Positions 1-64,000 of a DNA stretch of 64,000 bases are shown here, piece after piece; position 1 is the first letter of the stretch; each line of letters starts with the position of its first letter. The position numbers were made by a program, and so were the translations under genes. Under the pieces are notes generated by a model. That model was not told where the DNA came from. It did no database searches and saw nothing but the letters and a program-made list of their open reading frames with translations. Origin of the DNA: Anaeromyxobacter dehalogenans 2CP-1 (GTDB taxonomy: Bacteria; Myxococcota; Myxococcia; Myxococcales; Anaeromyxobacteraceae); the NCBI RefSeq assembly GCF_000022145.1, contig NC_011891.1, forward strand, positions 2,306,001 to 2,370,000. The letters are read 5' to 3'.

Positions 1-53
1 AGCAGCGCGGCGAGCACGAGCGGGACGGACGCGGCGGCCGGGGGTGACCGCAT
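1..53 (-). CDS. N-terminus of an exported protein, cut by window edge
   Basis: An ATG at 53 on the minus strand opens a frame that runs off the left edge without a stop. Only 17 codons are visible, reading MRSPPAAASVPLVLAAL. They look like the start of a secretion signal: one basic residue and then a run of small hydrophobic residues. It would lie 62 bases downstream of the neighbouring minus-strand gene and could share its transcript. No clear Shine-Dalgarno sequence precedes it. Function cannot be judged from this fragment, and the start itself is a guess. Confidence 0.35.
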   Translation of the reverse strand, partial: MRSPPAAASVPLVLAAL

Positions 54-115
54 CCGGGGATCGTACCCGCGCCGGCGGGCACCTCCGCAAGTCCCCCTCC
101 CGACGCGGCAGGCCG

Positions 116-1399
116 CTAGGGCTGCGCGCCAGACGGCCGGAGGTGGGGGGGATCGCGCGGCTCGGGCAGCTCCGCCGGCGGCTCGACCGGCGGCTCGCTG
201 CCCTGGAGCTGCACCTCGAGCCGGAAGGTGATGGCGTACTCGCGGAAGCGCCCCCCGCGCTCGGCCTCCCACGGCCACGCCACCTCCGGCTCCAGCTCGT
301 AGAAGATCCAGCGGCGGTACAGGTCGCGGCGGAGGCGGGCGTAGACGCGGTAGCGGTCCACCTCCGCCGGCCCGTCGGTGGCGCCCTCGACCGAGGCCGC
401 CAGCGACACCGCCGTCCGCGGGCCGAGGGCGCGGAGGCCGGCCAGCTCCGAGCCCCACTCGATGCCGCGGCTGCGCTGGGTCAGCCGCGACGTCCCGGCG
501 AGGCGGAGGAGCGCGATGGAGCCGAGCGGGCGCTCCACGGACGCGTCGAGCGAGGTGCCGAGCCGCGTGTCCGTCCGCCAGAACCCCGCCAGCGCCATGC
601 GGCCCAGGAACCACCGGCCGAGCGGGACCGACGCCCGGTAGCGCACCCGGCCGAACGCGCCGACCGGCAGCTCGAGCAGGAGGCCCGCGCCGAGGTCCAC
701 GTGCGAGTAGAGGCCGTCCCAGGCGCCATAGCGCAGCTCCGCGTTCGCGGCGCCCTGCTGGTTGGGGCCGAGCGGCGCCGCGCCGGTGAGCTCCGGGTAG
801 AACCCGTTCACCACGTCCTCGGCCTGGCCGACGATCACCAGCCGGAGCCGCTCCAGCCTCCGGTTCAGCCCGGGCAGGCGCAGGCTCGCCCGGACGTCGA
901 GCGCGTACGCAGGCGTGCCGCGCTGGTGGACCCGCAGCGCGTTGCGCACGCGCAGGAAGGAGCGGGCGCGCTCCGCCTCGAGGTCGCGCTCGTCGGAGAA
1001 GAACCGGTCCAGCACCAGCACCGGCGCGAACAGCCGCTCCTCCAGGAAGGCGTGGCCGACGTCGAGCCAGGTGTCCTCGGCGTAGGGCGGGGGGGAGGTG
1101 TCCCTGGGCGGCACCGACGGATCCGGCGGCGGCGAGGGCGGGGGCTCCGGCGGCGGCGGCGCGGCCTCGGTCGGTGACGGGGCCGGCGGCGCCGCCGGGA
1201 CGGTCGCGGACGACGACGGCCCCGCGGTGGCCGAGGATGGCGCCGTCGACGGGGGCGCGTCGGCGGCGGGCTCGGTCGGTGCCGCGGCTGGCGCCGCCCC
1301 GGGCGCCGGCGCCTCGTCCGCGGTGGCCGGCGCCGCGCACGCGGCGAGCAACGCCGCGGCGAGGGCGCGCAGCGCGCGGAGGCGTCGGACGGGGCGCAC
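116..1399 (-). CDS. Exported outer-membrane beta-barrel-like protein
   Basis: The 427-residue product starts with a signal peptide (about residues 1-27, ending in an AxA-type site). A low-complexity Pro/Ala/Ser/Thr linker follows to about residue 105. The C-terminal 300 residues alternate polar and hydrophobic positions with many Arg, Tyr and Leu, as in transmembrane beta-strands, and contain phrases such as YRVYARLRRDLYRRWIFYELEPE. I do not recognise a named family; myxobacterial genomes hold many such barrels. The start is GTG. A -10-like TAACGT (minus strand, 1411-1406) ends six bases before it, suggesting a leaderless transcript. The downstream partial gene has the same orientation. Barrel topology is an inference from composition. 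Confidence 0.7.
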   Translation of the reverse strand: MRPVRRLRALRALAAALLAACAAPATADEAPAPGAAPAAAPTEPAADAPPSTAPSSATAGPSSSATVPAAPPAPSPTEAAPPPPEPPPSPPPDPSVPPRDTSPPPYAEDTWLDVGHAFLEERLFAPVLVLDRFFSDERDLEAERARSFLRVRNALRVHQRGTPAYALDVRASLRLPGLNRRLERLRLVIVGQAEDVVNGFYPELTGAAPLGPNQQGAANAELRYGAWDGLYSHVDLGAGLLLELPVGAFGRVRYRASVPLGRWFLGRMALAGFWRTDTRLGTSLDASVERPLGSIALLRLAGTSRLTQRSRGIEWGSELAGLRALGPRTAVSLAASVEGATDGPAEVDRYRVYARLRRDLYRRWIFYELEPEVAWPWEAERGGRFREYAITFRLEVQLQGSEPPVEPPAELPEPRDPPHLRPSGAQP

Positions 1400-1408
1400 G
1401 CGACGACG

Positions 1409-2014
1409 TTACCGGGAGTCGGGCCCGCGCGACAGGGGCGCGCGCGCCTCGAGCCGGCGCAGGTTGCCGCGGGCCTCACGGCTGGCCGGGACGAGCTCGA
1501 AGCCGGCCTGGGCGATGGCCCGCTCGGTGTCGCGGTTCGGGTGGCAGCCGCCGGTGAGCCGCGTCCAGGCCGGCTGGAGGAGGTCGTGGATCCGGCCCGC
1601 CAGGCCGGCCGGGCGGACGTGCTCCATGGCGCGCAGGTCGCCGCCGGGCCGGAGCACGCGCCGCAGCTCGGCGAGGGCGCGCGGCGGGTCCTCCACGCTG
1701 CACAGCACGAGCGCACAGAGCACCGTGTCGAACGCCCCGTCCCGGAACGGCAGCGCCTCGGCCCGCGCCCGGACCATGGGCACGCCCGGGCCCCGCCGCC
1801 GTGCGCGGGCCAGGTTCTGCGGGTGGGGATCGAGCGCCAGGATGCGCACGCCGCCCGGCGCGAGCGGCAGGTTGCGGCCGGTCCCGGTGCCGAGGTCGAG
1901 CGTCCGGCCGCGGGCCCCGCCGGCGAGCCACCGCCGCCAGCGCCCCACCAGCCCGCGCTCGGCGAGCGAGAGGCCGAGGTCGTACAGCCAGGGGATCTGC
2001 TCGAGGCCGCGCAC
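1409..2014 (-). CDS. Class I SAM-dependent methyltransferase
   Basis: The 201-residue protein has the glycine-rich SAM-binding motif I LDLGTGTGRN at about residues 39-48. The acidic motif II follows (ILALDPHPQN), then a motif IV-like segment (FDTVLCALVLCSV) and the motif LRPGGDLRAMEHV. This arrangement is typical of UbiE/Methyltransf_11 type small-molecule methyltransferases. The substrate cannot be deduced. The GTG start lies three bases beyond the stop of the upstream ABC exporter gene on the same strand, so the two are almost certainly co-transcribed and translationally coupled. The exporter may therefore handle a methylated product, but that is only a guess from context. Confidence 0.85.
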   Translation of the reverse strand: MRGLEQIPWLYDLGLSLAERGLVGRWRRWLAGGARGRTLDLGTGTGRNLPLAPGGVRILALDPHPQNLARARRRGPGVPMVRARAEALPFRDGAFDTVLCALVLCSVEDPPRALAELRRVLRPGGDLRAMEHVRPAGLAGRIHDLLQPAWTRLTGGCHPNRDTERAIAQAGFELVPASREARGNLRRLEARAPLSRGPDSR

Positions 2015-2017
2015 GCG

Positions 2018-3883
2018 TCAGTCCAGGTAGCCCTGCGCCTGCAGGTGGAAGAGGTGGGCGTAGCGGCCGTCGCGCGCGATCAGCTCCTGGTGCGTGCCGA
2101 GCTCCTCGAGGTGTCCGCCGTGGAGCACGCCGATGCGGTCGGCGATGCGGACCGTCGAGAACCGGTGGGAGATGACGATGGCCGAGCGGTGGGCGGCGAG
2201 CGCCTGGAAGCGGTGGAACAGCTCGTGCTCGGCCTCCGCGTCGATGGACGCGGTCGGCTCGTCGAGGATGAGCACCTCGGCCTCCCGCATGAACGCCCGC
2301 GCGATGGCCAGCTTCTGCCACTGCCCGGCGGAGATCTCGTGGCCGCGCTCGAACCAGCCGCCCAGCACGGTGTCGTAGCGCTGCGGCAGCGCGTCGATGA
2401 CCGGCTCGGCGCCGCCGCGGCGGGCCGCCTCCTCGATGCGGGGCCGGTCGTCGACGTGCAGCGGGTTGCCGAGGCCGATGTTCTCGGCGGCGGTGAACTG
2501 GTAGCGCACGAAGTCCTGGAACACCGCGCCGATCCGGCTGCGCAGGTCGGCCGGGTCCATGTCGCGCAGGTCCACCCCGCCGTACAGGATGGCGCCCTCG
2601 GTGGGCTCGTAGAGCCGGAGCAGCAGCTTCACCAGCGTGCTCTTGCCCGCGCCGTTCTCGCCCACCAGGCCCAGCTTCTCGCCCGGCGCGAGCGTGAGGG
2701 TGACGTGGCGGAGCGCCCACTCCTGCTTGCCCGGGTAGCGGAAGGACACGTCGCGCAGCTCGAGCGCGCCGGGGCGGCCACGCGGCGGCGACAGCGCCGG
2801 CCGGACCCGCGCCGCCTCGCCGCCGGTGGGGATGCCCAGGAAGGCGAACAGGTTGGACATGAACAGCGCGTCCTCGTACATGCCGCCCATGGCGGAGAGG
2901 ATGGCCTGCACCGCCCCCTGGCCCTGCCGGAACACCGCGATGTAGAGCGTCAGGTCGCCGAGCGTGATGGCGCCCTGGGCGGCGCGGCCGGCCATGAGCG
3001 CGTACATCCCGTAGAACGCCGCCAGCGACACCAGCCCGAACGCCACGCCCGCGCGCATGCGGCGGATGGCGATGCGCCGGTCCTCCTCGAAGAACTTGCG
3101 GAACAGCGCGCGGTAGCGCCCGAGGACCAGCGGGCCCAGCCCGAACAGCTTGACCTCCTTCACGTGGCTGTCGCGGGTCAGGATCCACTCGAGGTAGTTG
3201 AGCTTGCGCCCCTCGGGTGCGCGCCAGGTGTTCACCCGGAACGACTCGGCCGAGAGGCGCGCCTCGGCCACGAACGCCGGGATGGACGCCGCCACGATGA
3301 CGAGCACGCTCGCCGGCGAGAGGCGGAGCAGGAGCCCGGAGAGCGCGGCCAGGGTGACGGCGTTCTGCCCGATGGCGAACGCCTGCATGGCGAGCGACAG
3401 CGGCCGGGCGGAGGCCTCCCGCCGGGCGTTCTGCATCTTGTCGTAGACCTCGGCGTCCTCGAAGTGCCGGAGCTCCAGCTCGACCGCCTTCTCCAGGATG
3501 CGCTCGTTGATGACGTTGCCGACGCCGGCGCGCATCAGCTCGCGCAGCATCCCGAGGAGCCGGGCGAGCGCCAGCTGGAGGCCCATCAGCCCGGCCTCCG
3601 CGGCGACCAGCCACAGCACGCGCACCCGGTCGGCGGCGAGGCCGCTGCGGGCCGACGCCACCACGCCGTCCACGATGAGCTTGCCGACCCAGGCCATGGC
3701 GGCCGGCAGGAGCGCCGACACGAGCGTGAGCGCCGCCACCGCGATCGCGCTGCGGCGGTCGGTGTCCCACACCAGGCGCAGCGTGCCCGGGACCTGCCGG
3801 AAGACGGTCCGGGCGCCCGCGATCCGGCCGCGGAACGACGCGTCGGCGGTGGGGCGGGGAGGGCGGGCGTGGCGCGGGGTCAC
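2018..3883 (-). CDS. ABC exporter, fused permease and ATPase
   Basis: This 621-residue half-transporter has an N-terminal six-helix membrane domain (about residues 30-340) and a C-terminal nucleotide-binding domain. Walker A is GENGAGKST near residue 406. The signature is ISAGQWQK near 520, a departure from LSGGQ seen in the NisT/SpaT lantibiotic-exporter-like branch. Walker B is LILDEPTAS near 536, followed by the H-loop (VISHRFSTV). It is expected to work as a homodimer in the inner membrane, exporting a peptide or lipid-like substrate. The GTG start is preceded by AAGGA. The methyltransferase gene follows after three bases. No precursor peptide, protease or dehydratase gene is adjacent, so the export role is unspecified. 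Confidence 0.9.
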   Translation of the reverse strand: MTPRHARPPRPTADASFRGRIAGARTVFRQVPGTLRLVWDTDRRSAIAVAALTLVSALLPAAMAWVGKLIVDGVVASARSGLAADRVRVLWLVAAEAGLMGLQLALARLLGMLRELMRAGVGNVINERILEKAVELELRHFEDAEVYDKMQNARREASARPLSLAMQAFAIGQNAVTLAALSGLLLRLSPASVLVIVAASIPAFVAEARLSAESFRVNTWRAPEGRKLNYLEWILTRDSHVKEVKLFGLGPLVLGRYRALFRKFFEEDRRIAIRRMRAGVAFGLVSLAAFYGMYALMAGRAAQGAITLGDLTLYIAVFRQGQGAVQAILSAMGGMYEDALFMSNLFAFLGIPTGGEAARVRPALSPPRGRPGALELRDVSFRYPGKQEWALRHVTLTLAPGEKLGLVGENGAGKSTLVKLLLRLYEPTEGAILYGGVDLRDMDPADLRSRIGAVFQDFVRYQFTAAENIGLGNPLHVDDRPRIEEAARRGGAEPVIDALPQRYDTVLGGWFERGHEISAGQWQKLAIARAFMREAEVLILDEPTASIDAEAEHELFHRFQALAAHRSAIVISHRFSTVRIADRIGVLHGGHLEELGTHQELIARDGRYAHLFHLQAQGYLD

Positions 3884-3972
3884 CGGGGATCGTTCCTTAG
3901 CGGACGGCGCCCGCGAAGTCGACGGGCGCGGCGCTTCATTTCTCGGCCGCGGTGTCGTAGATCAGCGGCGAC

Positions 3973-5937
3973 ATGAGCATCCCCGAGCAGCGGAGCGACG
4001 CGACGACGGCGATGGCGGCCGCGGACTGGTCCATCGAGCGCGCGGCGCAGTACTACAACGTGAGCGGCTGGGGCGCCGGCTTCTTCTCGATCAACGAGAA
4101 GGGGCACGTCGCCGTCCACCCCATGGGCCAGCCGGGCCCGACCATCGACCTGATGGACGTGGTCGAGGACATCCGCGAGCGCAACATCGGCTTCCCGTGC
4201 GTGGTCCGGTTCCAGGACGTGCTGCGCGCCCGGGTGAAGCAGATCAACGAGGCGTTCGGGAAGGCCGTCGCCGAGATGGGCTACGGCGCGAGCTACTTCG
4301 GCGTCTACCCGATCAAGGTGAACCAGATGCGCGAGGTCGTCGACGAGATCGTCGACGCCGGCGCGCCGTACCACTACGGCCTCGAGGCGGGCTCGAAGGG
4401 CGAGCTGCTGGTGGTGCTCGGGATGAACGCCGACCCCGACGCGCTCACCATCTGCAACGGCTACAAGGACGAGGAGTACCTGCGGCTGGCGCTGCTCGGG
4501 CGCAAGCTCGGCCGCAAGGTCATCGTGGTGATCGAGAAGCTCTCCGAGCTGCCGCAGCTGCTGCGGCTCGGCGAGGAGATGGGCGTGGACCCGATGATCG
4601 GGCTCCGCTCGAAGCTCACCACCCGCGGCACCGGGAAGTGGGAGGGCTCCTCCGGCGACTTCGCCAAGTTCGGCCTCACCGTGCCCGAGCTGATCCAGGC
4701 GGTCCGGATCCTGAAGGAGGCCGGCAAGGAGCACTGCGCGAAGCTCCTCCACTTCCACGTCGGCTCGCAGCTCACCGAGATCCGGGTGGTGAAGGACGCG
4801 GTGAACGAGGGCGCCCGCGTCTACGCCAAGCTGCGCAAGATGGGGCTGCCCATCGAGTACTTCGACGTGGGCGGCGGCCTGGGCGTGGACTACGTGGGCA
4901 CCCGCACCAACGACTTCACCTCGTCGGTGAACTACTCGATGGACGAGTACGTCGGCGACGTCGTCTACAACGTGCAGCGCGTCTGCATGAACGAGGGCGT
5001 GCCCGAGCCGCACATCGTCTCGGAGTCGGGGCGCGCGGTGACCGCGCACCACTCCTGCATCATCATCCCGGTGTTCGGGCACATCGAGATCGGCTCGGTC
5101 GAGGAGATCGCCAAGGCCTCCGAGCCGGAGCCGAACGAGGCCAAGGTGGTCCGCGAGATGCGCGAGATCGTCTCCTCGCTCACCCCGCGCAACCGCGCCG
5201 AGACCTACCACGACGCCGCCGCCAAGAAGGAGGAGGCGCTCCAGATGTTCAAGCTCGGCATCCTCGGGCTGGAGGAGCGCGCGGTGGTGGAGAGCCTGTT
5301 CTGGAAGCTGGTGCGCGGCATCGCCGACATGAACCGCGGCAAGAAGCGCCCGCCGCGCGAGACCAAGGACCTGGGCGACAAGATCGCCGATCAGTACATG
5401 GCGAACTTCTCGCTCTTCCAGAGCGCGCCGGATCACTGGGCGTTCGACCAGCTCTTCCCCATCGTCCCGCTGCACCGCATGGGCGAGGCGCCCACCCGCG
5501 ACACGACCATCGTCGACATCACCTGCGACTCGGACGGGAAGATCGACCGCTTCATCGAGGGGGAGGGGGTGGACGAGACGCTCTCGCTCCACGCGCTCCG
5601 CCCCGGCGAGCCGTACTACCTCGGCATGTTCATGACCGGCGCCTACCAGGACATCATGGGCGACATGCACAACCTGTTCGGCCGGGTGAACGAGATCCAC
5701 GTGTTCGTGGACGACGAGGACCCCGAGGACTTCTACATCGAGGAGGTCATCCCGGGGGACACCATCGAGAAGGTGCTCTCGCGCGTGCAGTACGAGCCCG
5801 CCGACCTGTTCCGCCGCGTCAAGGCCGCGCTCGACCAGAAGGTGAAGGAGGGCGCCATCCGGCCGAAGGAGGGCGTGAGCCTCCAGGACTTCTACGAGGC
5901 GGTGATGAAGGGCTACACGTACCTGGGCGGCGTGTAG
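3973..5937 (+). CDS. speA: Biosynthetic arginine decarboxylase
   Basis: The 654-residue product matches the SpeA family in length (E. coli SpeA has about 658 residues). It starts with the conserved block around YYNVSGWGAGFF. The PLP-binding lysine lies in YPIKVNQ (about residue 115). Downstream are the glycine-rich GGGLGVDY and the HIVSESGRAVTAHH region of the fold III decarboxylases. It converts arginine to agmatine and CO2, feeding putrescine and spermidine synthesis. It is divergent from the ABC exporter. A TTCATT-N17-TAGATC promoter-like sequence (3935-3963) ends nine bases before the ATG. No agmatinase or agmatine deiminase gene is visible nearby. Confidence 0.96.
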   Translation: MSIPEQRSDATTAMAAADWSIERAAQYYNVSGWGAGFFSINEKGHVAVHPMGQPGPTIDLMDVVEDIRERNIGFPCVVRFQDVLRARVKQINEAFGKAVAEMGYGASYFGVYPIKVNQMREVVDEIVDAGAPYHYGLEAGSKGELLVVLGMNADPDALTICNGYKDEEYLRLALLGRKLGRKVIVVIEKLSELPQLLRLGEEMGVDPMIGLRSKLTTRGTGKWEGSSGDFAKFGLTVPELIQAVRILKEAGKEHCAKLLHFHVGSQLTEIRVVKDAVNEGARVYAKLRKMGLPIEYFDVGGGLGVDYVGTRTNDFTSSVNYSMDEYVGDVVYNVQRVCMNEGVPEPHIVSESGRAVTAHHSCIIIPVFGHIEIGSVEEIAKASEPEPNEAKVVREMREIVSSLTPRNRAETYHDAAAKKEEALQMFKLGILGLEERAVVESLFWKLVRGIADMNRGKKRPPRETKDLGDKIADQYMANFSLFQSAPDHWAFDQLFPIVPLHRMGEAPTRDTTIVDITCDSDGKIDRFIEGEGVDETLSLHALRPGEPYYLGMFMTGAYQDIMGDMHNLFGRVNEIHVFVDDEDPEDFYIEEVIPGDTIEKVLSRVQYEPADLFRRVKAALDQKVKEGAIRPKEGVSLQDFYEAVMKGYTYLGGV

Positions 5938-5975
5938 CGCTTGCGCCCGCGCGCCCGCGGCGCCATGGATCCGGC

Positions 5976-6398
5976 GTGGCGCGGCGCAGGCAGGGCGAGA
6001 GCCACGAAGGGTTCGTGGAGCGCCTCATCCGCGAGGCGCAGGAGGAGGGCGCGTTCGAGCGCCTCTCCGGCGCGGGCAAGCCGCTGCCGCTCACCGGCGG
6101 CGAGCTGCCCGAGGCCTGGTGGATCAAGGAGAAGCTGAAGCGCGAGGGGCTCTCCTCGCTGCCCGACGCGATCGCGATCCGCCACGAGGCCGAGGCGGTG
6201 CTGGCCGGGATCGAGCGGCTCGACGACGAGCGGGTGGTCCGCGAGCGGCTCGAGGCGCTGAACGCGCGGATCCGCCGCATCAACCGGACCGCGGTGACCG
6301 GCCCGCCCACCACGCTCGCGCCGCTCGACGTGGAGGCGGTGCTGGCGCGCTGGCGCGCGCGGCGCGCCGCGGCCGGCCCGGCCCTGCGCGGGCGGTGA
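5976..6398 (+). CDS. DUF1992 (DnaJ-C28-like domain) protein
   Basis: A 140-residue protein in which almost the whole length matches the DUF1992 pattern. It begins with ESHEGFVERLIREAQEEGAF, then GAGKPLPL and a WWIKEKLKREG-like segment, and ends with a basic helix. The GTG at 5976 is the only start that leaves a short N-terminus (VARRRQGES) in this frame; the ATG at 5965 is out of frame. Bacterial members are small cytosolic proteins of unknown function, related to a conserved domain of the animal DnaJ homologue C28. The gene lies 38 bases after speA and is probably transcribed with it. Confidence 0.85.
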   Translation: MARRRQGESHEGFVERLIREAQEEGAFERLSGAGKPLPLTGGELPEAWWIKEKLKREGLSSLPDAIAIRHEAEAVLAGIERLDDERVVRERLEALNARIRRINRTAVTGPPTTLAPLDVEAVLARWRARRAAAGPALRGR

Positions 6399-6495
6399 AC
6401 GGACCCACCAGGGCGTCTGCGGACCTCGCGGCGGCGGCGCATCATGGTGACCGACCGTCAACCATCCCGGCGCGCGGCCGGGGAGAGGAGCCGAG

Positions 6496-6699
6496 ATGAG
6501 CGGCGTCTACAAGAAGATCGACGTGGTCGGGACGTCCCCGGTGAGCTTCGCGGAGGCGACCCGGGCGGCGATCGAGGAGGCGGGCCGGACGGTGCGGCAC
6601 ATGAGCTGGTTCGAGGTGGCCGAGCAGCGCGGCGCCATCAAGGACGGCAAGGTGGCCGAGTTCCAGGTGACGCTGCGCATCGGCTTCAAGCTGGAGTAG
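6496..6699 (+). CDS. Dodecin family flavin-binding protein
   Basis: At 67 residues this matches the dodecin size and pattern: VYKKIDVVGTSPVSFAEA at the N-terminus, then an amphipathic helix. The conserved SWFEV segment supplies the Trp that stacks on the flavin, and the protein ends in strands with FQVTLRIGFKLE. Dodecins form hollow 12-mers that store or buffer flavins in the cytosol. A strong Shine-Dalgarno (GGAGAGGAG) precedes the ATG. A perfect GC-rich hairpin lies just after the stop, so the gene is probably monocistronic or the last gene of the speA transcript. Confidence 0.93.
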   Translation: MSGVYKKIDVVGTSPVSFAEATRAAIEEAGRTVRHMSWFEVAEQRGAIKDGKVAEFQVTLRIGFKLE

Positions 6700-6713
6700 G
6701 CGCACGCAGGGCG

Positions 6714-6743
6714 GCGCTCCCGGGCCGCGCGGCCCGGGAGCGC
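6714..6743. terminator. Perfect hairpin between convergent genes
   Basis: A 13-base stem (GCGCTCCCGGGCC with its exact complement) closes on a GCGC loop. It sits 14 bases after the dodecin stop and 19 bases from the stop of the convergent small exported protein. There is no U-tract on either side. It may act as a bidirectional terminator or as a barrier to exonucleases; this role is inferred from position and stem strength. Confidence 0.6.
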
Positions 6744-6762
6744 GCGCAGGCTGCTTCACGGG

Positions 6763-7038
6763 CTACTTCGCCTTCGCCGCCGCCTTGCCGGCGGGCTTCA
6801 CCTCGATGCTCGTGGCGGTCATGCGGTACTCGACCGTCACCTTGTCGCCCTTCTTCACCTCGCCGGCGAGCTTGGTGTCCGCGCTCCGGGCGATCTCCCA
6901 CTTCTCCTTGCCCTTCTGCACGGTGATGCTCTCGTCGCCGACCTCCACCACCGGGCCGGTGACCTGGTACGTCTTCGTGGCGCCGAGCGCCGGCGCGGCG
7001 AGGCCGGCGAGCAGGGCGGCGAGTGCGAGGCGCTTCAT
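6763..7038 (-). CDS. Small exported protein with an OB-like strand pattern
   Basis: A 91-residue protein with a clear signal peptide (MKRLALAALLAGLAAPALGA, cleavage near residue 20). The mature part of about 70 residues is strand-rich, with repeated phrases of the type VTGPVVEVGDESITVQ and GDKVTVEYRMTATSIEV. It ends in a Lys/Ala-rich tail (KPAGKAAAKAK). The pattern is like small periplasmic OB-fold or DUF5666-like proteins, but I cannot assign a family. An AGGAG sequence lies nine bases before the ATG. It is divergent from msrA and convergent with the dodecin gene. The role is unknown. Confidence 0.8.
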   Translation of the reverse strand: MKRLALAALLAGLAAPALGATKTYQVTGPVVEVGDESITVQKGKEKWEIARSADTKLAGEVKKGDKVTVEYRMTATSIEVKPAGKAAAKAK

Positions 7039-7164
7039 GGTCCGTCTCCTGGATCAGGGGGGCTGCGGGCGTACTTGACGCTGTGTCCCGGCGGCGCGGA
7101 AGCGTCACATGGGGTGCCCTCGGGCGGGTGGCGCCAGGCGCGCCGTGCCCGTTAGATCCCGCGC

Positions 7165-7806
7165 ATGTTCGCGACCAAGACCACGCTGCCGGCGGCCGGC
7201 GAGGCGCTCCCCGGGCGCGCCGAGCCGATGCCGGTTCCCGAGCGCCACTTCGTGAACGGGGACCGGATCGTCCCTCCGTTCCCCGCCGGCCTGGAGCTCG
7301 CCGACTTCGGCCTCGGCTGCTTCTGGGGCGCCGAGCGCGTCTTCTGGAAGCTGCCGGGCGTGTACGCGACCGCGGTCGGCTACGCGGGCGGCGAGACGCC
7401 CAACCCGACCTACCGCGAGGTCTGCACCGGCCGCACCGGCCACGCCGAGGTGGTCCGCGTGGTGTTCGACCCGGCCAGGATCACCTACGCCGACCTGCTG
7501 AAGGTGTTCTGGGAATCGCACGACCCGACCCAGGGCATGCGGCAGGGGAACGACGTGGGGACGCAGTACCGGTCCGCCATCCACGTGCACGGGGAGGCGC
7601 AGCGCCGGCTGGCGGACGCGTCGCGCGAGGCGTACCAGGCCGCGCTCGCGCCGCGCGGGGGCGGGGCGATCACCACCGAGATCCGCGCCGCGCCGCCCTT
7701 CTACTACGCCGAGGAGTATCACCAGCAGTACCTGGCCAAGAACCCCGAGGGCTACTGCGGGATCGGCGGCACCGGGGTGAGCTGCCCCGGCTTCGCGGCG
7801 CGCTGA
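7165..7806 (+). CDS. msrA: Peptide-methionine (S)-S-oxide reductase MsrA
   Basis: The 213-residue product contains the MsrA catalytic motif GCFWGAE (cysteine near residue 52) and [19 protein letters not shown]. The block [12 protein letters not shown] follows, then the [19 protein letters not shown] region, which are diagnostic for the family. A C-terminal cysteine ([13 protein letters not shown]) could be a resolving residue. The enzyme reduces the S-epimer of methionine sulfoxide in proteins, using thioredoxin. About 40 residues precede the core, slightly longer than minimal MsrA. TTAGAT (7152-7157) ends seven bases before the ATG, so the mRNA is probably leaderless; no Shine-Dalgarno is present. 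Confidence 0.96.
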
Positions 7807-7937
7807 CGCGCGGCCGGTCCGGTCCGGCGCCGCGCAGTTGATCCAGGGCAGGCGGCGCGAAAGCTTTGCGCCGCGCGGCCGCGTGCCGTGGTGGCGGGGC
7901 TGTCGGAGGGCGCCGCACCTCGGGTATGGTGCGCGCC

Positions 7938-8942
7938 ATGCCCGTGGCGCCGCTCGCAGCGTTCCTGGCGTTGGCGCTCGCCGCGACGCCCCAGCCTCCC
8001 GCCGAGGGCGCGCGGGTGGCGTCGGTGCCGGAGGCGGCCGGCGGCGTCGTGATCACCGCGCTCCCGCCGCCGCCCTCGAAGGTGGTCCGCACCACCAAGA
8101 CCTACGGCACGGTGACGCTCGACCACGCCGCGCACCTCGCCCGGAAGATCTCCTGCAAGTCCTGCCACGGGAACGGCGCGGTCACCAAGATCGTGTTCAC
8201 CCCCAGGCAAGCGCACGAGACCTGCCGCAGCTGCCACGTGCAGATCGCGAAGGGGCCGACCGACTGCCGCGGCTGCCACGTGGTGCCCGTCAAGGAGCCG
8301 CCGGTGGTGGCCGAGGCGGCCCCCGCGCCCAAGGCCGGCGCGGTGATCCGGGCCGGCGAGGCGCGCCCGGTCATGACGCTGCCCCCCTCCGCCGGCGCAC
8401 CGGCCGCCGTCGCGGTCACGCGCTCCGGGACGGCGGCGCCGCTGGTCCAGGTTCCCGCGGGCGAGGGCGACGCGGCCCCGGCGCTGGCGCCGTTCGTTCG
8501 CACGCTGGAGGCCGGCCTCTCCGTCCTCGGCGGCACGGGCCAGGACCTCGTGGCCGGCCCGTCCGTCCGGCTCACCTCGCATTACGACCGCGCGCTCCTC
8601 GCGCACAGCCTGGACTGGGTGGGCGGGCGCGACCGGGGCCACGTGCTCTTCATGGTGGGCGGCGGCGCCGAGCTCCCGGTGCACGAGCGCGTCTCGCTCC
8701 AGCTCCTCGGCATCGGCGGCGTGGACGCCGCCGGCAGCACCGTCGTGCTCATGCCCGCCCTGGGCGCGCGGGTCGGCCTGGCGTGGCGGCGCGCCGTCCC
8801 GTGGATGGACACGCTCACGTTCTCGTTCTCCGGCGTGTCGGATCTGGTGCGCCGCCGCGACGACCTCGGCGCGCGCGAGGGCGGGGCGATGTTCGCCTTC
8901 AGCGTGACCTCCGGCTATCGCCTGGAGCGGTTCGCGCGGTAG
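7938..8942 (+). CDS. Triheme c-type cytochrome domain joined to a beta-barrel-like domain
   Basis: The 334-residue product has a signal peptide (residues 1-16) and three heme-binding motifs: CKSCH (73-77), CRSCH (96-100) and CRGCH (110-114). Extra histidines at 63, 66 and 93 could be axial ligands. This is the c7-type triheme pattern. After a Pro/Ala-rich linker, the C-terminal 170 residues (from about 165) show alternating strand patterns typical of an outer-membrane barrel, ending in SGYRLERFAR. The ATG at 7938 was chosen because a -10-like TATGGT (7925-7930) ends seven bases upstream; an in-frame ATG at 7926 is the alternative. It could move electrons across or to the outer membrane, which is inference. 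Confidence 0.78.
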   Translation: MPVAPLAAFLALALAATPQPPAEGARVASVPEAAGGVVITALPPPPSKVVRTTKTYGTVTLDHAAHLARKISCKSCHGNGAVTKIVFTPRQAHETCRSCHVQIAKGPTDCRGCHVVPVKEPPVVAEAAPAPKAGAVIRAGEARPVMTLPPSAGAPAAVAVTRSGTAAPLVQVPAGEGDAAPALAPFVRTLEAGLSVLGGTGQDLVAGPSVRLTSHYDRALLAHSLDWVGGRDRGHVLFMVGGGAELPVHERVSLQLLGIGGVDAAGSTVVLMPALGARVGLAWRRAVPWMDTLTFSFSGVSDLVRRRDDLGAREGGAMFAFSVTSGYRLERFAR

Positions 8943-8980
8943 CTGCGCGCCGTCAGCGGGGAGGACGCACCGCGGGCGAG

Positions 8981-9079
8981 TGGCGGCAGAGCAAGGGAAT
9001 CGAACCCTCCGACAGCGCCTCTCAGCACCATCCACCGGTTTTGAAGACCGGGCCCGGCACCAGCCTAGGACGCTCTGCC
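8981..9079 (-). tRNA. selC: tRNA-Sec (anticodon UCA)
   Basis: Read on the minus strand, the gene starts GGCAGAGCGTCCTAGGCTGG and ends GCTCTGCC-G-CCA. The acceptor stem has eight base pairs. The anticodon arm is CCGGT CTTCAAA ACCGG with UCA at its centre. A long variable arm and the T-arm GGAGG GTTCGATT CCCTT follow. The 8-bp acceptor, long extra arm and UCA anticodon together identify selenocysteine tRNA, and the layout parallels E. coli SelC. CCA is encoded. The organism must therefore decode some UGA codons as selenocysteine; selA, selB, selD and selenoprotein genes are not in this window. Confidence 0.95.
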
Positions 9080-9171
9080 GGGATCGGGTGTACGTGCGAG
9101 CGCGGGCGCGGTCAAGCGCGGCGTTGGGCGTACCACGCCTCGCCAGGCCCCGGGCCGGCGGGCCGGGTGCG

Positions 9172-11013
9172 TCACTCGGTGGCCGACACCAGGACGCTGC
9201 GGTCGACCCCGTCCCCGAGGTCGATGGTCACCCGCCAGGTTCCGCTCGCGACCTTCAGGTTGAAGACGTACTGCTCGCCGTCGAAGCGGAAGAGGTTGCC
9301 GACAGTCGCCGCGCGCGTGGAGGAAGCCTCCTCCTCGGCGCGCCCGAGCACGGCCGTCATCCGCGACACGAACAGCCGTGCCTGGAGATCGCTGATCCCG
9401 GCGCTCGCGCCCGCGAGCCGGAACTTGACCGGGACGGTCCGGCCTGCCCTGAACACCGACGCACCGTCGGGGCGCACCGGTGGTCGCACGCCGCTCCACT
9501 GGAACGTCACGGTCACGTCGAACGACGCGAACCCCGCGTTGCCGGCTGGGTCCACCGCGGTGCACGTCACGTGCGTGGTGCCCGGTGGGAACATCGAGCC
9601 GGACGGGCGGGAGCACGTCGGTTGCAGGATCCCTGCGTGGTCGTCGTGGGCCGTCGCGGCGAAGGAGATCGTGGCGCCGCCCGCGGAGCTCGCGATGGCC
9701 GCGATCGACGCCGGCACGGTGACGATGGGCGGCGCCGAGTCGGTGAACACGACGCGCCCCCTGACCTCGTCCACGGCAGGATCCGCCGCGGATGGCGCGG
9801 CGTACAGCAGCAGGGCGGTCCCGTTCTCCGCGGAGGCGAGCGCGGGCTCGACGCTCACCGACGAGAACAGGGGCTGTGCACCGACCGCTGGGTCGAGCTC
9901 GACGGGGAGCAGGGCCCCGAGGACGTCCGCGGGCTGGTATGCGCGTCGGGTCCACCAGACGGCAAGGTACTGCTGGCCGTCGAAGGCCCCGACGACCGGG
10001 TACCCGCCGGCGGAGGCCGCCGGCGGCTCGGCCTGGAGCAGGGCGGTGTTGTCTGCGGTGAACTGTACGGGCTGGTCGCCCACCCAGGCCGCCCGCAGCG
10101 TGTTCCGCGTCAGCGAGGCCACGTCATCGTGGAGCTCGTAGTCGTACGAGTTGAACAGGACGAGGGTCGACGGTCCGCCCGACGCGACCTCGATCGGCCA
10201 CCAGGGGCTCGGCTGGTCCCAGTTCATGAACCGTCGACCGGTGGAGTAGGCGAGCACCGTGGTCGGCCACCGGGCGCGAGGCATCTCGTCCCACCACTGC
10301 AGCGCGACGAAGTAGTCGCCGTCGTAGACGCCCGCCCACTCGAGCGGGTAACCCCAGTCGCACTCCTGGTCCAGCATGCTCGGCGCGCCCAGCGTCCCGG
10401 CGCTCGTGAGCGTGCGCCCCCAGAGCGTGTAGCAACCGGGCGCGTCGAACAGCGAGATGTAGGTCACGTAGTAGCTCGCGCCGTCGGTGTCCGATTGCGC
10501 GCCGATCGGTTGCCAGATCCGATCGCGCGCCGGCTCGGCTGCCGGCTCGGGATAGACCGCGATCCGGATGGGCGACGCGTCGAGCAGCTGCATCCCGTGC
10601 GAGAGGCGCGCGCCGAAGATGGCCGCGCGGACGTTCCCGAAGGCATCGGTGGACCCGTCTCGCGCCCTCCAGACCACGAGGCAGCTGTCGCTCGCGCACG
10701 AGATCGAAGGTGAGTGCCCGTTCTCCCCGACGCGGACCGGGGCGACCCCGAGCGGCTCGCCGTACCGGCCGAGCGCCACGGCGTGGATGGCGCCGTCGGC
10801 ACCGCTCCACGCGACGGCGTAGCCGGCCGGCGTCGCCGCCACCGCGATCCGGCCGCGATAGCCGCTGGTCGCGTGGCCTGGCGTGAGCGCGTCGCTGTAG
10901 GGCGCCAGGGCGCTGCCCGCGAGGACGAGCTCCGGCCCCACGTCGAGCGCGACTGCGCCCGCGGAGGCGAGGACGACGCCGACTGCCGCCAACCCTCTCG
11001 CAAGGCCGAGCAT
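9172..11013 (-). CDS. Large exported protein with HYR domain
   Basis: The 613-residue protein begins with a signal peptide (MLGLARGLAAVGVVLASAGA). The first 400 residues are rich in GYAVAW, DGDYFVAL and QYLAVWW phrases that recur about every 50-60 residues, as in beta-propeller-like secreted proteins. About residues 435-515 match a HYR (hyalin repeat) domain: PPIVTVPASI, ATAHDDHAG and PPGTTHVTCTAVDPAGN. The C-terminus contains GRTVPVKFRLAG, a motif often found after HYR-type domains. The ATG at 11013 follows a GGGGGG purine run; an in-frame start 14 codons upstream is less likely. Base composition looks somewhat less GC-rich than its neighbours. Likely cell-surface or secreted; ligand unknown. 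Confidence 0.8.
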   Translation of the reverse strand: MLGLARGLAAVGVVLASAGAVALDVGPELVLAGSALAPYSDALTPGHATSGYRGRIAVAATPAGYAVAWSGADGAIHAVALGRYGEPLGVAPVRVGENGHSPSISCASDSCLVVWRARDGSTDAFGNVRAAIFGARLSHGMQLLDASPIRIAVYPEPAAEPARDRIWQPIGAQSDTDGASYYVTYISLFDAPGCYTLWGRTLTSAGTLGAPSMLDQECDWGYPLEWAGVYDGDYFVALQWWDEMPRARWPTTVLAYSTGRRFMNWDQPSPWWPIEVASGGPSTLVLFNSYDYELHDDVASLTRNTLRAAWVGDQPVQFTADNTALLQAEPPAASAGGYPVVGAFDGQQYLAVWWTRRAYQPADVLGALLPVELDPAVGAQPLFSSVSVEPALASAENGTALLLYAAPSAADPAVDEVRGRVVFTDSAPPIVTVPASIAAIASSAGGATISFAATAHDDHAGILQPTCSRPSGSMFPPGTTHVTCTAVDPAGNAGFASFDVTVTFQWSGVRPPVRPDGASVFRAGRTVPVKFRLAGASAGISDLQARLFVSRMTAVLGRAEEEASSTRAATVGNLFRFDGEQYVFNLKVASGTWRVTIDLGDGVDRSVLVSATE

Positions 11014-11172
11014 GGGAGCCCCCCGTTCCTGACCGCGGGTGGAACGCGAGGACACCTATCACCGGCAATCGTGCTCAATCGCAGGCATGTTGCCGTCCCC
11101 CCACCAGGGATCGCTGCGCAACCGGGATTGCGCCTCCTTCGGCGGAGCCGGCTTGATGCGCGTCACCGCGCT

Positions 11173-11194
11173 GCGTCCCCGAACGTCGGGACGC
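11173..11194 (-). terminator. Possible terminator after the nucleotidase gene
   Basis: GCGTCCC and GGGACGC form a 7-bp stem, with an inner CGA/TCG pairing and one bulged base. It lies about 30 bases past the stop of the minus-strand nucleotidase gene. There is no U-tract. The rest of the 209-base gap (11014-11222) shows nothing I can name. Confidence 0.35.
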
Positions 11195-11222
11195 GGCCCG
11201 GTCAGAGGGTGCGAGGCGCCCC

Positions 11223-12851
11223 TCAGCGCGAGGCCTTCGACGCCTTCGACGGGCGGTCGCCCGCCACCGGGGCGCCGTGCTCGTCGCCCCAGGGCGAGAT
11301 GCGGGCGAGCGCGGCGCGCTCGTGCGGCATGGCGGCGCGCGGCGAGCGGAAGTACTGCATGGGCGAGTAGAAGACGAAGTTCGACACGCGGCTGGTGTAG
11401 AGGCAGGCGTAGTCCTCGATCTGCTCGCCGAAGCGGGAGTTCTCGTTCCCCTCCTTGAACGTGAGCCCCCAGTACCGGTTGAAGCCTCCCTCGACGCCGA
11501 GCTGCAGCTCCTCGATGCGCGCGTTCGCGTCGCGCTGCGCGCGCCGGAGCGCCTCGAGCTCCGCCTTGTCGCGGCGGCGCTCCTGCTCCAGCCGGTCGCG
11601 CTCCTCCGGCGTGGGCGCCTCGCGATCGATGCGCCGGTCGAGCTGGTTCAGCGCGGCGCGGTGCAGCGCGAGCTCGTCCTCCACCCGCACGCGCAGGTCC
11701 TCGAGGCGCGAGAGCTCCGCGAGCGGCGCCTGGTTCCGCTCCAGCCAGGCCAGCTCGTCCTCCAGCTCCTGCACGATCATGCAGGTGCGCCAGAGCGAGC
11801 TCTTCTTCGACCGCAGGATGTCCCCGTAGATGTGGTCGCCCACGTACAGGATCCGGTCGCCGCCGATGCCGAGCAGCCGCTCCAGCGTGGGGAGGTCGCC
11901 GCCCTGGTAGAACCGACCGCGCTCCAGCGCGGCGGGCCCCTCGGCCAGCTCTCCGCCGGGGCCGACCTCGTACAGCGGCCGCCGCTCCGCGAAGAACGCC
12001 GGCTTCGCCGCCCCGGTGATCACCGCGTCGAAGTAGTTCCGCCAGCTCGGGTACTCGGGGAGCACGCCGTCGAGCACGTAGGACATCACCGCGTCGGTGT
12101 AGTCCCAGAGCGAGTTCGTGAGCACGAACAGCTTCTTGCCGCCGGACCGCAGCTTGTGGAGCGCGGGCCCGAGCTCCGCGTCCTTCACCAGGTACCGCGG
12201 CAGCTCCTTCTTCACCTCGGCCTTGAGCGTTCCGTCGCGGTGGACGGTGTCGATCGCCTCGCGGATGTCGTCGTAGAGTCGGGCGTAGTCCACCGTCCGG
12301 CCGAGCCCCTCGAGCAGCTCGATCACGAGCGCGAACAGGCAGGCCTCGGGCAGCGCGAACAGCGTGTCGATCCAGGCGAAGCGCGGCAGCGAGAGGTGGA
12401 TCTTCTCGTCGCGGTACAGCCGCTTCAGCTCGTCGAACGGCAGCTCCCGGCGCCCGTGGTAGCAGCGGCCGACGTGGTTGTGCCGGTCCATCTTGAAGAT
12501 GTTGCCGTGGAGCTTGTCCACCACCAGGCCGCGGATCACGAACTCGGGATCGTATTGGAGCGCCCCGAGCGCGGGCGGATAGCCCATCACCGAGATCATC
12601 CGCGCCAGCGTCATCTGGAACGCGAGCGTCTCGAGCTGGCGCAGGTGGTAGATCGCCAGCGTGTAGTCCATGTCGAAGCCGACGGCGTCGATGCGGTTCA
12701 TCCGCAGGTTGCGGTTGACGAACACCTGCCGCGCGCGGGGGACCTCGCGGTGGGTGCCGTGCGGCTCCGCCAGCAGGGCGCGGACGTCGGGGCTCTCGTA
12801 GGCACGGCCCTTCGGGCCGGCGGCGGGTACGTCGGTGCGAGGAAGATCCAT
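11223..12851 (-). CDS. HAD-family 5'-nucleotidase (NT5C2-like)
   Basis: The 542-residue product has the HAD nucleophile motif GFDMDYTLAIY (about residue 65), the DxDxT signature of the cytosolic purine 5'-nucleotidase family (PF05761). Further blocks are RGLVVDKLHGNIFKMDRH, LFVLTNSLWDYTDAVM (motif II) and RILYVGDHIYGDIL (motif IV). A long coiled-coil-like stretch (about 375-450, rich in RLEDLRVRVEDELALHRA) interrupts the C-terminal part, as in eukaryotic cN-II relatives. It probably dephosphorylates IMP or GMP. The ATG at 12851 was chosen because TTGAGA-N16-TTATCT (minus strand 12888-12861) ends nine bases before it; a GTG six codons upstream is the alternative. It is divergent from the zinc-ribbon gene. 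Confidence 0.88.
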   Translation of the reverse strand: MDLPRTDVPAAGPKGRAYESPDVRALLAEPHGTHREVPRARQVFVNRNLRMNRIDAVGFDMDYTLAIYHLRQLETLAFQMTLARMISVMGYPPALGALQYDPEFVIRGLVVDKLHGNIFKMDRHNHVGRCYHGRRELPFDELKRLYRDEKIHLSLPRFAWIDTLFALPEACLFALVIELLEGLGRTVDYARLYDDIREAIDTVHRDGTLKAEVKKELPRYLVKDAELGPALHKLRSGGKKLFVLTNSLWDYTDAVMSYVLDGVLPEYPSWRNYFDAVITGAAKPAFFAERRPLYEVGPGGELAEGPAALERGRFYQGGDLPTLERLLGIGGDRILYVGDHIYGDILRSKKSSLWRTCMIVQELEDELAWLERNQAPLAELSRLEDLRVRVEDELALHRAALNQLDRRIDREAPTPEERDRLEQERRRDKAELEALRRAQRDANARIEELQLGVEGGFNRYWGLTFKEGNENSRFGEQIEDYACLYTSRVSNFVFYSPMQYFRSPRAAMPHERAALARISPWGDEHGAPVAGDRPSKASKASR

Positions 12852-12980
12852 CCCGCGCCGAGATAACACGCCGGGGAAGGGGTCTCAACGCGCGGCCGGG
12901 CCGCGCGGCCCGGCGCAGGGCCGGGCCGGCGGGGGCCGGATCCTTGACCGGGCGGGGCGGCGTGGCAGGCTCGGCCTTCC

Positions 12981-13250
12981 GTGGCCGCCCGGAAGCGCCA
13001 GCCCTCGCCGGACCTGCTCGCGCGCCTCGCGGCGCTGGAGGAGCGCGTCGCCCGCCTGGAGGCCGGCAAGGCGCCGCCGGGCGACGGCCGCGCCGCGGCC
13101 GTGGAGCGGTCACCCAAGGTGAAGAGGTGTCCCGGCTGCGGCCTGCCGCTCCGGCGCAGCAAGGGGCGCTGCGCCGCCTGCGGCCGGCCGCTGGATCCGA
13201 TCTCGCCGGGCCGGTCGCGCGCGGCCCGGCCTCCCCCTGGCCGCCGCTAG
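12981..13250 (+). CDS. Small coiled-coil and zinc-ribbon protein
   Basis: An 89-residue protein read from GTG. Residues 9-28 (DLLARLAALEERVARLEAG) form a short heptad-like coiled coil. Residues 50-71 carry two CxxC knuckles, CPGCGLPLRRSKGRCAAC, a compact zinc ribbon. The tail is Arg/Pro-rich. No enzymatic motif is visible; it could be a small nucleic-acid- or protein-binding adaptor. A TTGACC (12944-12949) with a weak AGGCT element nine bases before GTG fits the leaderless promoter pattern seen elsewhere. Its stop overlaps the stop of the convergent XRE regulator. Confidence 0.62.
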   Translation: MAARKRQPSPDLLARLAALEERVARLEAGKAPPGDGRAAAVERSPKVKRCPGCGLPLRRSKGRCAACGRPLDPISPGRSRAARPPPGRR

Positions 13251-13492
13251 TCCTCCGCGACGATGCGCGTCGCGGGGATGCCCAGCGCGCGCGCGATCGC
13301 GACCACGGTCGTGTACGGCGGGTTGCGCCCGCCGCGCTCGATCAGGCTCACGTACGCGACGGAGAGGTCGAGCGCCTCGGCCAGCGCCTCCTGCGTCATG
13401 CCGCGGCCGCGGCGGTGCTCGCGCACCCGCTCGCCGAGGCGGCGCAGCTCCTCGCGGCGGGGGTCCCGCTGCGTCTTCGTCTTGGTCGCCAT
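13247..13492 (-). CDS. XRE-family helix-turn-helix regulator
   Basis: An 81-residue protein that is essentially one Cro/CI-type HTH domain. The recognition pattern is GRGMTQEALAEALDLSVAYVSLIERGGRNP, split here as GRGMTQEALAEALDLS then VAYVSLIERGGRNPP, followed by a helix TTVVAIARALGIP. A basic N-terminus (MATKTKTQRDPRREELRRL) precedes it. There is no ligand domain, so it may act constitutively or respond to a partner protein. An in-frame GTG at 13510 would add six residues. It is divergent from the M16 peptidase gene; the 266-base gap holds a repeated CCGAACGGA that could be its operator. Confidence 0.9.
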   Translation of the reverse strand: MATKTKTQRDPRREELRRLGERVREHRRGRGMTQEALAEALDLSVAYVSLIERGGRNPPYTTVVAIARALGIPATRIVAED

Positions 13493-13546
13493 CGCTTCTG
13501 GGATCCTCACGCTTGAACCCGGGTCGTTGGGTTGACGGCCAGTCGC

Positions 13547-13591
13547 CCGAACGGAACGTGGCAGTGGCCGGATTTTGTAAAACCGAACGGA
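13547..13591. promoter_or_regulatory. Direct repeat CCGAACGGA, candidate operator
   Basis: CCGAACGGA occurs at 13547-13555 and again at 13583-13591, 36 bases apart (start to start), in the gap between the divergent XRE regulator and M16 peptidase genes. Each copy contains CCG-AA-CGG, an 8-base interrupted palindrome suitable for a dimeric HTH protein. Autoregulation by the neighbouring XRE protein is an inference. Confidence 0.35.
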
Positions 13592-13720
13592 TTGTCGGGT
13601 CCACCGACCTACTGTCGATCACCCGAGGCAAGTGAACGTCCCCGGACCACGCGACTATTCCGGTGGAGGGCGGTGGCGCGCGCGGCGAGGGGGCGGGCGG
13701 GCGCCGGGCCGTCCGCGCGA

Positions 13721-13749
13721 TGGACGGGGCGTCCGGCCACGGCTATGTT
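13721..13749 (+). promoter_or_regulatory. Sigma70-like promoter of the M16 peptidase operon
   Basis: TGGACG (13721-13726), a 17-base spacer, then TATGTT (13744-13749). The -10 ends nine bases before the ATG at 13759, so the predicted transcript start lies at or just before the start codon. No Shine-Dalgarno is present between them. Confidence 0.55.
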
Positions 13750-13758
13750 CCGCGCCGG

Positions 13759-15045
13759 ATGCCCAGCCAACCCGAGTCGCCCGCCCTGCTCGACCTCGCG
13801 CAGGTCCGCGCGCACACCCTGCCGAACGGACTGCGGGTCCGCGTCCTGCCCGAGCGCAGCACCCCGACCGTCAGCTACTACACGTTCTTCCAGGTCGGCT
13901 CGCGCAACGAGCAGCTGGGCCTGACCGGCATCAGCCACCTGTTCGAGCACATGATGTTCAACGGCGCGGCGCGTTACGGCCCGAAGGAGTTCGACCGGGT
14001 CCTGGAGGCGCGCGGCGGGCACTCGAACGCCTACACGTCGAACGACGTGACCGCCTACTACGAGGACTTCGCCGCCGAGGCGCTGGAGACGGTGGTGGAT
14101 CTCGAGTCGGATCGCATGCGCTCGCTCCGCCTCACCGAGGACTCGCTCGAGCAGGAGCGCGAGGTCGTGAAGGAGGAGCGCCGGCTCCGCACCGAGAACT
14201 CGATCTTCGGCCTGATGGAGGAGCAGCTCGAGTCGCTCGTGTTCCTGTCGCACCCGTACCGCTGGCCGGTGATCGGCTGGATGGAGGACATCCAGCGCAT
14301 CGCCCGCGAGGACTGCGAGGCGTTCTTCCGGACGTACTACGCGCCCAGCAACGCGGCGGTGTACGTGGTCGGCGACGTGGACCCGGACGACACGCTGCGG
14401 CTGGTGGAGCGGTATTACGCCGACATCCCGGCCGGCCCGCGGCCCGCGCCCGTGCCCCAGGGCGAGCCGCCCCAGCGCGGCGAGCGTCGCGCCACCGTCC
14501 GCTATCCCGCGCAGGCGCCGGCGCTGCTGGCGGGGTGGCGCGGCCCGGCGGCGCGCAGCCCGGACTCCGCCGCCCTCGACGTGCTGCAGGTCTGCCTGGC
14601 GGTGGGCGAGTCGTCGCGCCTCCGCCGCCGGCTGGTGCAGGAGCTGGAACTGGCGGTGTCCGTCTCGATCAGCTGGGGCTGGCGCATCGACCCGGGGGTG
14701 TTCCTGGCGTTCGCCGAGCTCGCGCCGGAGGTGTCGGTGGCGAGGGCGGAGAAGGAGCTGTGGGCGGAGCTCGCCAAGGTGGCCGCGCGCGGGGTGACCG
14801 CCGCCGAGGTTCGCCGCGCGAAGGCGCTCCTGCGCAGCTCGGTGCTGCACGAGCTCGCCACCCACCACGGCGTGGCGCACGCGCTCGGCCAGGCGGAGGC
14901 GCTGCTGGGCGACTGGCGGGAGGCCGGCCGGGCGCTCGAGCACTACGCAGCGGTGGGCGTGCGGGACGTGCGACGCGTCGCGGCCGAGTACCTCGATCCG
15001 ACCCGCCGCTCGGTGGTGGTGCTCGACCCGGAGGTGCGGCGGTGA
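13759..15045 (+). CDS. M16 zinc peptidase, catalytic subunit
   Basis: The 428-residue protein has the inverted zinc motif HxxEH (H60-LF-E63-H64) within GISHLFEHMMFNG. The downstream ETVVDLESDRM supplies the third metal ligand (Glu near 140), and an RRLRTENSIFGL block follows. These define an active pitrilysin/MPP-like M16B subunit. It starts at the ATG at 13759, nine bases after a -10 element; an upstream in-frame ATG at 13663 would add 32 low-complexity residues. It overlaps the next gene by GTGA. Myxobacterial M16B pairs are thought to form heterodimers that degrade peptides or unfolded segments. No signal peptide is visible, so it is probably cytosolic. Confidence 0.92.
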   Translation: MPSQPESPALLDLAQVRAHTLPNGLRVRVLPERSTPTVSYYTFFQVGSRNEQLGLTGISHLFEHMMFNGAARYGPKEFDRVLEARGGHSNAYTSNDVTAYYEDFAAEALETVVDLESDRMRSLRLTEDSLEQEREVVKEERRLRTENSIFGLMEEQLESLVFLSHPYRWPVIGWMEDIQRIAREDCEAFFRTYYAPSNAAVYVVGDVDPDDTLRLVERYYADIPAGPRPAPVPQGEPPQRGERRATVRYPAQAPALLAGWRGPAARSPDSAALDVLQVCLAVGESSRLRRRLVQELELAVSVSISWGWRIDPGVFLAFAELAPEVSVARAEKELWAELAKVAARGVTAAEVRRAKALLRSSVLHELATHHGVAHALGQAEALLGDWREAGRALEHYAAVGVRDVRRVAAEYLDPTRRSVVVLDPEVRR

Positions 15046-16361
15046 GCCCCTCGATCGCGCTGCCGCCCATCCGCCGCGAGACGCTGCCCGGCGGCCTGCG
15101 GGTGATCGTCGCCGAGCGCAAGGGCATCCCGCTCGCCGCGGTGCGCCTGGTGCTGCGCGGAGGCGCCTCGCTCGATCCGTCCGGGCGCTCCGGGCTGTCG
15201 CACCTGGTCGCGCTGGCCGCCCGGCGCGGCACGCGCCGGCACACCGGCGAGGAGATCGACCTCGCCATCGAGTCCATCGGCGCGGAGCTCGGCGCCGGCG
15301 TGGACGAGGACGCGTCCTACTTCGGCCTGTCGGCCCCGGTGGAGGTCCTGCCGCGCTGCCTCGACGTGCTCGCCGAGATGGCCGGGAGCCCGACGTTCCC
15401 CGCCCGCGAGGTGGACCGCCTGCGCCGCCGCGAGGTGGCCGCGCTCGCCCACGACCTCGACGAGCCCGGCGTGGTGGCGGACCGGGCCATGCTCGCCGCC
15501 GGCTACGGCTCGCACCCGTACGCGCGCTCCGCGGAGGGGACGGTGCGCTCCCTGGGCGCGGTCCGGCGGCCCGACGTGGCCGGCTTCCACCAGCGCTACT
15601 ACCGGCCCTCGGCCGCGTTCCTGGTGGTGGTGGGAGCGGTCCGCGCCGACGAGGTGCTGGCGCTGGTGCGGCGCCGCTTCGCCGGGTGGCGCGCCGCGGA
15701 GCGCCCGCTGCCGCCGCTCCCCCCGACCAGCGCGCCGCGGACCGCGGTGGTGGTGGTGGACAAGCCGGACGTGACGCAGAGCCAGGTCCGGATCGCCTCG
15801 GAGGGGTTCGCGCGCCGGAGCCCGGACTACTACCCGGGCATGGTGGCGAGCGCGGTGCTCGGCGGCGGGTTCACCTCGCGGCTCATGGAGGCGATCCGCG
15901 TGAACCGCGGCCTCTCCTACGGCGTGCGCAGCCGCTTCGCCACCAGCGCCGTGGGCGGCCTGTTCTTCGTGTCCACCTTCACCAAGGTCGAGACCACCGC
16001 CGAGATCGTGCAGGTCACGCTCGACGAGACCGCGCGCTTCTGCGCCGAGGGCCCGTCGGCGGAGGAGCTGGAGCGGACCCAGAGCTACCTCTGCGGCCTG
16101 TTCCCGCTCTCGCTCGAGACGCACGACCAGCTCGCCGAGAAGCTCGCCGACCTGGAGCTGTACGGCCTCGACGACAGCGAGGTGGGCGAGTTCCGCGAGC
16201 GGGTGCGGGCGGTGACGCCCGACCAGTGCCGCGAGGTGGGGCGGCGCTACTTCCCGCTGGAGCGCCGGGTGGTGGTGGCGGTCGGCCCGGCGCGGGCCAT
16301 CGCGCGGTCGCTGGAGCGGTTCGGCCCGGTGAAGGTGATCCCCGCCAGGAAGATGGTGTGA
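15042..16361 (+). CDS. M16 peptidase-like subunit without the zinc motif
   Basis: This 439-residue partner starts at a GTG that overlaps the stop of the catalytic subunit by the tetranucleotide GTGA. The fold matches M16B (TLPGGLRVIVAERKGIPLAAV at the start), but HxxEH is replaced by LSHLVALAAR, so it cannot bind zinc in the usual way. The C-terminal half retains the Arg/Tyr substrate-binding pair seen in non-catalytic M16 subunits (INRGLSYGVRS-like, here VNRGLSYGVRSR). It should pair with the upstream subunit to close the proteolytic chamber. The RluA-type gene follows with another GTGA overlap. Confidence 0.9.
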   Translation: MSPSIALPPIRRETLPGGLRVIVAERKGIPLAAVRLVLRGGASLDPSGRSGLSHLVALAARRGTRRHTGEEIDLAIESIGAELGAGVDEDASYFGLSAPVEVLPRCLDVLAEMAGSPTFPAREVDRLRRREVAALAHDLDEPGVVADRAMLAAGYGSHPYARSAEGTVRSLGAVRRPDVAGFHQRYYRPSAAFLVVVGAVRADEVLALVRRRFAGWRAAERPLPPLPPTSAPRTAVVVVDKPDVTQSQVRIASEGFARRSPDYYPGMVASAVLGGGFTSRLMEAIRVNRGLSYGVRSRFATSAVGGLFFVSTFTKVETTAEIVQVTLDETARFCAEGPSAEELERTQSYLCGLFPLSLETHDQLAEKLADLELYGLDDSEVGEFRERVRAVTPDQCREVGRRYFPLERRVVVAVGPARAIARSLERFGPVKVIPARKMV

Positions 16362-17083
16362 CCGCGGGGGTCGCCGCGCCGGTGACGGTGCTCCACGAGG
16401 ACGCGCACCTCCTCGCGGTGGACAAGCCGGCGGGGCGGCTGGTCATCCCGGGCCGCGACGGCGGTGAGCCGAGCCTGCGCGAGGAGCTGGAGGCGCGCTT
16501 CGGCCGGCTCTGGGTGGTGCACCGGCTCGACCGGAACACGAGCGGCGTGCTGGTGCTCGCGCGCACCGCCGCGGCGCACCGCACGCTCAACCTGGCGTTC
16601 GACCGGGGCGAGCCGCGCAAGCGCTACCTGGCGCTGGTGCGCGGCGTCCCTCCGGCGGAGCAGCGCATCGAGGTCGCCATCGCGCCCGGGCGCAAGGGGC
16701 GCATGCGCGCGGCCGCTCCGGACGATCCGCGCGGCAAGGCCTCCGCGACGGTGGTGCGGCGGCTCGACGCGTTCCCGCGGCACCCGCTCGGCGGCGGACC
16801 GCTGGCGCTGGTCGAGGCGCTCCCGGAGACCGGGCGCACCCACCAGATCCGCGTGCACCTCGCCGCGGCGGGCACGCCGCTCGCCGTCGATCCCGCCTAC
16901 GGCGACGCGGCCCCGCTGCTCGGCCCCGGCGGCGAGGCGGTGCTCGCGCGCACGCCGCTCCACGCGGCGCGGCTGGCGCTGCGCCACCCCGCGGACGGGC
17001 GGGAGCTGGTGCTGGAGGCGCCGCTGCCCGCCGACCTGGCCGGGACGCTGGCGCTGCTGCGCGGGGCGCCGGGCGGCGCCTAG
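16358..17083 (+). CDS. RluA-family pseudouridine synthase
   Basis: The 241-residue protein contains the catalytic block VHRLDRNTSGVLVLAR, with the essential Asp near residue 54. Upstream is VLHEDAHLLAVDKPAG and downstream the substrate segment PETGRTHQIRVHLAAAG, both diagnostic of the RluA/RluC/RluD/TruC family. There is no S4 domain, so it is a short form like TruC or RluA. The RNA target (23S rRNA or tRNA) cannot be read from sequence. The GTG start lies inside the stop of the M16 partner (GTGA). It converges on the zinc-ribbon gene, sharing three bases at the stops. Confidence 0.9.
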   Translation: MTAGVAAPVTVLHEDAHLLAVDKPAGRLVIPGRDGGEPSLREELEARFGRLWVVHRLDRNTSGVLVLARTAAAHRTLNLAFDRGEPRKRYLALVRGVPPAEQRIEVAIAPGRKGRMRAAAPDDPRGKASATVVRRLDAFPRHPLGGGPLALVEALPETGRTHQIRVHLAAAGTPLAVDPAYGDAAPLLGPGGEAVLARTPLHAARLALRHPADGRELVLEAPLPADLAGTLALLRGAPGGA

Positions 17084-17502
17084 CCGCGGGCGTGGACCAG
17101 GATCTTCACGTCGGAGCGGAAGGTGATCTCGATCTTCCCGCCGTCGCGGAGCGCCGAGACGAACCCGCGCCCGAACAGCGGGTGATCCACCACCTCGTCC
17201 AGGCGGAACGTGGCCTTGGGCGAGTAGGGGCGGGCGCTCGACTGATCCTTCGCGCCGAGCAGGTCCTCGAACGGCACCGCCGCAGCCTTCTCGCGCGGGG
17301 CGCGCGCCGGCCGGGCGCCGGCCGCACCGGAGGCGGCGCGCGGCGCCGCGGCGCCGGCCGGGCCCTTGTACCGGTGTACGCCGTGGCAGGTGTTGCACTC
17401 CACCTTCACCGGCTTGCCGGCGACCACCGCGTGAACCGTGTGCGCCAGCATGAGCTGGCACTTCGTGCAGAACGAATCGACCTCGCCGCCGACCTTGACC
17501 AT
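17080..17502 (-). CDS. Zinc-ribbon protein with C-terminal beta domain
   Basis: A 140-residue protein. The N-terminus MVKVGGEVDSFCTKCQLMLA and a later CNTCHGVHRYKG give two CxxC pairs about 27 residues apart, fitting a zinc ribbon. A Pro/Ala-rich linker follows. The last 60 residues (EVVDHPLFGRGFVSALRDGG then KIEITFRSDVKILVH) form a strand-rich module also found at the ends of other small myxobacterial zinc-ribbon proteins, from memory. The second pair reads CxxCH but there is no signal peptide, so heme attachment is unlikely. TATACT (minus strand 17518-17513) lies ten bases before the ATG. Function unknown. Confidence 0.82.
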   Translation of the reverse strand: MVKVGGEVDSFCTKCQLMLAHTVHAVVAGKPVKVECNTCHGVHRYKGPAGAAAPRAASGAAGARPARAPREKAAAVPFEDLLGAKDQSSARPYSPKATFRLDEVVDHPLFGRGFVSALRDGGKIEITFRSDVKILVHARG

Positions 17503-17616
17503 GGGGGCGCGGAGTATAGCCGCGACCCCGCGCGGCGCCTCACGAATCGGCGCCGCACGCGACCGGGCTGCGCGAAAGCGGGCACGGCGGTCGCTGCCGT
17601 GCGAGAATGCGCCCGC

Positions 17617-18372
17617 ATGCTCTCCCGCCTCAGGGACGCCTTCGAGGACTTCGGCCGGATGATCCTGTTCGCCGGCGAGATCGTCGCCTGGGCGTTCCGG
17701 CCGCCGTTCCGGCCCGACCAGATCCTGGCGCAGATGGCCTTCATCGGGGCCGGCTCCGCCTTCATCGTGGGGGTGACCGGCACGTTCGCCGGGATGGTGT
17801 TCGGCCTCCAGATGAACTACGCGCTCCGCCAGTTCGCCGCCGAGGGCTACACCGGCGGCTCGACGGCGTTCGCGCTGGCGCGGGAGCTCTCGCCGGTGTT
17901 CACCGCGCTCATGGTGACGGGCCGCGCCGGCAGCGCCATCACCACCGAGCTCGGCACCATGCGCGTCACCGAGCAGATCGACGCGATGGAGACCATGGCG
18001 GTCTCGCCCATCCAGTACCTGGTGGTCCCGCGGGTGGTCGCGTCCATCCTGATGTTCCCGGTGCTGACCATGCTGTTCAACGCGCTCGGGTACGGCGGCG
18101 CGTACGTGATGGGCGTGTTCGTCTCCGGGATCCCGGAGGGCCCGTTCATCCAGCACACCCGGGAGTTCCTGGGGCCGAACGACATCTTCCACGGGCTCGG
18201 GAAGGCGGTGCTGTTCGGCTACATCGTGGCGGTGATCACCACCTGGCGCGGCTACGCCGCGAGCGGCGGGGCGCGCGGGGTGGGAGAGGGGACCACGCGC
18301 GCGGTGGTGGCCAGCTCGGTCGCGATCCTGGTCGCCGACTACGCCGGGACCGTCCTGAGCGTGGGGACCTGA
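17617..18372 (+). CDS. mlaE: MlaE-family ABC permease
   Basis: The 251-residue membrane protein matches the MlaE/YrbE permease family. It has an amphipathic N-terminus, then LAQMAFIGAGSAFIVGVTGT and the conserved coupling region LARELSPVFTALMVTGRAGS followed by AITTELGTMRVTEQIDAMETM. It is the inner-membrane permease of an Mla-type system that moves phospholipids between inner and outer membranes. The ATG at 17617 is eight bases after GAGAAT, again a short-leader arrangement. mlaF and mlaD follow at once, with gaps of two and 16 bases. Confidence 0.95.
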   Translation: MLSRLRDAFEDFGRMILFAGEIVAWAFRPPFRPDQILAQMAFIGAGSAFIVGVTGTFAGMVFGLQMNYALRQFAAEGYTGGSTAFALARELSPVFTALMVTGRAGSAITTELGTMRVTEQIDAMETMAVSPIQYLVVPRVVASILMFPVLTMLFNALGYGGAYVMGVFVSGIPEGPFIQHTREFLGPNDIFHGLGKAVLFGYIVAVITTWRGYAASGGARGVGEGTTRAVVASSVAILVADYAGTVLSVGT

Positions 18373-18374
18373 GC

Positions 18375-19121
18375 GTGATCGAGGTCCGCGATCTCTGGAA
18401 GTCCTTCGGGACGAACCAGGTGCTGAAGGGCATCACGCTCGACGTGCCGAAGGGCAACACGTACGTGGTGCTGGGCGGCTCGGGCTCGGGCAAGACCGTG
18501 CTCATGAAGCACGTCATCGGCCTGCTGAAGCCGGACCGCGGCACGGTGCGCGTGGGCGAGCACGAGATCTCGAGCCTGACCGGCCGTGAGCTGAACGAGG
18601 CCCGCCGGATGTTCGGGATGGTGTTCCAGGGCGCCGCCCTGTTCGACTCGATGAACGTCTTCGACAACGTGGCGTTCCCGCTGCGCGAGAAGCGCCGCGG
18701 GACGCGGCTGGCGGCGAGCGAGGTGCGCAAGCGGGTCATCGAGAAGCTCGCGGTGGTGGACCTGGGCGAGGAGGTCCTCGGGCGCTGGCCGGCCGAGCTG
18801 TCCGGCGGCATGCGCAAGCGGGTCGCGCTGGCCCGGGCGCTGGTCTCCGACCCGCAGGTGGTGCTGTACGACGAGCCCACCACCGGCCTCGATCCCATCA
18901 CCACGAACTACGTGGACGAGATGATCGTGCACGCCAAGGAGCGCCTCGGCATCACCAGCATGGTGATCTCGCACGACATCGCCAGCGCATTCCGGGTGGC
19001 CGACCGGCTGGCGGTGCTCTACGATGGACACCTCGCCGCGGAGGGGACGCCCGCGGAGGTCCGCCAGAGCAAGGATCCCTTCGTGCAGCGCTTCCTCTCC
19101 ACCTGGTTCGAGAAGCAGTGA
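18375..19121 (+). CDS. mlaF: MlaF-family ABC ATPase
   Basis: The 248-residue ATPase has Walker A GGSGSGKTV (about residues 35-43), Q-loop GMVFQGAALFDSM, signature LSGGMRKRVALARAL and Walker B VVLYDEPTTGLDP. The H-loop is VISHDI. LSGGMRKRVALARA and FDSMNVFDNVAFPL are typical of MlaF. It should energise the MlaE permease from the cytosolic face. The start GTG (18375) is two bases after the mlaE stop. No mlaB (STAS) gene is present in the cluster, which is common outside the gamma-proteobacteria. Confidence 0.95.
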   Translation: MIEVRDLWKSFGTNQVLKGITLDVPKGNTYVVLGGSGSGKTVLMKHVIGLLKPDRGTVRVGEHEISSLTGRELNEARRMFGMVFQGAALFDSMNVFDNVAFPLREKRRGTRLAASEVRKRVIEKLAVVDLGEEVLGRWPAELSGGMRKRVALARALVSDPQVVLYDEPTTGLDPITTNYVDEMIVHAKERLGITSMVISHDIASAFRVADRLAVLYDGHLAAEGTPAEVRQSKDPFVQRFLSTWFEKQ

Positions 19122-19137
19122 GCCCCGGGGACCGCCC

Positions 19138-20832
19138 GTGAAGCCCGCCGTCAACAAGGCCCTCGCAGTGGGCGTGCTCGTCGCCGTCGGCCTGGCGGCG
19201 TTCCTGTTCGCGTTCACCTTCTTCAAGAAGGGCGGGTACTCCGAGGCGGACAGCTACCTCGTGTACGCGCGGTTCAGCGACGCCACCGGCCTCACCTGGA
19301 AGAGCAAGGTGCAGATCGCCGGCATCCAGGTGGGCGAGGTCGCGAAGATCTCCCTCGACAAGAACAAGGCGCTGCTCCAGATCCGCATCGACCGCTCGGT
19401 GCCGCTCCACACCGACGCCTGCCTCTACAAGAGCTTCCCGTCCGCGCTGCTCCCCGACGCGCTGCTCGAGGTCATCGCCGGCTCCGACGCAGCGCCGCTC
19501 CTCTCGTCGCTGCCGGAGGCCGAGCGCGAGATCAAGTGCGTGCGCGAGGCCACCAGCGTGCAACAGCTGCTCGACTCGATGGCGAAGATCGCCAGCGACG
19601 TGCAGCTCGTCACCGGCGACCTCGCCAAGACCGTCCAGGGCGACCAGGGCAGCCTGCGCGAGATCGTGGAGAACCTGGCCCGCATCACGCGCCAGGTCGA
19701 TCAGGTGGTGGCGCAGAACAGCGCCAACCTCTCCGAGCTCATCGCGAACACCCGCGACTTCACCGCCGACCTGCGCGAGATCTCGGCGCGCGACAAGGAC
19801 CGCATCCACAGCATCCTCGCGAACGTGGACGAGCTCACCGCGCGCCTGAAGGTCGCGGCGGGCAGCCTGCAGGGCATCCTCGACGGCGGCGGCTCCGGCG
19901 CTCCGGGCGGCGGCCCGGCCGGCCCGCCCGGCGTCCCGGGAGCTCCGGGTGCACCTGGCGTCCCCGGCACGGTGGGCGCGACGCCGGCGGTCGCCAGCCA
20001 GCAGGCGCAGGCGAAGGGCGTGCAGCAGGCGGTGGCGCGCCTCAACGACAGCCTCTCCCGGCTCGACCAGCTCCTCGCCAAGGTCCAGGAGGGCAAGAGC
20101 GTCGCCGGCCGGCTCCTCACCGACGAGAAGATGGGCCGCCAGCTCGGGACCGCGGTGGAGGGCGTCTCCGACTACGTGGACCGGCTGCAGAAGATGCAGA
20201 TCGAGGTCCAGCTCCGCTCCGAGTGGCTGCTCAACCAGAGCGTGGAGGACGGCCGCCCCGGCGCGAAGGTCTACTTCGGCGCGAAGCTGCTGCCGCGCCC
20301 CGACAAGTACTACCTGCTCGAGGTGGTGAGCGATCCGCGCGGCGTCGACACGGTCACGACCGACACCATCACCACCCGCACGCCGGGCTCGGTCGGCGAC
20401 TCGACCACGGTCACCACCCGGACCCGGCACGAGGACAAGGTCACGTTCTCGCTGCAGATGGCGAAGCGCTACGGCCCGGTCACGTTCCGCGGCGGCGTCA
20501 TCGAGAGCTCCGGCGGCCTCGGCGCCGACCTGCACCTCATGAAGGACCGGCTCCAGGTCTCCACGTCGCTCTACCAGTTCTCGCGGCCGTACCAGGACGT
20601 GTTCCCGCGCGCCAAGGTCTGGGCGAACTACAACTTCCTGCAGCACTTCTACGTCACCACCGGCGTCGACGACTTCCTGAACCGGTGGCGCAGCGCCGCC
20701 TCGCCCGACGGCCGCAGCTTCAACATCGGCACCGACGTGTTCTTCGGGGCGGGCCTCTACTTCACCGACGACGACCTGAAGACGCTGCTCGTCTCGGGCG
20801 CCGGCAGCGCCGCGAGCGGCGCCGGGAAGTAG
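19138..20832 (+). CDS. mlaD: MlaD-family (MCE) substrate-binding protein with collagen-like segment
   Basis: The 564-residue protein has one N-terminal membrane anchor (residues 8-30). An MCE domain follows (about 38-120, FSDATGLTWKSKVQIAGIQV and SVPLHTDACLYKSF), then a helical region (about 140-245). A short collagen-like run of G-X-Y triplets (GPAGPPGVPGAPGAPGVPG) lies near residue 258. A second helical region precedes a C-terminal domain of about 200 residues that looks strand-rich and barrel-like (KVTFSLQMAKRYGPVTFRGG). It binds lipid in the periplasm and docks on MlaEF. At 564 residues it is far longer than E. coli MlaD (183) and may span the periplasm. The start is GTG. Confidence 0.88.
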   Translation: MKPAVNKALAVGVLVAVGLAAFLFAFTFFKKGGYSEADSYLVYARFSDATGLTWKSKVQIAGIQVGEVAKISLDKNKALLQIRIDRSVPLHTDACLYKSFPSALLPDALLEVIAGSDAAPLLSSLPEAEREIKCVREATSVQQLLDSMAKIASDVQLVTGDLAKTVQGDQGSLREIVENLARITRQVDQVVAQNSANLSELIANTRDFTADLREISARDKDRIHSILANVDELTARLKVAAGSLQGILDGGGSGAPGGGPAGPPGVPGAPGAPGVPGTVGATPAVASQQAQAKGVQQAVARLNDSLSRLDQLLAKVQEGKSVAGRLLTDEKMGRQLGTAVEGVSDYVDRLQKMQIEVQLRSEWLLNQSVEDGRPGAKVYFGAKLLPRPDKYYLLEVVSDPRGVDTVTTDTITTRTPGSVGDSTTVTTRTRHEDKVTFSLQMAKRYGPVTFRGGVIESSGGLGADLHLMKDRLQVSTSLYQFSRPYQDVFPRAKVWANYNFLQHFYVTTGVDDFLNRWRSAASPDGRSFNIGTDVFFGAGLYFTDDDLKTLLVSGAGSAASGAGK

Positions 20833-20935
20833 GCCCGGCGGAGGCGACCCGGTGGGCGGGGTCGGGCGCGAACCCACCCGCCGGCCCGTGGCTCCCATGA
20901 AGCAGGCCCCCGCCCGCGTTAGGAGTCCTCCGCCC

Positions 20936-21457
20936 ATGAACGGTCGCCTCAAGCTCGTCCTCGTCGCGCTCCTCGCCGTGGTGGCGTTCCAGGTGTTCTT
21001 CCGCGGTCGCGGCGCGCCCCGCTCGCAGGGCGGTGGCCACCCCGCGCCCCCGCTCGCGCTGCCCGATCTGGCCGGGCGCACCGTGGACCTGGAGGCGCTC
21101 CGCGGCAAGGTGGTGGCGGTGAACTTCTGGGCGAGCTGGTGCGGCCCGTGCCGCGCCGAGATCCCGGACCTCGCCGAGGTGTGGAGGGCGCACCAGGGCA
21201 AGTGCTTCGAGCTGCTCGGGGTGGCGGAGGAGTCCGGGCGCGAGGACGTGCTCGCGATGGCCCGTGGCATCCCGTACCCGATCCTCATCGACGCCCGGGC
21301 CACCGCGCTCGAGCCGTGGGGCGTGCCCGCCTACCCGCGCACCTACCTGGTGGACGCGCAGGGCACCGTCCAGCACGTGTTCGCCGGGACGCTGGACCGG
21401 GAGACGCTCACCGCTGCGCTGCAGCCGCTGCTCCCGGCGTCCTGCCCGAAGGGCTGA
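20936..21457 (+). CDS. TlpA-like thiol-disulfide oxidoreductase
   Basis: The 173-residue protein has an N-terminal membrane anchor (LKLVLVALLAVVAFQVFF). A thioredoxin-fold domain follows with the active site WASWCGPCRAEIPDL (CxxC near residue 68) and the cis-Pro loop GVPAYPRTYLVD. It is a TlpA/ResA-type membrane-anchored thioredoxin acting in the periplasm, for example in cytochrome c maturation or disulfide reduction. That would suit an organism with many c-type cytochromes. An AGGAG (20921-20925) ten bases before the ATG at 20936 sets the start; an upstream in-frame ATG at 20897 lacks this. It lies 103 bases after mlaD. Confidence 0.92.
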   Translation: MNGRLKLVLVALLAVVAFQVFFRGRGAPRSQGGGHPAPPLALPDLAGRTVDLEALRGKVVAVNFWASWCGPCRAEIPDLAEVWRAHQGKCFELLGVAEESGREDVLAMARGIPYPILIDARATALEPWGVPAYPRTYLVDAQGTVQHVFAGTLDRETLTAALQPLLPASCPKG

Positions 21458-21465
21458 CGAACGGG

Positions 21466-21495
21466 TTGGCGCGACCCGCGCGGGCGCGGTAGATC
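21466..21495 (+). promoter_or_regulatory. Sigma70-like promoter of yacG
   Basis: TTGGCG (21466-21471) is followed by 18 bases and TAGATC (21490-21495), or by 17 bases and GTAGAT. The element ends six bases before the GTG of yacG, so the transcript is probably leaderless. Confidence 0.5.
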
Positions 21496-21501
21496 CGCGG
21501 C

Positions 21502-21705
21502 GTGTCCACCCCGAAGTGCCCCATCTGCGGCCGTCCCGCCGCGCCGCGCCCCGGCAACCGCGCGTTCCCGTTCTGCTCGGATCGCTGCAAGCTCATCGAC
21601 CTCGGCAAGTGGCTGGGCGAGGAGTACCGGATCCCCGGCCCGCGCGCCGGTGACGGCGCCGACGCGCCGGCGCGGCCCGAGGAGCGCGAGGACGACGAGC
21701 CGTGA
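21502..21705 (+). CDS. yacG: YacG-family zinc protein, DNA gyrase inhibitor type
   Basis: A 67-residue protein with the YacG signature. [10 protein letters not shown] gives the first Cxx[20 protein letters not shown] gives the second pair (CxxxC), and the acidic tail is [12 protein letters not shown]. In E. coli YacG binds zinc and inhibits DNA gyrase by binding GyrB. It starts at GTG six bases after a -10-like element. Its stop overlaps the GTG start of the following dehydrogenase gene (GTGA), so the two are translationally coupled. Confidence 0.92.
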
Positions 21706-22640
21706 GGCCCGCGCTCGTCCTGGCCCGGCCGCTGCCGCTCGCCGACCTCGGCGCGCTCGCCGGCCGGTTCGAGCTCCGCGGCGGCGAGGTCGCGCTGTCC
21801 CGGGCCGAGCTCGGCGTGGCGGTGCGCGAGGCCGAGGTGCTGGTGGTCACCTACCTCGACCGCGTGGACGCCGCGCTCCTCGAGGGCGCACCGCGGCTCC
21901 GCCACGTCGCGTCGTACGGCATCGGCGTGAACCACCTCGACCTCGGCGCCTGCCGCGCCCGCGGGCTGTGCGTCACCAACACGCCGGACGTGGTGACCGC
22001 CGCCACCGCCGATCACGCCTGGGCGCTCCTGCTCGCGGCCGCGCGCCGCGTCGCCGAGGGCGATCGGGTGATCCGCGCCGGCGGGTGGACCGGCGTCGAT
22101 CCCGCCTGGATGCTCGGCACCGAGGTCAGCGGCAAGACGCTCGGCCTGGTGGGGTTCGGGCGCATCGGACGGGCGGTGGCGCAGCGGGCCGCCGGCTTCG
22201 GCATGCGCGTCCTCTACGCCGCGCCGCGCGACGCCGCGGTCCCGGGCGCGCGACGGGTGGACCTCGACGCGCTGCTCACCGCGTCCGACCTCGTCAGCCT
22301 GCACGTGCCGCTCACGCCCGCCACCGACGGCCTGATGGACCGGGCGCGCCTGGCGCGCATGAAGCCCGGCGCCATCCTGGTGAACACCGCGCGCGGGCAG
22401 GTGGTGGACGACGCGGCGCTGGCCGAGGCGCTGGCCTCGGGCCGGCTCGCCGCCGCCGGCCTCGACGTCTTCCGCGACGAGCCGAGGATCCCCGAGGCGT
22501 TCCTGCGCCTCCCGAACGTCGTGCTGACGCCGCACCTCGGCTCGGGCACGCGCGAAACGCGCGCCGCGATGACGCGGATGGTGATCGACGAGGTCCTGCG
22601 GGTGGCCGCGGGCGACGCGCCCCGTCACCCGGTGCCGTAG
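21702..22640 (+). CDS. D-isomer-specific 2-hydroxyacid dehydrogenase
   Basis: The 312-residue protein has the Rossmann NAD-binding motif [20 protein letters not shown] (about residues 145-163). The family catalytic triad is Arg in [13 protein letters not shown], Glu in DVFRDEP and His in LTPHLGSGT. Substrate contact residues near [10 protein letters not shown] resemble glyoxylate/hydroxypyruvate reductases or phosphoglycerate dehydrogenases without a regulatory ACT domain. The exact substrate is unclear; glyoxylate or another 2-ketoacid is most likely. Translation is coupled to yacG by GTGA overlap. No serine pathway gene is adjacent. Confidence 0.9.
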
Positions 22641-22689
22641 CGCGCGACCCGCGCGCCCGCGGGTCGCCGGCATGGTATGAGGGGCAGCC

Positions 22690-23781
22690 ATGCCGGACGC
22701 CGCAGCCAGCCCACCGCGCGCCAGGAGCCACCGCGCGGCGCAGGTCGTCGCCGGGCTGGCGATCTCGGCGGTCGCGCTCTGGCTCACGCTGCGCGGCAAG
22801 GACCTCGGCGGCATCGGCCAGGCGCTGCGCGACGCCGACTACCGCTACCTCTGGCTGTACCTGCCGTTCCTGGCAGCCATCCACCTGCTGCGCACCGTGC
22901 GCTGGGGCCTGCTGCTCGAGCCGGTCGCGAAGGTGCCGTTCGGGCGCCTCAACGCCGTCTCCGCCGTCGGCATCATGGCGCTCTCGCTGCTGCCGTTCCG
23001 CCTGGGCGAGTTCGCGCGGCCGTACCTGGTCGCCGATCGGCCGAGGCTGCGCGTCTCGAGCGCGCTGTCGTCGGTGGTGGTGGAGCGCGTGGCCGACGGG
23101 ATCTTCACCGGGCTGCTGCTCATGGTGTCGCTGCTGTCCGTGCCGGAGGGCACGCCCGGGCTGCGCGTCATCCGCACCGCCGGCGTGATGGTGTCGCTCG
23201 CGTTCGTGGCGCTGCTCGCGTTCCTGGTGGGCGCGTACCGCAACCGGGCGCTGGCGGTGTCGCTCGCCACGCGGATCGCCACCCCCATCTCGCCGCGGCT
23301 GGCCGCGCGCGGGGCGGGGATGCTGGACGCGTTCATCCACGGCCTGCGGCTGGTGCCCTCGGGGCGCAAGGTGGCGCTCTTCTTCGCGCTCACCGCGATC
23401 TACTGGTTCGTGAACGTCTGGGGCATGCAGGTGCTGGCGCGCGGCTTCGGCTTCGACCTGGGCCCCGCGGCCGCATGCACCGTGCTCGGCGTCCTGGTGG
23501 TCGGGGTGATGATCCCCGCCGGCCCGGGCATGGTGGGCACGTTCCAGGGCGCGGTGGTGCTCGGCCTGGGCCTGGTCGCGCCGGGCCCGGGGGTCGCCAC
23601 CCACGGCGTCGCCTACGCGAACGTGCTGTGGGCGGCGCAGATCGGCGCGCAGGTCGCGGTCGGCCTGCCGTTCCTGTTCTCCCGGCACATCGAGCTCGGG
23701 CGGCTGTTCTCGGCGCCGCGCGAGGTGGAGGCGGGCCTCGAGGACGAGGAGACGGAGTACCGCGCCGGCCAGGGTCGCTGA
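22690..23781 (+). CDS. Flippase-like integral membrane protein (UPF0104/LPG synthase TM domain)
   Basis: The 363-residue protein has about eight hydrophobic helices. It carries the signature of the lysylphosphatidylglycerol-synthase membrane domain family: LRTVRWGLLLEPV, MALSLLPFRLGEFARPYLVA, SSVVVERVADGIFTGLLL and VVGVMIPAGPGMVGTFQGAVV. It lacks the cytosolic aminoacyl-transferase domain of MprF, so it is a stand-alone membrane unit, often called a flippase-like domain and possibly moving lipids or isoprenoids. TATGAG (22676-22681), which also reads as part of a GAGGGG Shine-Dalgarno, precedes the ATG. It may form a lipid-handling neighbourhood with the Mla genes upstream. Confidence 0.88.
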   Translation: MPDAAASPPRARSHRAAQVVAGLAISAVALWLTLRGKDLGGIGQALRDADYRYLWLYLPFLAAIHLLRTVRWGLLLEPVAKVPFGRLNAVSAVGIMALSLLPFRLGEFARPYLVADRPRLRVSSALSSVVVERVADGIFTGLLLMVSLLSVPEGTPGLRVIRTAGVMVSLAFVALLAFLVGAYRNRALAVSLATRIATPISPRLAARGAGMLDAFIHGLRLVPSGRKVALFFALTAIYWFVNVWGMQVLARGFGFDLGPAAACTVLGVLVVGVMIPAGPGMVGTFQGAVVLGLGLVAPGPGVATHGVAYANVLWAAQIGAQVAVGLPFLFSRHIELGRLFSAPREVEAGLEDEETEYRAGQGR

Positions 23782-23796
23782 GGCCGGGAAGCTCGA

Positions 23797-23976
23797 TCAG
23801 CGCAGCGCCGGGGCGGGATCCGGCAGGACGGCCCGCGCGGCGCGATCGAGCACGTCCTCGAGCTCGGCCAGGAACCCGGCGTCCACCGCGCGATCGATCT
23901 CGGCCAGGAACGGGTCCAGCTCCGAGGCGGCGGCGTCCTCGAACGGCAGGAACAGGGTGCGCGGGCGGGGGGCCAT
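23797..23976 (-). CDS. Small acidic protein, second gene of a micro-operon
   Basis: A 59-residue frame starting at an ATG with a very strong Shine-Dalgarno (GAGGAGGAGCTGTG). It overlaps the stop of the preceding 54-residue frame as TGATG. The sequence (MAPRPRTLFLPFEDAAASEL, then DPFLAEIDRAVDAGFLAEL and EDVLDRAARAVLPDP) predicts two or three amphipathic, acidic helices with a conserved-looking FLPFEDA motif. There is no signal peptide or cysteine. I do not recognise it. The tight coupling and strong ribosome-binding sites argue that it is real. The arrangement of a small basic protein followed by a small acidic one resembles two-component small-protein modules, but nothing shows toxin activity. 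Confidence 0.55.
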   Translation of the reverse strand: MAPRPRTLFLPFEDAAASELDPFLAEIDRAVDAGFLAELEDVLDRAARAVLPDPAPALR

Positions 23977-24140
23977 CACAGCTCCTCCTCGAGCCAGCGG
24001 AGCAGCGCGTCCTTGATCCGGTCCGCGGCCCGGTTGCGGGGGAGCGGCGCCGGCGGCGGCGCCTCGGGGGCGCGAAGCGGCAGCTCGGGCGGGGGAGCCT
24101 GCTCGGTGCGCGTAGCCAGCCGCTGCGCGGTCTTCCGCAT
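23976..24140 (-). CDS. 54-residue Pro-rich protein, first gene of a micro-operon
   Basis: An ATG at 24140 follows GGAGG with an eight-base gap. The frame gives 54 residues: a basic start (MRKTAQRLATRTEQ), a Pro/Ala-rich centre (APPPELPLRAPEAPPPAPLP) and a C-terminal amphipathic helix (RAADRIKDALLRWLEEEL). The stop overlaps the start of the 59-residue gene by one base (TGATG). The C-terminal helix could bind the helices of its partner. An exact 10-base palindrome CCGATATCGG lies 11 bases upstream of the ATG. It is divergent from the beta-propeller lipoprotein gene. Function unknown; too short for most gene finders. Confidence 0.55.
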   Translation of the reverse strand: MRKTAQRLATRTEQAPPPELPLRAPEAPPPAPLPRNRAADRIKDALLRWLEEEL

Positions 24141-24150
24141 CCGGTATCCT

Positions 24151-24160
24151 CCGATATCGG
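24151..24160. promoter_or_regulatory. Palindrome CCGATATCGG upstream of the micro-operon
   Basis: A perfect 10-base palindrome in one of the few AT-containing spots of this region. It lies 11 bases before the start of the 54-residue gene and overlaps its Shine-Dalgarno region. It could be an operator or part of a -10 element (GATATC). The position is suggestive only. Confidence 0.3.
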
Positions 24161-24258
24161 ATCCTTCGTACCACGCTCCGGGGACACGTCAAGGAACCGT
24201 CCGCCCGGGTTCCGGCGCGGGGTGCGAGAATGACCAGACTGGCCGGGAGGAGCCGCCC

Positions 24259-26340
24259 ATGTCCGTTCCACGCCCCCTCGCCGTCGCGCTCGCCGCCGCC
24301 CTCGCCGCGACCGCCGCCTGCCGCGGCGGCGATGCCGGCAGCCGCCGCGCGCCAGCGCTGCCGCCGCCCGCCGCGGTGGACCGCTCGCCCAGCCTCGCCG
24401 CCGCCCCGAGCTGCGAGGCGCTGGAGGCGGCCATCGAGGACGCCCTGGTGCTGCAGATGCGCAGCGAGCTCGAGCAGCTCCGCCTGACCTGGGCTGGCTG
24501 GGGCGGTCTACCGGTCGGCGGGGCCCCGGGCGGTGACGCCGGCTCGCCCGCGCCGTCCGGCTACACCACCACCAACGCCCAGGTGGCCGGCGTGGACGAG
24601 GCCGACTTCGTCCAGAACGACGGCACGCGCATCGCGGCGCTCGCCGACGGCCGCCTGCACCTGCTCTCGAGCTGGCCGGCGGACGCGCTGGCGGAGCGGT
24701 CGTCGGTCGAGATCGAGGGCTGGCCGCGCGAGCTGTTCCTGGCCGGCGACCGGGCGGTGGTGTTCAGCACGCTGTACGTGCCGCGCGCGCTGGAGGGCGA
24801 CGCGCCGGTCTGCGCCGGTCCGGCGGTGGGCGCGCCCGCGCCGGGCGCGGCGCCGGACGCGATCTGGTGCGGCTACCACGCGAGCAACGTGACCAAGGTG
24901 ACGACGCTCGACGTCGCCGACCTCGCCGCGCCGCGCGTGACCGCGGAGATCTACCTGCCGGGCAGCTACCTCGCCGCCCGGCGCATCGGCGCGCGCGTGC
25001 GGCTCGTGACGACCGACGACCTCCCGTACCCGGAGGGCGTCGCCTACTGGCCGCCGCTCCCGCCGGGCGCGGGGCAGGCCGAGCGCGACCGGGCCTTCGC
25101 CGAGCTGGAGGCCGCGAACGAGGCGCTCATCCGCGCCCGGCCGCTGGAGGACTGGCTGCGGCGCGGCGCGGTGGAGCGGGCCGACGGCTCGAGCGCGCCG
25201 GTCGCCTACGCGTGCACCGACTTCGCGCTGAGCGCGGCGCCGGTCCGGCCCGGCATCCTGACCCTCGCCACGCTCGATCTCGACCGGCAGGCGCTCGCCT
25301 CCAGCACCTCGGTCCTGGCGCAGGCGAGCGTGGTGTACGCCTCGCGCGACACGCTCTACGCCGCCGCGAGCCACTGGTGGTGGTGGCCGATGCCCGGCCA
25401 GGCGGACGCGACCTACCTGCACGCGTTCGATCTCCGCGACCCCGACCGCGCGACCTGGCTCGGCTCCGGCGTGGTGGACGGGACGATCGACGACCCATAC
25501 CAGCTCGACGATCACGAGGGCGCGCTGCGCGTGGCGAGCACGCTCTCGACGCGGGTGGAGGGGAGCGATCCCTGGGGCAGCGTCGAGCGCGCCAGCCAGG
25601 TGACGGTGCTCGGGCTCTCCGACGGCGCGCTGCGCACGCTCGGGAAGACCGCGCCGTTCGGGCGTGACGAGACGCTCTTCGCGACCCGCTTCCTCGGCCC
25701 GCGCGGCTTCGCGGTGACGGCCCGGCAGATCGACCCGTTCTTCACGTTCGATCTCTCGGATCCCGCCGCGCCGCGGCTCGTGGGCGAGCTCGAGCTCCCG
25801 GGCTTCATCGGCTACCTGCACCCGCTCGACGCGACGCACCTGCTCGGCGTCGGCCGCGAGCCGGGGGCGAGCGGGATGATGCAGGTGAAGGTGCAGCTCC
25901 TCGACGTCACCGACCCCGCCGCCCCGACCGCCGTCGCGACCGCGCTGGTGGGGGAGGGCGGGAGCTGGTCGGACGCGCTCTGGGATCCGCACGCGTTCAC
26001 CTGGTTCCCGGGCGCCGCGGGCGGCGGCCTGCTCGCGATCCCGTTCGTGGACTACGGCACGGGCGGGCTCGTCTCCGACCTGCGGCTGTTCCGCGTGGAC
26101 CCCGCGTCCGGCATCGCGCCGGCCGGCACGCTCTCCATGGGCGACGTCTACGCCGGCGTCTCGGGCCCGGACTGGAGCTTCGCCTGGTCGCCCTACGTGC
26201 GGCGCAGCGTTCTCGCCGACGACGCGGCGGCCGGCGCGTTCGTCTACGCGGTGAGCGACGCCGGCGTCCGGTCTGCGCGGGTGGCCGACCTGCCGGCGTG
26301 GCTGCGGACGGTGGAGTTCGCGCCCCTCGCCGTCCGGTGA
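24259..26340 (+). CDS. Beta-propeller lipoprotein (PF09826 type)
   Basis: The 693-residue product starts with a signal peptide ending in ATAAC (Cys 21), a plausible lipobox. TTNAQVAGVDEADFVQNDGT followed by RIAAL matches the start of the bacterial/archaeal beta-propeller domain family PF09826. Repeated phrases follow at about 60-90-residue intervals (VTTLDVADLAAPRVTAEIYL, TYLHAFDLRDPDRATWLG, FFTFDLSDPAAPRLVGELEL), each a propeller blade. A Trp-rich loop (SHWWWWPMPG) is unusual. It is probably anchored to a membrane and works as an extracellular binding scaffold; the ligand is unknown. GGGAGG lies nine bases before the ATG. Confidence 0.88.
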   Translation: MSVPRPLAVALAAALAATAACRGGDAGSRRAPALPPPAAVDRSPSLAAAPSCEALEAAIEDALVLQMRSELEQLRLTWAGWGGLPVGGAPGGDAGSPAPSGYTTTNAQVAGVDEADFVQNDGTRIAALADGRLHLLSSWPADALAERSSVEIEGWPRELFLAGDRAVVFSTLYVPRALEGDAPVCAGPAVGAPAPGAAPDAIWCGYHASNVTKVTTLDVADLAAPRVTAEIYLPGSYLAARRIGARVRLVTTDDLPYPEGVAYWPPLPPGAGQAERDRAFAELEAANEALIRARPLEDWLRRGAVERADGSSAPVAYACTDFALSAAPVRPGILTLATLDLDRQALASSTSVLAQASVVYASRDTLYAAASHWWWWPMPGQADATYLHAFDLRDPDRATWLGSGVVDGTIDDPYQLDDHEGALRVASTLSTRVEGSDPWGSVERASQVTVLGLSDGALRTLGKTAPFGRDETLFATRFLGPRGFAVTARQIDPFFTFDLSDPAAPRLVGELELPGFIGYLHPLDATHLLGVGREPGASGMMQVKVQLLDVTDPAAPTAVATALVGEGGSWSDALWDPHAFTWFPGAAGGGLLAIPFVDYGTGGLVSDLRLFRVDPASGIAPAGTLSMGDVYAGVSGPDWSFAWSPYVRRSVLADDAAAGAFVYAVSDAGVRSARVADLPAWLRTVEFAPLAVR

Positions 26341-26505
26341 GGTCGGCCGGCGGCGCCGGCAGCGGCCGGGCCCGGGCGCTCCGCGCGGCGCCCGTGCCGA
26401 CGGCCGCGCGCTGGTCCGTCTGTTGCTCTCGCCGGACGGGTCACCCATGTTCCAGCTGCCGGCGGGCCTCCGCACCCCTCCGCTCGCCCGGGCAGGAGCG
26501 TCGCC

Positions 26506-27441
26506 ATGCGCGCCCGAGGCCGCCGTCTCCCCCGAACCGCCGCCCCGCTGGTCCTGCTGCTCGCCGTGCTCGCGCCGTCGGTGGCCCGGGCGCAGCAGAA
26601 GCTCTCCGGCATCGGCGACAGCATGATGCAGGGGGCGAACGCGCGGCTGTCGTGGTGGCCGCCGCCCGGCGACCAGATCCAGTACAGCTTCGGGCAGGGC
26701 TGGGACTCGACCGTGAACCCGGTCTACCGGCGCTACCGGCTGCTGGGCAAGCTGCCCGCCGGCGAGCAGTTCGTGTCGGTGGACGGCGCGGAGATGGTCG
26801 GGGGCCGCAACAACGCGCCCGCGCAGGCGCAGCGGGTCTGCGCGCAGCTCGCGAAGCCGGACCGGATCGTGCTTCTGCTCGGCGCGAACGACGTCTGCAA
26901 CCGCTCGTCGGTCTCGACGCTGTACGGCGCCGACACGTTCCGCGCGGCGCTGGATCAGGCGCTCGCCATCCTCGGCAGCCCCACCTGCGGGCTGCCCGCC
27001 GGCACCTGGGTCCACGTGATGACGGTACCGCCGGTGAACTACCTCTACTCGGCGGGCCTGGAGAAGCAGTGGTCCACCGGCACGCCCTGCCAGGCGATCT
27101 GGTACACGGCCAGCATCTGCCCCACGGTGACGCGCGGCTCGAGCACGGATCGCTGGATCGTCGCGCAGCGCATCGCGCAGTACAACGCCGCCATCGCGGC
27201 CGCGGTCGCGGACGCGCAGGGGCGCTTCGCGCCGGCGGTCCGGTTCACGACCGACTGGAACCCGGCGCCCGAGGCCTGCGTCGGCACGCACCGGTTCCGC
27301 GGCCGCGACCTGTCCGACATCGATTGCTTCCACCCAAAGTGGAACACCGGCCAGCGCACGCTCGCCTGCGCCACCTGGGCGTCGTGGGAGTCGGTCGCTC
27401 TCGGCGGCTCGGGCGACGAGGCAGGCTGCTTCCTGCAGTGA
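26506..27441 (+). CDS. Exported SGNH/GDSL hydrolase
   Basis: The 311-residue protein has a signal peptide (PLVLLLAVLAPSVARAQ). The SGNH blocks follow: GIGDSMMQGAN (nucleophile Ser near 42), a Gly-containing block (DGAEMVGG), LLLGANDVCN (Asn of block III) and DIDCFHPKWN (Asp-x-x-His of block V). It should be an extracellular or periplasmic esterase or lipase-like hydrolase; the substrate is unknown. Six cysteines in the second half may form disulfides. A GGAG sequence lies nine bases before the ATG. A PDZ-domain protein gene follows after 13 bases and is probably co-transcribed. Confidence 0.88.
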   Translation: MRARGRRLPRTAAPLVLLLAVLAPSVARAQQKLSGIGDSMMQGANARLSWWPPPGDQIQYSFGQGWDSTVNPVYRRYRLLGKLPAGEQFVSVDGAEMVGGRNNAPAQAQRVCAQLAKPDRIVLLLGANDVCNRSSVSTLYGADTFRAALDQALAILGSPTCGLPAGTWVHVMTVPPVNYLYSAGLEKQWSTGTPCQAIWYTASICPTVTRGSSTDRWIVAQRIAQYNAAIAAAVADAQGRFAPAVRFTTDWNPAPEACVGTHRFRGRDLSDIDCFHPKWNTGQRTLACATWASWESVALGGSGDEAGCFLQ

Positions 27442-27454
27442 ACCGAGGCCCGCC

Positions 27455-28237
27455 ATGACCGCCCGCACCCTTCATCCCCTCCGCCTCGCCGTCGCCCTCG
27501 CGGCGCTGACCGCCTCGCCCTCCGCGTCGCCGGCTGCCTCCGGCGATCGCGCCGCCGCGTCCGCCCGGGCGCGCGCCGCCGCCGCGCTCGCCGCCCCGGT
27601 GTCGCCCGCGGAGGTGGCCGCGCTCGCCGCGCCCGAGCCCGCCTCGACGCCGGCCGACTACCGCGCGCGCAAGGTGACGCTCCACGTCCTCGGCGTCCAG
27701 CAGCCCGGCACGCCCGGGGCGTTCGCCACCGTCGCCGACGTCGCCACCTGGGAGACCCGCGACGTCCGCGTGGGCGACGCCATCGGCCGCAACCTGGTCG
27801 TCCGCGCCATCGCGGCGGACGGCGTGGTGACCGCGGAGGGCGCGCGCGAGGTCCGGCTCGAGGTCGGGCGGGACGTGGCGGTGCGCGTGGTCGAGCACGC
27901 GTTCGACGCCGCGGCGACCCCGCGCGGCGCGCACGACCTCGACGTGGATCCGGCCGTCCTGGCGCGCCTGCGCGGCGCCCACGGGACCGGCGCCACCGGC
28001 GAGGTCGTGGTCATCGACCAGCCCGCGGTGAAGCTCACCGCCGTCGATCCGCGGGGGGTGCTCGCGCACCTCGGCCTCCGGCAGGGCGATCTCCTCTGGC
28101 GCTTCGACGGGCAGCCGGTGGGCCCGGCCGACCTCGATCGGATCGCGACCGCAGTCGCCACGCCGGGGAGCGGCGTGCACGCGCTCGACGTGACCCGCAA
28201 CGGCGCGGCGTTCACCGTGTCGTACTACCCGCGGTGA
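27455..28237 (+). CDS. Exported PDZ-domain protein
   Basis: The 260-residue protein has a signal peptide (about residues 1-30) and an Ala-rich segment. A strand-rich middle domain follows (about 65-150, DVRVGDAIGRNLVVRAIAAD and VVTAEGAREVRLEVG), resembling the HR domain of GspC-type proteins. A C-terminal PDZ-like domain (about 175-260) carries LAHLGLRQGDLLWRFDGQPV. The HR-plus-PDZ order is reminiscent of GspC of type II secretion, but there is no N-terminal cytoplasmic segment and no gsp gene nearby. It lies 13 bases after the SGNH hydrolase and may chaperone or anchor it. Confidence 0.75.
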   Translation: MTARTLHPLRLAVALAALTASPSASPAASGDRAAASARARAAAALAAPVSPAEVAALAAPEPASTPADYRARKVTLHVLGVQQPGTPGAFATVADVATWETRDVRVGDAIGRNLVVRAIAADGVVTAEGAREVRLEVGRDVAVRVVEHAFDAAATPRGAHDLDVDPAVLARLRGAHGTGATGEVVVIDQPAVKLTAVDPRGVLAHLGLRQGDLLWRFDGQPVGPADLDRIATAVATPGSGVHALDVTRNGAAFTVSYYPR

Positions 28238-28291
28238 CGCGCGGCGGCGTCCCGCGCTCGCGGCGGGCCGATCCCGGGCGCCGGCGCCGGC

Positions 28292-29068
28292 CTAGCGCTC
28301 CTTCCAGGTGGGCGCACGCTTCTCCAGGAACGCGCTCACGCCCTCCACCGCGTCCTGGGTGGCGGCGAGCGTGGCGAACAGATCGTCGGCGAGGTCGATG
28401 CGCTCGAGCGCGGGCAGGTCCGGCAGCCGGTTCAGGCCCTCCTTGCCGATGCGCAGCGCGAGCGGGCTCTTCGCGGCGAGCTTCTGCGCGAGCTTCAGCG
28501 CCTCGTCCGCGAGCGACGCCTCCGGCACGACCCGGTTCACGAGGCCGAGCGCCAGCGCGTCCGCCGCGCTCACCAGCTCGCCCGTCAGCAGCAGCTCCGC
28601 CGCCTTCTTCCGCCCGACGAGCCGCGCCATCGCCGCCGCGGGGCCGAGGCAGATGAGGCCGACGTTGATGGCGGTGGTGCCGAACCGCGCCGTGTCCGCC
28701 GCGACGGTGAGGTCGCAGGCGAACGCGAGCCCGGCGCCGTTCGCCACCGCGTAGCCCTGCACCGCCGCGATCGTCACCGTCCGCATCCGCGCGAGGGTCC
28801 GGTAGAACGCGTCGATCCGGTGGAGGAGCTCGCGGTACTCGCGTTGCGTCCGCGGCGTGAACTGCTCGAGCGCGATCCCGGTGCAGTAGTGCTTCCCCGC
28901 CGCGTCCACGACGACGACCGTCACCTCCGGATCGTCCTCCATCCGCCGCAGCGCCTGGTCGAGCTGGTCGGCGAACGCGACGATGAAGGTGTTCATCGCC
29001 TCCGGCCGGTGGAGCGTGATCCAGCCGATCCGGCCTTCCTTCCTGGTCCTGACGAGCGCGTCGTTCAT
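28292..29068 (-). CDS. Enoyl-CoA hydratase/isomerase family protein
   Basis: The 258-residue crotonase-fold protein has the oxyanion-hole segments HYCTGIALEQF and AAVQGYAVANGAGLAFACDL, plus a C-terminal GVSAFLEKRAPTWKE trimerisation helix. Family Glu residues can be placed only roughly: the first catalytic position is replaced by a region reading TPRTQREYREL, so hydratase activity is uncertain, and it may be an isomerase or a different crotonase. AGGGA precedes the ATG. It stands alone, upstream of an unrelated sensor kinase gene on the same strand. The 191-base gap to that gene shows no clear signal. Confidence 0.88.
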   Translation of the reverse strand: MNDALVRTRKEGRIGWITLHRPEAMNTFIVAFADQLDQALRRMEDDPEVTVVVVDAAGKHYCTGIALEQFTPRTQREYRELLHRIDAFYRTLARMRTVTIAAVQGYAVANGAGLAFACDLTVAADTARFGTTAINVGLICLGPAAAMARLVGRKKAAELLLTGELVSAADALALGLVNRVVPEASLADEALKLAQKLAAKSPLALRIGKEGLNRLPDLPALERIDLADDLFATLAATQDAVEGVSAFLEKRAPTWKER

Positions 29069-29259
29069 GGGATTCCCTGGGCGGTGGAGCGGGTGGAGGC
29101 GGCGTACTCGCCCCCGAGCTTTTCACGACCGGCGCACCGGGCGCGCGCCACCGGTTGGGCCGCGCCGTGCGGAGCGCCCGACCGAGCCGGGGCCGGGCGC
29201 CGCATTCGTCCTTGGTTCCGACAGGTTGCGGCGATCGGGCGGGGCGCGCGGCCGCGCGC

Positions 29260-30624
29260 TCACCGCGGCGAGGCCACGCGGGGGAGCGCGAGCACGAAGG
29301 TGCTGCCGTGGCCCGGCGCGCGCTCCACGTGGACGGTCCCGCCGTGCGCGGCCGCGATGGCGCGGACCGCGTGCAGGCCCAGGCCGAGGCCGGCCGAGTT
29401 CCGGCACGACACCGCGCGCTCGTAGGGGAGGAAGATTCGCTCGCGATCGTCCGGGAGGATCCCGGGGCCGTGATCGCGGACCAGCACGCGCGCGGACGGG
29501 CCGTCCCAGGCCACCTCGATCTCGACGGGCCCGGGCGCGTAGCGGGCGGCGTTCGAGAGGAGCCGCTCGAGCGCCTGGTCGAGGAGCGCCGGATCCCAGC
29601 AGCCGGTCACCTCGCCCACGACCGTCACGGTGGGATGGCAGCCCTGGCGCTGCAGGTCGTCGCGCCGCCGCTCCACCGCGCCGCGCACCAGCTCGCCGAG
29701 ATCGACGGGCTCCGGCGCCGGACGGATCGGATCCCGCAGCAGGCGCGCGCCGTCGAGCAGCCGCTCCACGACCGCAACCACGCGGCCCACCTGCGCGTCG
29801 GCGCCACGCAGGCTCGCGCGGAGGCGGGCCGGATCCAGCTCGCCCTCGGTCCGATCGAGCAGGCGCTGCACCGCCTGCAGCTTCGCGCGGAGCGGCGTGA
29901 GCGGCGTCTTCAGCTCGTGGGAGGCCACCGTCAGGAAGTCGTCGCGCGCGTGGAGCGCGCTGCCGGCCACGTGCATCATGAGGTCGGCGTGCGCCCGCGC
30001 CGCCTCGGCCTCGAGCCGGCCCTCGATGACCTGGGCCACCGCCTCGGCGGTCGGCAGCAGCGACGCGTGATGGGCGGTCCAGGGCGAGGTGATGTCGACC
30101 GCGCCCACGACGCGCCCGCCCAGCCGGACCGGCGCGCTCGCGCAGGTCCAGGGTTGCAGCACCTCCACGAAGTGCTCCGCGGCGAACACCTCCAGCGGCC
30201 GCCCCTCCACGAGCGCGGTGCCAGGCGCGTTCGTGCCCGTGACGCCCTCCGCCCAGCACGCGCCGGGCGCGAAGTTCACCCGGTCGAGCGCGCGCCGCGT
30301 CCGCGGGTCGCCGTCGCACGCCAGCATCACCCCGTCCGCGTCGAAGTAGGCGACGACGTGCCCGCCGTCGCGCAGCCGCTCGGCGTAGTGCGCCACCACG
30401 CCGGCGGCGATCCGGGCGGCGTCGTCGCCCTCGCCGCGCGCGACCACGTCCTCGGGCCCGACCGCGAGCGGGGAGGCGCGCAGCCGCGGGTCCACGCGCG
30501 CCTCCTCGCGGACCCGGAGCCACGAGCGGCGGATCTCGGGACGGATCCGCGGCGGCAGCCGTCCGTCCACGAGGAACGCCTGCCAGGCCGCCGTCAGCTC
30601 GGTTCGTGCGCGCAAGAGCTCCAT
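29260..30624 (-). CDS. Orphan sensor histidine kinase with GAF-like N-terminus
   Basis: The 454-residue protein has an N-terminal region like the sensory part of AcoR-type sigma54 activators: RPEIRRSWLRVREEARVDPR, then VAYFDADGVMLACDGD and GVTGTNAPGTAL. A HisKA domain follows with the H-box DDFLTVASHELKTPLTPLRA (His near 245), and then an ATPase domain with N-box LERLLSNAARYA, G1 VRDHGPGI and G2 SAGLGLGLHAVRAIA. No transmembrane helix is evident, so it probably senses a cytosolic small molecule or redox state. No response regulator is adjacent. The ATG at 30624 is preferred over upstream starts because homology begins right there. Confidence 0.88.
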   Translation of the reverse strand: MELLRARTELTAAWQAFLVDGRLPPRIRPEIRRSWLRVREEARVDPRLRASPLAVGPEDVVARGEGDDAARIAAGVVAHYAERLRDGGHVVAYFDADGVMLACDGDPRTRRALDRVNFAPGACWAEGVTGTNAPGTALVEGRPLEVFAAEHFVEVLQPWTCASAPVRLGGRVVGAVDITSPWTAHHASLLPTAEAVAQVIEGRLEAEAARAHADLMMHVAGSALHARDDFLTVASHELKTPLTPLRAKLQAVQRLLDRTEGELDPARLRASLRGADAQVGRVVAVVERLLDGARLLRDPIRPAPEPVDLGELVRGAVERRRDDLQRQGCHPTVTVVGEVTGCWDPALLDQALERLLSNAARYAPGPVEIEVAWDGPSARVLVRDHGPGILPDDRERIFLPYERAVSCRNSAGLGLGLHAVRAIAAAHGGTVHVERAPGHGSTFVLALPRVASPR

Positions 30625-30773
30625 CGACGCGCGAACAGGGCCGGTGGCCGCTTCATGCCGCGAGCAGGACGCTGCCCCTACCGGTACGACACCCTGCGTC
30701 AGGGCGCGGGCGGACGGCCGTCGAATGCGACGCACGCACCCGCCACGTGCCGCCGGCGAGCGGCGACGCGCGT

Positions 30774-30810
30774 GCCGGGCGTGGTGACGGGCGCGCCGGG
30801 CGTGGTGACG
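30774..30810. repeat. Two tandem copies of a 16-base repeat
   Basis: GCCGGGCGTGGTGACG occurs at 30774-30789 and 30795-30810, two helical turns (21 bases) apart. It is about 150 bases upstream of the minus-strand sensor kinase start. Same-face spacing is typical of paired regulator sites; no regulator can be named. Confidence 0.35.
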
Positions 30811-30975
30811 CGGATCCGGCGTGGCGATCGGGAGCCGGCGACCGCGTGCACGCGCCCGAGCTCGCCCCGGGCGGCGCGGGCGTCACGACCCGTGATCCTT
30901 CCGCGCCGGAGCCGGAGACCGCCGTCGCGCCCCGAGGAGCGCGCCCGGCGCGCGGCGGCAACGCGCGAAACGAAG

Positions 30976-31001
30976 AAGAGCCTCGGCGCGCCGAGGCTCT
31001 T
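30976..31001. terminator. Intrinsic terminator beyond the tRNA-CAU gene
   Basis: A 26-base perfect palindrome (AAGAGCCTCGGCG and its complement) is followed by TTTCT on the plus strand and TCTTCGTTTCG on the minus strand. It lies 30 bases past the 3' end of the minus-strand tRNA gene, where it would end the tRNA transcript, and could act in both directions. Confidence 0.7.
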
Positions 31002-31030
31002 TTCTGCTGCGATCACGGCTGCTTGTGGAG

Positions 31031-31104
31031 TGGTGAGGGGGAGAATCGAACTCCCGACCTAGGGATTATGAGACCCTCGCTCTAGCCGACTGAGCTACCT
31101 CACC
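31031..31104 (-). tRNA. tRNA with CAU anticodon, probably elongator tRNA-Met
   Basis: Minus strand, 74 bases: acceptor GGTGAGG/CCTCACC, D-arm GCTC...GAGC and anticodon loop CTCATAA with CAU. The T-arm is GGGAG TTCGATT CTCCC and the discriminator is A. The first pair is G-C, so it is not an initiator tRNA. Elongator Met and the lysidine-modified Ile2 tRNA share this loop, and I cannot exclude Ile2. CCA is not encoded. The closing pair of the anticodon stem is T-T, a mild oddity. A hairpin terminator follows. Confidence 0.88.
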
Positions 31105-31261
31105 GGTCCTGCGGAACGCGGGTTCATATCCCTCTCGCCGGGAACGCGTCAAGCGCGGCGCGCGCCCGGCCGCCCGCCAGCGGGGAGGGCGGCGGCAGGC
31201 GACGGCGCGGCGCGGCGCGGAGGCGTCCGCACCGCGGGTCCCGGCGGCCCCGCGAGGCGAC

Positions 31262-31290
31262 CTGACCTGCCGTCCTCCCTCGGGTTAGAT
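31262..31290 (+). promoter_or_regulatory. Sigma70-like promoter of the acyl-CoA mutase gene
   Basis: CTGACC (31262-31267), a 17-base spacer and TTAGAT (31285-31290). The ATG at 31327 is 36 bases after the -10, with a GAGGGG Shine-Dalgarno in between, so this gene has a conventional short leader. Confidence 0.5.
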
Positions 31291-31326
31291 CAGCGAGGCA
31301 GCCAGCGCTCACAGCGAGGGGAATCC

Positions 31327-33093
<1,767 letters not shown>

Positions 33094-33119
33094 GCCGGCG
33101 CTTCCGGTACACTGGCCGG

Positions 33120-33905
33120 GTGGACGGCTCCCCGGCGCCGCACTGGTCCGACGGCTACTACGGCCCGCTCTACCTGGAGCCGGTCGCGGACCTGCTCACC
33201 CCGGGCCTGACCGCGCTCGAGGCGGACGTCATCGCCGGCCTGCTCCGGCTCGGCCCGCGCGACCGCGTGCTCGACCTCGCCTGCGGGCACGGGCGCCACG
33301 CGCGGGCGCTGGCGGGCCGCGTCCGGGCGGTGGTGGGGCTCGAGCGCAGCGCCGCGTACCTGGCGCGCGCCCGGGCCTCGTCGTCGGCAGGCGGGGGGCC
33401 CGGCCCGGCCTGGCTCCGCGCCGACCTCCGCGCGCTGCCGCTGCGGCCGGGCGCGTTCGACGCCGCGTTCTCCTGGTACGCCTCGCTGTTCATGTTCGAC
33501 GACGCGCGGAACGCCGCCTGCCTGGCGGCGCTGGCGACCGCGATCCGGCCGGGCGGACGGCTCCTCGTCCACCACGCGAACCCGCTCCGGCTCGCGCTCC
33601 AGCCGCGCGACGCGTCGCGTCGCACCCTGCCGGACGGCTCCCTGGTGGAGGAGACCTCGGAGTTCGACCCCGCCGCCGGCGTGGACCGCTGCCACCGCCG
33701 CCTGGTCCGCCCCTCCGGCGCGGTGTTGGCGGGCACGGCGGAGTTGCGGTACTACAGGCCTTCCGAGTGGAGGTCCCTGGCCGCTGGCGCCGGCCTCCGC
33801 GTCCTGGAGCTGACGAGCACGACCGGCGCGGGGGAGCACCCGGGCCGTGAGCTGGATCCCGAAGCGCCGGATCTCATCGCCCTCTTGGAGAAGCCGACCA
33901 CATGA
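33120..33905 (+). CDS. Class I SAM-dependent methyltransferase
   Basis: The 261-residue protein has motif [18 protein letters not shown] (about residues 52-68), motif [17 protein letters not shown] and a motif IV-like [16 protein letters not shown], then [15 protein letters not shown]. The WYASLFMF segment after the motif resembles small-molecule methyltransferases with a conserved SFGYF-like loop. It sits between the two subunit genes of the acyl-CoA mutase and overlaps the small subunit as ATGA. TACACT (33108-33113) ends six bases before its GTG, so it may also start a transcript of its own. Substrate unknown. Confidence 0.88.
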
Positions 33906-34324
33906 GCCCCGCCACCGAGCGCCCCCTCCGCATCCTCGTCGCCAAGCCCGGCCTGGACGGCCACGATCGCGGCGCCAAGATCATCGCCCGCGCGCTGCGC
34001 GACGGCGGCTTCGAGGTCATCTACACCGGCCTGCACCAGACGCCGGAGATGATCGTGGCCGCCGCCGTCCAGGAGGACGTGGACGCGATCGGCCTCTCGA
34101 TCATGTCGGGCGCCCACATGACGCTGTTCCCGGCGGTGATCGAGCTGCTGAGGGAGAAGGGCGCCGTGGACATCGTGGTGTTCGGCGGCGGGATCATCCC
34201 GCAGGACGACGTTCCCCGCCTGAAGGAGAAGGGGACCGCCGAGGTGTTCCTGCCCGGCTCCTCCACCCAGGCGATCATCGAGTGGATCCGCGCGAACATC
34301 CGTCCGCGTGCCGCGGCCGCCTAG
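33902..34324 (+). CDS. Cobalamin-binding small subunit of the acyl-CoA mutase
   Basis: The 140-residue protein is a B12-binding domain. It has [20 protein letters not shown] with the DxHxxG cobalamin motif (His supplies the lower axial ligand), [11 protein letters not shown] and [11 protein letters not shown]. It closely resembles the C-terminal domain of methylmalonyl-CoA mutase. It should pair with the 588-residue subunit encoded at 31327, as in archaeal and some bacterial split mutases. Its ATG overlaps the methyltransferase stop (ATGA), so it is translated with that gene. Confidence 0.94.
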
Positions 34325-34484
34325 GCGCGAGCCGACCCTCGCCCCTCCCCGCGAGGCCCGCACCGGGCGCCGGGCGTCTGCCCGGCCGCCCGCCGGCGCG
34401 CGGGGTCGCACGCGTTCGGCAGTGACCCCATCGGTGCCCCCGGAGCGCCCTCCGCCCGCCTAGTGTCTCCTGCGGGAGGCGCTC

Positions 34485-35654
34485 ATGCCTGCACGCGTGG
34501 AGGAGCGGCTCGTCGCGGGCGGCGAGGGCGGCGCGCTCGTCGTCCACCACCTGGTGCTGCGCGGCTCGAACCGCGCCATCGGCCACCACCTCGGCGAGAT
34601 CGCCCGGACCCGCTACGGCCTGGAGGCGACCACGGCGCGCGACCCGCTGCGCGTGCGCGTGCAGCAGGAGTGGCTGCGCCGGAACGCGCCCGTGCTCCAC
34701 GAGCGCATGCGCGGCGCCGCGGACGCCTTCGGGGTGGACGCGGACGACGACGCCTACGACGTCTCGCGCCTCGGGGCGCCGCCGCGGGTGGCGGGCTGCT
34801 CCGCCGCGTTCGTCCCGCCGCGCGACGCCGCCGGGGGGCACCCGCTCGTCTCGCGCGCCTTCGACTTCGCGCTTCCGTGCGTGAGCAGACCGCGGGGCAG
34901 CGGGCCGGGCGCCGACCGGCCCTACCTGCTCGAGCTGCACCCGACCGACGGGCACGCCACGCTGGCGGTGGTGGCGTTCGAGCTGCTGGGCGGCGCGCTC
35001 GACGGGATCAACGCGGAGGGGCTGGTGGTGGTGGCCGCCTCCGACGTCGAGGCGGCCGAGGCGCGCCCGCTCGAGCCGGAGGCGGAGACGGTGGGCCTCG
35101 ACGAGCTGCAGCTCGGGCGGCACCTGCTCGAGACCTGCGCGAACGCGATCCAGGCGCGCGAGGCGCTGCTCGCGGCCAAGCACCACTACGCCGCGTACCC
35201 GGTGCACTGGCTGGTGGCGGACCGCCACGGCGACGCGTTCGCGTTCGAGGTGGGCCTGGGCCGCAACCGCGCGCACCTGCTGGACGCGGCCGGCCTCCCG
35301 CTCGTGCTCACCAACCACGCGCTGCACCGCCACCCGGAGCGCGAGCCGCTGCCGGCGGGCCCCGGCCCGGCGGGCACCTACGCGCGGTGGCGCGCGCTGC
35401 GCGGCGCCCTGGCGGAGGCCTCCGAGCCGTGGACCCCGCCGGCGCTCGCCGCCGCGGCGGCGCGCGCGTTCGTGGAGCCGCCGGGCGGCCCCGGCGAGCT
35501 CACCGACGAGCGGACGCTCTGGCACGGGGTCTACGACCTGCGGGAGCGCGCGCTCGAGGTGACGTTCTTCGAGCGCGACGAGCCGGATCCGCTCCGCCGG
35601 GGCGGGCTCCGCTCGGTGCGCACCCCGCCGCTCCGCTTCGAGCTGCGAGACTGA
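34485..35654 (+). CDS. C45-family acyltransferase/peptidase (NTN hydrolase)
   Basis: The 389-residue protein resembles the acyl-CoA:6-aminopenicillanate acyltransferase (C45) family. The candidate nucleophile is the Cys in RVAGCSAAFVPP (about residue 106), followed by the strand LVSRAFDFALP. TLAVVAFELLGGALDGINAE then GLVVV matches the family core. C45 precursors cleave themselves before the Cys; here about 105 residues would form the alpha chain, in line with the penicillin enzyme. The substrate is probably an amide bond; no beta-lactam gene is near. GGGAGG precedes the ATG, and TAGTGT (34461-34466) could be its -10. Confidence 0.82.
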   Translation: MPARVEERLVAGGEGGALVVHHLVLRGSNRAIGHHLGEIARTRYGLEATTARDPLRVRVQQEWLRRNAPVLHERMRGAADAFGVDADDDAYDVSRLGAPPRVAGCSAAFVPPRDAAGGHPLVSRAFDFALPCVSRPRGSGPGADRPYLLELHPTDGHATLAVVAFELLGGALDGINAEGLVVVAASDVEAAEARPLEPEAETVGLDELQLGRHLLETCANAIQAREALLAAKHHYAAYPVHWLVADRHGDAFAFEVGLGRNRAHLLDAAGLPLVLTNHALHRHPEREPLPAGPGPAGTYARWRALRGALAEASEPWTPPALAAAAARAFVEPPGGPGELTDERTLWHGVYDLRERALEVTFFERDEPDPLRRGGLRSVRTPPLRFELRD

Positions 35655-35662
35655 CGACCGCG

Positions 35663-36667
35663 CTACCCGCCGGTGCCGATCATGGGCAGCAGCCCGTCGC
35701 CGCCGCGCTCCATGTCGTGGCGCTCGCCCTTGCCGAGCAGCGCCGCGCGGATGGCCGCGGCGATGTCCGCGTCGCTGGCGGCGCCGCGCAGCAGCTCCTT
35801 CAGCCCGAGCCGCTCGCGGCCGCCGAGGCAGGCGCGCAGCGAGCCGTCGGCGCCCACCCGCACGCGGTTGCAGCCGTCGCAGAAGTTCTCGGTCATGGCC
35901 CCGATGAAGCCGACCAGGCCGGTGACGGTCCGTCCCTCGTGCTCGGAGGTGCCGCGCATGTGGTAGGCGGGCCCCCAGCCGCGCGTCGCGTCGGGCTCGA
36001 GCCGGATGCCCTGCGCCTCGAGCAGCCGCTTCACCTCGGCGGTGGGCACCGGCTTCCCGGGGCCGAACGGCATCAGCTCGATGAACCGCGCGGTGGCCCC
36101 GAACCCCCAGGCGAAGCGGGCCAGCGCGCCCAGCTCGTCGTCGTTCTGCCCGCGCACCACCACCACGTTCAGCTTCACCGAGGCGAAGCCGGCGCGGTAG
36201 GCGGCCTCGATCCCGGCCACGATCCGCTCCAGCGTCGCGGCGCGGCCGGCGATGCGGTGCAGCTTCTCCGCGTCGAGCGTGTCGAGCGAGACGTTGAGCC
36301 GCGTGACGCCCGCCTCGCGGAGCGGGCCGGCGAGCGCCTGGAGCAGGTGGCCGTTCGTGGTGAGCGCCACCTCCTCGATGCCGGGGGCGCGCGCCACCTC
36401 GCGGATCACGTCCAGCACGTCGCGGCGGAGCGTGGGCTCACCGCCGGTCAGGCGCACGCGCCGGATGCCCAGGCCGCCGAAGATGCGGACCAGCCGCGCG
36501 ACCTCGTCGCGGGCGAGCGGATCCTCGTGCGTCTCCGGTGCGGCCGGCGAGCAGTAGCTGCACCGGAAGTTGCAGCGGTCGGTGAGGGAGAGCCGGAGGT
36601 AGACGATCCGGCGGCCCTGGCCGTCCACGAGCGGCGCGGCGGCGGGGGAGGGGGGTTGCTGGAGCAC
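35663..36667 (-). CDS. moaA: GTP 3',8-cyclase MoaA
   Basis: The 334-residue radical-SAM enzyme has the N-terminal 4Fe-4S motif CNFRCSYC (Cys 32, 36, 39) and GGEPTLRRD for SAM. The C-terminal cluster motif is NFCDGCNRVRVGADGSLRAC. The protein ends in the conserved Gly-Gly pair that contacts the active site. It converts GTP to 3',8-cyclo-GTP in the first step of molybdenum cofactor synthesis. It starts at GTG; TATGAG on the minus strand (36678-36673) ends five bases upstream, pointing to a leaderless mRNA. moaC is not adjacent. Confidence 0.95.
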   Translation of the reverse strand: MLQQPPSPAAAPLVDGQGRRIVYLRLSLTDRCNFRCSYCSPAAPETHEDPLARDEVARLVRIFGGLGIRRVRLTGGEPTLRRDVLDVIREVARAPGIEEVALTTNGHLLQALAGPLREAGVTRLNVSLDTLDAEKLHRIAGRAATLERIVAGIEAAYRAGFASVKLNVVVVRGQNDDELGALARFAWGFGATARFIELMPFGPGKPVPTAEVKRLLEAQGIRLEPDATRGWGPAYHMRGTSEHEGRTVTGLVGFIGAMTENFCDGCNRVRVGADGSLRACLGGRERLGLKELLRGAASDADIAAAIRAALLGKGERHDMERGGDGLLPMIGTGG

Positions 36668-36754
36668 GGCGCCTCATACCACCACCGCGGGGGGAGGAGA
36701 AAGCCACCGGGACGCCTGCGCGGGCCCGCGCAGCGCCGCCCGCCGCGCGGAGCG

Positions 36755-37828
36755 TCAGATGGGCCGCTCGTCCGACGGTCGCGACAGCTCCAGGAGCTCG
36801 TCCTCGCCGAGCGACAGGAACGCGTCGGCGGCGCGCGGGTCGAACTGCGTCCCCGCGCAGCGCAGGATCTCCTTGCGCGCGTTCTCGGTGGAGGTGCGCT
36901 TGCGGTAGGGCCGGTCGCTGGTCATCGCGTCGAAGCAGTCGGCGATCGCGAAGATGCGCGCCGAGAGCGGGATGGCGTCGCCGGAGAGGCCGCGCGGGTA
37001 GCCGCCGCCGTCGAAGCGCTCCTGGTGGCAGAGCACCATCTCGGCGGGCACCTGCAGGAAGTCGACGCTCTTCAGGATGTTGAAGCCGATCTGCGGGTGC
37101 TTCCGCATCTCGGTCCACTCCTCCGGCGTCAGCTTCCCCGGCTTCAGCAGGATCGCGTCGGGCACGCCGATCTTGCCGATGTCGTGCAGCAGCGCGCCGC
37201 GGCCCACGTCGGGGAGCGCGGTCTCTGCGAGCCCCACCCGGCGCGCGATGGCGAGCGTGTAGCGCACCACCCGCTGCGAGTGATCGCTGGTCTCGTGCTC
37301 TCGCGCGTCGAGCGCCGCCACCAGCGTCCAGAGCGTCTGCGAGTAGGTGCTCTCGAGGTCGTGCAGGGTGCGGGAGAGCTCGGCGGTCTTCTCCTTGACC
37401 CGGTTCTCGAGGCTGCGGCGGTACCGCCCGCGCGCCAGCTCCAGGCGCCGCCGGCCGAGCGCCCGCTCGATCGCCCGGATCAGCTCGGTGACCTTGGGCG
37501 GCTTCAGCAGGTAGTCCGCCGCGCCGTTGCGCAGGCACTCGACCGCCGCCTCGGTGTCGCCGTAGGCGGTCAGCATGATGACCGCGGTGTCGGGCGAGGC
37601 CTCGCGCATCTGCTCGAGCAGCCAGAACCCGTCGCGCGCCGGCATCCGCACGTCGCTGATGACGAGCGGGTAGTCGGTCTTGCGCGCCTCGTCGAGCGCC
37701 GCCTCGGCGCTCGCCACGGTGGTGCAGACGTAGCCTTCTTCCCGCAGGAGCACCGTGATGACGTCCCGGACCGCGGCGTCGTCGTCCACGATGAGGATCC
37801 GGGTGGCTTCGGGGGCGATCTCCGTCAT
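36755..37828 (-). CDS. Response regulator with HD-GYP output domain
   Basis: The 357-residue protein has an N-terminal receiver domain: RILIVDDDAAVRD, phosphoacceptor Asp59 in VISDVRMPARDGF and Lys in LLKPPKV. A coiled linker follows, then an HD-GYP domain with LHDIGKIGVPDAILLKPGKL, CHQERFDGGGYPRGL and ADCFDAMTSDRPYR. HD-GYP proteins hydrolyse cyclic di-GMP. The second metal motif reads CHQERFDGGGYP (HHE replaced by CHQE), a change that may alter metal binding. The ATG at 37828 is supported by a minus-strand TATACT (37882-37877) that gives a leader of about 40 bases. It is divergent from lipA. Confidence 0.92.
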   Translation of the reverse strand: MTEIAPEATRILIVDDDAAVRDVITVLLREEGYVCTTVASAEAALDEARKTDYPLVISDVRMPARDGFWLLEQMREASPDTAVIMLTAYGDTEAAVECLRNGAADYLLKPPKVTELIRAIERALGRRRLELARGRYRRSLENRVKEKTAELSRTLHDLESTYSQTLWTLVAALDAREHETSDHSQRVVRYTLAIARRVGLAETALPDVGRGALLHDIGKIGVPDAILLKPGKLTPEEWTEMRKHPQIGFNILKSVDFLQVPAEMVLCHQERFDGGGYPRGLSGDAIPLSARIFAIADCFDAMTSDRPYRKRTSTENARKEILRCAGTQFDPRAADAFLSLGEDELLELSRPSDERPI

Positions 37829-37947
37829 TGGTAACCGGGGCGGACTGGGCGAACCCAAGAGGGGAGAAGCGCGCGGAGTATAGCATGCAGGTACGCTCCC
37901 CAATGTGTAGGGTAGCAGAGGGCGGGCGGGCAAAGGAGCGGCGCGTC

Positions 37948-37976
37948 TTGACCCGGCTCGAACCCATCGCTACATC
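37948..37976 (+). promoter_or_regulatory. Sigma70-like promoter of lipA, leaderless type
   Basis: TTGACC (37948-37953), exactly 17 bases, then TACATC (37971-37976). The -10 ends nine bases before the lipA ATG (37986), so transcription should begin at or next to the start codon. This is the clearest example of the pattern in the window. Confidence 0.65.
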
Positions 37977-37985
37977 GGCGGCGCA

Positions 37986-38966
37986 ATGAGCGTACCCCGC
38001 AGCAGCCTGCCGGTCCTCGGCACCGACGCGCCCACCTCGCGGCGCGACATCGCGAGCGCGATGCGCGAGCGCGGCGTCCCCATGGACGCGAAGAAGCCGA
38101 GCTGGCTCCGGGTGAACGTGCCGGGGGGCGAGCGGTACCAGAAGGTCCGGGAGACGCTGAAGGGCCTCCAGCTCCACACCGTCTGCGCCGAGGCGCACTG
38201 CCCGAACGTGGCGGAGTGCTGGGGCGGCGGCACCGCGACCGTCATGCTGATGGGCGACGTGTGCACCCGCGGCTGCCGCTTCTGCAACGTGAAGACGGCC
38301 GCCCACCCGCCCGCGCTCGATCCGGACGAGCCGCGCCACCTGGCCGAGGCCATCGCCGAGCTGGCGCTCGACTACATCGTCGTGACCAGCGTGGACCGCG
38401 ACGACCTGCCCGACGGCGGCGCCGCGCACTTCGCCGACGCGATCCGGCGGCTGAAGGAGATCCCGGGTCTGCTCGTCGAGGTGCTCACGCCGGACTTCCG
38501 CGGCGACCCGGAGGCCGTGCGCACCGTCGGCCGCGCCGCGCCCGACGTCTTCGCGAACAACCTCGAGACCGTGCGTCGGCTCACGCCCGCGGTCCGCGAC
38601 GCGAAGGCCACCTACGACCAGACGCTCGGCGTCCTCGCGCAGCTGAAGCGCGAGTTCCCGCAGGTGGTCACCAAGTCGTCGATCATGGTCGGCCTGGGCG
38701 AGCAGGAGGCCGAGGTGGTCGAGGCGATGCGGGACCTCCGCGCGCACGGCGTCGAGATCCTCACGCTCGGCCAGTACCTGCGGCCGAGCGCCTGGCACCT
38801 GCCGGTGGTGGAGTACGTGTCGCCCGAGCGCTTCGCGGCGTACCGGGACCAGGGGCTCGCCCTCGGGTTCCGGTACGTGGCGAGCGGCCCGCTGGTCCGG
38901 TCGTCGTACCGCGCGGCGGAGCTGTTCCTGCGCGGCGAGATCGAGTCGAGGACGAAGCCCCGCTGA
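37986..38966 (+). CDS. lipA: Lipoyl synthase
   Basis: The 326-residue radical-SAM enzyme has both LipA cluster motifs: [12 protein letters not shown] for the auxiliary 4Fe-4S cluster (CxxxxCxxxxxC) and [10 protein letters not shown] for the SAM cluster. RSSYRAAE at the end supplies the Ser that ligates the auxiliary cluster. It inserts two sulfurs into protein-bound octanoyl groups. The gene opens a cluster encoding the dehydrogenase complex whose E2 it would activate. The E1alpha gene follows after 14 bases with an AGGAG. Confidence 0.97.
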
Positions 38967-38980
38967 CGACAGGAGCGAGC

Positions 38981-40174
38981 ATGCGCCGAGAGCACGTGGT
39001 GGGTCCGCCGACGAGGCATCACCCGCGCGAGGCACGGGACTACGAGCCCGGCCGGTTCCTGAAGGAGTTCCCGCTCCACACGGTCATCCGTGAGGACGGC
39101 TCCGCGGATCCGGACGAGGTGGTCCTGCCGGACGCGGAGGCGCTGCGGCTGTACCGGTGGATGGTGCTGAACCGCGCGCTCGACGAGCGGATGATCACGC
39201 TCCAGCGCCAGGGGCGGATCGGCTTCTACATCGGGTCGATCGGCGAGGAGGCCACCGTGCTCGGCACGGCGGCGGCGATGGACGAGCGCGACTGGATCTA
39301 CCCGTGCTACCGCGAGCACGGGGCCGCGCTGCTGCGCGGGATGCCGCTCGTCACGTTCGTCTGCGACCTGTTCGGCAACGGCGGGGACGCCATGAAGGGC
39401 CGGCAGATGCCCTGCCACGAGGCGTGGCGGCCGGGCCGCTTCACCTCGATCAGCTCGCCCATCGCCACCCAGGTCTCGCAGGCGATGGGCGGCGCCTGGG
39501 CGGCGAAGCTGAAGGGCGAGGAGATGGTCGCCATCACCTACTTCGGCGAGGGCGCCACCAGCGCGCACGACTTCCACACCGGCCTGAACTTCGCGGCGGT
39601 GCGGAAGATCCCGGTGGTGTTCGTGTGCCGCAACAACGGCTGGGCCATCAGCGTGCCGCGCGAGCGGCAGACCGCCTCCGAGACCATCGCGCAGAAGGCG
39701 ATCGCGTACGGCATGCGCGGCGAGCGCGTCGATGGGAACGACCTGCTCGCGGTGTACGCCGCCACCCGCCGGGCGCGGGCGCGCGCCGCCGCCGGCGAGG
39801 GCCCGACGCTGCTCGAGTGCGTGACCTACCGCATCGAGGGGCACTCGACCTCCGACGACCCGCGCGCGTACCGGCCGGCCGAGCTGGTCGAGCCCTGGAA
39901 GCGCAAGGACCCGATCCTGCGCATGCGCCGCTACCTCTCGCGGCGCGGCGCGCTCGACGAGGCGCAGGACGCCGCGCTCCGCGACGAGCTGCGCGAGCAG
40001 ATCCAGGCGGCGCTGAAGGAGGCCGAGGCGTTCCCGGCCAAGCCGTCCATCGAGACGCTGTTCGCCGACGTGTACGAGGAGCCGCTCTGGCAGCAGCGCG
40101 AGCAGCTGGCCGAGATCGAGGCGGCGGTCGCCGCGGACCCGCGCGCGGCGAACCCGCGCCACTCCGACGCGTGA
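38981..40174 (+). CDS. 2-oxoacid (branched-chain) dehydrogenase E1 alpha subunit
   Basis: The 397-residue protein matches E1 alpha of the branched-chain complex. IGFYIGSIGEEATVLGTAAA opens the core and YREHGAALLRG follows. The thiamine diphosphate motif is FGEGATSAHDFHTGLNFAAV (GDG variant GEG ... N). The phosphorylation-loop region is IEGHSTSDDPRAYR, where the SDDP arrangement is typical of branched-chain rather than pyruvate E1. With E1beta it decarboxylates the keto acids of Val, Leu and Ile. In Myxococcus the equivalent esg locus supplies branched fatty acids for development. AGGAG precedes the ATG. Confidence 0.93.
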   Translation: MRREHVVGPPTRHHPREARDYEPGRFLKEFPLHTVIREDGSADPDEVVLPDAEALRLYRWMVLNRALDERMITLQRQGRIGFYIGSIGEEATVLGTAAAMDERDWIYPCYREHGAALLRGMPLVTFVCDLFGNGGDAMKGRQMPCHEAWRPGRFTSISSPIATQVSQAMGGAWAAKLKGEEMVAITYFGEGATSAHDFHTGLNFAAVRKIPVVFVCRNNGWAISVPRERQTASETIAQKAIAYGMRGERVDGNDLLAVYAATRRARARAAAGEGPTLLECVTYRIEGHSTSDDPRAYRPAELVEPWKRKDPILRMRRYLSRRGALDEAQDAALRDELREQIQAALKEAEAFPAKPSIETLFADVYEEPLWQQREQLAEIEAAVAADPRAANPRHSDA

Positions 40175-40187
40175 TACAGGGGGCCGC

Positions 40188-41162
40188 ATGCCCACCATGA
40201 ACATCATCCAGGCGGTCAACGACGCGCTCCGGATCGAGATGCGCAAGGATCCGGACGTGGTGGTGCTGGGCGAGGACGTCGGGAAGTTCGGCGGCGTGTT
40301 CCGCGCCACGCAGGGGCTCTACGACGAGTTCGGCGCCGACCGTGTCATCGACACCCCGCTCGCCGAGGGCGGCATCATCGGCACCGCGGTGGGCATGGCG
40401 CTCTACGGCCTGAAGCCGGTGCCGGAGATCCAGTTCGCCGACTTCATCTTCCCGGCGTTCGACCAGATCGTGAACGAGGTGGCGAAGTACCGCTACCGCT
40501 CCGGCGGCCAGTACGCCTGCCCCATGGTCATCCGCACGCCGTACGGCGGCGGCATCAAGGGCGGCCACTACCACTCGCAGTCGCCCGAGGCGATGTTCAT
40601 CCACACCGCCGGCCTGAAGGTGGTCGTCCCGTCCAACCCCTACGACGCCAAGGGGCTCCTCATCAGCGCCATCCGCGACCCGGACCCGGTGCTGTTCTTC
40701 GAGCCGAAGCGCGTCTACCGCGCCGCCAAGGGCGACGTGCCCGAAGGCGAGTACGCCGAGCCGCTCGGCAAGGCCAGGATCACGCGCGCCGGCAACCAGG
40801 TGACGGTGATGGCCTGGGGCTCGATGTGGCACGAGGTGGACCAGGCCGCGCGCGAGGCGGCGGCCGAGGGGTTCGACTGCGAGGTCATCGACCTCCGCTC
40901 GCTCCAGCCGCTCGACCTCGAGACCATCGTGGCGTCGGTGTCGAAGACCGGGCGCGCCATCGTGGTGCACGAGGCGCCGCGCACCTGCGGGTTCGGCGCG
41001 GAGATCGCCGCGCTGGTCCAGGAGCGCTGCTTCCTGCACCTCGAGGCGCCGGTGGCGCGCGTCACCGGCTTCGACACGCCGTTCCCGTACACGCTCGAGA
41101 ACGAGTACCTGCCGCGCGCGCCGCGCATCCTGAAGGCCATCCGCGAGGTGGTCGCGTACTGA
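40188..41162 (+). CDS. 2-oxoacid (branched-chain) dehydrogenase E1 beta subunit
   Basis: The 324-residue protein has the transketolase-like core: VVVLGEDVGKFGGVFRATQG, DTPLAEGGIIGTAVGMALYG and RTPYGGGIKGGHYHSQSPEA, in which the HSQS-E segment shapes the substrate pocket. The C-terminal domain contains DLRSLQPLDLETI and HEAPRTCGFGAEI. Length and motifs fit E1beta of the branched-chain complex. It lies 13 bases after E1alpha and 13 before E2, all in one operon. Confidence 0.95.
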   Translation: MPTMNIIQAVNDALRIEMRKDPDVVVLGEDVGKFGGVFRATQGLYDEFGADRVIDTPLAEGGIIGTAVGMALYGLKPVPEIQFADFIFPAFDQIVNEVAKYRYRSGGQYACPMVIRTPYGGGIKGGHYHSQSPEAMFIHTAGLKVVVPSNPYDAKGLLISAIRDPDPVLFFEPKRVYRAAKGDVPEGEYAEPLGKARITRAGNQVTVMAWGSMWHEVDQAAREAAAEGFDCEVIDLRSLQPLDLETIVASVSKTGRAIVVHEAPRTCGFGAEIAALVQERCFLHLEAPVARVTGFDTPFPYTLENEYLPRAPRILKAIREVVAY

Positions 41163-41175
41163 GGGGGAGTCGTCC

Positions 41176-42501
41176 ATGGCCTACAAGCTCGAGCTCCCCG
41201 ACATCGGCGAGGGGGTCGTCGAGGCGGAGGTCCAGCAGTGGTTCGTCGCCCCGGGCGACGCGATCACCGAGGATCAGCCGCTCGTCGAGGTGATGACCGA
41301 CAAGGCGACGGTGGTGATCCCGTCGCCGAAGCGCGGCACGGTGGTGAAGCTGTTCTGGAACGTGGGCGACGTCGCCAAGGTGCACTCGCCGCTGGTCGAG
41401 ATCGAGCTCGACGACGCGCCGCCGCGCCCGGCGCCCGAGGCGCCGGTGCGCGCCGCCACCGCGGCCGCGACGGCCCAGGCGGCCGCGGCGGCGAGCGTCG
41501 CCGTGGGCCGGCCGGCCCAGGCCGAGCCGCCCGCGGCGGCGGCGGCCCCCTCGGCGGCGGCAGGGCCCGCGGGCGCGAAGGCGCTCGCCACCCCCGCCGT
41601 GCGCGCCATGGCGCGGGAGCTGGGGATCGACGTGAACACGGTGCCGGGCACCGGCCCGGGCGGCCGCGTCACCAAGGACGACCTGTCGCGCGCGCGCGGC
41701 AAGGTGAACGGGCACGGCGGCGAGACGGAGGTGCCGGCCCCGGCGCCCGCCGCGGCCCGCGCCCCTGTGCCGGCGCCGTCGCCGGCCGGCCCGCCGGAGG
41801 CGGACGAGCGGATCCCGCTGCGCGGCATGCGGCGGAAGATCGCCGAGAACATGGCGCGCTCGAAGCGGACCGCCGCCCACTTCACGTTCGTGGAGCAGGC
41901 GGACGTCACCGAGCTGGTCCGGGTGAAGGACCGGATCGCCGCCGCCGCGAAGGAGGAGGGCGTCCGCGTCACGTTCCTGCCGTTCGTGGTGAAGGCGGTC
42001 GTCGCCGCCCTGCGCAAGTTCCCGAAGCTGAACGCGTCGCTCGACGACGAGCGCGGCGAGATCGTGGTGAAGCACCGGTACGACCTCGGCGTCGCGTCGG
42101 CCACCGACGCGGGCCTGGTGGTCCCGGTGATCCGCGCGGCCGATCGCCGCTCGCTCCTCGATCTCGCCCGGGAGATCGAGCGGCTCTCGCAGGACACCAA
42201 GGCCGGGCGCATCCGCCCCGAGGACCTGGGCAGCTCCACCTTCACCATCACCAGCCTGGGCGCGCTGGGCGGGCTGTTCGCCACCCCGGTGCTGAACCAC
42301 CCCGAGGTCGGCATCCTGGGCATCCACCGCATCCGGCCCACGCCGGTGGTGCGCGACGGGCAGATCGTCGCCCGCGACGTGATGCACGTCTCGCTCACGA
42401 GCGACCACCGCGTGGTGGACGGGCACGAGGCGGCCGCGTTCACCTACCAGGTGATCAGGTACCTCGAGGATCCCAACCTGCTGTTCATGCAGATGGTGTG
42501 A
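41176..42501 (+). CDS. Dihydrolipoamide acyltransferase E2 of the branched-chain complex
   Basis: The 441-residue protein has one lipoyl domain (residues 1-78; the lipoylated Lys lies in VEVMTDKATV). An Ala/Pro-rich linker is followed by a peripheral-subunit binding domain (about 135-175, ATPAVRAMARELGIDVNTVP). A second linker leads to the catalytic domain (about 210-441) with the active-site motif HRVVDGHEA and the block STFTITSLGALGG. It carries acyl groups from E1 to CoA and forms the core of the complex. Its lipoyl Lys is the expected target of LipA and LipB in the same cluster. Confidence 0.95.
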   Translation: MAYKLELPDIGEGVVEAEVQQWFVAPGDAITEDQPLVEVMTDKATVVIPSPKRGTVVKLFWNVGDVAKVHSPLVEIELDDAPPRPAPEAPVRAATAAATAQAAAAASVAVGRPAQAEPPAAAAAPSAAAGPAGAKALATPAVRAMARELGIDVNTVPGTGPGGRVTKDDLSRARGKVNGHGGETEVPAPAPAAARAPVPAPSPAGPPEADERIPLRGMRRKIAENMARSKRTAAHFTFVEQADVTELVRVKDRIAAAAKEEGVRVTFLPFVVKAVVAALRKFPKLNASLDDERGEIVVKHRYDLGVASATDAGLVVPVIRAADRRSLLDLAREIERLSQDTKAGRIRPEDLGSSTFTITSLGALGGLFATPVLNHPEVGILGIHRIRPTPVVRDGQIVARDVMHVSLTSDHRVVDGHEAAAFTYQVIRYLEDPNLLFMQMV

Positions 42502-43274
42502 TCGACTCGCACTGCCACCTCGACGCGCGCGCGTTCGACGCGGACCGGGCCGAGGCGCTGGCCCGGGCGCGCGCCGCGGGGGTCACCGACGTGATCGTGC
42601 CGGCGGTGGGGCCGGATGCCTGGGCGCCGCTGGCGGCGTGGGCCGCCGCGACGCCGGGCGTCCACCACGGCCTCGGCATCCACCCGCAGCTCCTGCCGGA
42701 GCTCGATCCCGGCGGCGACGACCGCCGGCTCGCCGATCTCGAGGCCGCGCTCTCGCGCGGTGGCGCGGTGGCGGTCGGGGAGTGCGGGCTCGACGCGCCG
42801 AGCGTCGAGGCGGGCGCGCCCATGGACCGCCAGGTGGCGGTGCTGCGCGGCCACCTGGCGCTGGCGCGCCGCTTCCGGCTGCCCGTGATCCTGCACTGCC
42901 TGCGGGCGCACGAGCCGCTCCTGGCGCTCCTCGCCGAGGCGCCGCTCCCCGCGGGCGGCGTGCTGCACAGCTTCTCCGGCAGCGCCGACCAGGTCCGCGC
43001 CTACCTGCCCTCGGGCCTGCACTTCTCCTTCGCCGGCCCGCTCACCTACGAGCGCGCCCGGAGGCCCATCGACGCCGCGCGGGCGGTGCCGCGGGACCGG
43101 CTGCTCGTGGAGACCGACGCGCCCGACCAGACCCCGCGCCCCAACCGCGGCCGCAACGAGCCCGCCTACCTCCCCGGCATCCTGTCCGCGCTGGCGGGCG
43201 CGCTCGGCACCGGCGCGGCGGAGGCCGACGCGCTCACCACCGCGAACGCCCGCGCGCTGTTCCGGCTCGCTTGA
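42498..43274 (+). CDS. tatD: TatD-family metal-dependent hydrolase
   Basis: The 258-residue TIM-barrel protein starts VIDSHCHLDARAFDADRA (HxH metal ligands). AVGECGLDA (Glu), PVILHCLRAHEPLLALL (His), VLHSFSGSADQ (His) and LVETDAPDQTP (Asp) complete the TatD metal set. TatD proteins are 3'-5' exonucleases or deacylases acting on nucleic acids. The GTG start overlaps the E2 stop (GTGA). Its own stop overlaps the -35 of the tcdA promoter. It is shorter by a few residues in the GxxGLDY block than E. coli TatD. Confidence 0.92.
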   Translation: MIDSHCHLDARAFDADRAEALARARAAGVTDVIVPAVGPDAWAPLAAWAAATPGVHHGLGIHPQLLPELDPGGDDRRLADLEAALSRGGAVAVGECGLDAPSVEAGAPMDRQVAVLRGHLALARRFRLPVILHCLRAHEPLLALLAEAPLPAGGVLHSFSGSADQVRAYLPSGLHFSFAGPLTYERARRPIDAARAVPRDRLLVETDAPDQTPRPNRGRNEPAYLPGILSALAGALGTGAAEADALTTANARALFRLA

Positions 43275-43299
43275 GCGGCGCGCGAGGCCGCGCTACACC
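43271..43299 (+). promoter_or_regulatory. Sigma70-like promoter of tcdA, leaderless type
   Basis: TTGAGC (43271-43276, overlapping the tatD stop), 17 bases, then TACACC (43294-43299). The element ends eight bases before the tcdA ATG at 43308. Confidence 0.55.
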
Positions 43300-43307
43300 G
43301 GGCCCGC

Positions 43308-44162
43308 ATGGCCGGCGACCGCCCCGTCTCCCCCCGCCTCGATCGCACCGCGCGGCTGCTCGGGCTCGAGGCCATGGGCCGGCTGGCGCGCGCGCACGTG
43401 GTGGTGCTGGGGATCGGGGGCGTCGGGACGGTCGCGGCCGAGGCGCTGTGCCGGGCCGGCGTCGGCCGCCTCACGCTGGTGGACGGCGAGCGCGTCGAGG
43501 AGATGAACGCGAACCGCCAGCTCCACGCGCTCGACGGCGCGTTCGGCGCGCCCAAGGCGGAGGCGCTGGCGGAGCGGCTCCGGCGCGTGATCCCGGGGGC
43601 GCGGGTGGACGCGGTGGTCGGGCGCTACGACGAGGGGAGCGCGGCGCGCCTCGTGCCGGAGGGCGTGTCCTGCGTGGTGGACGCGATGGACACGGTCGTC
43701 GCGAAGCTGCACGTCATCGCGCGCTGCCTGGAGCACCGCATCCCCATCGTCACCTCGCTCGGCGCGGCGCGGCGGCTCGACCCCACCGCGATCCAGGTGA
43801 CGGACCTCTGCGAGACGCACACCGACCAGCTTGCCAAGGACGTGCGCAAGTACCTGCGCCGCCGCTTCGGGATCTCGGCCACCGCGCCCACCGGCGTCAC
43901 CGCGGTCTGGTCGATGGAGGCGCCGCGGCCGACGCTGGCGCTGCCCGGCGACGAGGACGGCATCCCCGGCACGCGCCCGCGGCTGCCCGGGGAGCGGCGC
44001 CGCGAGCCGAAGTGCTACGGGAGCGCCATGTTCGTCACCGGCGCGTTCGGCCTCGCCGCGGCCGCGGCGGTGGTGCACGCGCTCGGCGGTGTGGCCCCGG
44101 TCGCGCCGCGCACGCTGTCCGAGGCGGAGGCGAAGCGCCGGCGCAAGCCGCGCGCCCGGTGA
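43308..44162 (+). CDS. tcdA: tRNA threonylcarbamoyladenosine dehydratase
   Basis: The 284-residue E1-like enzyme has the nucleotide-binding motif VLGIGGVGTVAAEALCRAGV and the conserved MNANRQLHAL Arg finger region. CVVDAMDTVVAKLHVI and RKYLRRR-type segments are also typical of TcdA (YgdL/CsdL). It uses ATP to cyclise t6A37 to ct6A in tRNA. It shares the ThiF/MoeB fold but lacks the CxxC zinc pairs of MoeB, which supports TcdA. A hydrophobic C-terminus (FGLAAAAAVVHALGG) agrees with the membrane association reported for E. coli TcdA. Confidence 0.9.
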   Translation: MAGDRPVSPRLDRTARLLGLEAMGRLARAHVVVLGIGGVGTVAAEALCRAGVGRLTLVDGERVEEMNANRQLHALDGAFGAPKAEALAERLRRVIPGARVDAVVGRYDEGSAARLVPEGVSCVVDAMDTVVAKLHVIARCLEHRIPIVTSLGAARRLDPTAIQVTDLCETHTDQLAKDVRKYLRRRFGISATAPTGVTAVWSMEAPRPTLALPGDEDGIPGTRPRLPGERRREPKCYGSAMFVTGAFGLAAAAAVVHALGGVAPVAPRTLSEAEAKRRRKPRAR

Positions 44163-44294
44163 CGCAGCGCGGGGACGCGGGCCGCGCGGCCGCGCGCACC
44201 GGGCGGCCGGTGCCCGGACGGCCGGGCGGCGAGGACGCGGCTCGCGGGCCGCACGCGCACCGCGGCGCCGCGGCGCCGCGGCGCGGTGCCCTGT

Positions 44295-44341
44295 CCGGGA
44301 ACGCGTTTTGCGTTTACCCGGCCCCATCCCGCCGTTAGAGT
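44295..44341 (+). promoter_or_regulatory. lpdA promoter with overlapping inverted repeat
   Basis: TTTACC (44313-44318), 17 bases, TAGAGT (44336-44341). An imperfect inverted repeat CCGGG-AACGC-GTTTT-GCGTT-TA-CCCGG (44295-44321) covers the -35 and its upstream flank, a usual place for a repressor site. The 241-base gap (44163-44404) also holds a GC-rich hairpin near 44257-44289, possibly the tcdA terminator. Confidence 0.45.
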
Positions 44342-44404
44342 CCGCGCGTGCGCGGGGACACCCGCGCTTCGCTCTTCCAGGTCCTCCTTCATCGAGGGAA
44401 CGCC

Positions 44405-45859
44405 ATGCCCACCCAGACCTACGACGCCATCGTGATCGGCGCCGGCACCGGAGGCTACCCGGCCGCCATCCGCCTCGCCCAGCTCGGCAAGAAGGTCGCG
44501 CTCATCGAGAAGGACGCCACCCTGGGCGGCGTCTGCCTGAACTGGGGGTGCATCCCGTCGAAGGCGCTCATCGCGGCCGCCAACCTGGTGGACGAGATGC
44601 GCGGCGCCGCCGATCGCGGGATCATCGCCGAGCCGCCGCGCGTCGACGTGGCGAAGCTGCGCGAGTTCAAGGACGGCGTGGTGAAGAAGCTCACCGGCGG
44701 CGTGGCGCTGCTCGAGAAGGGCAACGGCGTCGAGGTGGTGCGCGGGACCGCCACCGTGGTCGCGCCGAACGCGGTCGAGGTGGCCGGCAAGGACGGGCAG
44801 AAGACGCGGCTCGAGGCCGGCGCGATCCTGGTCGCCACCGGCGCGCGGCCCATCGAGATCCCGGGGTTCGCGTTCGACGGGAAGGACGTCTGGAGCGCGC
44901 GGGAGGCGGTGGATCTCCCGGAGGTGCCGAAGCGCCTGGTCTGCATCGGCGGCGGCATCATCGGCATGGAGCTCGGGACCGTCTACGCGAAGCTCGGCGC
45001 GCAGGTGACCTTCGTCGAGGCGCTGCCGCAGGTGCTCACCGGCGTCGATCCCGACGCGGTGCGCCTGGTGCAGAAGGGGCTCCGCCAGCGCGGCGTGGCC
45101 GTGCACGTGAACGCGAAGGCGAAGGGGTACGAGCGCCGCGGCAAGGAGCTGGTCGTCAAGATCGAGATCGAGGGCAAGGAGCAGGAGATCCCCTGCGACA
45201 AGATCCTGGTCGCGGTCGGCTTCAAGCCGAGCTCGGCCGGCTTCGGCCTCGAGCAGGTGGGCGTGAAGATCGGGCCGAAGGGCTTCATCGAGGTCGATCA
45301 GCAGTACCGCACCAGCGTGCCGACCATCTTCGCCGCCGGCGACGTGACCGGGCCGCCGCTGCTCGCGCACAAGGCGTCGAAGGAGGGCGAGATCGCCGCC
45401 GAGGTCATCGCGGGCCACAAGACCGTGCGCGACTGGGTGGGGATGCCCACCGCCATCTTCACCGACCCCGAGGTCGCCGCGGTGGGCCTCTCGGAGGAGG
45501 AGGCGCGCAAGCAGGGGTACGATCCCATCGTCGGCAAGTTCGCGTTCGGGGCGCTGGGTCGCGCCATCGCCATCCACCACACCGAGGGCTTCGTGAAGGT
45601 GGTGGGCGACCGCAAGACGAAGCTCCTGCTCGGCGCGAGCATCTGCGGGCCCGAGGCCGGCGACCTCATCGCCGAGGCCGCGCTGGCGCTGGAGATGGGC
45701 GCGTACCTGGAGGACGTGGCGCTCACCATCCACGCCCACCCGACGCTCCCCGAGGCGCTCAACGAGGCCTGCCGCGCCGCGCTCGGCGAGGCCATCCACA
45801 TGCTGAACCGCCCGGAGCGCCCGAAGAAGGGCGAGGCCGCCGCGGGCGCCCGGGCCTGA
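44405..45859 (+). CDS. lpdA: Dihydrolipoyl dehydrogenase (E3)
   Basis: The 484-residue flavoprotein has the FAD motif DAIVIGAGTGGYPAAIRLA and the redox disulfide GGVCLNWGCIPSKAL (CxxxxC). The NAD motif is CIGGGIIGMELGTVYAKLG, a second FAD motif is FAAGDVTGPPLLAHKA, and the C-terminal catalytic pair is IHAHPTLPEAL (His-Glu). It reoxidises dihydrolipoyl E2. The ATG at 44405 follows GAGGG. A GTG at 44348, six bases after a -10-like TAGAGT, would add 19 residues if the mRNA is leaderless. The fused LipB gene follows after 65 bases. Confidence 0.96.
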   Translation: MPTQTYDAIVIGAGTGGYPAAIRLAQLGKKVALIEKDATLGGVCLNWGCIPSKALIAAANLVDEMRGAADRGIIAEPPRVDVAKLREFKDGVVKKLTGGVALLEKGNGVEVVRGTATVVAPNAVEVAGKDGQKTRLEAGAILVATGARPIEIPGFAFDGKDVWSAREAVDLPEVPKRLVCIGGGIIGMELGTVYAKLGAQVTFVEALPQVLTGVDPDAVRLVQKGLRQRGVAVHVNAKAKGYERRGKELVVKIEIEGKEQEIPCDKILVAVGFKPSSAGFGLEQVGVKIGPKGFIEVDQQYRTSVPTIFAAGDVTGPPLLAHKASKEGEIAAEVIAGHKTVRDWVGMPTAIFTDPEVAAVGLSEEEARKQGYDPIVGKFAFGALGRAIAIHHTEGFVKVVGDRKTKLLLGASICGPEAGDLIAEAALALEMGAYLEDVALTIHAHPTLPEALNEACRAALGEAIHMLNRPERPKKGEAAAGARA

Positions 45860-45924
45860 CGCGCGCGCTCCGCCGGGCACCGGCGCCGCCACCCGGCGGT
45901 GCGCGGTCCCGCGGGGAGGGATCG

Positions 45925-47022
45925 ATGCCGCGCGTCCTGCGCACCTACCGCCTCGGCCGCGTCGAGTACGAGGACGGGCTCGCGCTCATGCGGCTCGCCG
46001 CCGACGCGGTCCGCGCCGGCACGCCCGCCGCGACCGACTTCTTGTTCCTGCTCGAGCACCCGCCGGTGCTGACGCTCGGCCGCAGCGCCGGGCGCGAGCA
46101 CATCGTGGCCGCGCCGGCCTGGCTCGAGAAGCAGGGCTTCGAGATCCACGAGACCGACCGCGGCGGGGACGTCACCTACCACGGGCCCGGCCAGATCGTC
46201 GGCTACCCGGTGCTCGATCTGAACGGCCGCAAGGACGTGCGGCGGTACGTGGGGGCGCTCGAGGAGGCGATGATCCGCACCTGCGCCGACTTCGGCGTGG
46301 AGGCGGGCCGCCACCCCGAGCACCGGGGCTGCTGGGTGGGCCGCCGGAAGATCGGCGCGATCGGCGTGCACCTCTCGCGCTGGATCACCTCGCACGGCTT
46401 CGCGTTCAACGCCCGCACCGACCTCGCGCACTTCCAGGTGATCGTCCCGTGCGGCATCGCGGATCCCCGCCTCGGCGTGACCAGCCTCGAGGCCGAGCTG
46501 GCGGCGCGGGGCCGGGCCACGCCGGAGCAGGCCGAGATCGAGAACCGGCTGGCCGCGCACCTCGCCGACGTCCTGGAGCTGGCCCGCGCCGACGCCGGGC
46601 CCGACCTGCGCACCATCTCGGTGGTCCCGGTGCGGCCGGACGGGCGCGTGCTGCTGCTCCGGCGGAGCGTGGAGCGGGGCGGCTTCTGGCAGCAGGTGAC
46701 CGGGCGGATCGAGCCGGGCGAGGCGCCGGAGCAGGCCGCGCGGCGGGAGCTGCGCGAGGAGACCGGCGCCGATCTCCCGGTGGTGTCCCTCGGCTACCGG
46801 CACGCGTTCGGGCTCGACCCCAGCGTCAACCGCGTCCGGCCCGGCGCGCTCGTGGTGGTCGAGGAGGTGGCGTTCGCGGCCCGGGTGCCCGACGGGTTCG
46901 AGCCGCGCCTCTCCGGCGAGCACACCGAGCACGCCTGGGCCACCGGGGAGGAGGCGGCCGCGCAGCTGCGCTTCCCCGGGCTGCGGCGGGCGGTGCGGCT
47001 CGCGCTCAGCGCCCGGCGCTGA
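45925..47022 (+). CDS. lipB: Fusion of octanoyltransferase LipB and a Nudix hydrolase
   Basis: The 365-residue protein has two domains. Residues 1 to about 222 are LipB: LLEHPPVLTLGRSAG, ETDRGGDVTYHGPGQIVGYP, Lys142 in GRRKIGAIGVHL and Cys176 in IVPCGI, the Lys/Cys pair used for octanoyl transfer from ACP to E2. Residues 230-365 are a Nudix domain. Its complete Nudix box (GRIEPGEAPEQAARRELREE then TGA, about 260-282) contains the REL-REE metal ligands. The Nudix part resembles dihydroneopterin-triphosphate pyrophosphatases or ADP-ribose-type hydrolases. GGGAGGG precedes the ATG. The end overlaps the convergent kinase gene by 17 bases. Why octanoyl transfer is linked to nucleotide cleavage is unknown. 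Confidence 0.92.
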   Translation: MPRVLRTYRLGRVEYEDGLALMRLAADAVRAGTPAATDFLFLLEHPPVLTLGRSAGREHIVAAPAWLEKQGFEIHETDRGGDVTYHGPGQIVGYPVLDLNGRKDVRRYVGALEEAMIRTCADFGVEAGRHPEHRGCWVGRRKIGAIGVHLSRWITSHGFAFNARTDLAHFQVIVPCGIADPRLGVTSLEAELAARGRATPEQAEIENRLAAHLADVLELARADAGPDLRTISVVPVRPDGRVLLLRRSVERGGFWQQVTGRIEPGEAPEQAARRELREETGADLPVVSLGYRHAFGLDPSVNRVRPGALVVVEEVAFAARVPDGFEPRLSGEHTEHAWATGEEAAAQLRFPGLRRAVRLALSARR

Positions 47023-48361
47023 GCCCCTCGAGCGCCTGCGCCGTCGCGACGAAGCCCCCCGGCGCGTCGCGGACCCACTCCGCGATCCGGAACACCGCAC
47101 CGCCGGCGCGCCGCTCGTCCGGGCCGAGGCGGATCTCGCCCGCGTGCAGGCACACCTCGACCCGGCAGCGCGCCCCGGCCGCGCGGGCCAGCGACTCGCT
47201 CAGCCCGGCCCCGAGCTCGGCGGCCTCGGCGCGCGCGGCGCGCGCCGCCTCCGGCGCCGGCGGCAGCACGCGCGTGGCGAGCAGCGTCCCGCTCGCGCGC
47301 ACGTCGATCTCCCATCCGGCCGCGGACAGCCGGCCCGCGGCGGCGTCCTCCAGCTCGAGCAGCGCCAGCACGTCCGCGGGCTCGAGCCCGCCCGCCGGCG
47401 CGAGCGACACGTGCAGGACGGCGGCGCGCGCCGCGTGCTCCTCCGCCTGCCCGGCGAGGCCCGCCGCCGCCCGCAGCGCCTCGAGGAACGCCGGCGCCGA
47501 GCCGAAGCGCTCGTCGGGGCGCTTCGCCAGCGCGCGCTCCACGACCGCGTCCACCGCGGTCGGCACCGGCGCGAGCCGTCCGGGCCGCGGGGGCGGCGCG
47601 CTGAGGTGCAGCCGCTCGAGCTCGAACTGGTCCTCCGACCAGAACGGCAGCTCGCCGGTGAGGAGCTGGTACAGCAGGACGCCCAGGGCGTAGACGTCGG
47701 CGCGCGCGTCCACCGCCTCGCCGCGGATCAGCTCCGGCGCCATGGCGTGCGCCGAGCCGAGCCGCTCGCCCGTGACGGTGATGCTCGGATCGTCCGGGCC
47801 GGCGGCGTGGGCCACCCCGAAGTCGAGCAGCTTCACCCGGGGCGGATCGCCGCTCTCCACGAAGACGTTCGACGCCTTGACGTCGCGGTGGACCACGCCC
47901 GCCTGGTGCGCGGCGTCGAGCGCGGTGCACACCGGCGCGAGCAGCTCCACCGCCTCCGGCAGCGACAGGCGGCCGCGGGCGAACACGAGCTCGAGGAGGC
48001 TCCGCCCCTCCAGCAGCTCCATGGCCACGAACGGCCGGCCGTCGGCGAGCGATCCCAGCTCGAGGATCTCCACGACGTTCGGGTGGCGGAGCCGGGAGAG
48101 GATGCGCGCCTCGCGCACGAAGCGGCTCGCCATCTCCGGGGAGGCGGCGTAGACGTGCGACAGGACCTTCACCGCCGCGCGCCGCCCGGTGGCGCGGTGC
48201 GCCGCGAGGTAGACGACGCCGTGACCGCCGGCCGCGAGCGAGCGGACCAGCTGCCAGTCGCCGGCGAACGCGCCGGCGGCGAGCGTCTCCGGCGCCGGGG
48301 CGCGGCCTCCGACCGGGGGGGTGGCGCCGGGGAGGGGAAGGGTGGCCTTTTCCTCGGGCAT
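47006..48361 (-). CDS. Ser/Thr protein kinase with degenerate cyclase-like C-terminus
   Basis: The 451-residue protein has a Hanks-type kinase domain (about 35-295): glycine loop SLAAGGHGVVYLA, Lys in AAVKVLSHV, catalytic loop HRDVKASN (near 156), LLDFGVA and the APE-like APELIRGEAV. The C-terminal 140 residues look like a decayed class III cyclase: RAAVLHVSLAP at the start, then RVEVCLHAGEIRLGPDERRA and AVFRIAEWV. These match the usual GIHTGEV and VNRAARL blocks without the metal Asp residues. No transmembrane segment is visible. ATG 48361 leaves 27 bases to the divergent OPT gene; an ATG at 48382 would leave only six. Confidence 0.88.
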   Translation of the reverse strand: MPEEKATLPLPGATPPVGGRAPAPETLAAGAFAGDWQLVRSLAAGGHGVVYLAAHRATGRRAAVKVLSHVYAASPEMASRFVREARILSRLRHPNVVEILELGSLADGRPFVAMELLEGRSLLELVFARGRLSLPEAVELLAPVCTALDAAHQAGVVHRDVKASNVFVESGDPPRVKLLDFGVAHAAGPDDPSITVTGERLGSAHAMAPELIRGEAVDARADVYALGVLLYQLLTGELPFWSEDQFELERLHLSAPPPRPGRLAPVPTAVDAVVERALAKRPDERFGSAPAFLEALRAAAGLAGQAEEHAARAAVLHVSLAPAGGLEPADVLALLELEDAAAGRLSAAGWEIDVRASGTLLATRVLPPAPEAARAARAEAAELGAGLSESLARAAGARCRVEVCLHAGEIRLGPDERRAGGAVFRIAEWVRDAPGGFVATAQALEGLSAGR

Positions 48362-48388
48362 CCTCGATCCCCGGTTTAGCATGGGCGC

Positions 48389-50011
48389 GTGAGCCTCACT
48401 CCCCGCGCCGTGCTGGCCGGCTCCGTCTTCGGCCTGCTCCTCGCGGCGGGCAACGTCTACATGGGGCTCCGGACGGGGTTCTGGGAGATCGGCATCGTCA
48501 CCGCGACGGTGCTCGCCGCGGCCGTCTACCCGCTGCTGGGTCGACGCCTGGACGCGACGGACGCGACGATCACACAGTCGATCGCGACCGGCACCGGCGC
48601 CGCGCCCGCCGTCGCCGGGCTCCTCGGCGCGGTCCCCGCGCTGGAGCTCATGGGCGCCGCCCCGCCAGCCTGGACGGTCGTCGCGTTCGGCATCGGGGCC
48701 GGCGTGCTCGGGCTCCTGCTGGCGCACGGCCTGCGGCGGCGGTTGCTCGAGGAAGAGGCGCTCCCGTTCCCGAGCGGGATCGCGGCCGCCGAGGTGCTCC
48801 GCACGCACGCCGGCTCCGGCGCGCGCGCGCTCACCGTGAGCGGCGTGCTCGCCGCCGCGCTCACGGCGCTGCGCGACGGGCCGGGGCTGGTCCCCGCGAT
48901 GCTCCTGACGGGCGGGCGGGCGGGCGCCCTGGGCCTCGGCGTCGCGCTTTCGCCCATGCTGGCAGGGGCGGGGGCGCTGGTGGGGGTCGCGAACGCGAGC
49001 GCGCTCGCGGCCGGCTCGGCGCTCGCCTTCTTCGTCATCACGCCCATCCTCGTCCGGACCGGCGCCATCGCCGACGTGACCTTCGTCTCGTCGGCTGCGT
49101 GGCTGCTCTGGCCCGGGGTGGGCCTGGTGCTCGGCGGCTCGGTCGTGTCGCTGGTCGCGGACCTCCGGGCGTTCGGTGCCGGCGTCGCCGACCTCGGCGC
49201 GCTGCTCCGGGGCGCGAGCCGCTCCAGGGTCGCGCTCGCCTTCACGGTGGGGGCGGCGATCCTGATGGTCGGCGCCGCCCACGTCGGCTTCGGCCTGCAC
49301 CTCGGGGTGGCGGCGCTCGTCGCGGTGCCCTCGCTGCTCGGCGCGGTCGCCTGCGCCCGGGTGGCGGGGCGGACCGACGTCGCGCCCATCGGCGAGGTGG
49401 GGCAGGTGCTGCAGGGCGGCGCGGGCGCGCTCGGCACCGGGGCCGTGGCCGCCACCGCTGCCGGGGCGCTGCCCTCCTCGGTGGGGGGCCAGGCGGCGAT
49501 CTCGCTCTGGTCGCTGCGCGCGGGGGCCCGGCTGGGCGTGCCCCCTGCGCTGCAGCTCCGCGCACAGATCCTCGGCATCGTGCTCGGCATCGCGGCGGCC
49601 GTCCCGCTGTACCGCGCGTTCGTGCACGCGCACGCGCTCGGCTCGGTGGAGCTCCCGGCGCCGACGGCCCTGCGCTGGCGCGCGCTCGCGGAGGCGGTGG
49701 GCGGGGGCGGGCACCTGCCGCACGGCGCGCTGCTGCTGCTGGTCGCGGGGACGCTCGCGGGGGCGCTGCTCGAGGTGGCGGGTCGCGGCCGCTTGCGCGG
49801 GAAGGTCCCGACGCCGGGCGCGCTCGGGCTCGGGTTCCTGGTGCCGGCGCACTACGTCGGGACGATGCTGCTGGGCGCGCTGCTCGGCGCGTGGCAGGCC
49901 CGGCGAGGCCGCGGCACGGCGGTGGAGCCGGTCGCGGCCGGCGCGATCGTGGGCGAGTCACTCGTGGCGCTGATCGCCGCCGCCGTCGCCAGCGGCGCCG
50001 GGCCGCGCTGA
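48389..50011 (+). CDS. OPT-family transporter
   Basis: The 540-residue membrane protein has about 14 hydrophobic helices. It carries the OPT signature region near the start, GNVYMGLRTGFWEIGIVTAT (compare NLYVGLKTG). Later blocks are TITQSIATGTGAAPAVAG and EALPFPSGIAAAEVLRTHA, which match the conserved FPxG/ExL region. The C-terminal part contains GLGFLVPAHYVGTMLLGALL. OPT proteins import oligopeptides or metal chelates with protons. It starts at GTG and is divergent from a Ser/Thr kinase. Another kinase gene converges on its end, so its activity may be under phosphorylation control; this is inference from neighbourhood. Confidence 0.88.
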   Translation: MSLTPRAVLAGSVFGLLLAAGNVYMGLRTGFWEIGIVTATVLAAAVYPLLGRRLDATDATITQSIATGTGAAPAVAGLLGAVPALELMGAAPPAWTVVAFGIGAGVLGLLLAHGLRRRLLEEEALPFPSGIAAAEVLRTHAGSGARALTVSGVLAAALTALRDGPGLVPAMLLTGGRAGALGLGVALSPMLAGAGALVGVANASALAAGSALAFFVITPILVRTGAIADVTFVSSAAWLLWPGVGLVLGGSVVSLVADLRAFGAGVADLGALLRGASRSRVALAFTVGAAILMVGAAHVGFGLHLGVAALVAVPSLLGAVACARVAGRTDVAPIGEVGQVLQGGAGALGTGAVAATAAGALPSSVGGQAAISLWSLRAGARLGVPPALQLRAQILGIVLGIAAAVPLYRAFVHAHALGSVELPAPTALRWRALAEAVGGGGHLPHGALLLLVAGTLAGALLEVAGRGRLRGKVPTPGALGLGFLVPAHYVGTMLLGALLGAWQARRGRGTAVEPVAAGAIVGESLVALIAAAVASGAGPR

Positions 50012-50030
50012 CGCGCCGTGCTCGCGGCGG

Positions 50031-53000
50031 TCAGGCGGGGCGGTCGCCGAGCGGCGCCGCCGACGCACGGGCGCGGGCGAGCGACGCCTCCAGGCGGCGC
50101 CGCATCACGTTGGGGATCCCGTCCGCCAGGCGGAGCGCCTCCTCGAGGACGGCGAGCGCCTCCGCTCCCCGCCCGTCGCGCAGCGCGGCGAGGCCGCGCA
50201 GCTCCAGCACCTCGAGCGCCTCCTGGTCGATCGAGGTGCCGCGCGACCTGGCGCTCAGCGCGTCCCACTCCGCTGCCCCGGCCCGCCGGGCCGTGAGATC
50301 CACCATGGCCGCGAGCACCTCGTCGGAGGGCGCGAGGACCGCGCCGGCGCTGGAGCGCGCCTCCACCTCGCGCACCTCCGCCAGCCAGCCGCGCGCGCCC
50401 TCGGCGTCGCCTCCCCAGGCCAGCAGGCGGGCCATCAGCAGCCGGGCCAGCGGCTTGCCCGCGATCTCCGGGTGACGCCGCTCCAGCTCCACGGCGCGGT
50501 GCACGTGAGGGAGCGCCCGGTCGGGCGCGCCGGCCTGGTACAGCAGCTCGCCCATGTTGAACTGCCCGACGTACTCGATCCCGATCATCCCGAGATCGCG
50601 GCCGATGCGCAGGAACGCGGCCTCGTCCTCGAGCGCGCGCTCCAGGTCGCCGCGGGCGATCCAGACGTTGCGCCGGTTGTTCAGCGCGGACGCGAGATGG
50701 AGCGCGTCCCCGCGATCGCTCGCGAGCGCCAGCGCGCGCCCGAAGGTCCGCTCGGCGTCGGCGGTCCGGCCGAGGCTGGGCAACACCGCGCCGCCCATCA
50801 CCAGCGCGACCATCAGCGTCTCGTAGCCCTCGTCGCCGAGCGGCTCGGCGAGGGTGGCGGAGGCCTCCACGGCCGCGGCGCCCTCCCGGACCCGCGCGCG
50901 CCGCAGGAGCGCGCGGCCCCGCGCCAGCGTGAGGCGCACCGCCACCAGCGGGCCCGGGCTCTTCCCGGCGATCCGCTCGGCCTGGGCGAGCCGTTCGGCC
51001 GAGGCCGCCCAGTCGTTCATCCAGTCCAGCGCGGTCGCCTCGTCGAGCAGGCACTCCACCTCGCCGACCGGATTCCCCACGGTGCGCGCCACCGCGGCGG
51101 CCGCGCCCAGATCCACGATGGCGTCCCGGTACCGGCCGAGCCGGTAGCGCACCAGCCCGCGGCCGCGCAGCGCCACGAACCGCCCGCGATCGTCCTCCGC
51201 CGTGAGCTGGGTCAGCACGCGGGTGTAGTGGGTCTCCGCCTCCAGGTAGGCGTGGCGCCCGCGGAGGCCCTCGGCGATCCGGAGCCAGAGCGAGGCCGCC
51301 TCCGGGCGCAGCCCGCACGCCTCGGCGTGCACCGCGAGGCGCGGCAGCCGCTCGCCGTCGGGCAGGGTGGTGACGAGCAGGTAGTAGCGGAACGCGGCGC
51401 GGTGCACCGCCCGGCGCTCGTCGTCGGAGGCGGACGCGGCCACCGCGTCGCGGAGCAGCGGGTGCCGGAACGCGACCCGGTCTCCGCGCTCGACGAGCAC
51501 CCGCAGCTCGAGCAGGCGGCGGGTCGCGACCTCGGGGTCGAGGCTCATGGAGCGCCCCAGGCCGTCGCGGTCGAGCTCGGTCACGACGCCCGCGACCTCG
51601 CTGCGCGAGACCTCGTCCGCGAGCAGCGCCACCAGCCGCGCGTGCGCCGCCAGCGCCTCGGGCAGGAGCGCCATCTCCTGCCGCGCCAGCCAGTCCACCA
51701 GCGGCAGGTCGGGCACGCGCTCCAGCTCGTCGGTCGCCACGTACCAGTTGCCTTGCGGTCCCTGCTGACGGACCAGCCCCTGCGCGCGAAGCCCGCGCAC
51801 CAGCTCGACGAGCAGCACCGGGATCCCGCGCGATCGCTCCACCAGCCGGGCCACGGCGCGCGCCGGGACGTTCTCGGCCGGGAGCAGCAGCCGCCGGCAC
51901 AGCTCGCCGGACTCGTCCGGCTCGAGCGGCCCGAGCACGATCCGGTGCTGCTGCGCGGCGCGCTCGCCCAGGCCCGGCCGCGCGATGCCGAGCGCCGGGC
52001 GTGCCAGCGCGCACACGAACAGCGGCACCTCCGCCTCGGCCAGCGCGGCGAACTCCAGCGCGTCGAGCGCCGCGGCGTCGGCGAAGTGCGCGTCGTCGAC
52101 GAGCACGCAGACCGGACGGGCGCGCGCCCTGGCCCGGAGCGCCTCTCCCGCGGCGCGCATGGCCGCGGTCCGCAGCGCGCCGGGGGCCGCGCGCCACTGC
52201 CGGAGCACCGGCTCGTCCGCGTCGATCCAGCCGAGCGCGAGCGCGACCGGCGCCCAGGACTCGCGGCCGGCATCCGGCAGCAGGTTCGCGAGCGCGGCGC
52301 GCCCGCGGTCGGCCGGCGGCGGCGCCCCGGGGGGGCAGGCGCAGGGCCCAGGCGAGCAGCGCGCGCAGCGTCTCGTCCTGGCCGACCATGCCGTCTCGCG
52401 CGCGGACCTCGAAGACCTCCGGCGTGCTGGGGAGCGCGCGCAGCCGTGCCGCCAGCTCGGCGCCGAGGGCCGTCTTGCCCATGCCGGCCTCGCCGGTGAC
52501 CGAGACCACCCCCGGAGCGTGCCCGGTGAGCGCGGCCGCGGCCGCGGCGACCAGCCGTTCCAGCACCGGGGCGCGGCCCACCAGCATGGGCAGCGGGGCG
52601 TCCACGTCGTCGTCGTCCAGCAGCCGGAGCAGCCCGTCCGGCCGCCGCGCCACGCGCGCGGACGGGACCGCGGCCGCGGCGCGCGCGGTCAGGAAGATCT
52701 GGGCGCCCTCCGCACCGCCGTGCAGCGGGGGCCAGGGCTCCGGAGGCAGGTAGTAGCGGGGCCCGGTGGCGAGATCGACCAGCGACACGCTGGCGAGGTC
52801 CACGACCGCGCGCGTCGCCACGGCGTCGCGCACCAGCGCCGTCGCGCCGTCGAGCGCCAGGCGCACCGCGTTCTCCCGCGCGCCGGGCTCGAACACCACC
52901 GCGGCGGAGCGCGTGTCGAACTGCGCCAGCCGGCCGCCGGCGGCCTGGGCCACGCGCTGCAGCCGGAGCACGTCGGAGTCGAAGCCGACCCGGAGCAGGC

Positions 53001-53907
53001 CGACGTTGCGGCGCCGCACCCCGGTCGGCTGCGGCGCGTCCGCCGGCGGGCGCACCTCGGCGGTGATCGCGAACGCCGCCTGCAGGGCGGTCCGGAGCGC
53101 CGCTCCGTCGGCGTAGCGTCGCTCCGGGAGCTTCGCCAGGCAGCGGAGGATCACCTCCTCGAGCCCGGCCGGCACCGCGGCACGCTCCGATGGCCGCGGC
53201 GGTCGCTGGGCGAGGTGCGCCTGGCGCAGCTCGCCGGGAGCGCCCTCGAACGGCGGCGAGCCCGTGGCCAGCTCGAACAGGATGGCGCCGGCGGCGTAGA
53301 CGTCGGCGCGCACGTCGAGCGCGTCGCCCCGGACCTGCTCCGGCGACATGTAGGCCGCCGTTCCGGCGGAGGCGCCCGGCGGCGCGTCCGCCGGAGCCTG
53401 CGTCGCGGGCCCCTCCGCGAGCCCGAAGTCCACGAAGCGGGCCGCGCCCGACCGGACGAACACGTGGCGGGGCTTGAGGTCGAGGTGGCGCCAGCCGCGG
53501 CCGTGCAGCAGCGCGAGCGCTTCGGCGAGCGCGAGCGCGACCCGCCGCAGCTCGTCCGCCGGCAGCGGGCCGCGGAGCGCGTCCAGCCGGTCTCCGAGCG
53601 AGGGGCCCGGCAGCAGCTCCAGCGCGAGCCAGGCGCGGCCGTCGTCCAGCACCCCGCTGCCGAGGAGCGCAGGGGCCAGCGCCGGCCCGACCGCGCGGAC
53701 CGCGTCGGCCTCCCGGAAGAGCTGGTCGCGCGCGCGCGGCGTCGAGCCCTGCGCGATCTTGACCGCGGCGGCGACCCCGTCGCGCGCCCGCCGGGCGGCC
53801 AGCGTCTCGCCGAACCCGCCACGGCCGATCACGCCCTCGATGTCGAACCCCGGGATCGGCGGAAGGGCCGGTGGAGGCGGTCCGGACGCATTCACGGAGC
53901 GCATCAT
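50031..53907 (-). CDS. Large Ser/Thr kinase-AAA ATPase-TPR regulator, frameshifted
   Basis: Two frames together give a coherent protein of about 1,291 residues if one base is removed from the G7 run at 52329-52335. Residues 22-285 are a kinase: VIGRGGFGE, AAVKIAQ, catalytic loop HLDLKPRH (non-RD), FVDFGLAEG and YMSPEQVRG. Residues about 300-420 form a degenerate cyclase-like module. Residues 450-800 are an ATPase with Walker A GEAGMGKT (near 470) and Walker B VLVDDAH (near 599). The rest is TPR-like helices. The order resembles PknK-type signalling ATPases. As written, translation changes frame after LRLPP and would continue in nonsense to 49852. No clear Shine-Dalgarno precedes the ATG. Confidence 0.82.
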
Positions 53908-54163
53908 ACGACGCGCTCACGGGTGGGTCGCGCGAAACCCGTGAACGGGTGCGCGATATCCGCTTGGAGTAAAGCCACGTGATCCTTAGGGACGCAGATC
54001 TGCCCCTTTCACGTACAGTATACCCCCTACGAGTGTCACATGATCAAGGGATATCGTACCCGTTTGAAGGGACAAAAAGTGGTGCGGATCCGTGCCCAAA
54101 GGTGCGCGAGGGGGAGTGGCGGTGGGGACCCCTGCGTGGACAGGCGACGGAGGAGGAAAGCTC
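53908..54163. promoter_or_regulatory. AT-richer divergent control region
   Basis: This 256-base gap between the large kinase and the repeat-protein gene is clearly less GC-rich than its surroundings. It contains an inverted repeat ACCCGT-GA-ACGGGT (53937-53950), two near-identical CACRTGATC words (53976-53984 and 54037-54045) and AGTATACC (54018-54024), a possible -10 for the rightward genes. AGGAGG stands nine bases before the ATG at 54164. No small gene is evident. Confidence 0.45.
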
Positions 54164-55552
54164 ATGCACGTCTACATCCGCTCGCTCCTGATCGCAGCTC
54201 TTCTCACCGTCGCCGCGCACGCCCGCGCAACCACCAGCGAGAACGGCCTGGTCGGGAACGGCATCAACACGAACGGCATCAACACGAACGGGATCAACAC
54301 CAACGGGATCAACACCAACGGTCTCGTCGGCAACGGCATCAACACGAACGGCATCAACACGAACGGCATCAACACGAACGGCATCAACACGAACGGCATC
54401 AACACGAACGGGATCAACACCAACGGTCTCGTCGGCAACGGCATCAACACGAACGGCATCAACACCAACGGCATCAACACGAACGGCATCAACACGAACG
54501 GCATCAACACGAACGGCATCAACACGAACGGCATCAACACGAACGGCATCAACACGAACGGCATCAACACGAACGGCATCAACACGAACGGCATCAACAC
54601 GAACGGGATCAACACGAACGGCATCAACACGAACGGCATCGACACGAACGGCATCAACACGAACGGCATCAACACGAACGGCATCAACACGAACGGCATC
54701 AACACGAACGGGATCAACACGAACGGCATCAACACGAACGGCATCAACACGAACGGCATCAACACGAACGGGATCAACACGAACGGGATCAACACGAACG
54801 GCATCAACACGAACGGGATCAACACGAACGGCATCAACACGAACGGCATCAACACCAATGGCTTCCGTCCGCTCGACAACGGCCTCGCCTTCGGCGCGGG
54901 CACGTCGGGGATCGCGGCCGCGGGCCTGACCGGCTCCGCGATGGCCGCCCCGGCGTTCGCCGCCTGGTTCGACCGCGACGCCGGGTACTCGGACATGGTC
55001 ATGAAGTACGTGGCGCAGTGCGCGCTGCCGGCCGGCGCCACGCTGTCCTACGCGCACGCCGGCAAGTCCTACGCGTGGTCGGGCGTGTTCGGCCTGGCGC
55101 CGCGGTGGTCCGCGGGCGCCGCCATCCCCGCCGCCGAGCAGGAGCTCGTGAGCGCCTGCGTCGCGGCGCACACGAACGCCTTCGGCAAGCACGTCCAGAT
55201 CTCCGTCCGCGGCTACGACCCCAGCGGCGCGGCCATCCCCGTCACCGCCGAGGAGACCGCCGGCTGGCGGTTCAGCGAGGCGACGTACTTCGGCAACCTC
55301 TTCGACGGCTCCGGCGTGTACGTGGCGCTCTCGGCCGAGTCGCTCGATCCGCGCGTGTCCACGCCCCGCGGCTGCGCCGCCGAGCACGGCGTCCCGGGCT
55401 CCTGCGGCCCGATGGTCCAGGCCGGGCTGGCCGCGGACCGCTGCACGGCGGGCGCGGACGGCGTCACGCACGCCTCCTGCTCGGTGAACGGGCGCGCGTT
55501 CCGGCCCGTGCAGGTCTTCCTGACCACGGCCGACGTGTCCATCTCGGAGTAG
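54164..55552 (+). CDS. Exported protein with 41 tandem NGINT pentapeptide units
   Basis: The 462-residue product has a signal peptide (MHVYIRSLLIAALLTVAAHA). From residue 27 to 231 there are 41 consecutive five-residue units. Thirty-eight are Asn-Gly-Ile-Asn-Thr (one with Asp for the second Asn). Three NGLVG units mark the starts of blocks of 4, 6 and 28. The regular hydrophobic Ile every fifth residue, with Asn on both sides, is what a narrow beta-solenoid needs, like pentapeptide-repeat helices but without their A(D/N)LXX pattern. The C-terminal 230 residues form a separate Cys-containing domain (MKYVAQCALPAGATLSYAHA, GVFGLAPRW). AGGAGG sets the start. The FHA gene follows after 14 bases. 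Function unknown. Confidence 0.85.
   Translation: MHVYIRSLLIAALLTVAAHARATTSENGLVGNGINTNGINTNGINTNGINTNGLVGNGINTNGINTNGINTNGINTNGINTNGINTNGLVGNGINTNGINTNGINTNGINTNGINTNGINTNGINTNGINTNGINTNGINTNGINTNGINTNGINTNGIDTNGINTNGINTNGINTNGINTNGINTNGINTNGINTNGINTNGINTNGINTNGINTNGINTNGINTNGINTNGFRPLDNGLAFGAGTSGIAAAGLTGSAMAAPAFAAWFDRDAGYSDMVMKYVAQCALPAGATLSYAHAGKSYAWSGVFGLAPRWSAGAAIPAAEQELVSACVAAHTNAFGKHVQISVRGYDPSGAAIPVTAEETAGWRFSEATYFGNLFDGSGVYVALSAESLDPRVSTPRGCAAEHGVPGSCGPMVQAGLAADRCTAGADGVTHASCSVNGRAFRPVQVFLTTADVSISE
54242..54856 (+). repeat. Tandem 15-base repeat, 41 units
   Basis: Units of AACGGCATCAACACG run without interruption for 615 bases. Variation is nearly confined to wobble positions (GGC/GGG, ACG/ACC), one A-to-G change making Asp (54632-54646) and three units AACGGYCTSGTCGGS coding NGLVG (54242, 54317, 54422). 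The high nucleotide identity points to recent expansion or homogenisation. Slippage would change the protein by whole units without breaking the frame. Confidence 0.97.
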
Positions 55553-55566
55553 CCGAGGAGGTCCCC

Positions 55567-55932
55567 ATGCTCGCCACCTTCGAACCCGCAGGAACCGCCC
55601 CCGCGCCGTCGCTGGTCTGCAGCTTCGCCAGCCACCTCGACGCGTTCGGGCGCGTGCTGCGGCTGTCCGACGGCCTGACCATCGGCCGCGCCGAGCAGGC
55701 CGACCTGCCCGTCGACGACCGCGGCGCGTCGCGGCTGCACGCGCGCATCGCCCGCCGGCCGGACGGCGCGTGGATGGTCACCGACCTCGGGTCGACGAAC
55801 GGCACGTTCGTGAACGGCGTGCGGATCCGGTCCGCCGTCCTCAGGGACGGCGACGAGATCCGCGTCGGCGCGGTGACCGCGTTCCGGTTCTCGGCGCGCG
55901 GCGACCTCCGCCGGACCGCGCTCGCCGCCTAG
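55567..55932 (+). CDS. Small FHA-domain protein
   Basis: The 121-residue protein is one forkhead-associated domain. It has RLSDGLTIGRAEQADLPV (Gly-Arg), RGASRLHARIARR (Ser and His of the phosphothreonine site) and VTDLGSTNGTFVNGVRI (Asn of the family core). All key residues are present, so it should bind phosphothreonine peptides. It has no signal peptide and would act in the cytosol. GGAGG lies before the ATG, 14 bases after the stop of the repeat protein, so both are in one operon. A natural phospho-partner is the divergent Ser/Thr kinase; this link is inferred from context. Confidence 0.93.
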   Translation: MLATFEPAGTAPAPSLVCSFASHLDAFGRVLRLSDGLTIGRAEQADLPVDDRGASRLHARIARRPDGAWMVTDLGSTNGTFVNGVRIRSAVLRDGDEIRVGAVTAFRFSARGDLRRTALAA

Positions 55933-56055
55933 GCTGCCACGCGCTACCCCGGCGCCCGGCGCCCGGATCCTCGACGCCCGAGGGTCCGGGCGCCGTCGTC
56001 TCGGGCCCGCCGAGGCGTCTCCGGCCCAGGGGCCGCCCGTCCGGATCCCGGGCGG

Positions 56056-56084
56056 GTGGCATGTGGCGCACGTTTGGGTATCAT
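56056..56084 (+). promoter_or_regulatory. Possible promoter of the aspartokinase gene
   Basis: GTGGCA (56056-56061), 17 bases, TATCAT (56079-56084). It gives a leader of about 57 bases before the ATG at 56148. The leader shows no obvious attenuator or lysine-riboswitch-sized structure. The rest of the 215-base gap shows nothing else. Confidence 0.4.
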
Positions 56085-56147
56085 CGCGGACCGTCCATCC
56101 CAGGCCACGAGTCCCGCACCGCCACCCAGTCCCCCGGAACCCTTCGC

Positions 56148-57545
56148 ATGATCAGCGTCGAGAAGATCGGCGGCACCTCGATGTCCCGCTTCGACGAGGT
56201 GCTGCGCAACATCATGCTGCGCGACCCGAGCCGCGTGTACGGCCGGGTCTACGTCGTCTCCGCGTACGCCGGCGTCACCAACCAGCTCCTCGAGCACAAG
56301 AAGACCGGCGAGCCCGGCGTCTACGCGCGCTTCGCGAACGGCGGCGACTACACCAGCGCCATCGAGGCGCTCACCGGCAAGCTGAAGGCCATCAACGCCG
56401 GCCTCGCGCCGCTCGGGCTCGACCTGGCCCGCGCCGACGGGTTCATCGAGAAGCGCATGAAGGAGCTGCGCGCGCTGCTCGACTCGATGCGCCACGTGCT
56501 CGCGAGCGGCTACGTGCGCCGCGACAGCGTGCTGCTCGCCGCGCGCGAGATGCTCGCGGCGGTGGGCGAGGCGCACAGCGCGTTCAACAGCGTGGAGCTC
56601 CTCCGGGCGAAGGACGTCGAGGCCTCCCTGATGGACCTCTCCGGCTTCGACGACGACGACCCGCTCACCATCGACGAGCGCATCCACAAGTGCTTCACCG
56701 GCGTCGACGTGACCCGTCAGGTGGTGGTGGTCACCGGGTACACGAAGGGCGTCGAGGGCATCATGCGGGAGTTCGACCGCGGGTACTCCGAGGTCACCTT
56801 CAGCAAGGTCGCCGTCGAGCTGAAGGCCGACGAGGCGGTCATCCACAAGGAGTACCACCTGTCCTCGGCCGACCCGGAGCTGGTCGGGGCGCAGAACACG
56901 GTGGTGGTCGGGATGACCAACTACGACGTGGCCGACCAGCTCGCCGACGTCGGGATGGAGGCGATCCACCCGAAGGCCGCGAAGCCCATGGAGCTCGCCG
57001 GCATCGCCATCCGCCTGAAGAACACGTTCGAGCCGGAGCACCCCGGCACGCTCATCACCAAGGACTACGTGGGCAGCCAGGCCCGCATCGAGGTGATCGC
57101 CGGCTCACCGAAGGTGAGCGCGGTGGAGATCCACGATCCGTCGATGGTCGGGACGGTGGGCTTCGATCTCGGGGTGATGGAGATCTTCCAGCGCCACGGG
57201 ATCTCGTACATCCTGAAGGCCACCAACGCGAACTCGATCACGCACGTGGTCTGGGAGAAGTCGATCTCCTCGGCGTTCCTGGAGGAGCTCGAGAACCAGT
57301 ACCAGAAGGTGACGGTGGTCCCGTCCGCCATCGTCTGCGTCATCGGGAGCAACATCGCCTTCCCGGGGGTGCTGGCCCGCGCCACCCAGGCGCTCGCCGA
57401 GAACGGCATCAACGTGAACGCGTTCTCGCAGTCGCTCCGGCAGACCAACATGCAGTTCGTGATCGACCGCAAGGACTACAAGCAGGCGGTGATCGCGCTG
57501 AACCGGGCGCTCTGCCTGAACCCGCCGACGCAGGCGGTGGCGTAG
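56148..57545 (+). CDS. Aspartate kinase, resembling the ectoine-type class
   Basis: The 465-residue enzyme starts SVEKIGGTSMSRFDEVL (the KxGGTS motif), followed by YVVSAYAGVTNQLLEHKKTG. The Asp-kinase core is VVVVTGYTKGVEGIMREFDR, then YSEVTFSKVAVELKADEAVI. Two C-terminal ACT modules follow (VEIHDPSMVGTVGFDLGVME; SNIAFPGVLARATQALAENG then INVNAFSQSLRQTNMQFVI). It phosphorylates aspartate at the head of Lys/Met/Thr synthesis. The opening block and LLEHKKTGEPGVYARF resemble the specialised Ask_Ect enzymes found beside ectABC, from memory. No ectoine genes are near, so it may be the housekeeping enzyme here. Confidence 0.92.
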   Translation: MISVEKIGGTSMSRFDEVLRNIMLRDPSRVYGRVYVVSAYAGVTNQLLEHKKTGEPGVYARFANGGDYTSAIEALTGKLKAINAGLAPLGLDLARADGFIEKRMKELRALLDSMRHVLASGYVRRDSVLLAAREMLAAVGEAHSAFNSVELLRAKDVEASLMDLSGFDDDDPLTIDERIHKCFTGVDVTRQVVVVTGYTKGVEGIMREFDRGYSEVTFSKVAVELKADEAVIHKEYHLSSADPELVGAQNTVVVGMTNYDVADQLADVGMEAIHPKAAKPMELAGIAIRLKNTFEPEHPGTLITKDYVGSQARIEVIAGSPKVSAVEIHDPSMVGTVGFDLGVMEIFQRHGISYILKATNANSITHVVWEKSISSAFLEELENQYQKVTVVPSAIVCVIGSNIAFPGVLARATQALAENGINVNAFSQSLRQTNMQFVIDRKDYKQAVIALNRALCLNPPTQAVA

Positions 57546-57593
57546 GGAGGCTGCCGGCGCCGCCGCCCGTGCGGGCAGCGGCCCGGGCCAGGC

Positions 57594-59120
57594 TCACGGC
57601 TCCAGCGCGCCCTCGTCCACGAGCCGCGACACCGCCTCGATGTCGCGGTGCAGCGCGCGGTCCTCGGACAGGTGCGGGACGCGCTCGCGCAGGCGCGCGT
57701 GCGCCTCGGCCACGCGCTGCGCGGGCCGGAGCGGGGCGCGGAGATCGAGCGCCTGGGCCGCGACCAGCAGCTCGATGGCGAGGCAGGTGCGGACGTTCTC
57801 CACCACCTGGCGCGCCTTGAGCGCCGCGGTCATGCCCATCGACACGTGGTCCTCGCGGCCGGCGGAGGACGGGATCGAGTCCACCGAGGCCGGGTGGCAG
57901 AGCACCTTGTTCTCCGAGACGAGCGCCGCGCTGGTCACCTGCGCGATCATGAACCCCGAGTTCAGCCCGTGCTGGGGCGCCAGGAACGGCGGGAGCCCGG
58001 ACAGCGACGGGTTCACGAGCTGCTCCACGCGGCGCTCCGAGATCGCGGCGAGGTGCGAGGCGGCCACCGCGAGCACGTCGAGCGCGAGCGCCACCGGCTG
58101 GCCGTGGAAGTTGCCGCCCGAGACGATCTCCCCGGTGTCCGGGAAGACCAGCGGGTTGTCCGTGGCGGCGTTCACCTCGCGCGCCAGCACGCCGCGGCAG
58201 AAGTCGATGCCGTCGCGCGCGGCGCCGTGCACCTGCGGCATGCAGCGGAGCGAGTAGGGGTCCTGCACCTTGTGGCAGCCCGGGCCCTGGTGCGAGGCGT
58301 TCAGCTCGGAGCCGGCCAGCAGCGCGCGCAGGTGCGCCGCCGCGGCGATCTGGCCGGGCTGCCCGCGGGCGGCCTGGATCTCCGGCGCGAACGGCCGGTG
58401 CGAGCCGAGCAGGCCCTCCAGCGTCATGGCGCCGGCGAGATCGGCGAGCGCCGCCAGCCGCTCCGCGCGGAGCAGCGCGAGCGTGCCGACCGCGGCCATG
58501 GCCTGGGTGCCGTTCACCAGCGCCAGCCCCTCCTTCGGCTGCAGCACGACCGGCTCGAGCCCGGCGCGCCGCAGCGCCTCGCCGCCGGGGAGCCGCTCGG
58601 GCCGGCCCGCCGCGCCGGGCGGCGCGAGGAACGCCTCGCCGTCGCCGATCAGCACCAGCGCCAGGTGCGCGAGCGGGGCGAGGTCGCCCGACGCGCCCAC
58701 CGACCCGCGCTCCGGCACCACCGGCACCACGCCGCGCTCCAGCATGGCGAGCAGCAGGTCCAGCGTGTGCTCGCGGATCCCGGAGACGCCCTTCGCGAGC
58801 ACGTTGGCGCGCAGCAGCACCAGCGCGCGCGCCTCCGGGAGGGGCAGCGGCGCGCCCACGCCGGCGGCGTGCGAGAGCACCAGGTTGCGCTGCAGCCGCT
58901 CGAGGTCGGCCCGCGGGATGCGGACCTCGGCGAGCGTCCCGAAGCCGGTGTTGATGCCGTAGTGCGCCTCGCCGTCCTCGAGCCGGGCGTCCACCAGCGC
59001 GCGGGAACGCCGCACGCGCTCGCGGGCCGCGGGGGCGAGCGCGGCGCGGGCGGCCCCGGTCGCGACCGCACGGACCTGCTCCAGCGTGAGGGTCTCGCCG
59101 TCGAGGAGGAGGGTTTCCAT
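57594..59120 (-). CDS. hutH: Histidine ammonia-lyase
   Basis: The 508-residue enzyme has the MIO-forming triad Ala143-Ser144-Gly145 in [14 protein letters not shown]. It also has the catalytic Tyr region [10 protein letters not shown] (Tyr54), HASHQGPGC-type block (here [20 protein letters not shown]) and [12 protein letters not shown]. Length is standard. It deaminates histidine to urocanate. The other hut genes are not in the window, so this is a detached hut gene. It is divergent from the helix-hairpin-helix protein gene and convergent with the aspartokinase gene 48 bases away. Confidence 0.96.
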
Positions 59121-59263
59121 GGGCGCTCCGTGCTGGGATGGACCGGCGGCGCCTTCCTACACCGTCCCGGCGTCGGCCGCCGTCGCTTCCGGCCGGGGCA
59201 CCCGCCGTGGTGTGCGGTCCGGCCCGGCCCGCCCCGGCTCCCGGGTTGCAGCGGGCGCGTCGC

Positions 59264-59671
59264 ATGCCACGCCGCGTCGCGCTCGCCCTCGTGCTCGCCG
59301 CCACCCTGCTGCCGGCGCGCTTTCGCGTCCAGGTGGAGTCCCCGCCGCCCCCGCCGGCCTGCGCGCCCGAGGGCCGCGGCGTGCCGCCGCGCCACTGGCT
59401 CGGCTGCGCCGCGGACCCCGGGGGTCGCCGCGCGCTCGCGGCGGACGAGCGCCTGGTCCTGGCCCTGCCCATCGATCCGAACACCGCCGGTGCGCGCGAG
59501 CTGGCTCACGTCCCCGGGCTCTCCCGGCGGCTGGCCGAGGCGGTGGTTCGCAGCCGGGAGCAGGACGGGCGGTTCCGCAGCGCGGAGGACCTTCGCCGCG
59601 TGCGCGGTATCGGCCCGCGGCGCCTGGAGCAGGCGCGTGCCGCGCTGCAGTTCGAGGCTGCTGCGCCGTAG
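59264..59671 (+). CDS. Exported helix-hairpin-helix protein, ComEA-like
   Basis: The 135-residue protein has a signal peptide or anchor (RVALALVLAATLLPARF) and a Pro-rich, two-Cys linker. The C-terminal helix-hairpin-helix domain carries IDPNTAGARELAHVPGLSRR then LAEAVVRSREQDGRFRSAED and RVRGIGPRRLEQARAAL. This is the ComEA DNA-binding pattern (LPGIG-type hairpins, here VPGLS and VRGIG). It may bind DNA in the periplasm during uptake, or have another role. The ATG at 59264 keeps the signal sequence at the N-terminus; no good Shine-Dalgarno precedes it. Confidence 0.82.
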   Translation: MPRRVALALVLAATLLPARFRVQVESPPPPPACAPEGRGVPPRHWLGCAADPGGRRALAADERLVLALPIDPNTAGARELAHVPGLSRRLAEAVVRSREQDGRFRSAEDLRRVRGIGPRRLEQARAALQFEAAAP

Positions 59672-59726
59672 CGACCCGCCCGGCCCTGGGGTAGGCTCCT
59701 CCACCCGGGGGCGGAGGAACGTCGTT

Positions 59727-61319
59727 TTGCTGATCCGATGCGAACGCTGCTCGACGCTCTACGAGCTCGACGAGGCGCTGCTCGCGCCCGAGGGCTCCGC
59801 GGTCCAGTGCACGCGGTGCCAGCACGTGTTCACGGCCCGTCCGCCGGAGGCCGCGCGTCAGGCCGCGCCGCCTGCATCGAACCCCGAGCCGCCGGCCGCC
59901 CCGCCGCCACCACCGCCCGCGCCGGAGCCCGACGACGAGCCGGAGCGCGAGCCCGAGCCGCCGCGCCCTGCCACGCGCGCGTACGCGCCCGAGCCCTCCC
60001 GCGCGGCCCGGTCCGGGCCGACGGTGTACAAGCCCCAGCCGACGCAGGCGGCGGTGACGCGGGCGCCCGTGCTCCGCAAGGACACCGTCGGCACGTTCGA
60101 GGCCCGGCTCCGCTGGAGCGCCCGGCGCAAGTGGCTCATCCCGCTGGTCGTCGTGGCCGTGGCCGCCGTGGCCTCGGCGGGGTGGCTGCTGCTCTCGCGC
60201 CGCCACGCGCCGGAGGCCGGCCGGCTGCGCGCCGAGGGGCTCGCGCTCATGGCGCTCGACGACGCCACCAGCCTGGATCAGGCGCGCGCGCGCTTCGACG
60301 AGGCGCTGCGCCTGGCGCCGCGGGATCGGGCGCCGGAGGCGGACCGCGCCGCGGCGGAGATCCTGCGCGCCGCCGAGCTGAGCGAGGGCGCTTCCGCGAT
60401 GCAGCTGCGCGCGGCCGCGCGCGCCGCCGAGCGGGATCGCCTGCGGGCCGAGCAGCAGCCCGGCTGGGAGGCGGCCGAGCAGGCGGCCGGCGCGGAGGCG
60501 GACGGCCTCGCCGCCGACGCCCGCGCGCAGGCCGAGCAGGCCCGCACGCTCGCCGCCGGCGCGGCGGAGGCGCTCGGGCGGTTGCAGGCGGCGCACGCGG
60601 CGCCGGCCGAGGTGGCCCGGGCCCAGGCGCTGCTGGCGGCGTGGTCCGGCGATCGCGCCGGGCTCGAGCGCGCCGTGGCCGAGGCGCGGAAGCGGCTCCC
60701 CGGCGATCCCTGGCTCGCCCTGGCCGAGGCGGCGCTCGACGCGCGCGCGCAGGATCGGGCCACGCAGGAGCGGGCGGCGGTCGCGCTCTCGGCGCTGCTC
60801 GCGCACGACCCCGAGGTCCTCCGGGCACGGCTCCTGCTCGCGCGCACCCAGGGCGCGCTCGGGCGCCGCCAGGAGGCGATCGGCACGCTCGACGGCTTGC
60901 TGGCCGCGAACCCGCGGCACGAGGGCGCGCTCACGCTCCGCGCGAAGCTCGCGGCCGCGGCGGTGCCCGAGCCGGCGACCCCGTCCGGCTTCCTCCCGGC
61001 GCCTGCGCCCGGGCGCGCCGGCGCGGCGGGCGGGCAGGGGGCGCCCGCGGCTGGGAACGGCGCGTCCGCGCCGCGGAACGGCGTTGCCCAGCGCCCGGGC
61101 GGCCCGGCGGCGCCGCCGGCCACCGCGCCCCCCGTCACCGGCGCGCCCCGGCCCGCGACGGCCCCCGCGCCGGCACCGGGCGCGCCGGCTCCCACGGGCG
61201 CGGCGCCCTCCGCGAGCCCTGCCGCCGCCCCGTCCGCGCCGCCGGCGGGCGCTCCGCCCCGCCCGCGCCCCCGCCCGGCACCGTCCCCGGAGCCGGTGGA
61301 GTTCGGCGGGGGCCACTAG
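59727..61319 (+). CDS. MJ0042-type zinc finger, single-span TPR protein
   Basis: The 530-residue protein begins with an MJ0042-type zinc finger (LIRCERCSTLYELDEALLAP, then VQCTRCQHVF; two CxxC pairs). A Pro/Glu-rich linker, one transmembrane helix (about 138-160, IPLVVVAVAAVASAGWLLLS) and TPR-like helices (about 165-415, LALMALDDATSLDQARARFD, GRRQEAIGTLDGLLAANPRH) follow. The tail is Ala/Pro-rich. Such proteins are common in myxobacteria beside Ser/Thr kinases or motility genes; function is unknown. The start is TTG at 59727, with GGAGG nine bases upstream and no ATG or GTG in a suitable place. Confidence 0.8.
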   Translation: MLIRCERCSTLYELDEALLAPEGSAVQCTRCQHVFTARPPEAARQAAPPASNPEPPAAPPPPPPAPEPDDEPEREPEPPRPATRAYAPEPSRAARSGPTVYKPQPTQAAVTRAPVLRKDTVGTFEARLRWSARRKWLIPLVVVAVAAVASAGWLLLSRRHAPEAGRLRAEGLALMALDDATSLDQARARFDEALRLAPRDRAPEADRAAAEILRAAELSEGASAMQLRAAARAAERDRLRAEQQPGWEAAEQAAGAEADGLAADARAQAEQARTLAAGAAEALGRLQAAHAAPAEVARAQALLAAWSGDRAGLERAVAEARKRLPGDPWLALAEAALDARAQDRATQERAAVALSALLAHDPEVLRARLLLARTQGALGRRQEAIGTLDGLLAANPRHEGALTLRAKLAAAAVPEPATPSGFLPAPAPGRAGAAGGQGAPAAGNGASAPRNGVAQRPGGPAAPPATAPPVTGAPRPATAPAPAPGAPAPTGAAPSASPAAAPSAPPAGAPPRPRPRPAPSPEPVEFGGGH

Positions 61320-61370
61320 CCCCGAGAGGCGGCCGATGGCTGGCGCGCGGGTTGCTCGCCCGCTGCCGCC

Positions 61371-62579
61371 ATGGAAGCGATCTTCTGGCTCGCGCTCGCC
61401 CTCGTCGCGTTCAGCTACGTCGGGTACCCGCTCGTGCTCGCCGTCTGGGACGGGGCGCGCGAGGCCCTCGCCGCCGTCCGCTTCGTGTCCGGCGGCGACG
61501 ACCGCCGGGGGCGCGCCGCCGAGGGCTGGCCCTCGGTGACGCTGCTGTTCTCGGCCTTCGACGAGGAGGCCTGGATCCGGCGCAAGATCGAGAACTGCCT
61601 CGCCCTCGACTACCCGCCGGACCGCCTCGAGATCGTGGTCGGCTGCGACGGCTGCACCGACCGCACCGCCCAGATCGCGCGCGAGGTGGGCGGCGCGCGG
61701 GTGAAGGTGCACGCGCTCACGCCCCGCGCCGGGAAGGCGAGCGTCCTCTCGCGCCTCGTGCCGCAGGCGCGCGGCGACCTGGTGGTGCTCACCGACGCGA
61801 ACGTAATGCTGGAGCGGGGCGCGCTGCGCGCGCTGGCGCGGCGCTTCCGCGAGCCGGGCGTGGGCGCGGTGGTGGGGCGGCTGCGGCTCTTCAACCCGAC
61901 CCGCCGCGAGTTCGAGGAGAGCCTGTACTGGAAGTACGAGACCGCCATCAAGTTCTACGAGGGCAAGCACGGCTGCGTGCTGGGCGCGAACGGCGGCATC
62001 TACGCCATCCGCCGCATCCTGTTCTCGCCGCTCGCGCCCGACACCATCGTGGACGACTTCGTCATCCCGGTGCGGATCGCGGCCCGTGGGTGGGAGGTGC
62101 CGTTCGAGCCGGAGGCGGTCGCGTTCGAGGAGACCACCGAGGACGCCGGGCACGAGTTCGGGCGGCGCGCGCGCATCGGCGCGGGCAACTGGCAGGCGCT
62201 GGCGCGCGTGCCGGAGCTGCTCGACCCGCGCACCGGCTTCCTGTGCTTCGCGTTCGTCTCGCACAAGCTGCTGCGGTGGTCCGCGCCGTTCCTGCTCGCC
62301 GCGGCGGCGGTGGCGAACGGCCTGCTCGCCGCCGCGCCCGGCGCGTGGGGCTACCGGGCGCTGCTGCTCGCCCAGGCCGCGTTCTACGGGCTCGCGCTGG
62401 CGGGCCGGCACGGCGCGGCCGGCCTGCGGGGGCCGGTGCGCCGGCTCGCCTCGCTGGCGCACTACTTCGTCGCCATGAACGCCGCGCTGGCGGTGGGGCT
62501 GTGGCGGTTCCTGCGCCGCAGCCAGCGCGCCGCCTGGCAGCGCACCGAGCGCGCCGGCCCGAGCATCCCGGCCGCCTGA
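61371..62579 (+). CDS. Membrane-bound family 2 glycosyltransferase
   Basis: The 402-residue protein has an N-terminal helix and a GT-A catalytic domain: VTLLFSAFDEEAWIRRKIEN, IVVGCDGCTDRTAQIAREVG, VVLTDANVMLERGALRAL (the D-A-N in place of DxD) and GANGGIYAIRR. DTIVDDFVIPVRIAARGWEV gives the acceptor-site Asp pair. Three or four helices follow (about 285-385). The architecture is like polysaccharide-synthesising GT2 enzymes, and the acceptor is probably lipid-linked or a growing polysaccharide. No polysaccharide cluster surrounds it. It starts 51 bases after the TPR protein. Confidence 0.9.
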   Translation: MEAIFWLALALVAFSYVGYPLVLAVWDGAREALAAVRFVSGGDDRRGRAAEGWPSVTLLFSAFDEEAWIRRKIENCLALDYPPDRLEIVVGCDGCTDRTAQIAREVGGARVKVHALTPRAGKASVLSRLVPQARGDLVVLTDANVMLERGALRALARRFREPGVGAVVGRLRLFNPTRREFEESLYWKYETAIKFYEGKHGCVLGANGGIYAIRRILFSPLAPDTIVDDFVIPVRIAARGWEVPFEPEAVAFEETTEDAGHEFGRRARIGAGNWQALARVPELLDPRTGFLCFAFVSHKLLRWSAPFLLAAAAVANGLLAAAPGAWGYRALLLAQAAFYGLALAGRHGAAGLRGPVRRLASLAHYFVAMNAALAVGLWRFLRRSQRAAWQRTERAGPSIPAA

Positions 62580-62753
62580 CGGCCGGGCGCGGTCGGGTCG
62601 TCCTCTGCTCGGGCTCGAGGGGCGCTCGGCGAGTCGTCGGCGGTCCGGCTCGCCCCAAGGCCATCCCGCCTCGACGCGCGGGCCGGGTGACAGGCGGTCC
62701 CGGCGGCGCTACACAGCCCCGTGCGCCCCCGAGCGGCGCGCGCCGGGGGCTCC

Positions 62754-64000
62754 ATGGACGATCTGCTGGTGATCGGCACGCTGCACACGCTCGACCCCGC
62801 GCGGCCGCGCGCCCGGGCCGCGCTCGTGCGCGACGGTCGGTTCGTGTGCGTGGGCGAGGCGGCCGAGTGCGCCGCGCGCGCGGCCCCGGGTGCGCGCCGC
62901 ATCGAGCTGGGCGGCGGCAGCGCCGTGCCGGGCCTGGTGGACGCGCACGGGCACGTGCTCGGTCTCGCCCGCGCGCGGCGGGAGGTCCGCTGCGAGGGGG
63001 CGGCGAGCGCCGAGGCCTGCGCGGCGCGGGTGGCGGAGCGCGCCCGCGCCACGCCGCCCGGGCGCTGGATCCGGGGCCGCGGCTGGGACCAGAACCGCTG
63101 GCCCGGGGGCGGATTTCCGGACGCGGCGGCCCTCACGCGCGCGGCGCCGGATCACCCCGTGGTGCTGTTCCGCGTGGACGGGCACGCCTGCTGGGTCAAC
63201 GCCGCCGCGCTCGCGGCCGCGGGCATCGGGCCGGCCACGGTGGATCCACCGGGCGGACGCATCCTCCGCGACGCCGCGGGCCGGCCGACCGGCGTGCTGG
63301 TGGACGCCGCCATGGACCTCGTCATCGCGCGGCTGCCGCGGCCCGGCCCGGCGGAGCTGGAGGAGCTGCTGCTCGCCGGGCTGGAGGAGCTGGCGCGGCT
63401 CGGGCTCACCGGCGTGCACGACGCCGGGGTCGAGCCGGACGTCCTCGACGCCTACCGTCGCCTGGCCGAGGCGGGCCGGCTGCCGCTGCGCGTGTACGCC
63501 ATGATCGACGGGCTGGCGCCGCGCCCGGTGCTGGACGCGGAGCTGGCCCGGTGGCGCGGGACGCCGGAGCTGGGCGGCCGGCTCGAGGTGCGGGCGGTGA
63601 AGCTGTTCGCCGACGGCGCGCTGGGCAGCCGCGGCGCGGCGCTGCTCGAGGACTACGCCGACGACCCGGGGAACCGCGGGCTGCTGCTCACCGCGCCCGA
63701 GGAGCTGCGGGCGCGCCTCGACGCCGTGGTCCGGGCCGGCCTGCAGCCCGCGGTGCACGCCATCGGCGACCGGGCCGTGCGCGAGGTCCTCCGCGCGTTC
63801 CGGGGCGCCGGCCCCACGCTCCGGGCGCTGCGCCCGCGCATCGAGCACCTCCAGATCGTCCAGCCGTCGGACCTGCCGCTCCTCGCCGACACCGGCGCGG
63901 TGGCCTCGATGCAGCCCGTCCACGCCACCAGCGACGCGGGCTGGGTGCCGGCGCGGCTGGGGGAGGGGCCGGGGCGCCTCCGCGGCGCCTACGCCTGGCG
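62754..64000 (+). CDS. Amidohydrolase, YtcJ-like, cut by window end
   Basis: At least 415 residues; the frame is still open at the right edge. DLLVIGTLHTLDPARPRARA starts the composite domain. VPGLVDAHGHVLGLARAR holds the HxH metal ligands. RGRGWDQNRWPGG, VVLFRVDGHACWVNAAAL and KLFADGALGSRGAALLEDYA are hallmarks of the YtcJ/Amidohydro_3 family, and PAVHAIGDRAV gives a further His. It is a cytosolic metal-dependent hydrolase of unknown substrate. The ATG at 62754 follows a GGGGG run. An in-frame GTG at 62721, five bases after TACACA, would add 11 residues if the transcript is leaderless. Confidence 0.9.
   Translation, partial: MDDLLVIGTLHTLDPARPRARAALVRDGRFVCVGEAAECAARAAPGARRIELGGGSAVPGLVDAHGHVLGLARARREVRCEGAASAEACAARVAERARATPPGRWIRGRGWDQNRWPGGGFPDAAALTRAAPDHPVVLFRVDGHACWVNAAALAAAGIGPATVDPPGGRILRDAAGRPTGVLVDAAMDLVIARLPRPGPAELEELLLAGLEELARLGLTGVHDAGVEPDVLDAYRRLAEAGRLPLRVYAMIDGLAPRPVLDAELARWRGTPELGGRLEVRAVKLFADGALGSRGAALLEDYADDPGNRGLLLTAPEELRARLDAVVRAGLQPAVHAIGDRAVREVLRAFRGAGPTLRALRPRIEHLQIVQPSDLPLLADTGAVASMQPVHATSDAGWVPARLGEGPGRLRGAYAW

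Follow-up and report, generated by a model that had tools for sequence, protein, structure and literature searches.

Here we describe a gene of Anaeromyxobacter dehalogenans 2CP-1, located within a window of 64,000 nucleotides (the whole stretch of DNA analysed), whose product joins the octanoyltransferase LipB to a NudB-like Nudix hydrolase. LipB-Nudix is a real, conserved two-in-one enzyme with respect to its predicted activities, and the nearest relative of its Nudix half is NudB, the dihydroneopterin-triphosphate pyrophosphatase. The parts are known; their combination is new as far as the open-access literature searched shows, in which we found no description of a fusion between LipB, or octanoyltransferase, and a Nudix domain. 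Among catalogued proteins, the LplA-LipA fusion (NF053790) likewise contains a lipoate-pathway enzyme, but it joins two of these and has no Nudix domain. NadM-Nudix (PRK05379) and the Nudix family protein PRK08999 resemble our protein in placing a Nudix domain in a longer chain with a second part; however, the partner is a different one and both models score only 20-32 bits on the window protein, which does not belong to them.

The lipB-nudix gene spans 45925-47022 of the window on the + strand, as do all features given below, and runs from an ATG at 45925 to a stop codon at 47020-47022 in a single unbroken frame of 365 codons plus stop. These coordinates are exactly those at which the first-pass annotation had placed a LipB fused to a complete Nudix hydrolase, and both domains are matched in Pfam. 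The LipB octanoyltransferase domain (residues 15-212, 45967-46560; PF21948, LplA-B_cat, E 7.5e-41) belongs to its family by both curated NCBIfam models, with 151 bits for TIGR00214 (cut-off 83.6) and 165 bits for PRK14345 (cut-off 155), and contains the catalytic lysine Lys142 (codon 46348-46350) and the acyl-accepting cysteine Cys176 (codon 46450-46452). Its top solved structure is a LipB (2qhs, 42% identity), with solved LipBs at 42-43%. It thus shares with known LipB (TIGR00214; PDB 1w66, 2qhs) the whole domain, the Lys/Cys pair and a model score above cut-off, and differs in the C-terminal Nudix domain, which the inspected LipBs from outside Myxococcales do not have. This second domain, at 46609-47019, is matched by PF00293 (NUDIX) over residues 229-348 (E 2.6e-17; 63.5 bits against a cut-off of 21.1). 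By sequence and structure comparison it belongs to the Nudix superfamily, having the Nudix fold and a complete Nudix box, GX5EX7REUXEEXGU, at residues 260-282 (46702-46770). An FWQxxTG loop at residues 254-260 (46684-46704) is also present in E. coli NudB, and the invariant pair Glu332-His333 (46918-46923) corresponds to Glu117-His118 of that enzyme.

The first-pass annotation had further claimed that both halves keep their catalytic residues, and an alignment of 55 fused sequences, the window protein included, bears this out. Identical in all 55 are K142, H149 and C176 of the LipB half, and G260, E266, R274, E275, E278, E279, G281, E332 and H333 of the Nudix half. Since every catalytic residue tested in it is invariant, the Nudix half would appear to be an enzyme under selection. 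Compared with six relatives of the same family, dN/dS was 0.11-0.35 for the LipB half and 0.09-0.53 for the Nudix half. We are therefore highly confident in predicting an active LipB and an active Nudix pyrophosphohydrolase in a single chain. A chance open reading frame or frame artefact was ruled out by the family matches, the conservation and the recurrence of the fusion in about 137 species genomes, and a degenerate Nudix half by the invariant catalytic residues. We also considered that the Nudix half might sense a nucleotide or pterin and regulate LipB, with no significant catalysis of its own. Effector-binding Nudix modules do exist (NrtR, 3gz8, among the structure matches), and the AlphaFold2 model is confident for the two-domain protein as a whole (pLDDT 90.1, pTM 0.89). 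Nevertheless, pure binding would not need the box glutamates or the candidate base Glu332, all of them invariant in the 55 sequences, and we regard a sensor as most improbable.

LipB was found in 181 of 195 Myxococcota genomes searched and, within Myxococcales, in 140 of 145 (own genome included). The Nudix half accompanies it in 137 of these 140, a count that includes G140, whose gene is divided between the ends of two contigs, and G029, whose lipB part carries a deletion and a frameshift, so the survey of such fusions proposed in the first pass revealed a trait conserved in the order rather than a local oddity. Three Myxococcales genomes carry LipB without the Nudix half (G057, G143, G144), and five have no LipB match (G024, G043, G071, G145, G156), at least in part due to incomplete assemblies. 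The first-pass annotation had also envisaged relatives with the two domains in separate, unlinked genes; none was seen inside Myxococcales. Outside the order, no fused LipB was present wherever the alignment was inspected, and a search of 29 outgroup genomes for close counterparts of the Nudix half gave just three weak matches, at most one of which could share a contig with lipB, since the other two lie elsewhere. No plasmid LipB match covered 80% of the query, and a GTDB pattern scan, with patterns that reach close relatives only, returned matches from the Myxococcales group alone; fusions in other phyla are therefore possible. We infer a probable single origin of the fusion close to the base of Myxococcales, followed by at least two losses. 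In the G029 gene (L129, contig C127), the LipB half is frameshifted and lacks about 70 residues, whereas the Nudix half is intact, reflecting either an assembly error or a real loss of the LipB half.

As to which Nudix enzyme this is, the best NCBIfam Nudix model for the window protein is that of NudB (NF006961), with 63 bits, the runner-up reaching 32. The NudB score is below the curated cut-off of 103 bits, which no protein in any of the 145 Myxococcales genomes reaches. The same model matches all 22 divergent fusion members scanned, with the best E-value of all families, and in the own genome it gives the fused domain 62 bits and the next Nudix protein 29. The top solved Nudix structure by Foldseek is E. 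coli NudB, and VIA against NudB gave Z 19.7 over 134 residues (rmsd 1.8), compared with Z 18.3 for Ap6A hydrolase, a margin of 1.4. The Nudix half retains FWQxxTG, Glu100, Phe103 and Glu117-His118 (NudB numbering), and the FWQxxTG loop is absent from those other Nudix proteins of the own genome that were read out. Fold, loop, Glu-His pair and top rank in sequence and structure thus align it with NudB (E. coli b1865; NF006961; PDB 2o1c, 5u7e), from which it differs in its score below cut-off, its identity of about 29% and its position behind LipB, the NudB substrate being a prediction. Across the order, the NudB model matches 136 of 145 genomes at E <= 1e-8, and nearly all of these have their best match within the fused gene (positions compared by eye). 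Outside the fusion, the model matches only seven lone paralogues, which are confined to family f2; one of them (G026) slightly outscores the fused gene. Lone Nudix paralogues of f2 from G024, G028 and G027 (L074, L081 and L080) share 39-44% identity with the fused domain and have VTG with no FWQ motif; those of G024 and G028 have an Rrf2-type regulator on one side and an aminotransferase-like gene on the other.

Our best reading, to which we give about an even chance, is a bifunctional LipB/NudB-like enzyme whose predicted Nudix substrate is dihydroneopterin triphosphate (DHNTP). Within the substrate list of the first-pass annotation, DHNTP is the favoured entry; NADH and CoA are not, given a NudC model score of 27 bits against 63 for NudB and an unmatched CoA-diphosphatase model. 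Transferring a substrate by similarity is unsafe here, because a clan-wide Nudix phylogeny groups NudB with ApnA hydrolases (PMC5389931). That grouping suits the main competing explanation, namely that the Nudix half actively hydrolyses ApnA, 8-oxo or other NTPs in housecleaning or alarmone turnover, was joined to LipB because this aids co-expression or stability, and is unconnected with folate. The Ap6A hydrolase Ndx1 is indeed near in both fold (Z 18.3) and identity (34%), and in most families the fusion is surrounded by lipoate and dehydrogenase genes, not folate genes. More broadly, Ap6A/Ap4A hydrolases (Ndx1, 1vc8; aq_158, 3i7u) form the second-closest fold group (Z 17.4-18.3, identity up to 34%), although they rank below NudB, with the FWQxxTG loop having been compared with NudB alone. 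Against a housecleaning role, the NudB model and structures come first, the MutT and NudG models stay below 30 bits for the window protein, and folE is linked to the fusion in family f2. We therefore consider this explanation possible, at perhaps one chance in three.

The fusion gene closes a cluster of genes in the order lipA, E1-alpha, E1-beta, E2, tatD, ThiF/TcdA-like, lpd and lipB-nudix, all on the + strand. These include lipA for lipoyl synthase (37986-38966; TIGR00510, E 4e-119), the E1-alpha (38981-40174; PF00676) and E1-beta (40188-41162; family-model matches) subunits of a 2-oxoacid dehydrogenase, an E2 acyltransferase with a lipoyl domain (41176-42501; PF00198, PF00364, PF02817) and lpd for the dihydrolipoyl dehydrogenase, E3 (44405-45859; TIGR01350, E 1.5e-155; start codon uncertain), which ends 65 bp before the lipB start. 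The first pass had seen a lipoate/branched-chain dehydrogenase cluster. Its lipoate and 2-oxoacid dehydrogenase components hold; the dehydrogenase may be of either the branched-chain or the pyruvate type, the best E1-alpha model being that of pyruvate dehydrogenase (TIGR03181), which scores slightly below cut-off (395 bits against 411). A large part of the cluster is conserved in the family and it is partly conserved over Myxococcales. Two genes inside it (43308-44162) encode a TatD nuclease and a ThiF/TcdA-like adenylyltransferase, the latter scoring 169 bits with the TcdA model (cut-off 304); both genes are absent in several relatives, where the cluster has closed up. Elsewhere in the window, positions 54256-54855 hold 40 copies of a 15-base unit encoding an Asn-Gly-Ile-Asn-Thr motif, within a gene at about 54092-55552 (+) whose product resembles a secreted protein.

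No other protein of the LipB/LplA family was found in the genome (one contig of 5,029,329 bases), and lipoyl attachment therefore has no evident route other than lipB-nudix. The N-terminal half, as the cell's only LipB, would transfer octanoate from octanoyl-ACP via Cys176 to lipoyl domains, for example the one in the adjacently encoded E2, and LipA would then add sulphur to the octanoylated domain. Given the fusion itself and its neighbourhood of lipA and 2-oxoacid dehydrogenase genes, the Nudix half might be thought to act on a compound of the lipoate pathway (octanoyl-AMP, lipoyl-AMP, CoA or acyl-CoA), clearing or tuning the substrates of LipB. The first-pass annotation had raised such clearing of acyl-adenylates, a suggestion that loses its footing because the genome has no LplA-type ligase to form them, which leaves lipoyl- or octanoyl-AMP with no obvious origin. 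In addition, no CoA-diphosphatase model appears among the NCBIfam matches of fusion members, and the closest relatives of the Nudix half act on ApnA and on nucleoside or pterin triphosphates. We judge a lipoate-pathway substrate very unlikely.

DHNTP, the substrate of NudB, is made by FolE. In the proposed mechanism, the C-terminal half would act as a metal-dependent, NudB-like pyrophosphohydrolase, presumably converting DHNTP into its monophosphate and pyrophosphate early in the folate pathway. The own genome encodes FolE and HPPK (FolK), its folE lying in a conserved queD-folE-SDR-FAD oxidase (glycolate-oxidase-like) cluster (L130, about 2,252,000-2,255,100). This cluster stands alone in several other Myxococcales, in some of them with members that are not recognised. 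In each of the nine family f2 genomes whose contig extends far enough, it follows lipB-nudix on the same strand, with the folE start about 0.3-3.2 kb downstream of the fusion. In G029, where lipB itself is broken, the gap from the Nudix stop to queD is just 16 bp, whereas most of the other f2 genomes have a convergent ribA, in some cases accompanied by an MBL-fold gene, between lipB-nudix and queD-folE. The f2 linkage may represent a single event, and as such is modest evidence. In Anaeromyxobacter and Myxococcus no folate genes are found directly beside lipB-nudix; in Myxococcus, convergent MBL-ribA-moeA genes follow directly downstream.

The own genome yielded no FolB match, nor did 52 others (53 of 145 Myxococcales). 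A bypass through PTPS-III, which would spare the NudB step, was ruled out: the PTPS adjoining folE does not have the ExxHGH signature of PTPS-III (PMC5041015), and instead carries the CxxxHGH motif of QueD and scores above the QueD cut-off. With no FolB and a PTPS of the QueD type, the folate route after DHNTP is unaccounted for in this genome. An anticorrelation between FolB and the Nudix half, hinted at by a first sample, does not hold order-wide, as Myxococcaceae have both. The missing FolB counts against DHNTP as the substrate, as do the three genomes without the Nudix half, which retain FolE, FolK and FolB.

Any benefit of coupling might lie in glycine cleavage, which both lipoate and folate cofactors serve and whose H protein (GcvH) is encoded in the genome. 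A purposeful coupling of lipoate and folate supply is, in our estimation, unlikely. Equally speculative is its extended form, in which the first step of lipoyl assembly would be joined order-wide to a step early in folate synthesis. Lipoylation and the DHNTP/folate branch would then run in parallel, perhaps keeping the two cofactors of glycine cleavage in balance, with the Nudix half feeding an unrecognised replacement of dihydroneopterin aldolase. Such a replacement is proposed because many Myxococcales genomes have no recognisable folB.

In conclusion, we have named DHNTP as a testable substrate for the Nudix half of this fusion, which is the best NudB candidate in Myxococcales, where free NudB-like proteins are almost absent, and have exposed a gap in the folate route, the apparent lack of folB, which Anaeromyxobacter shares with many relatives. 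The retention of the fusion, with two intact active sites, in about 137 species genomes suggests a gain from coupling two cofactor pathways.
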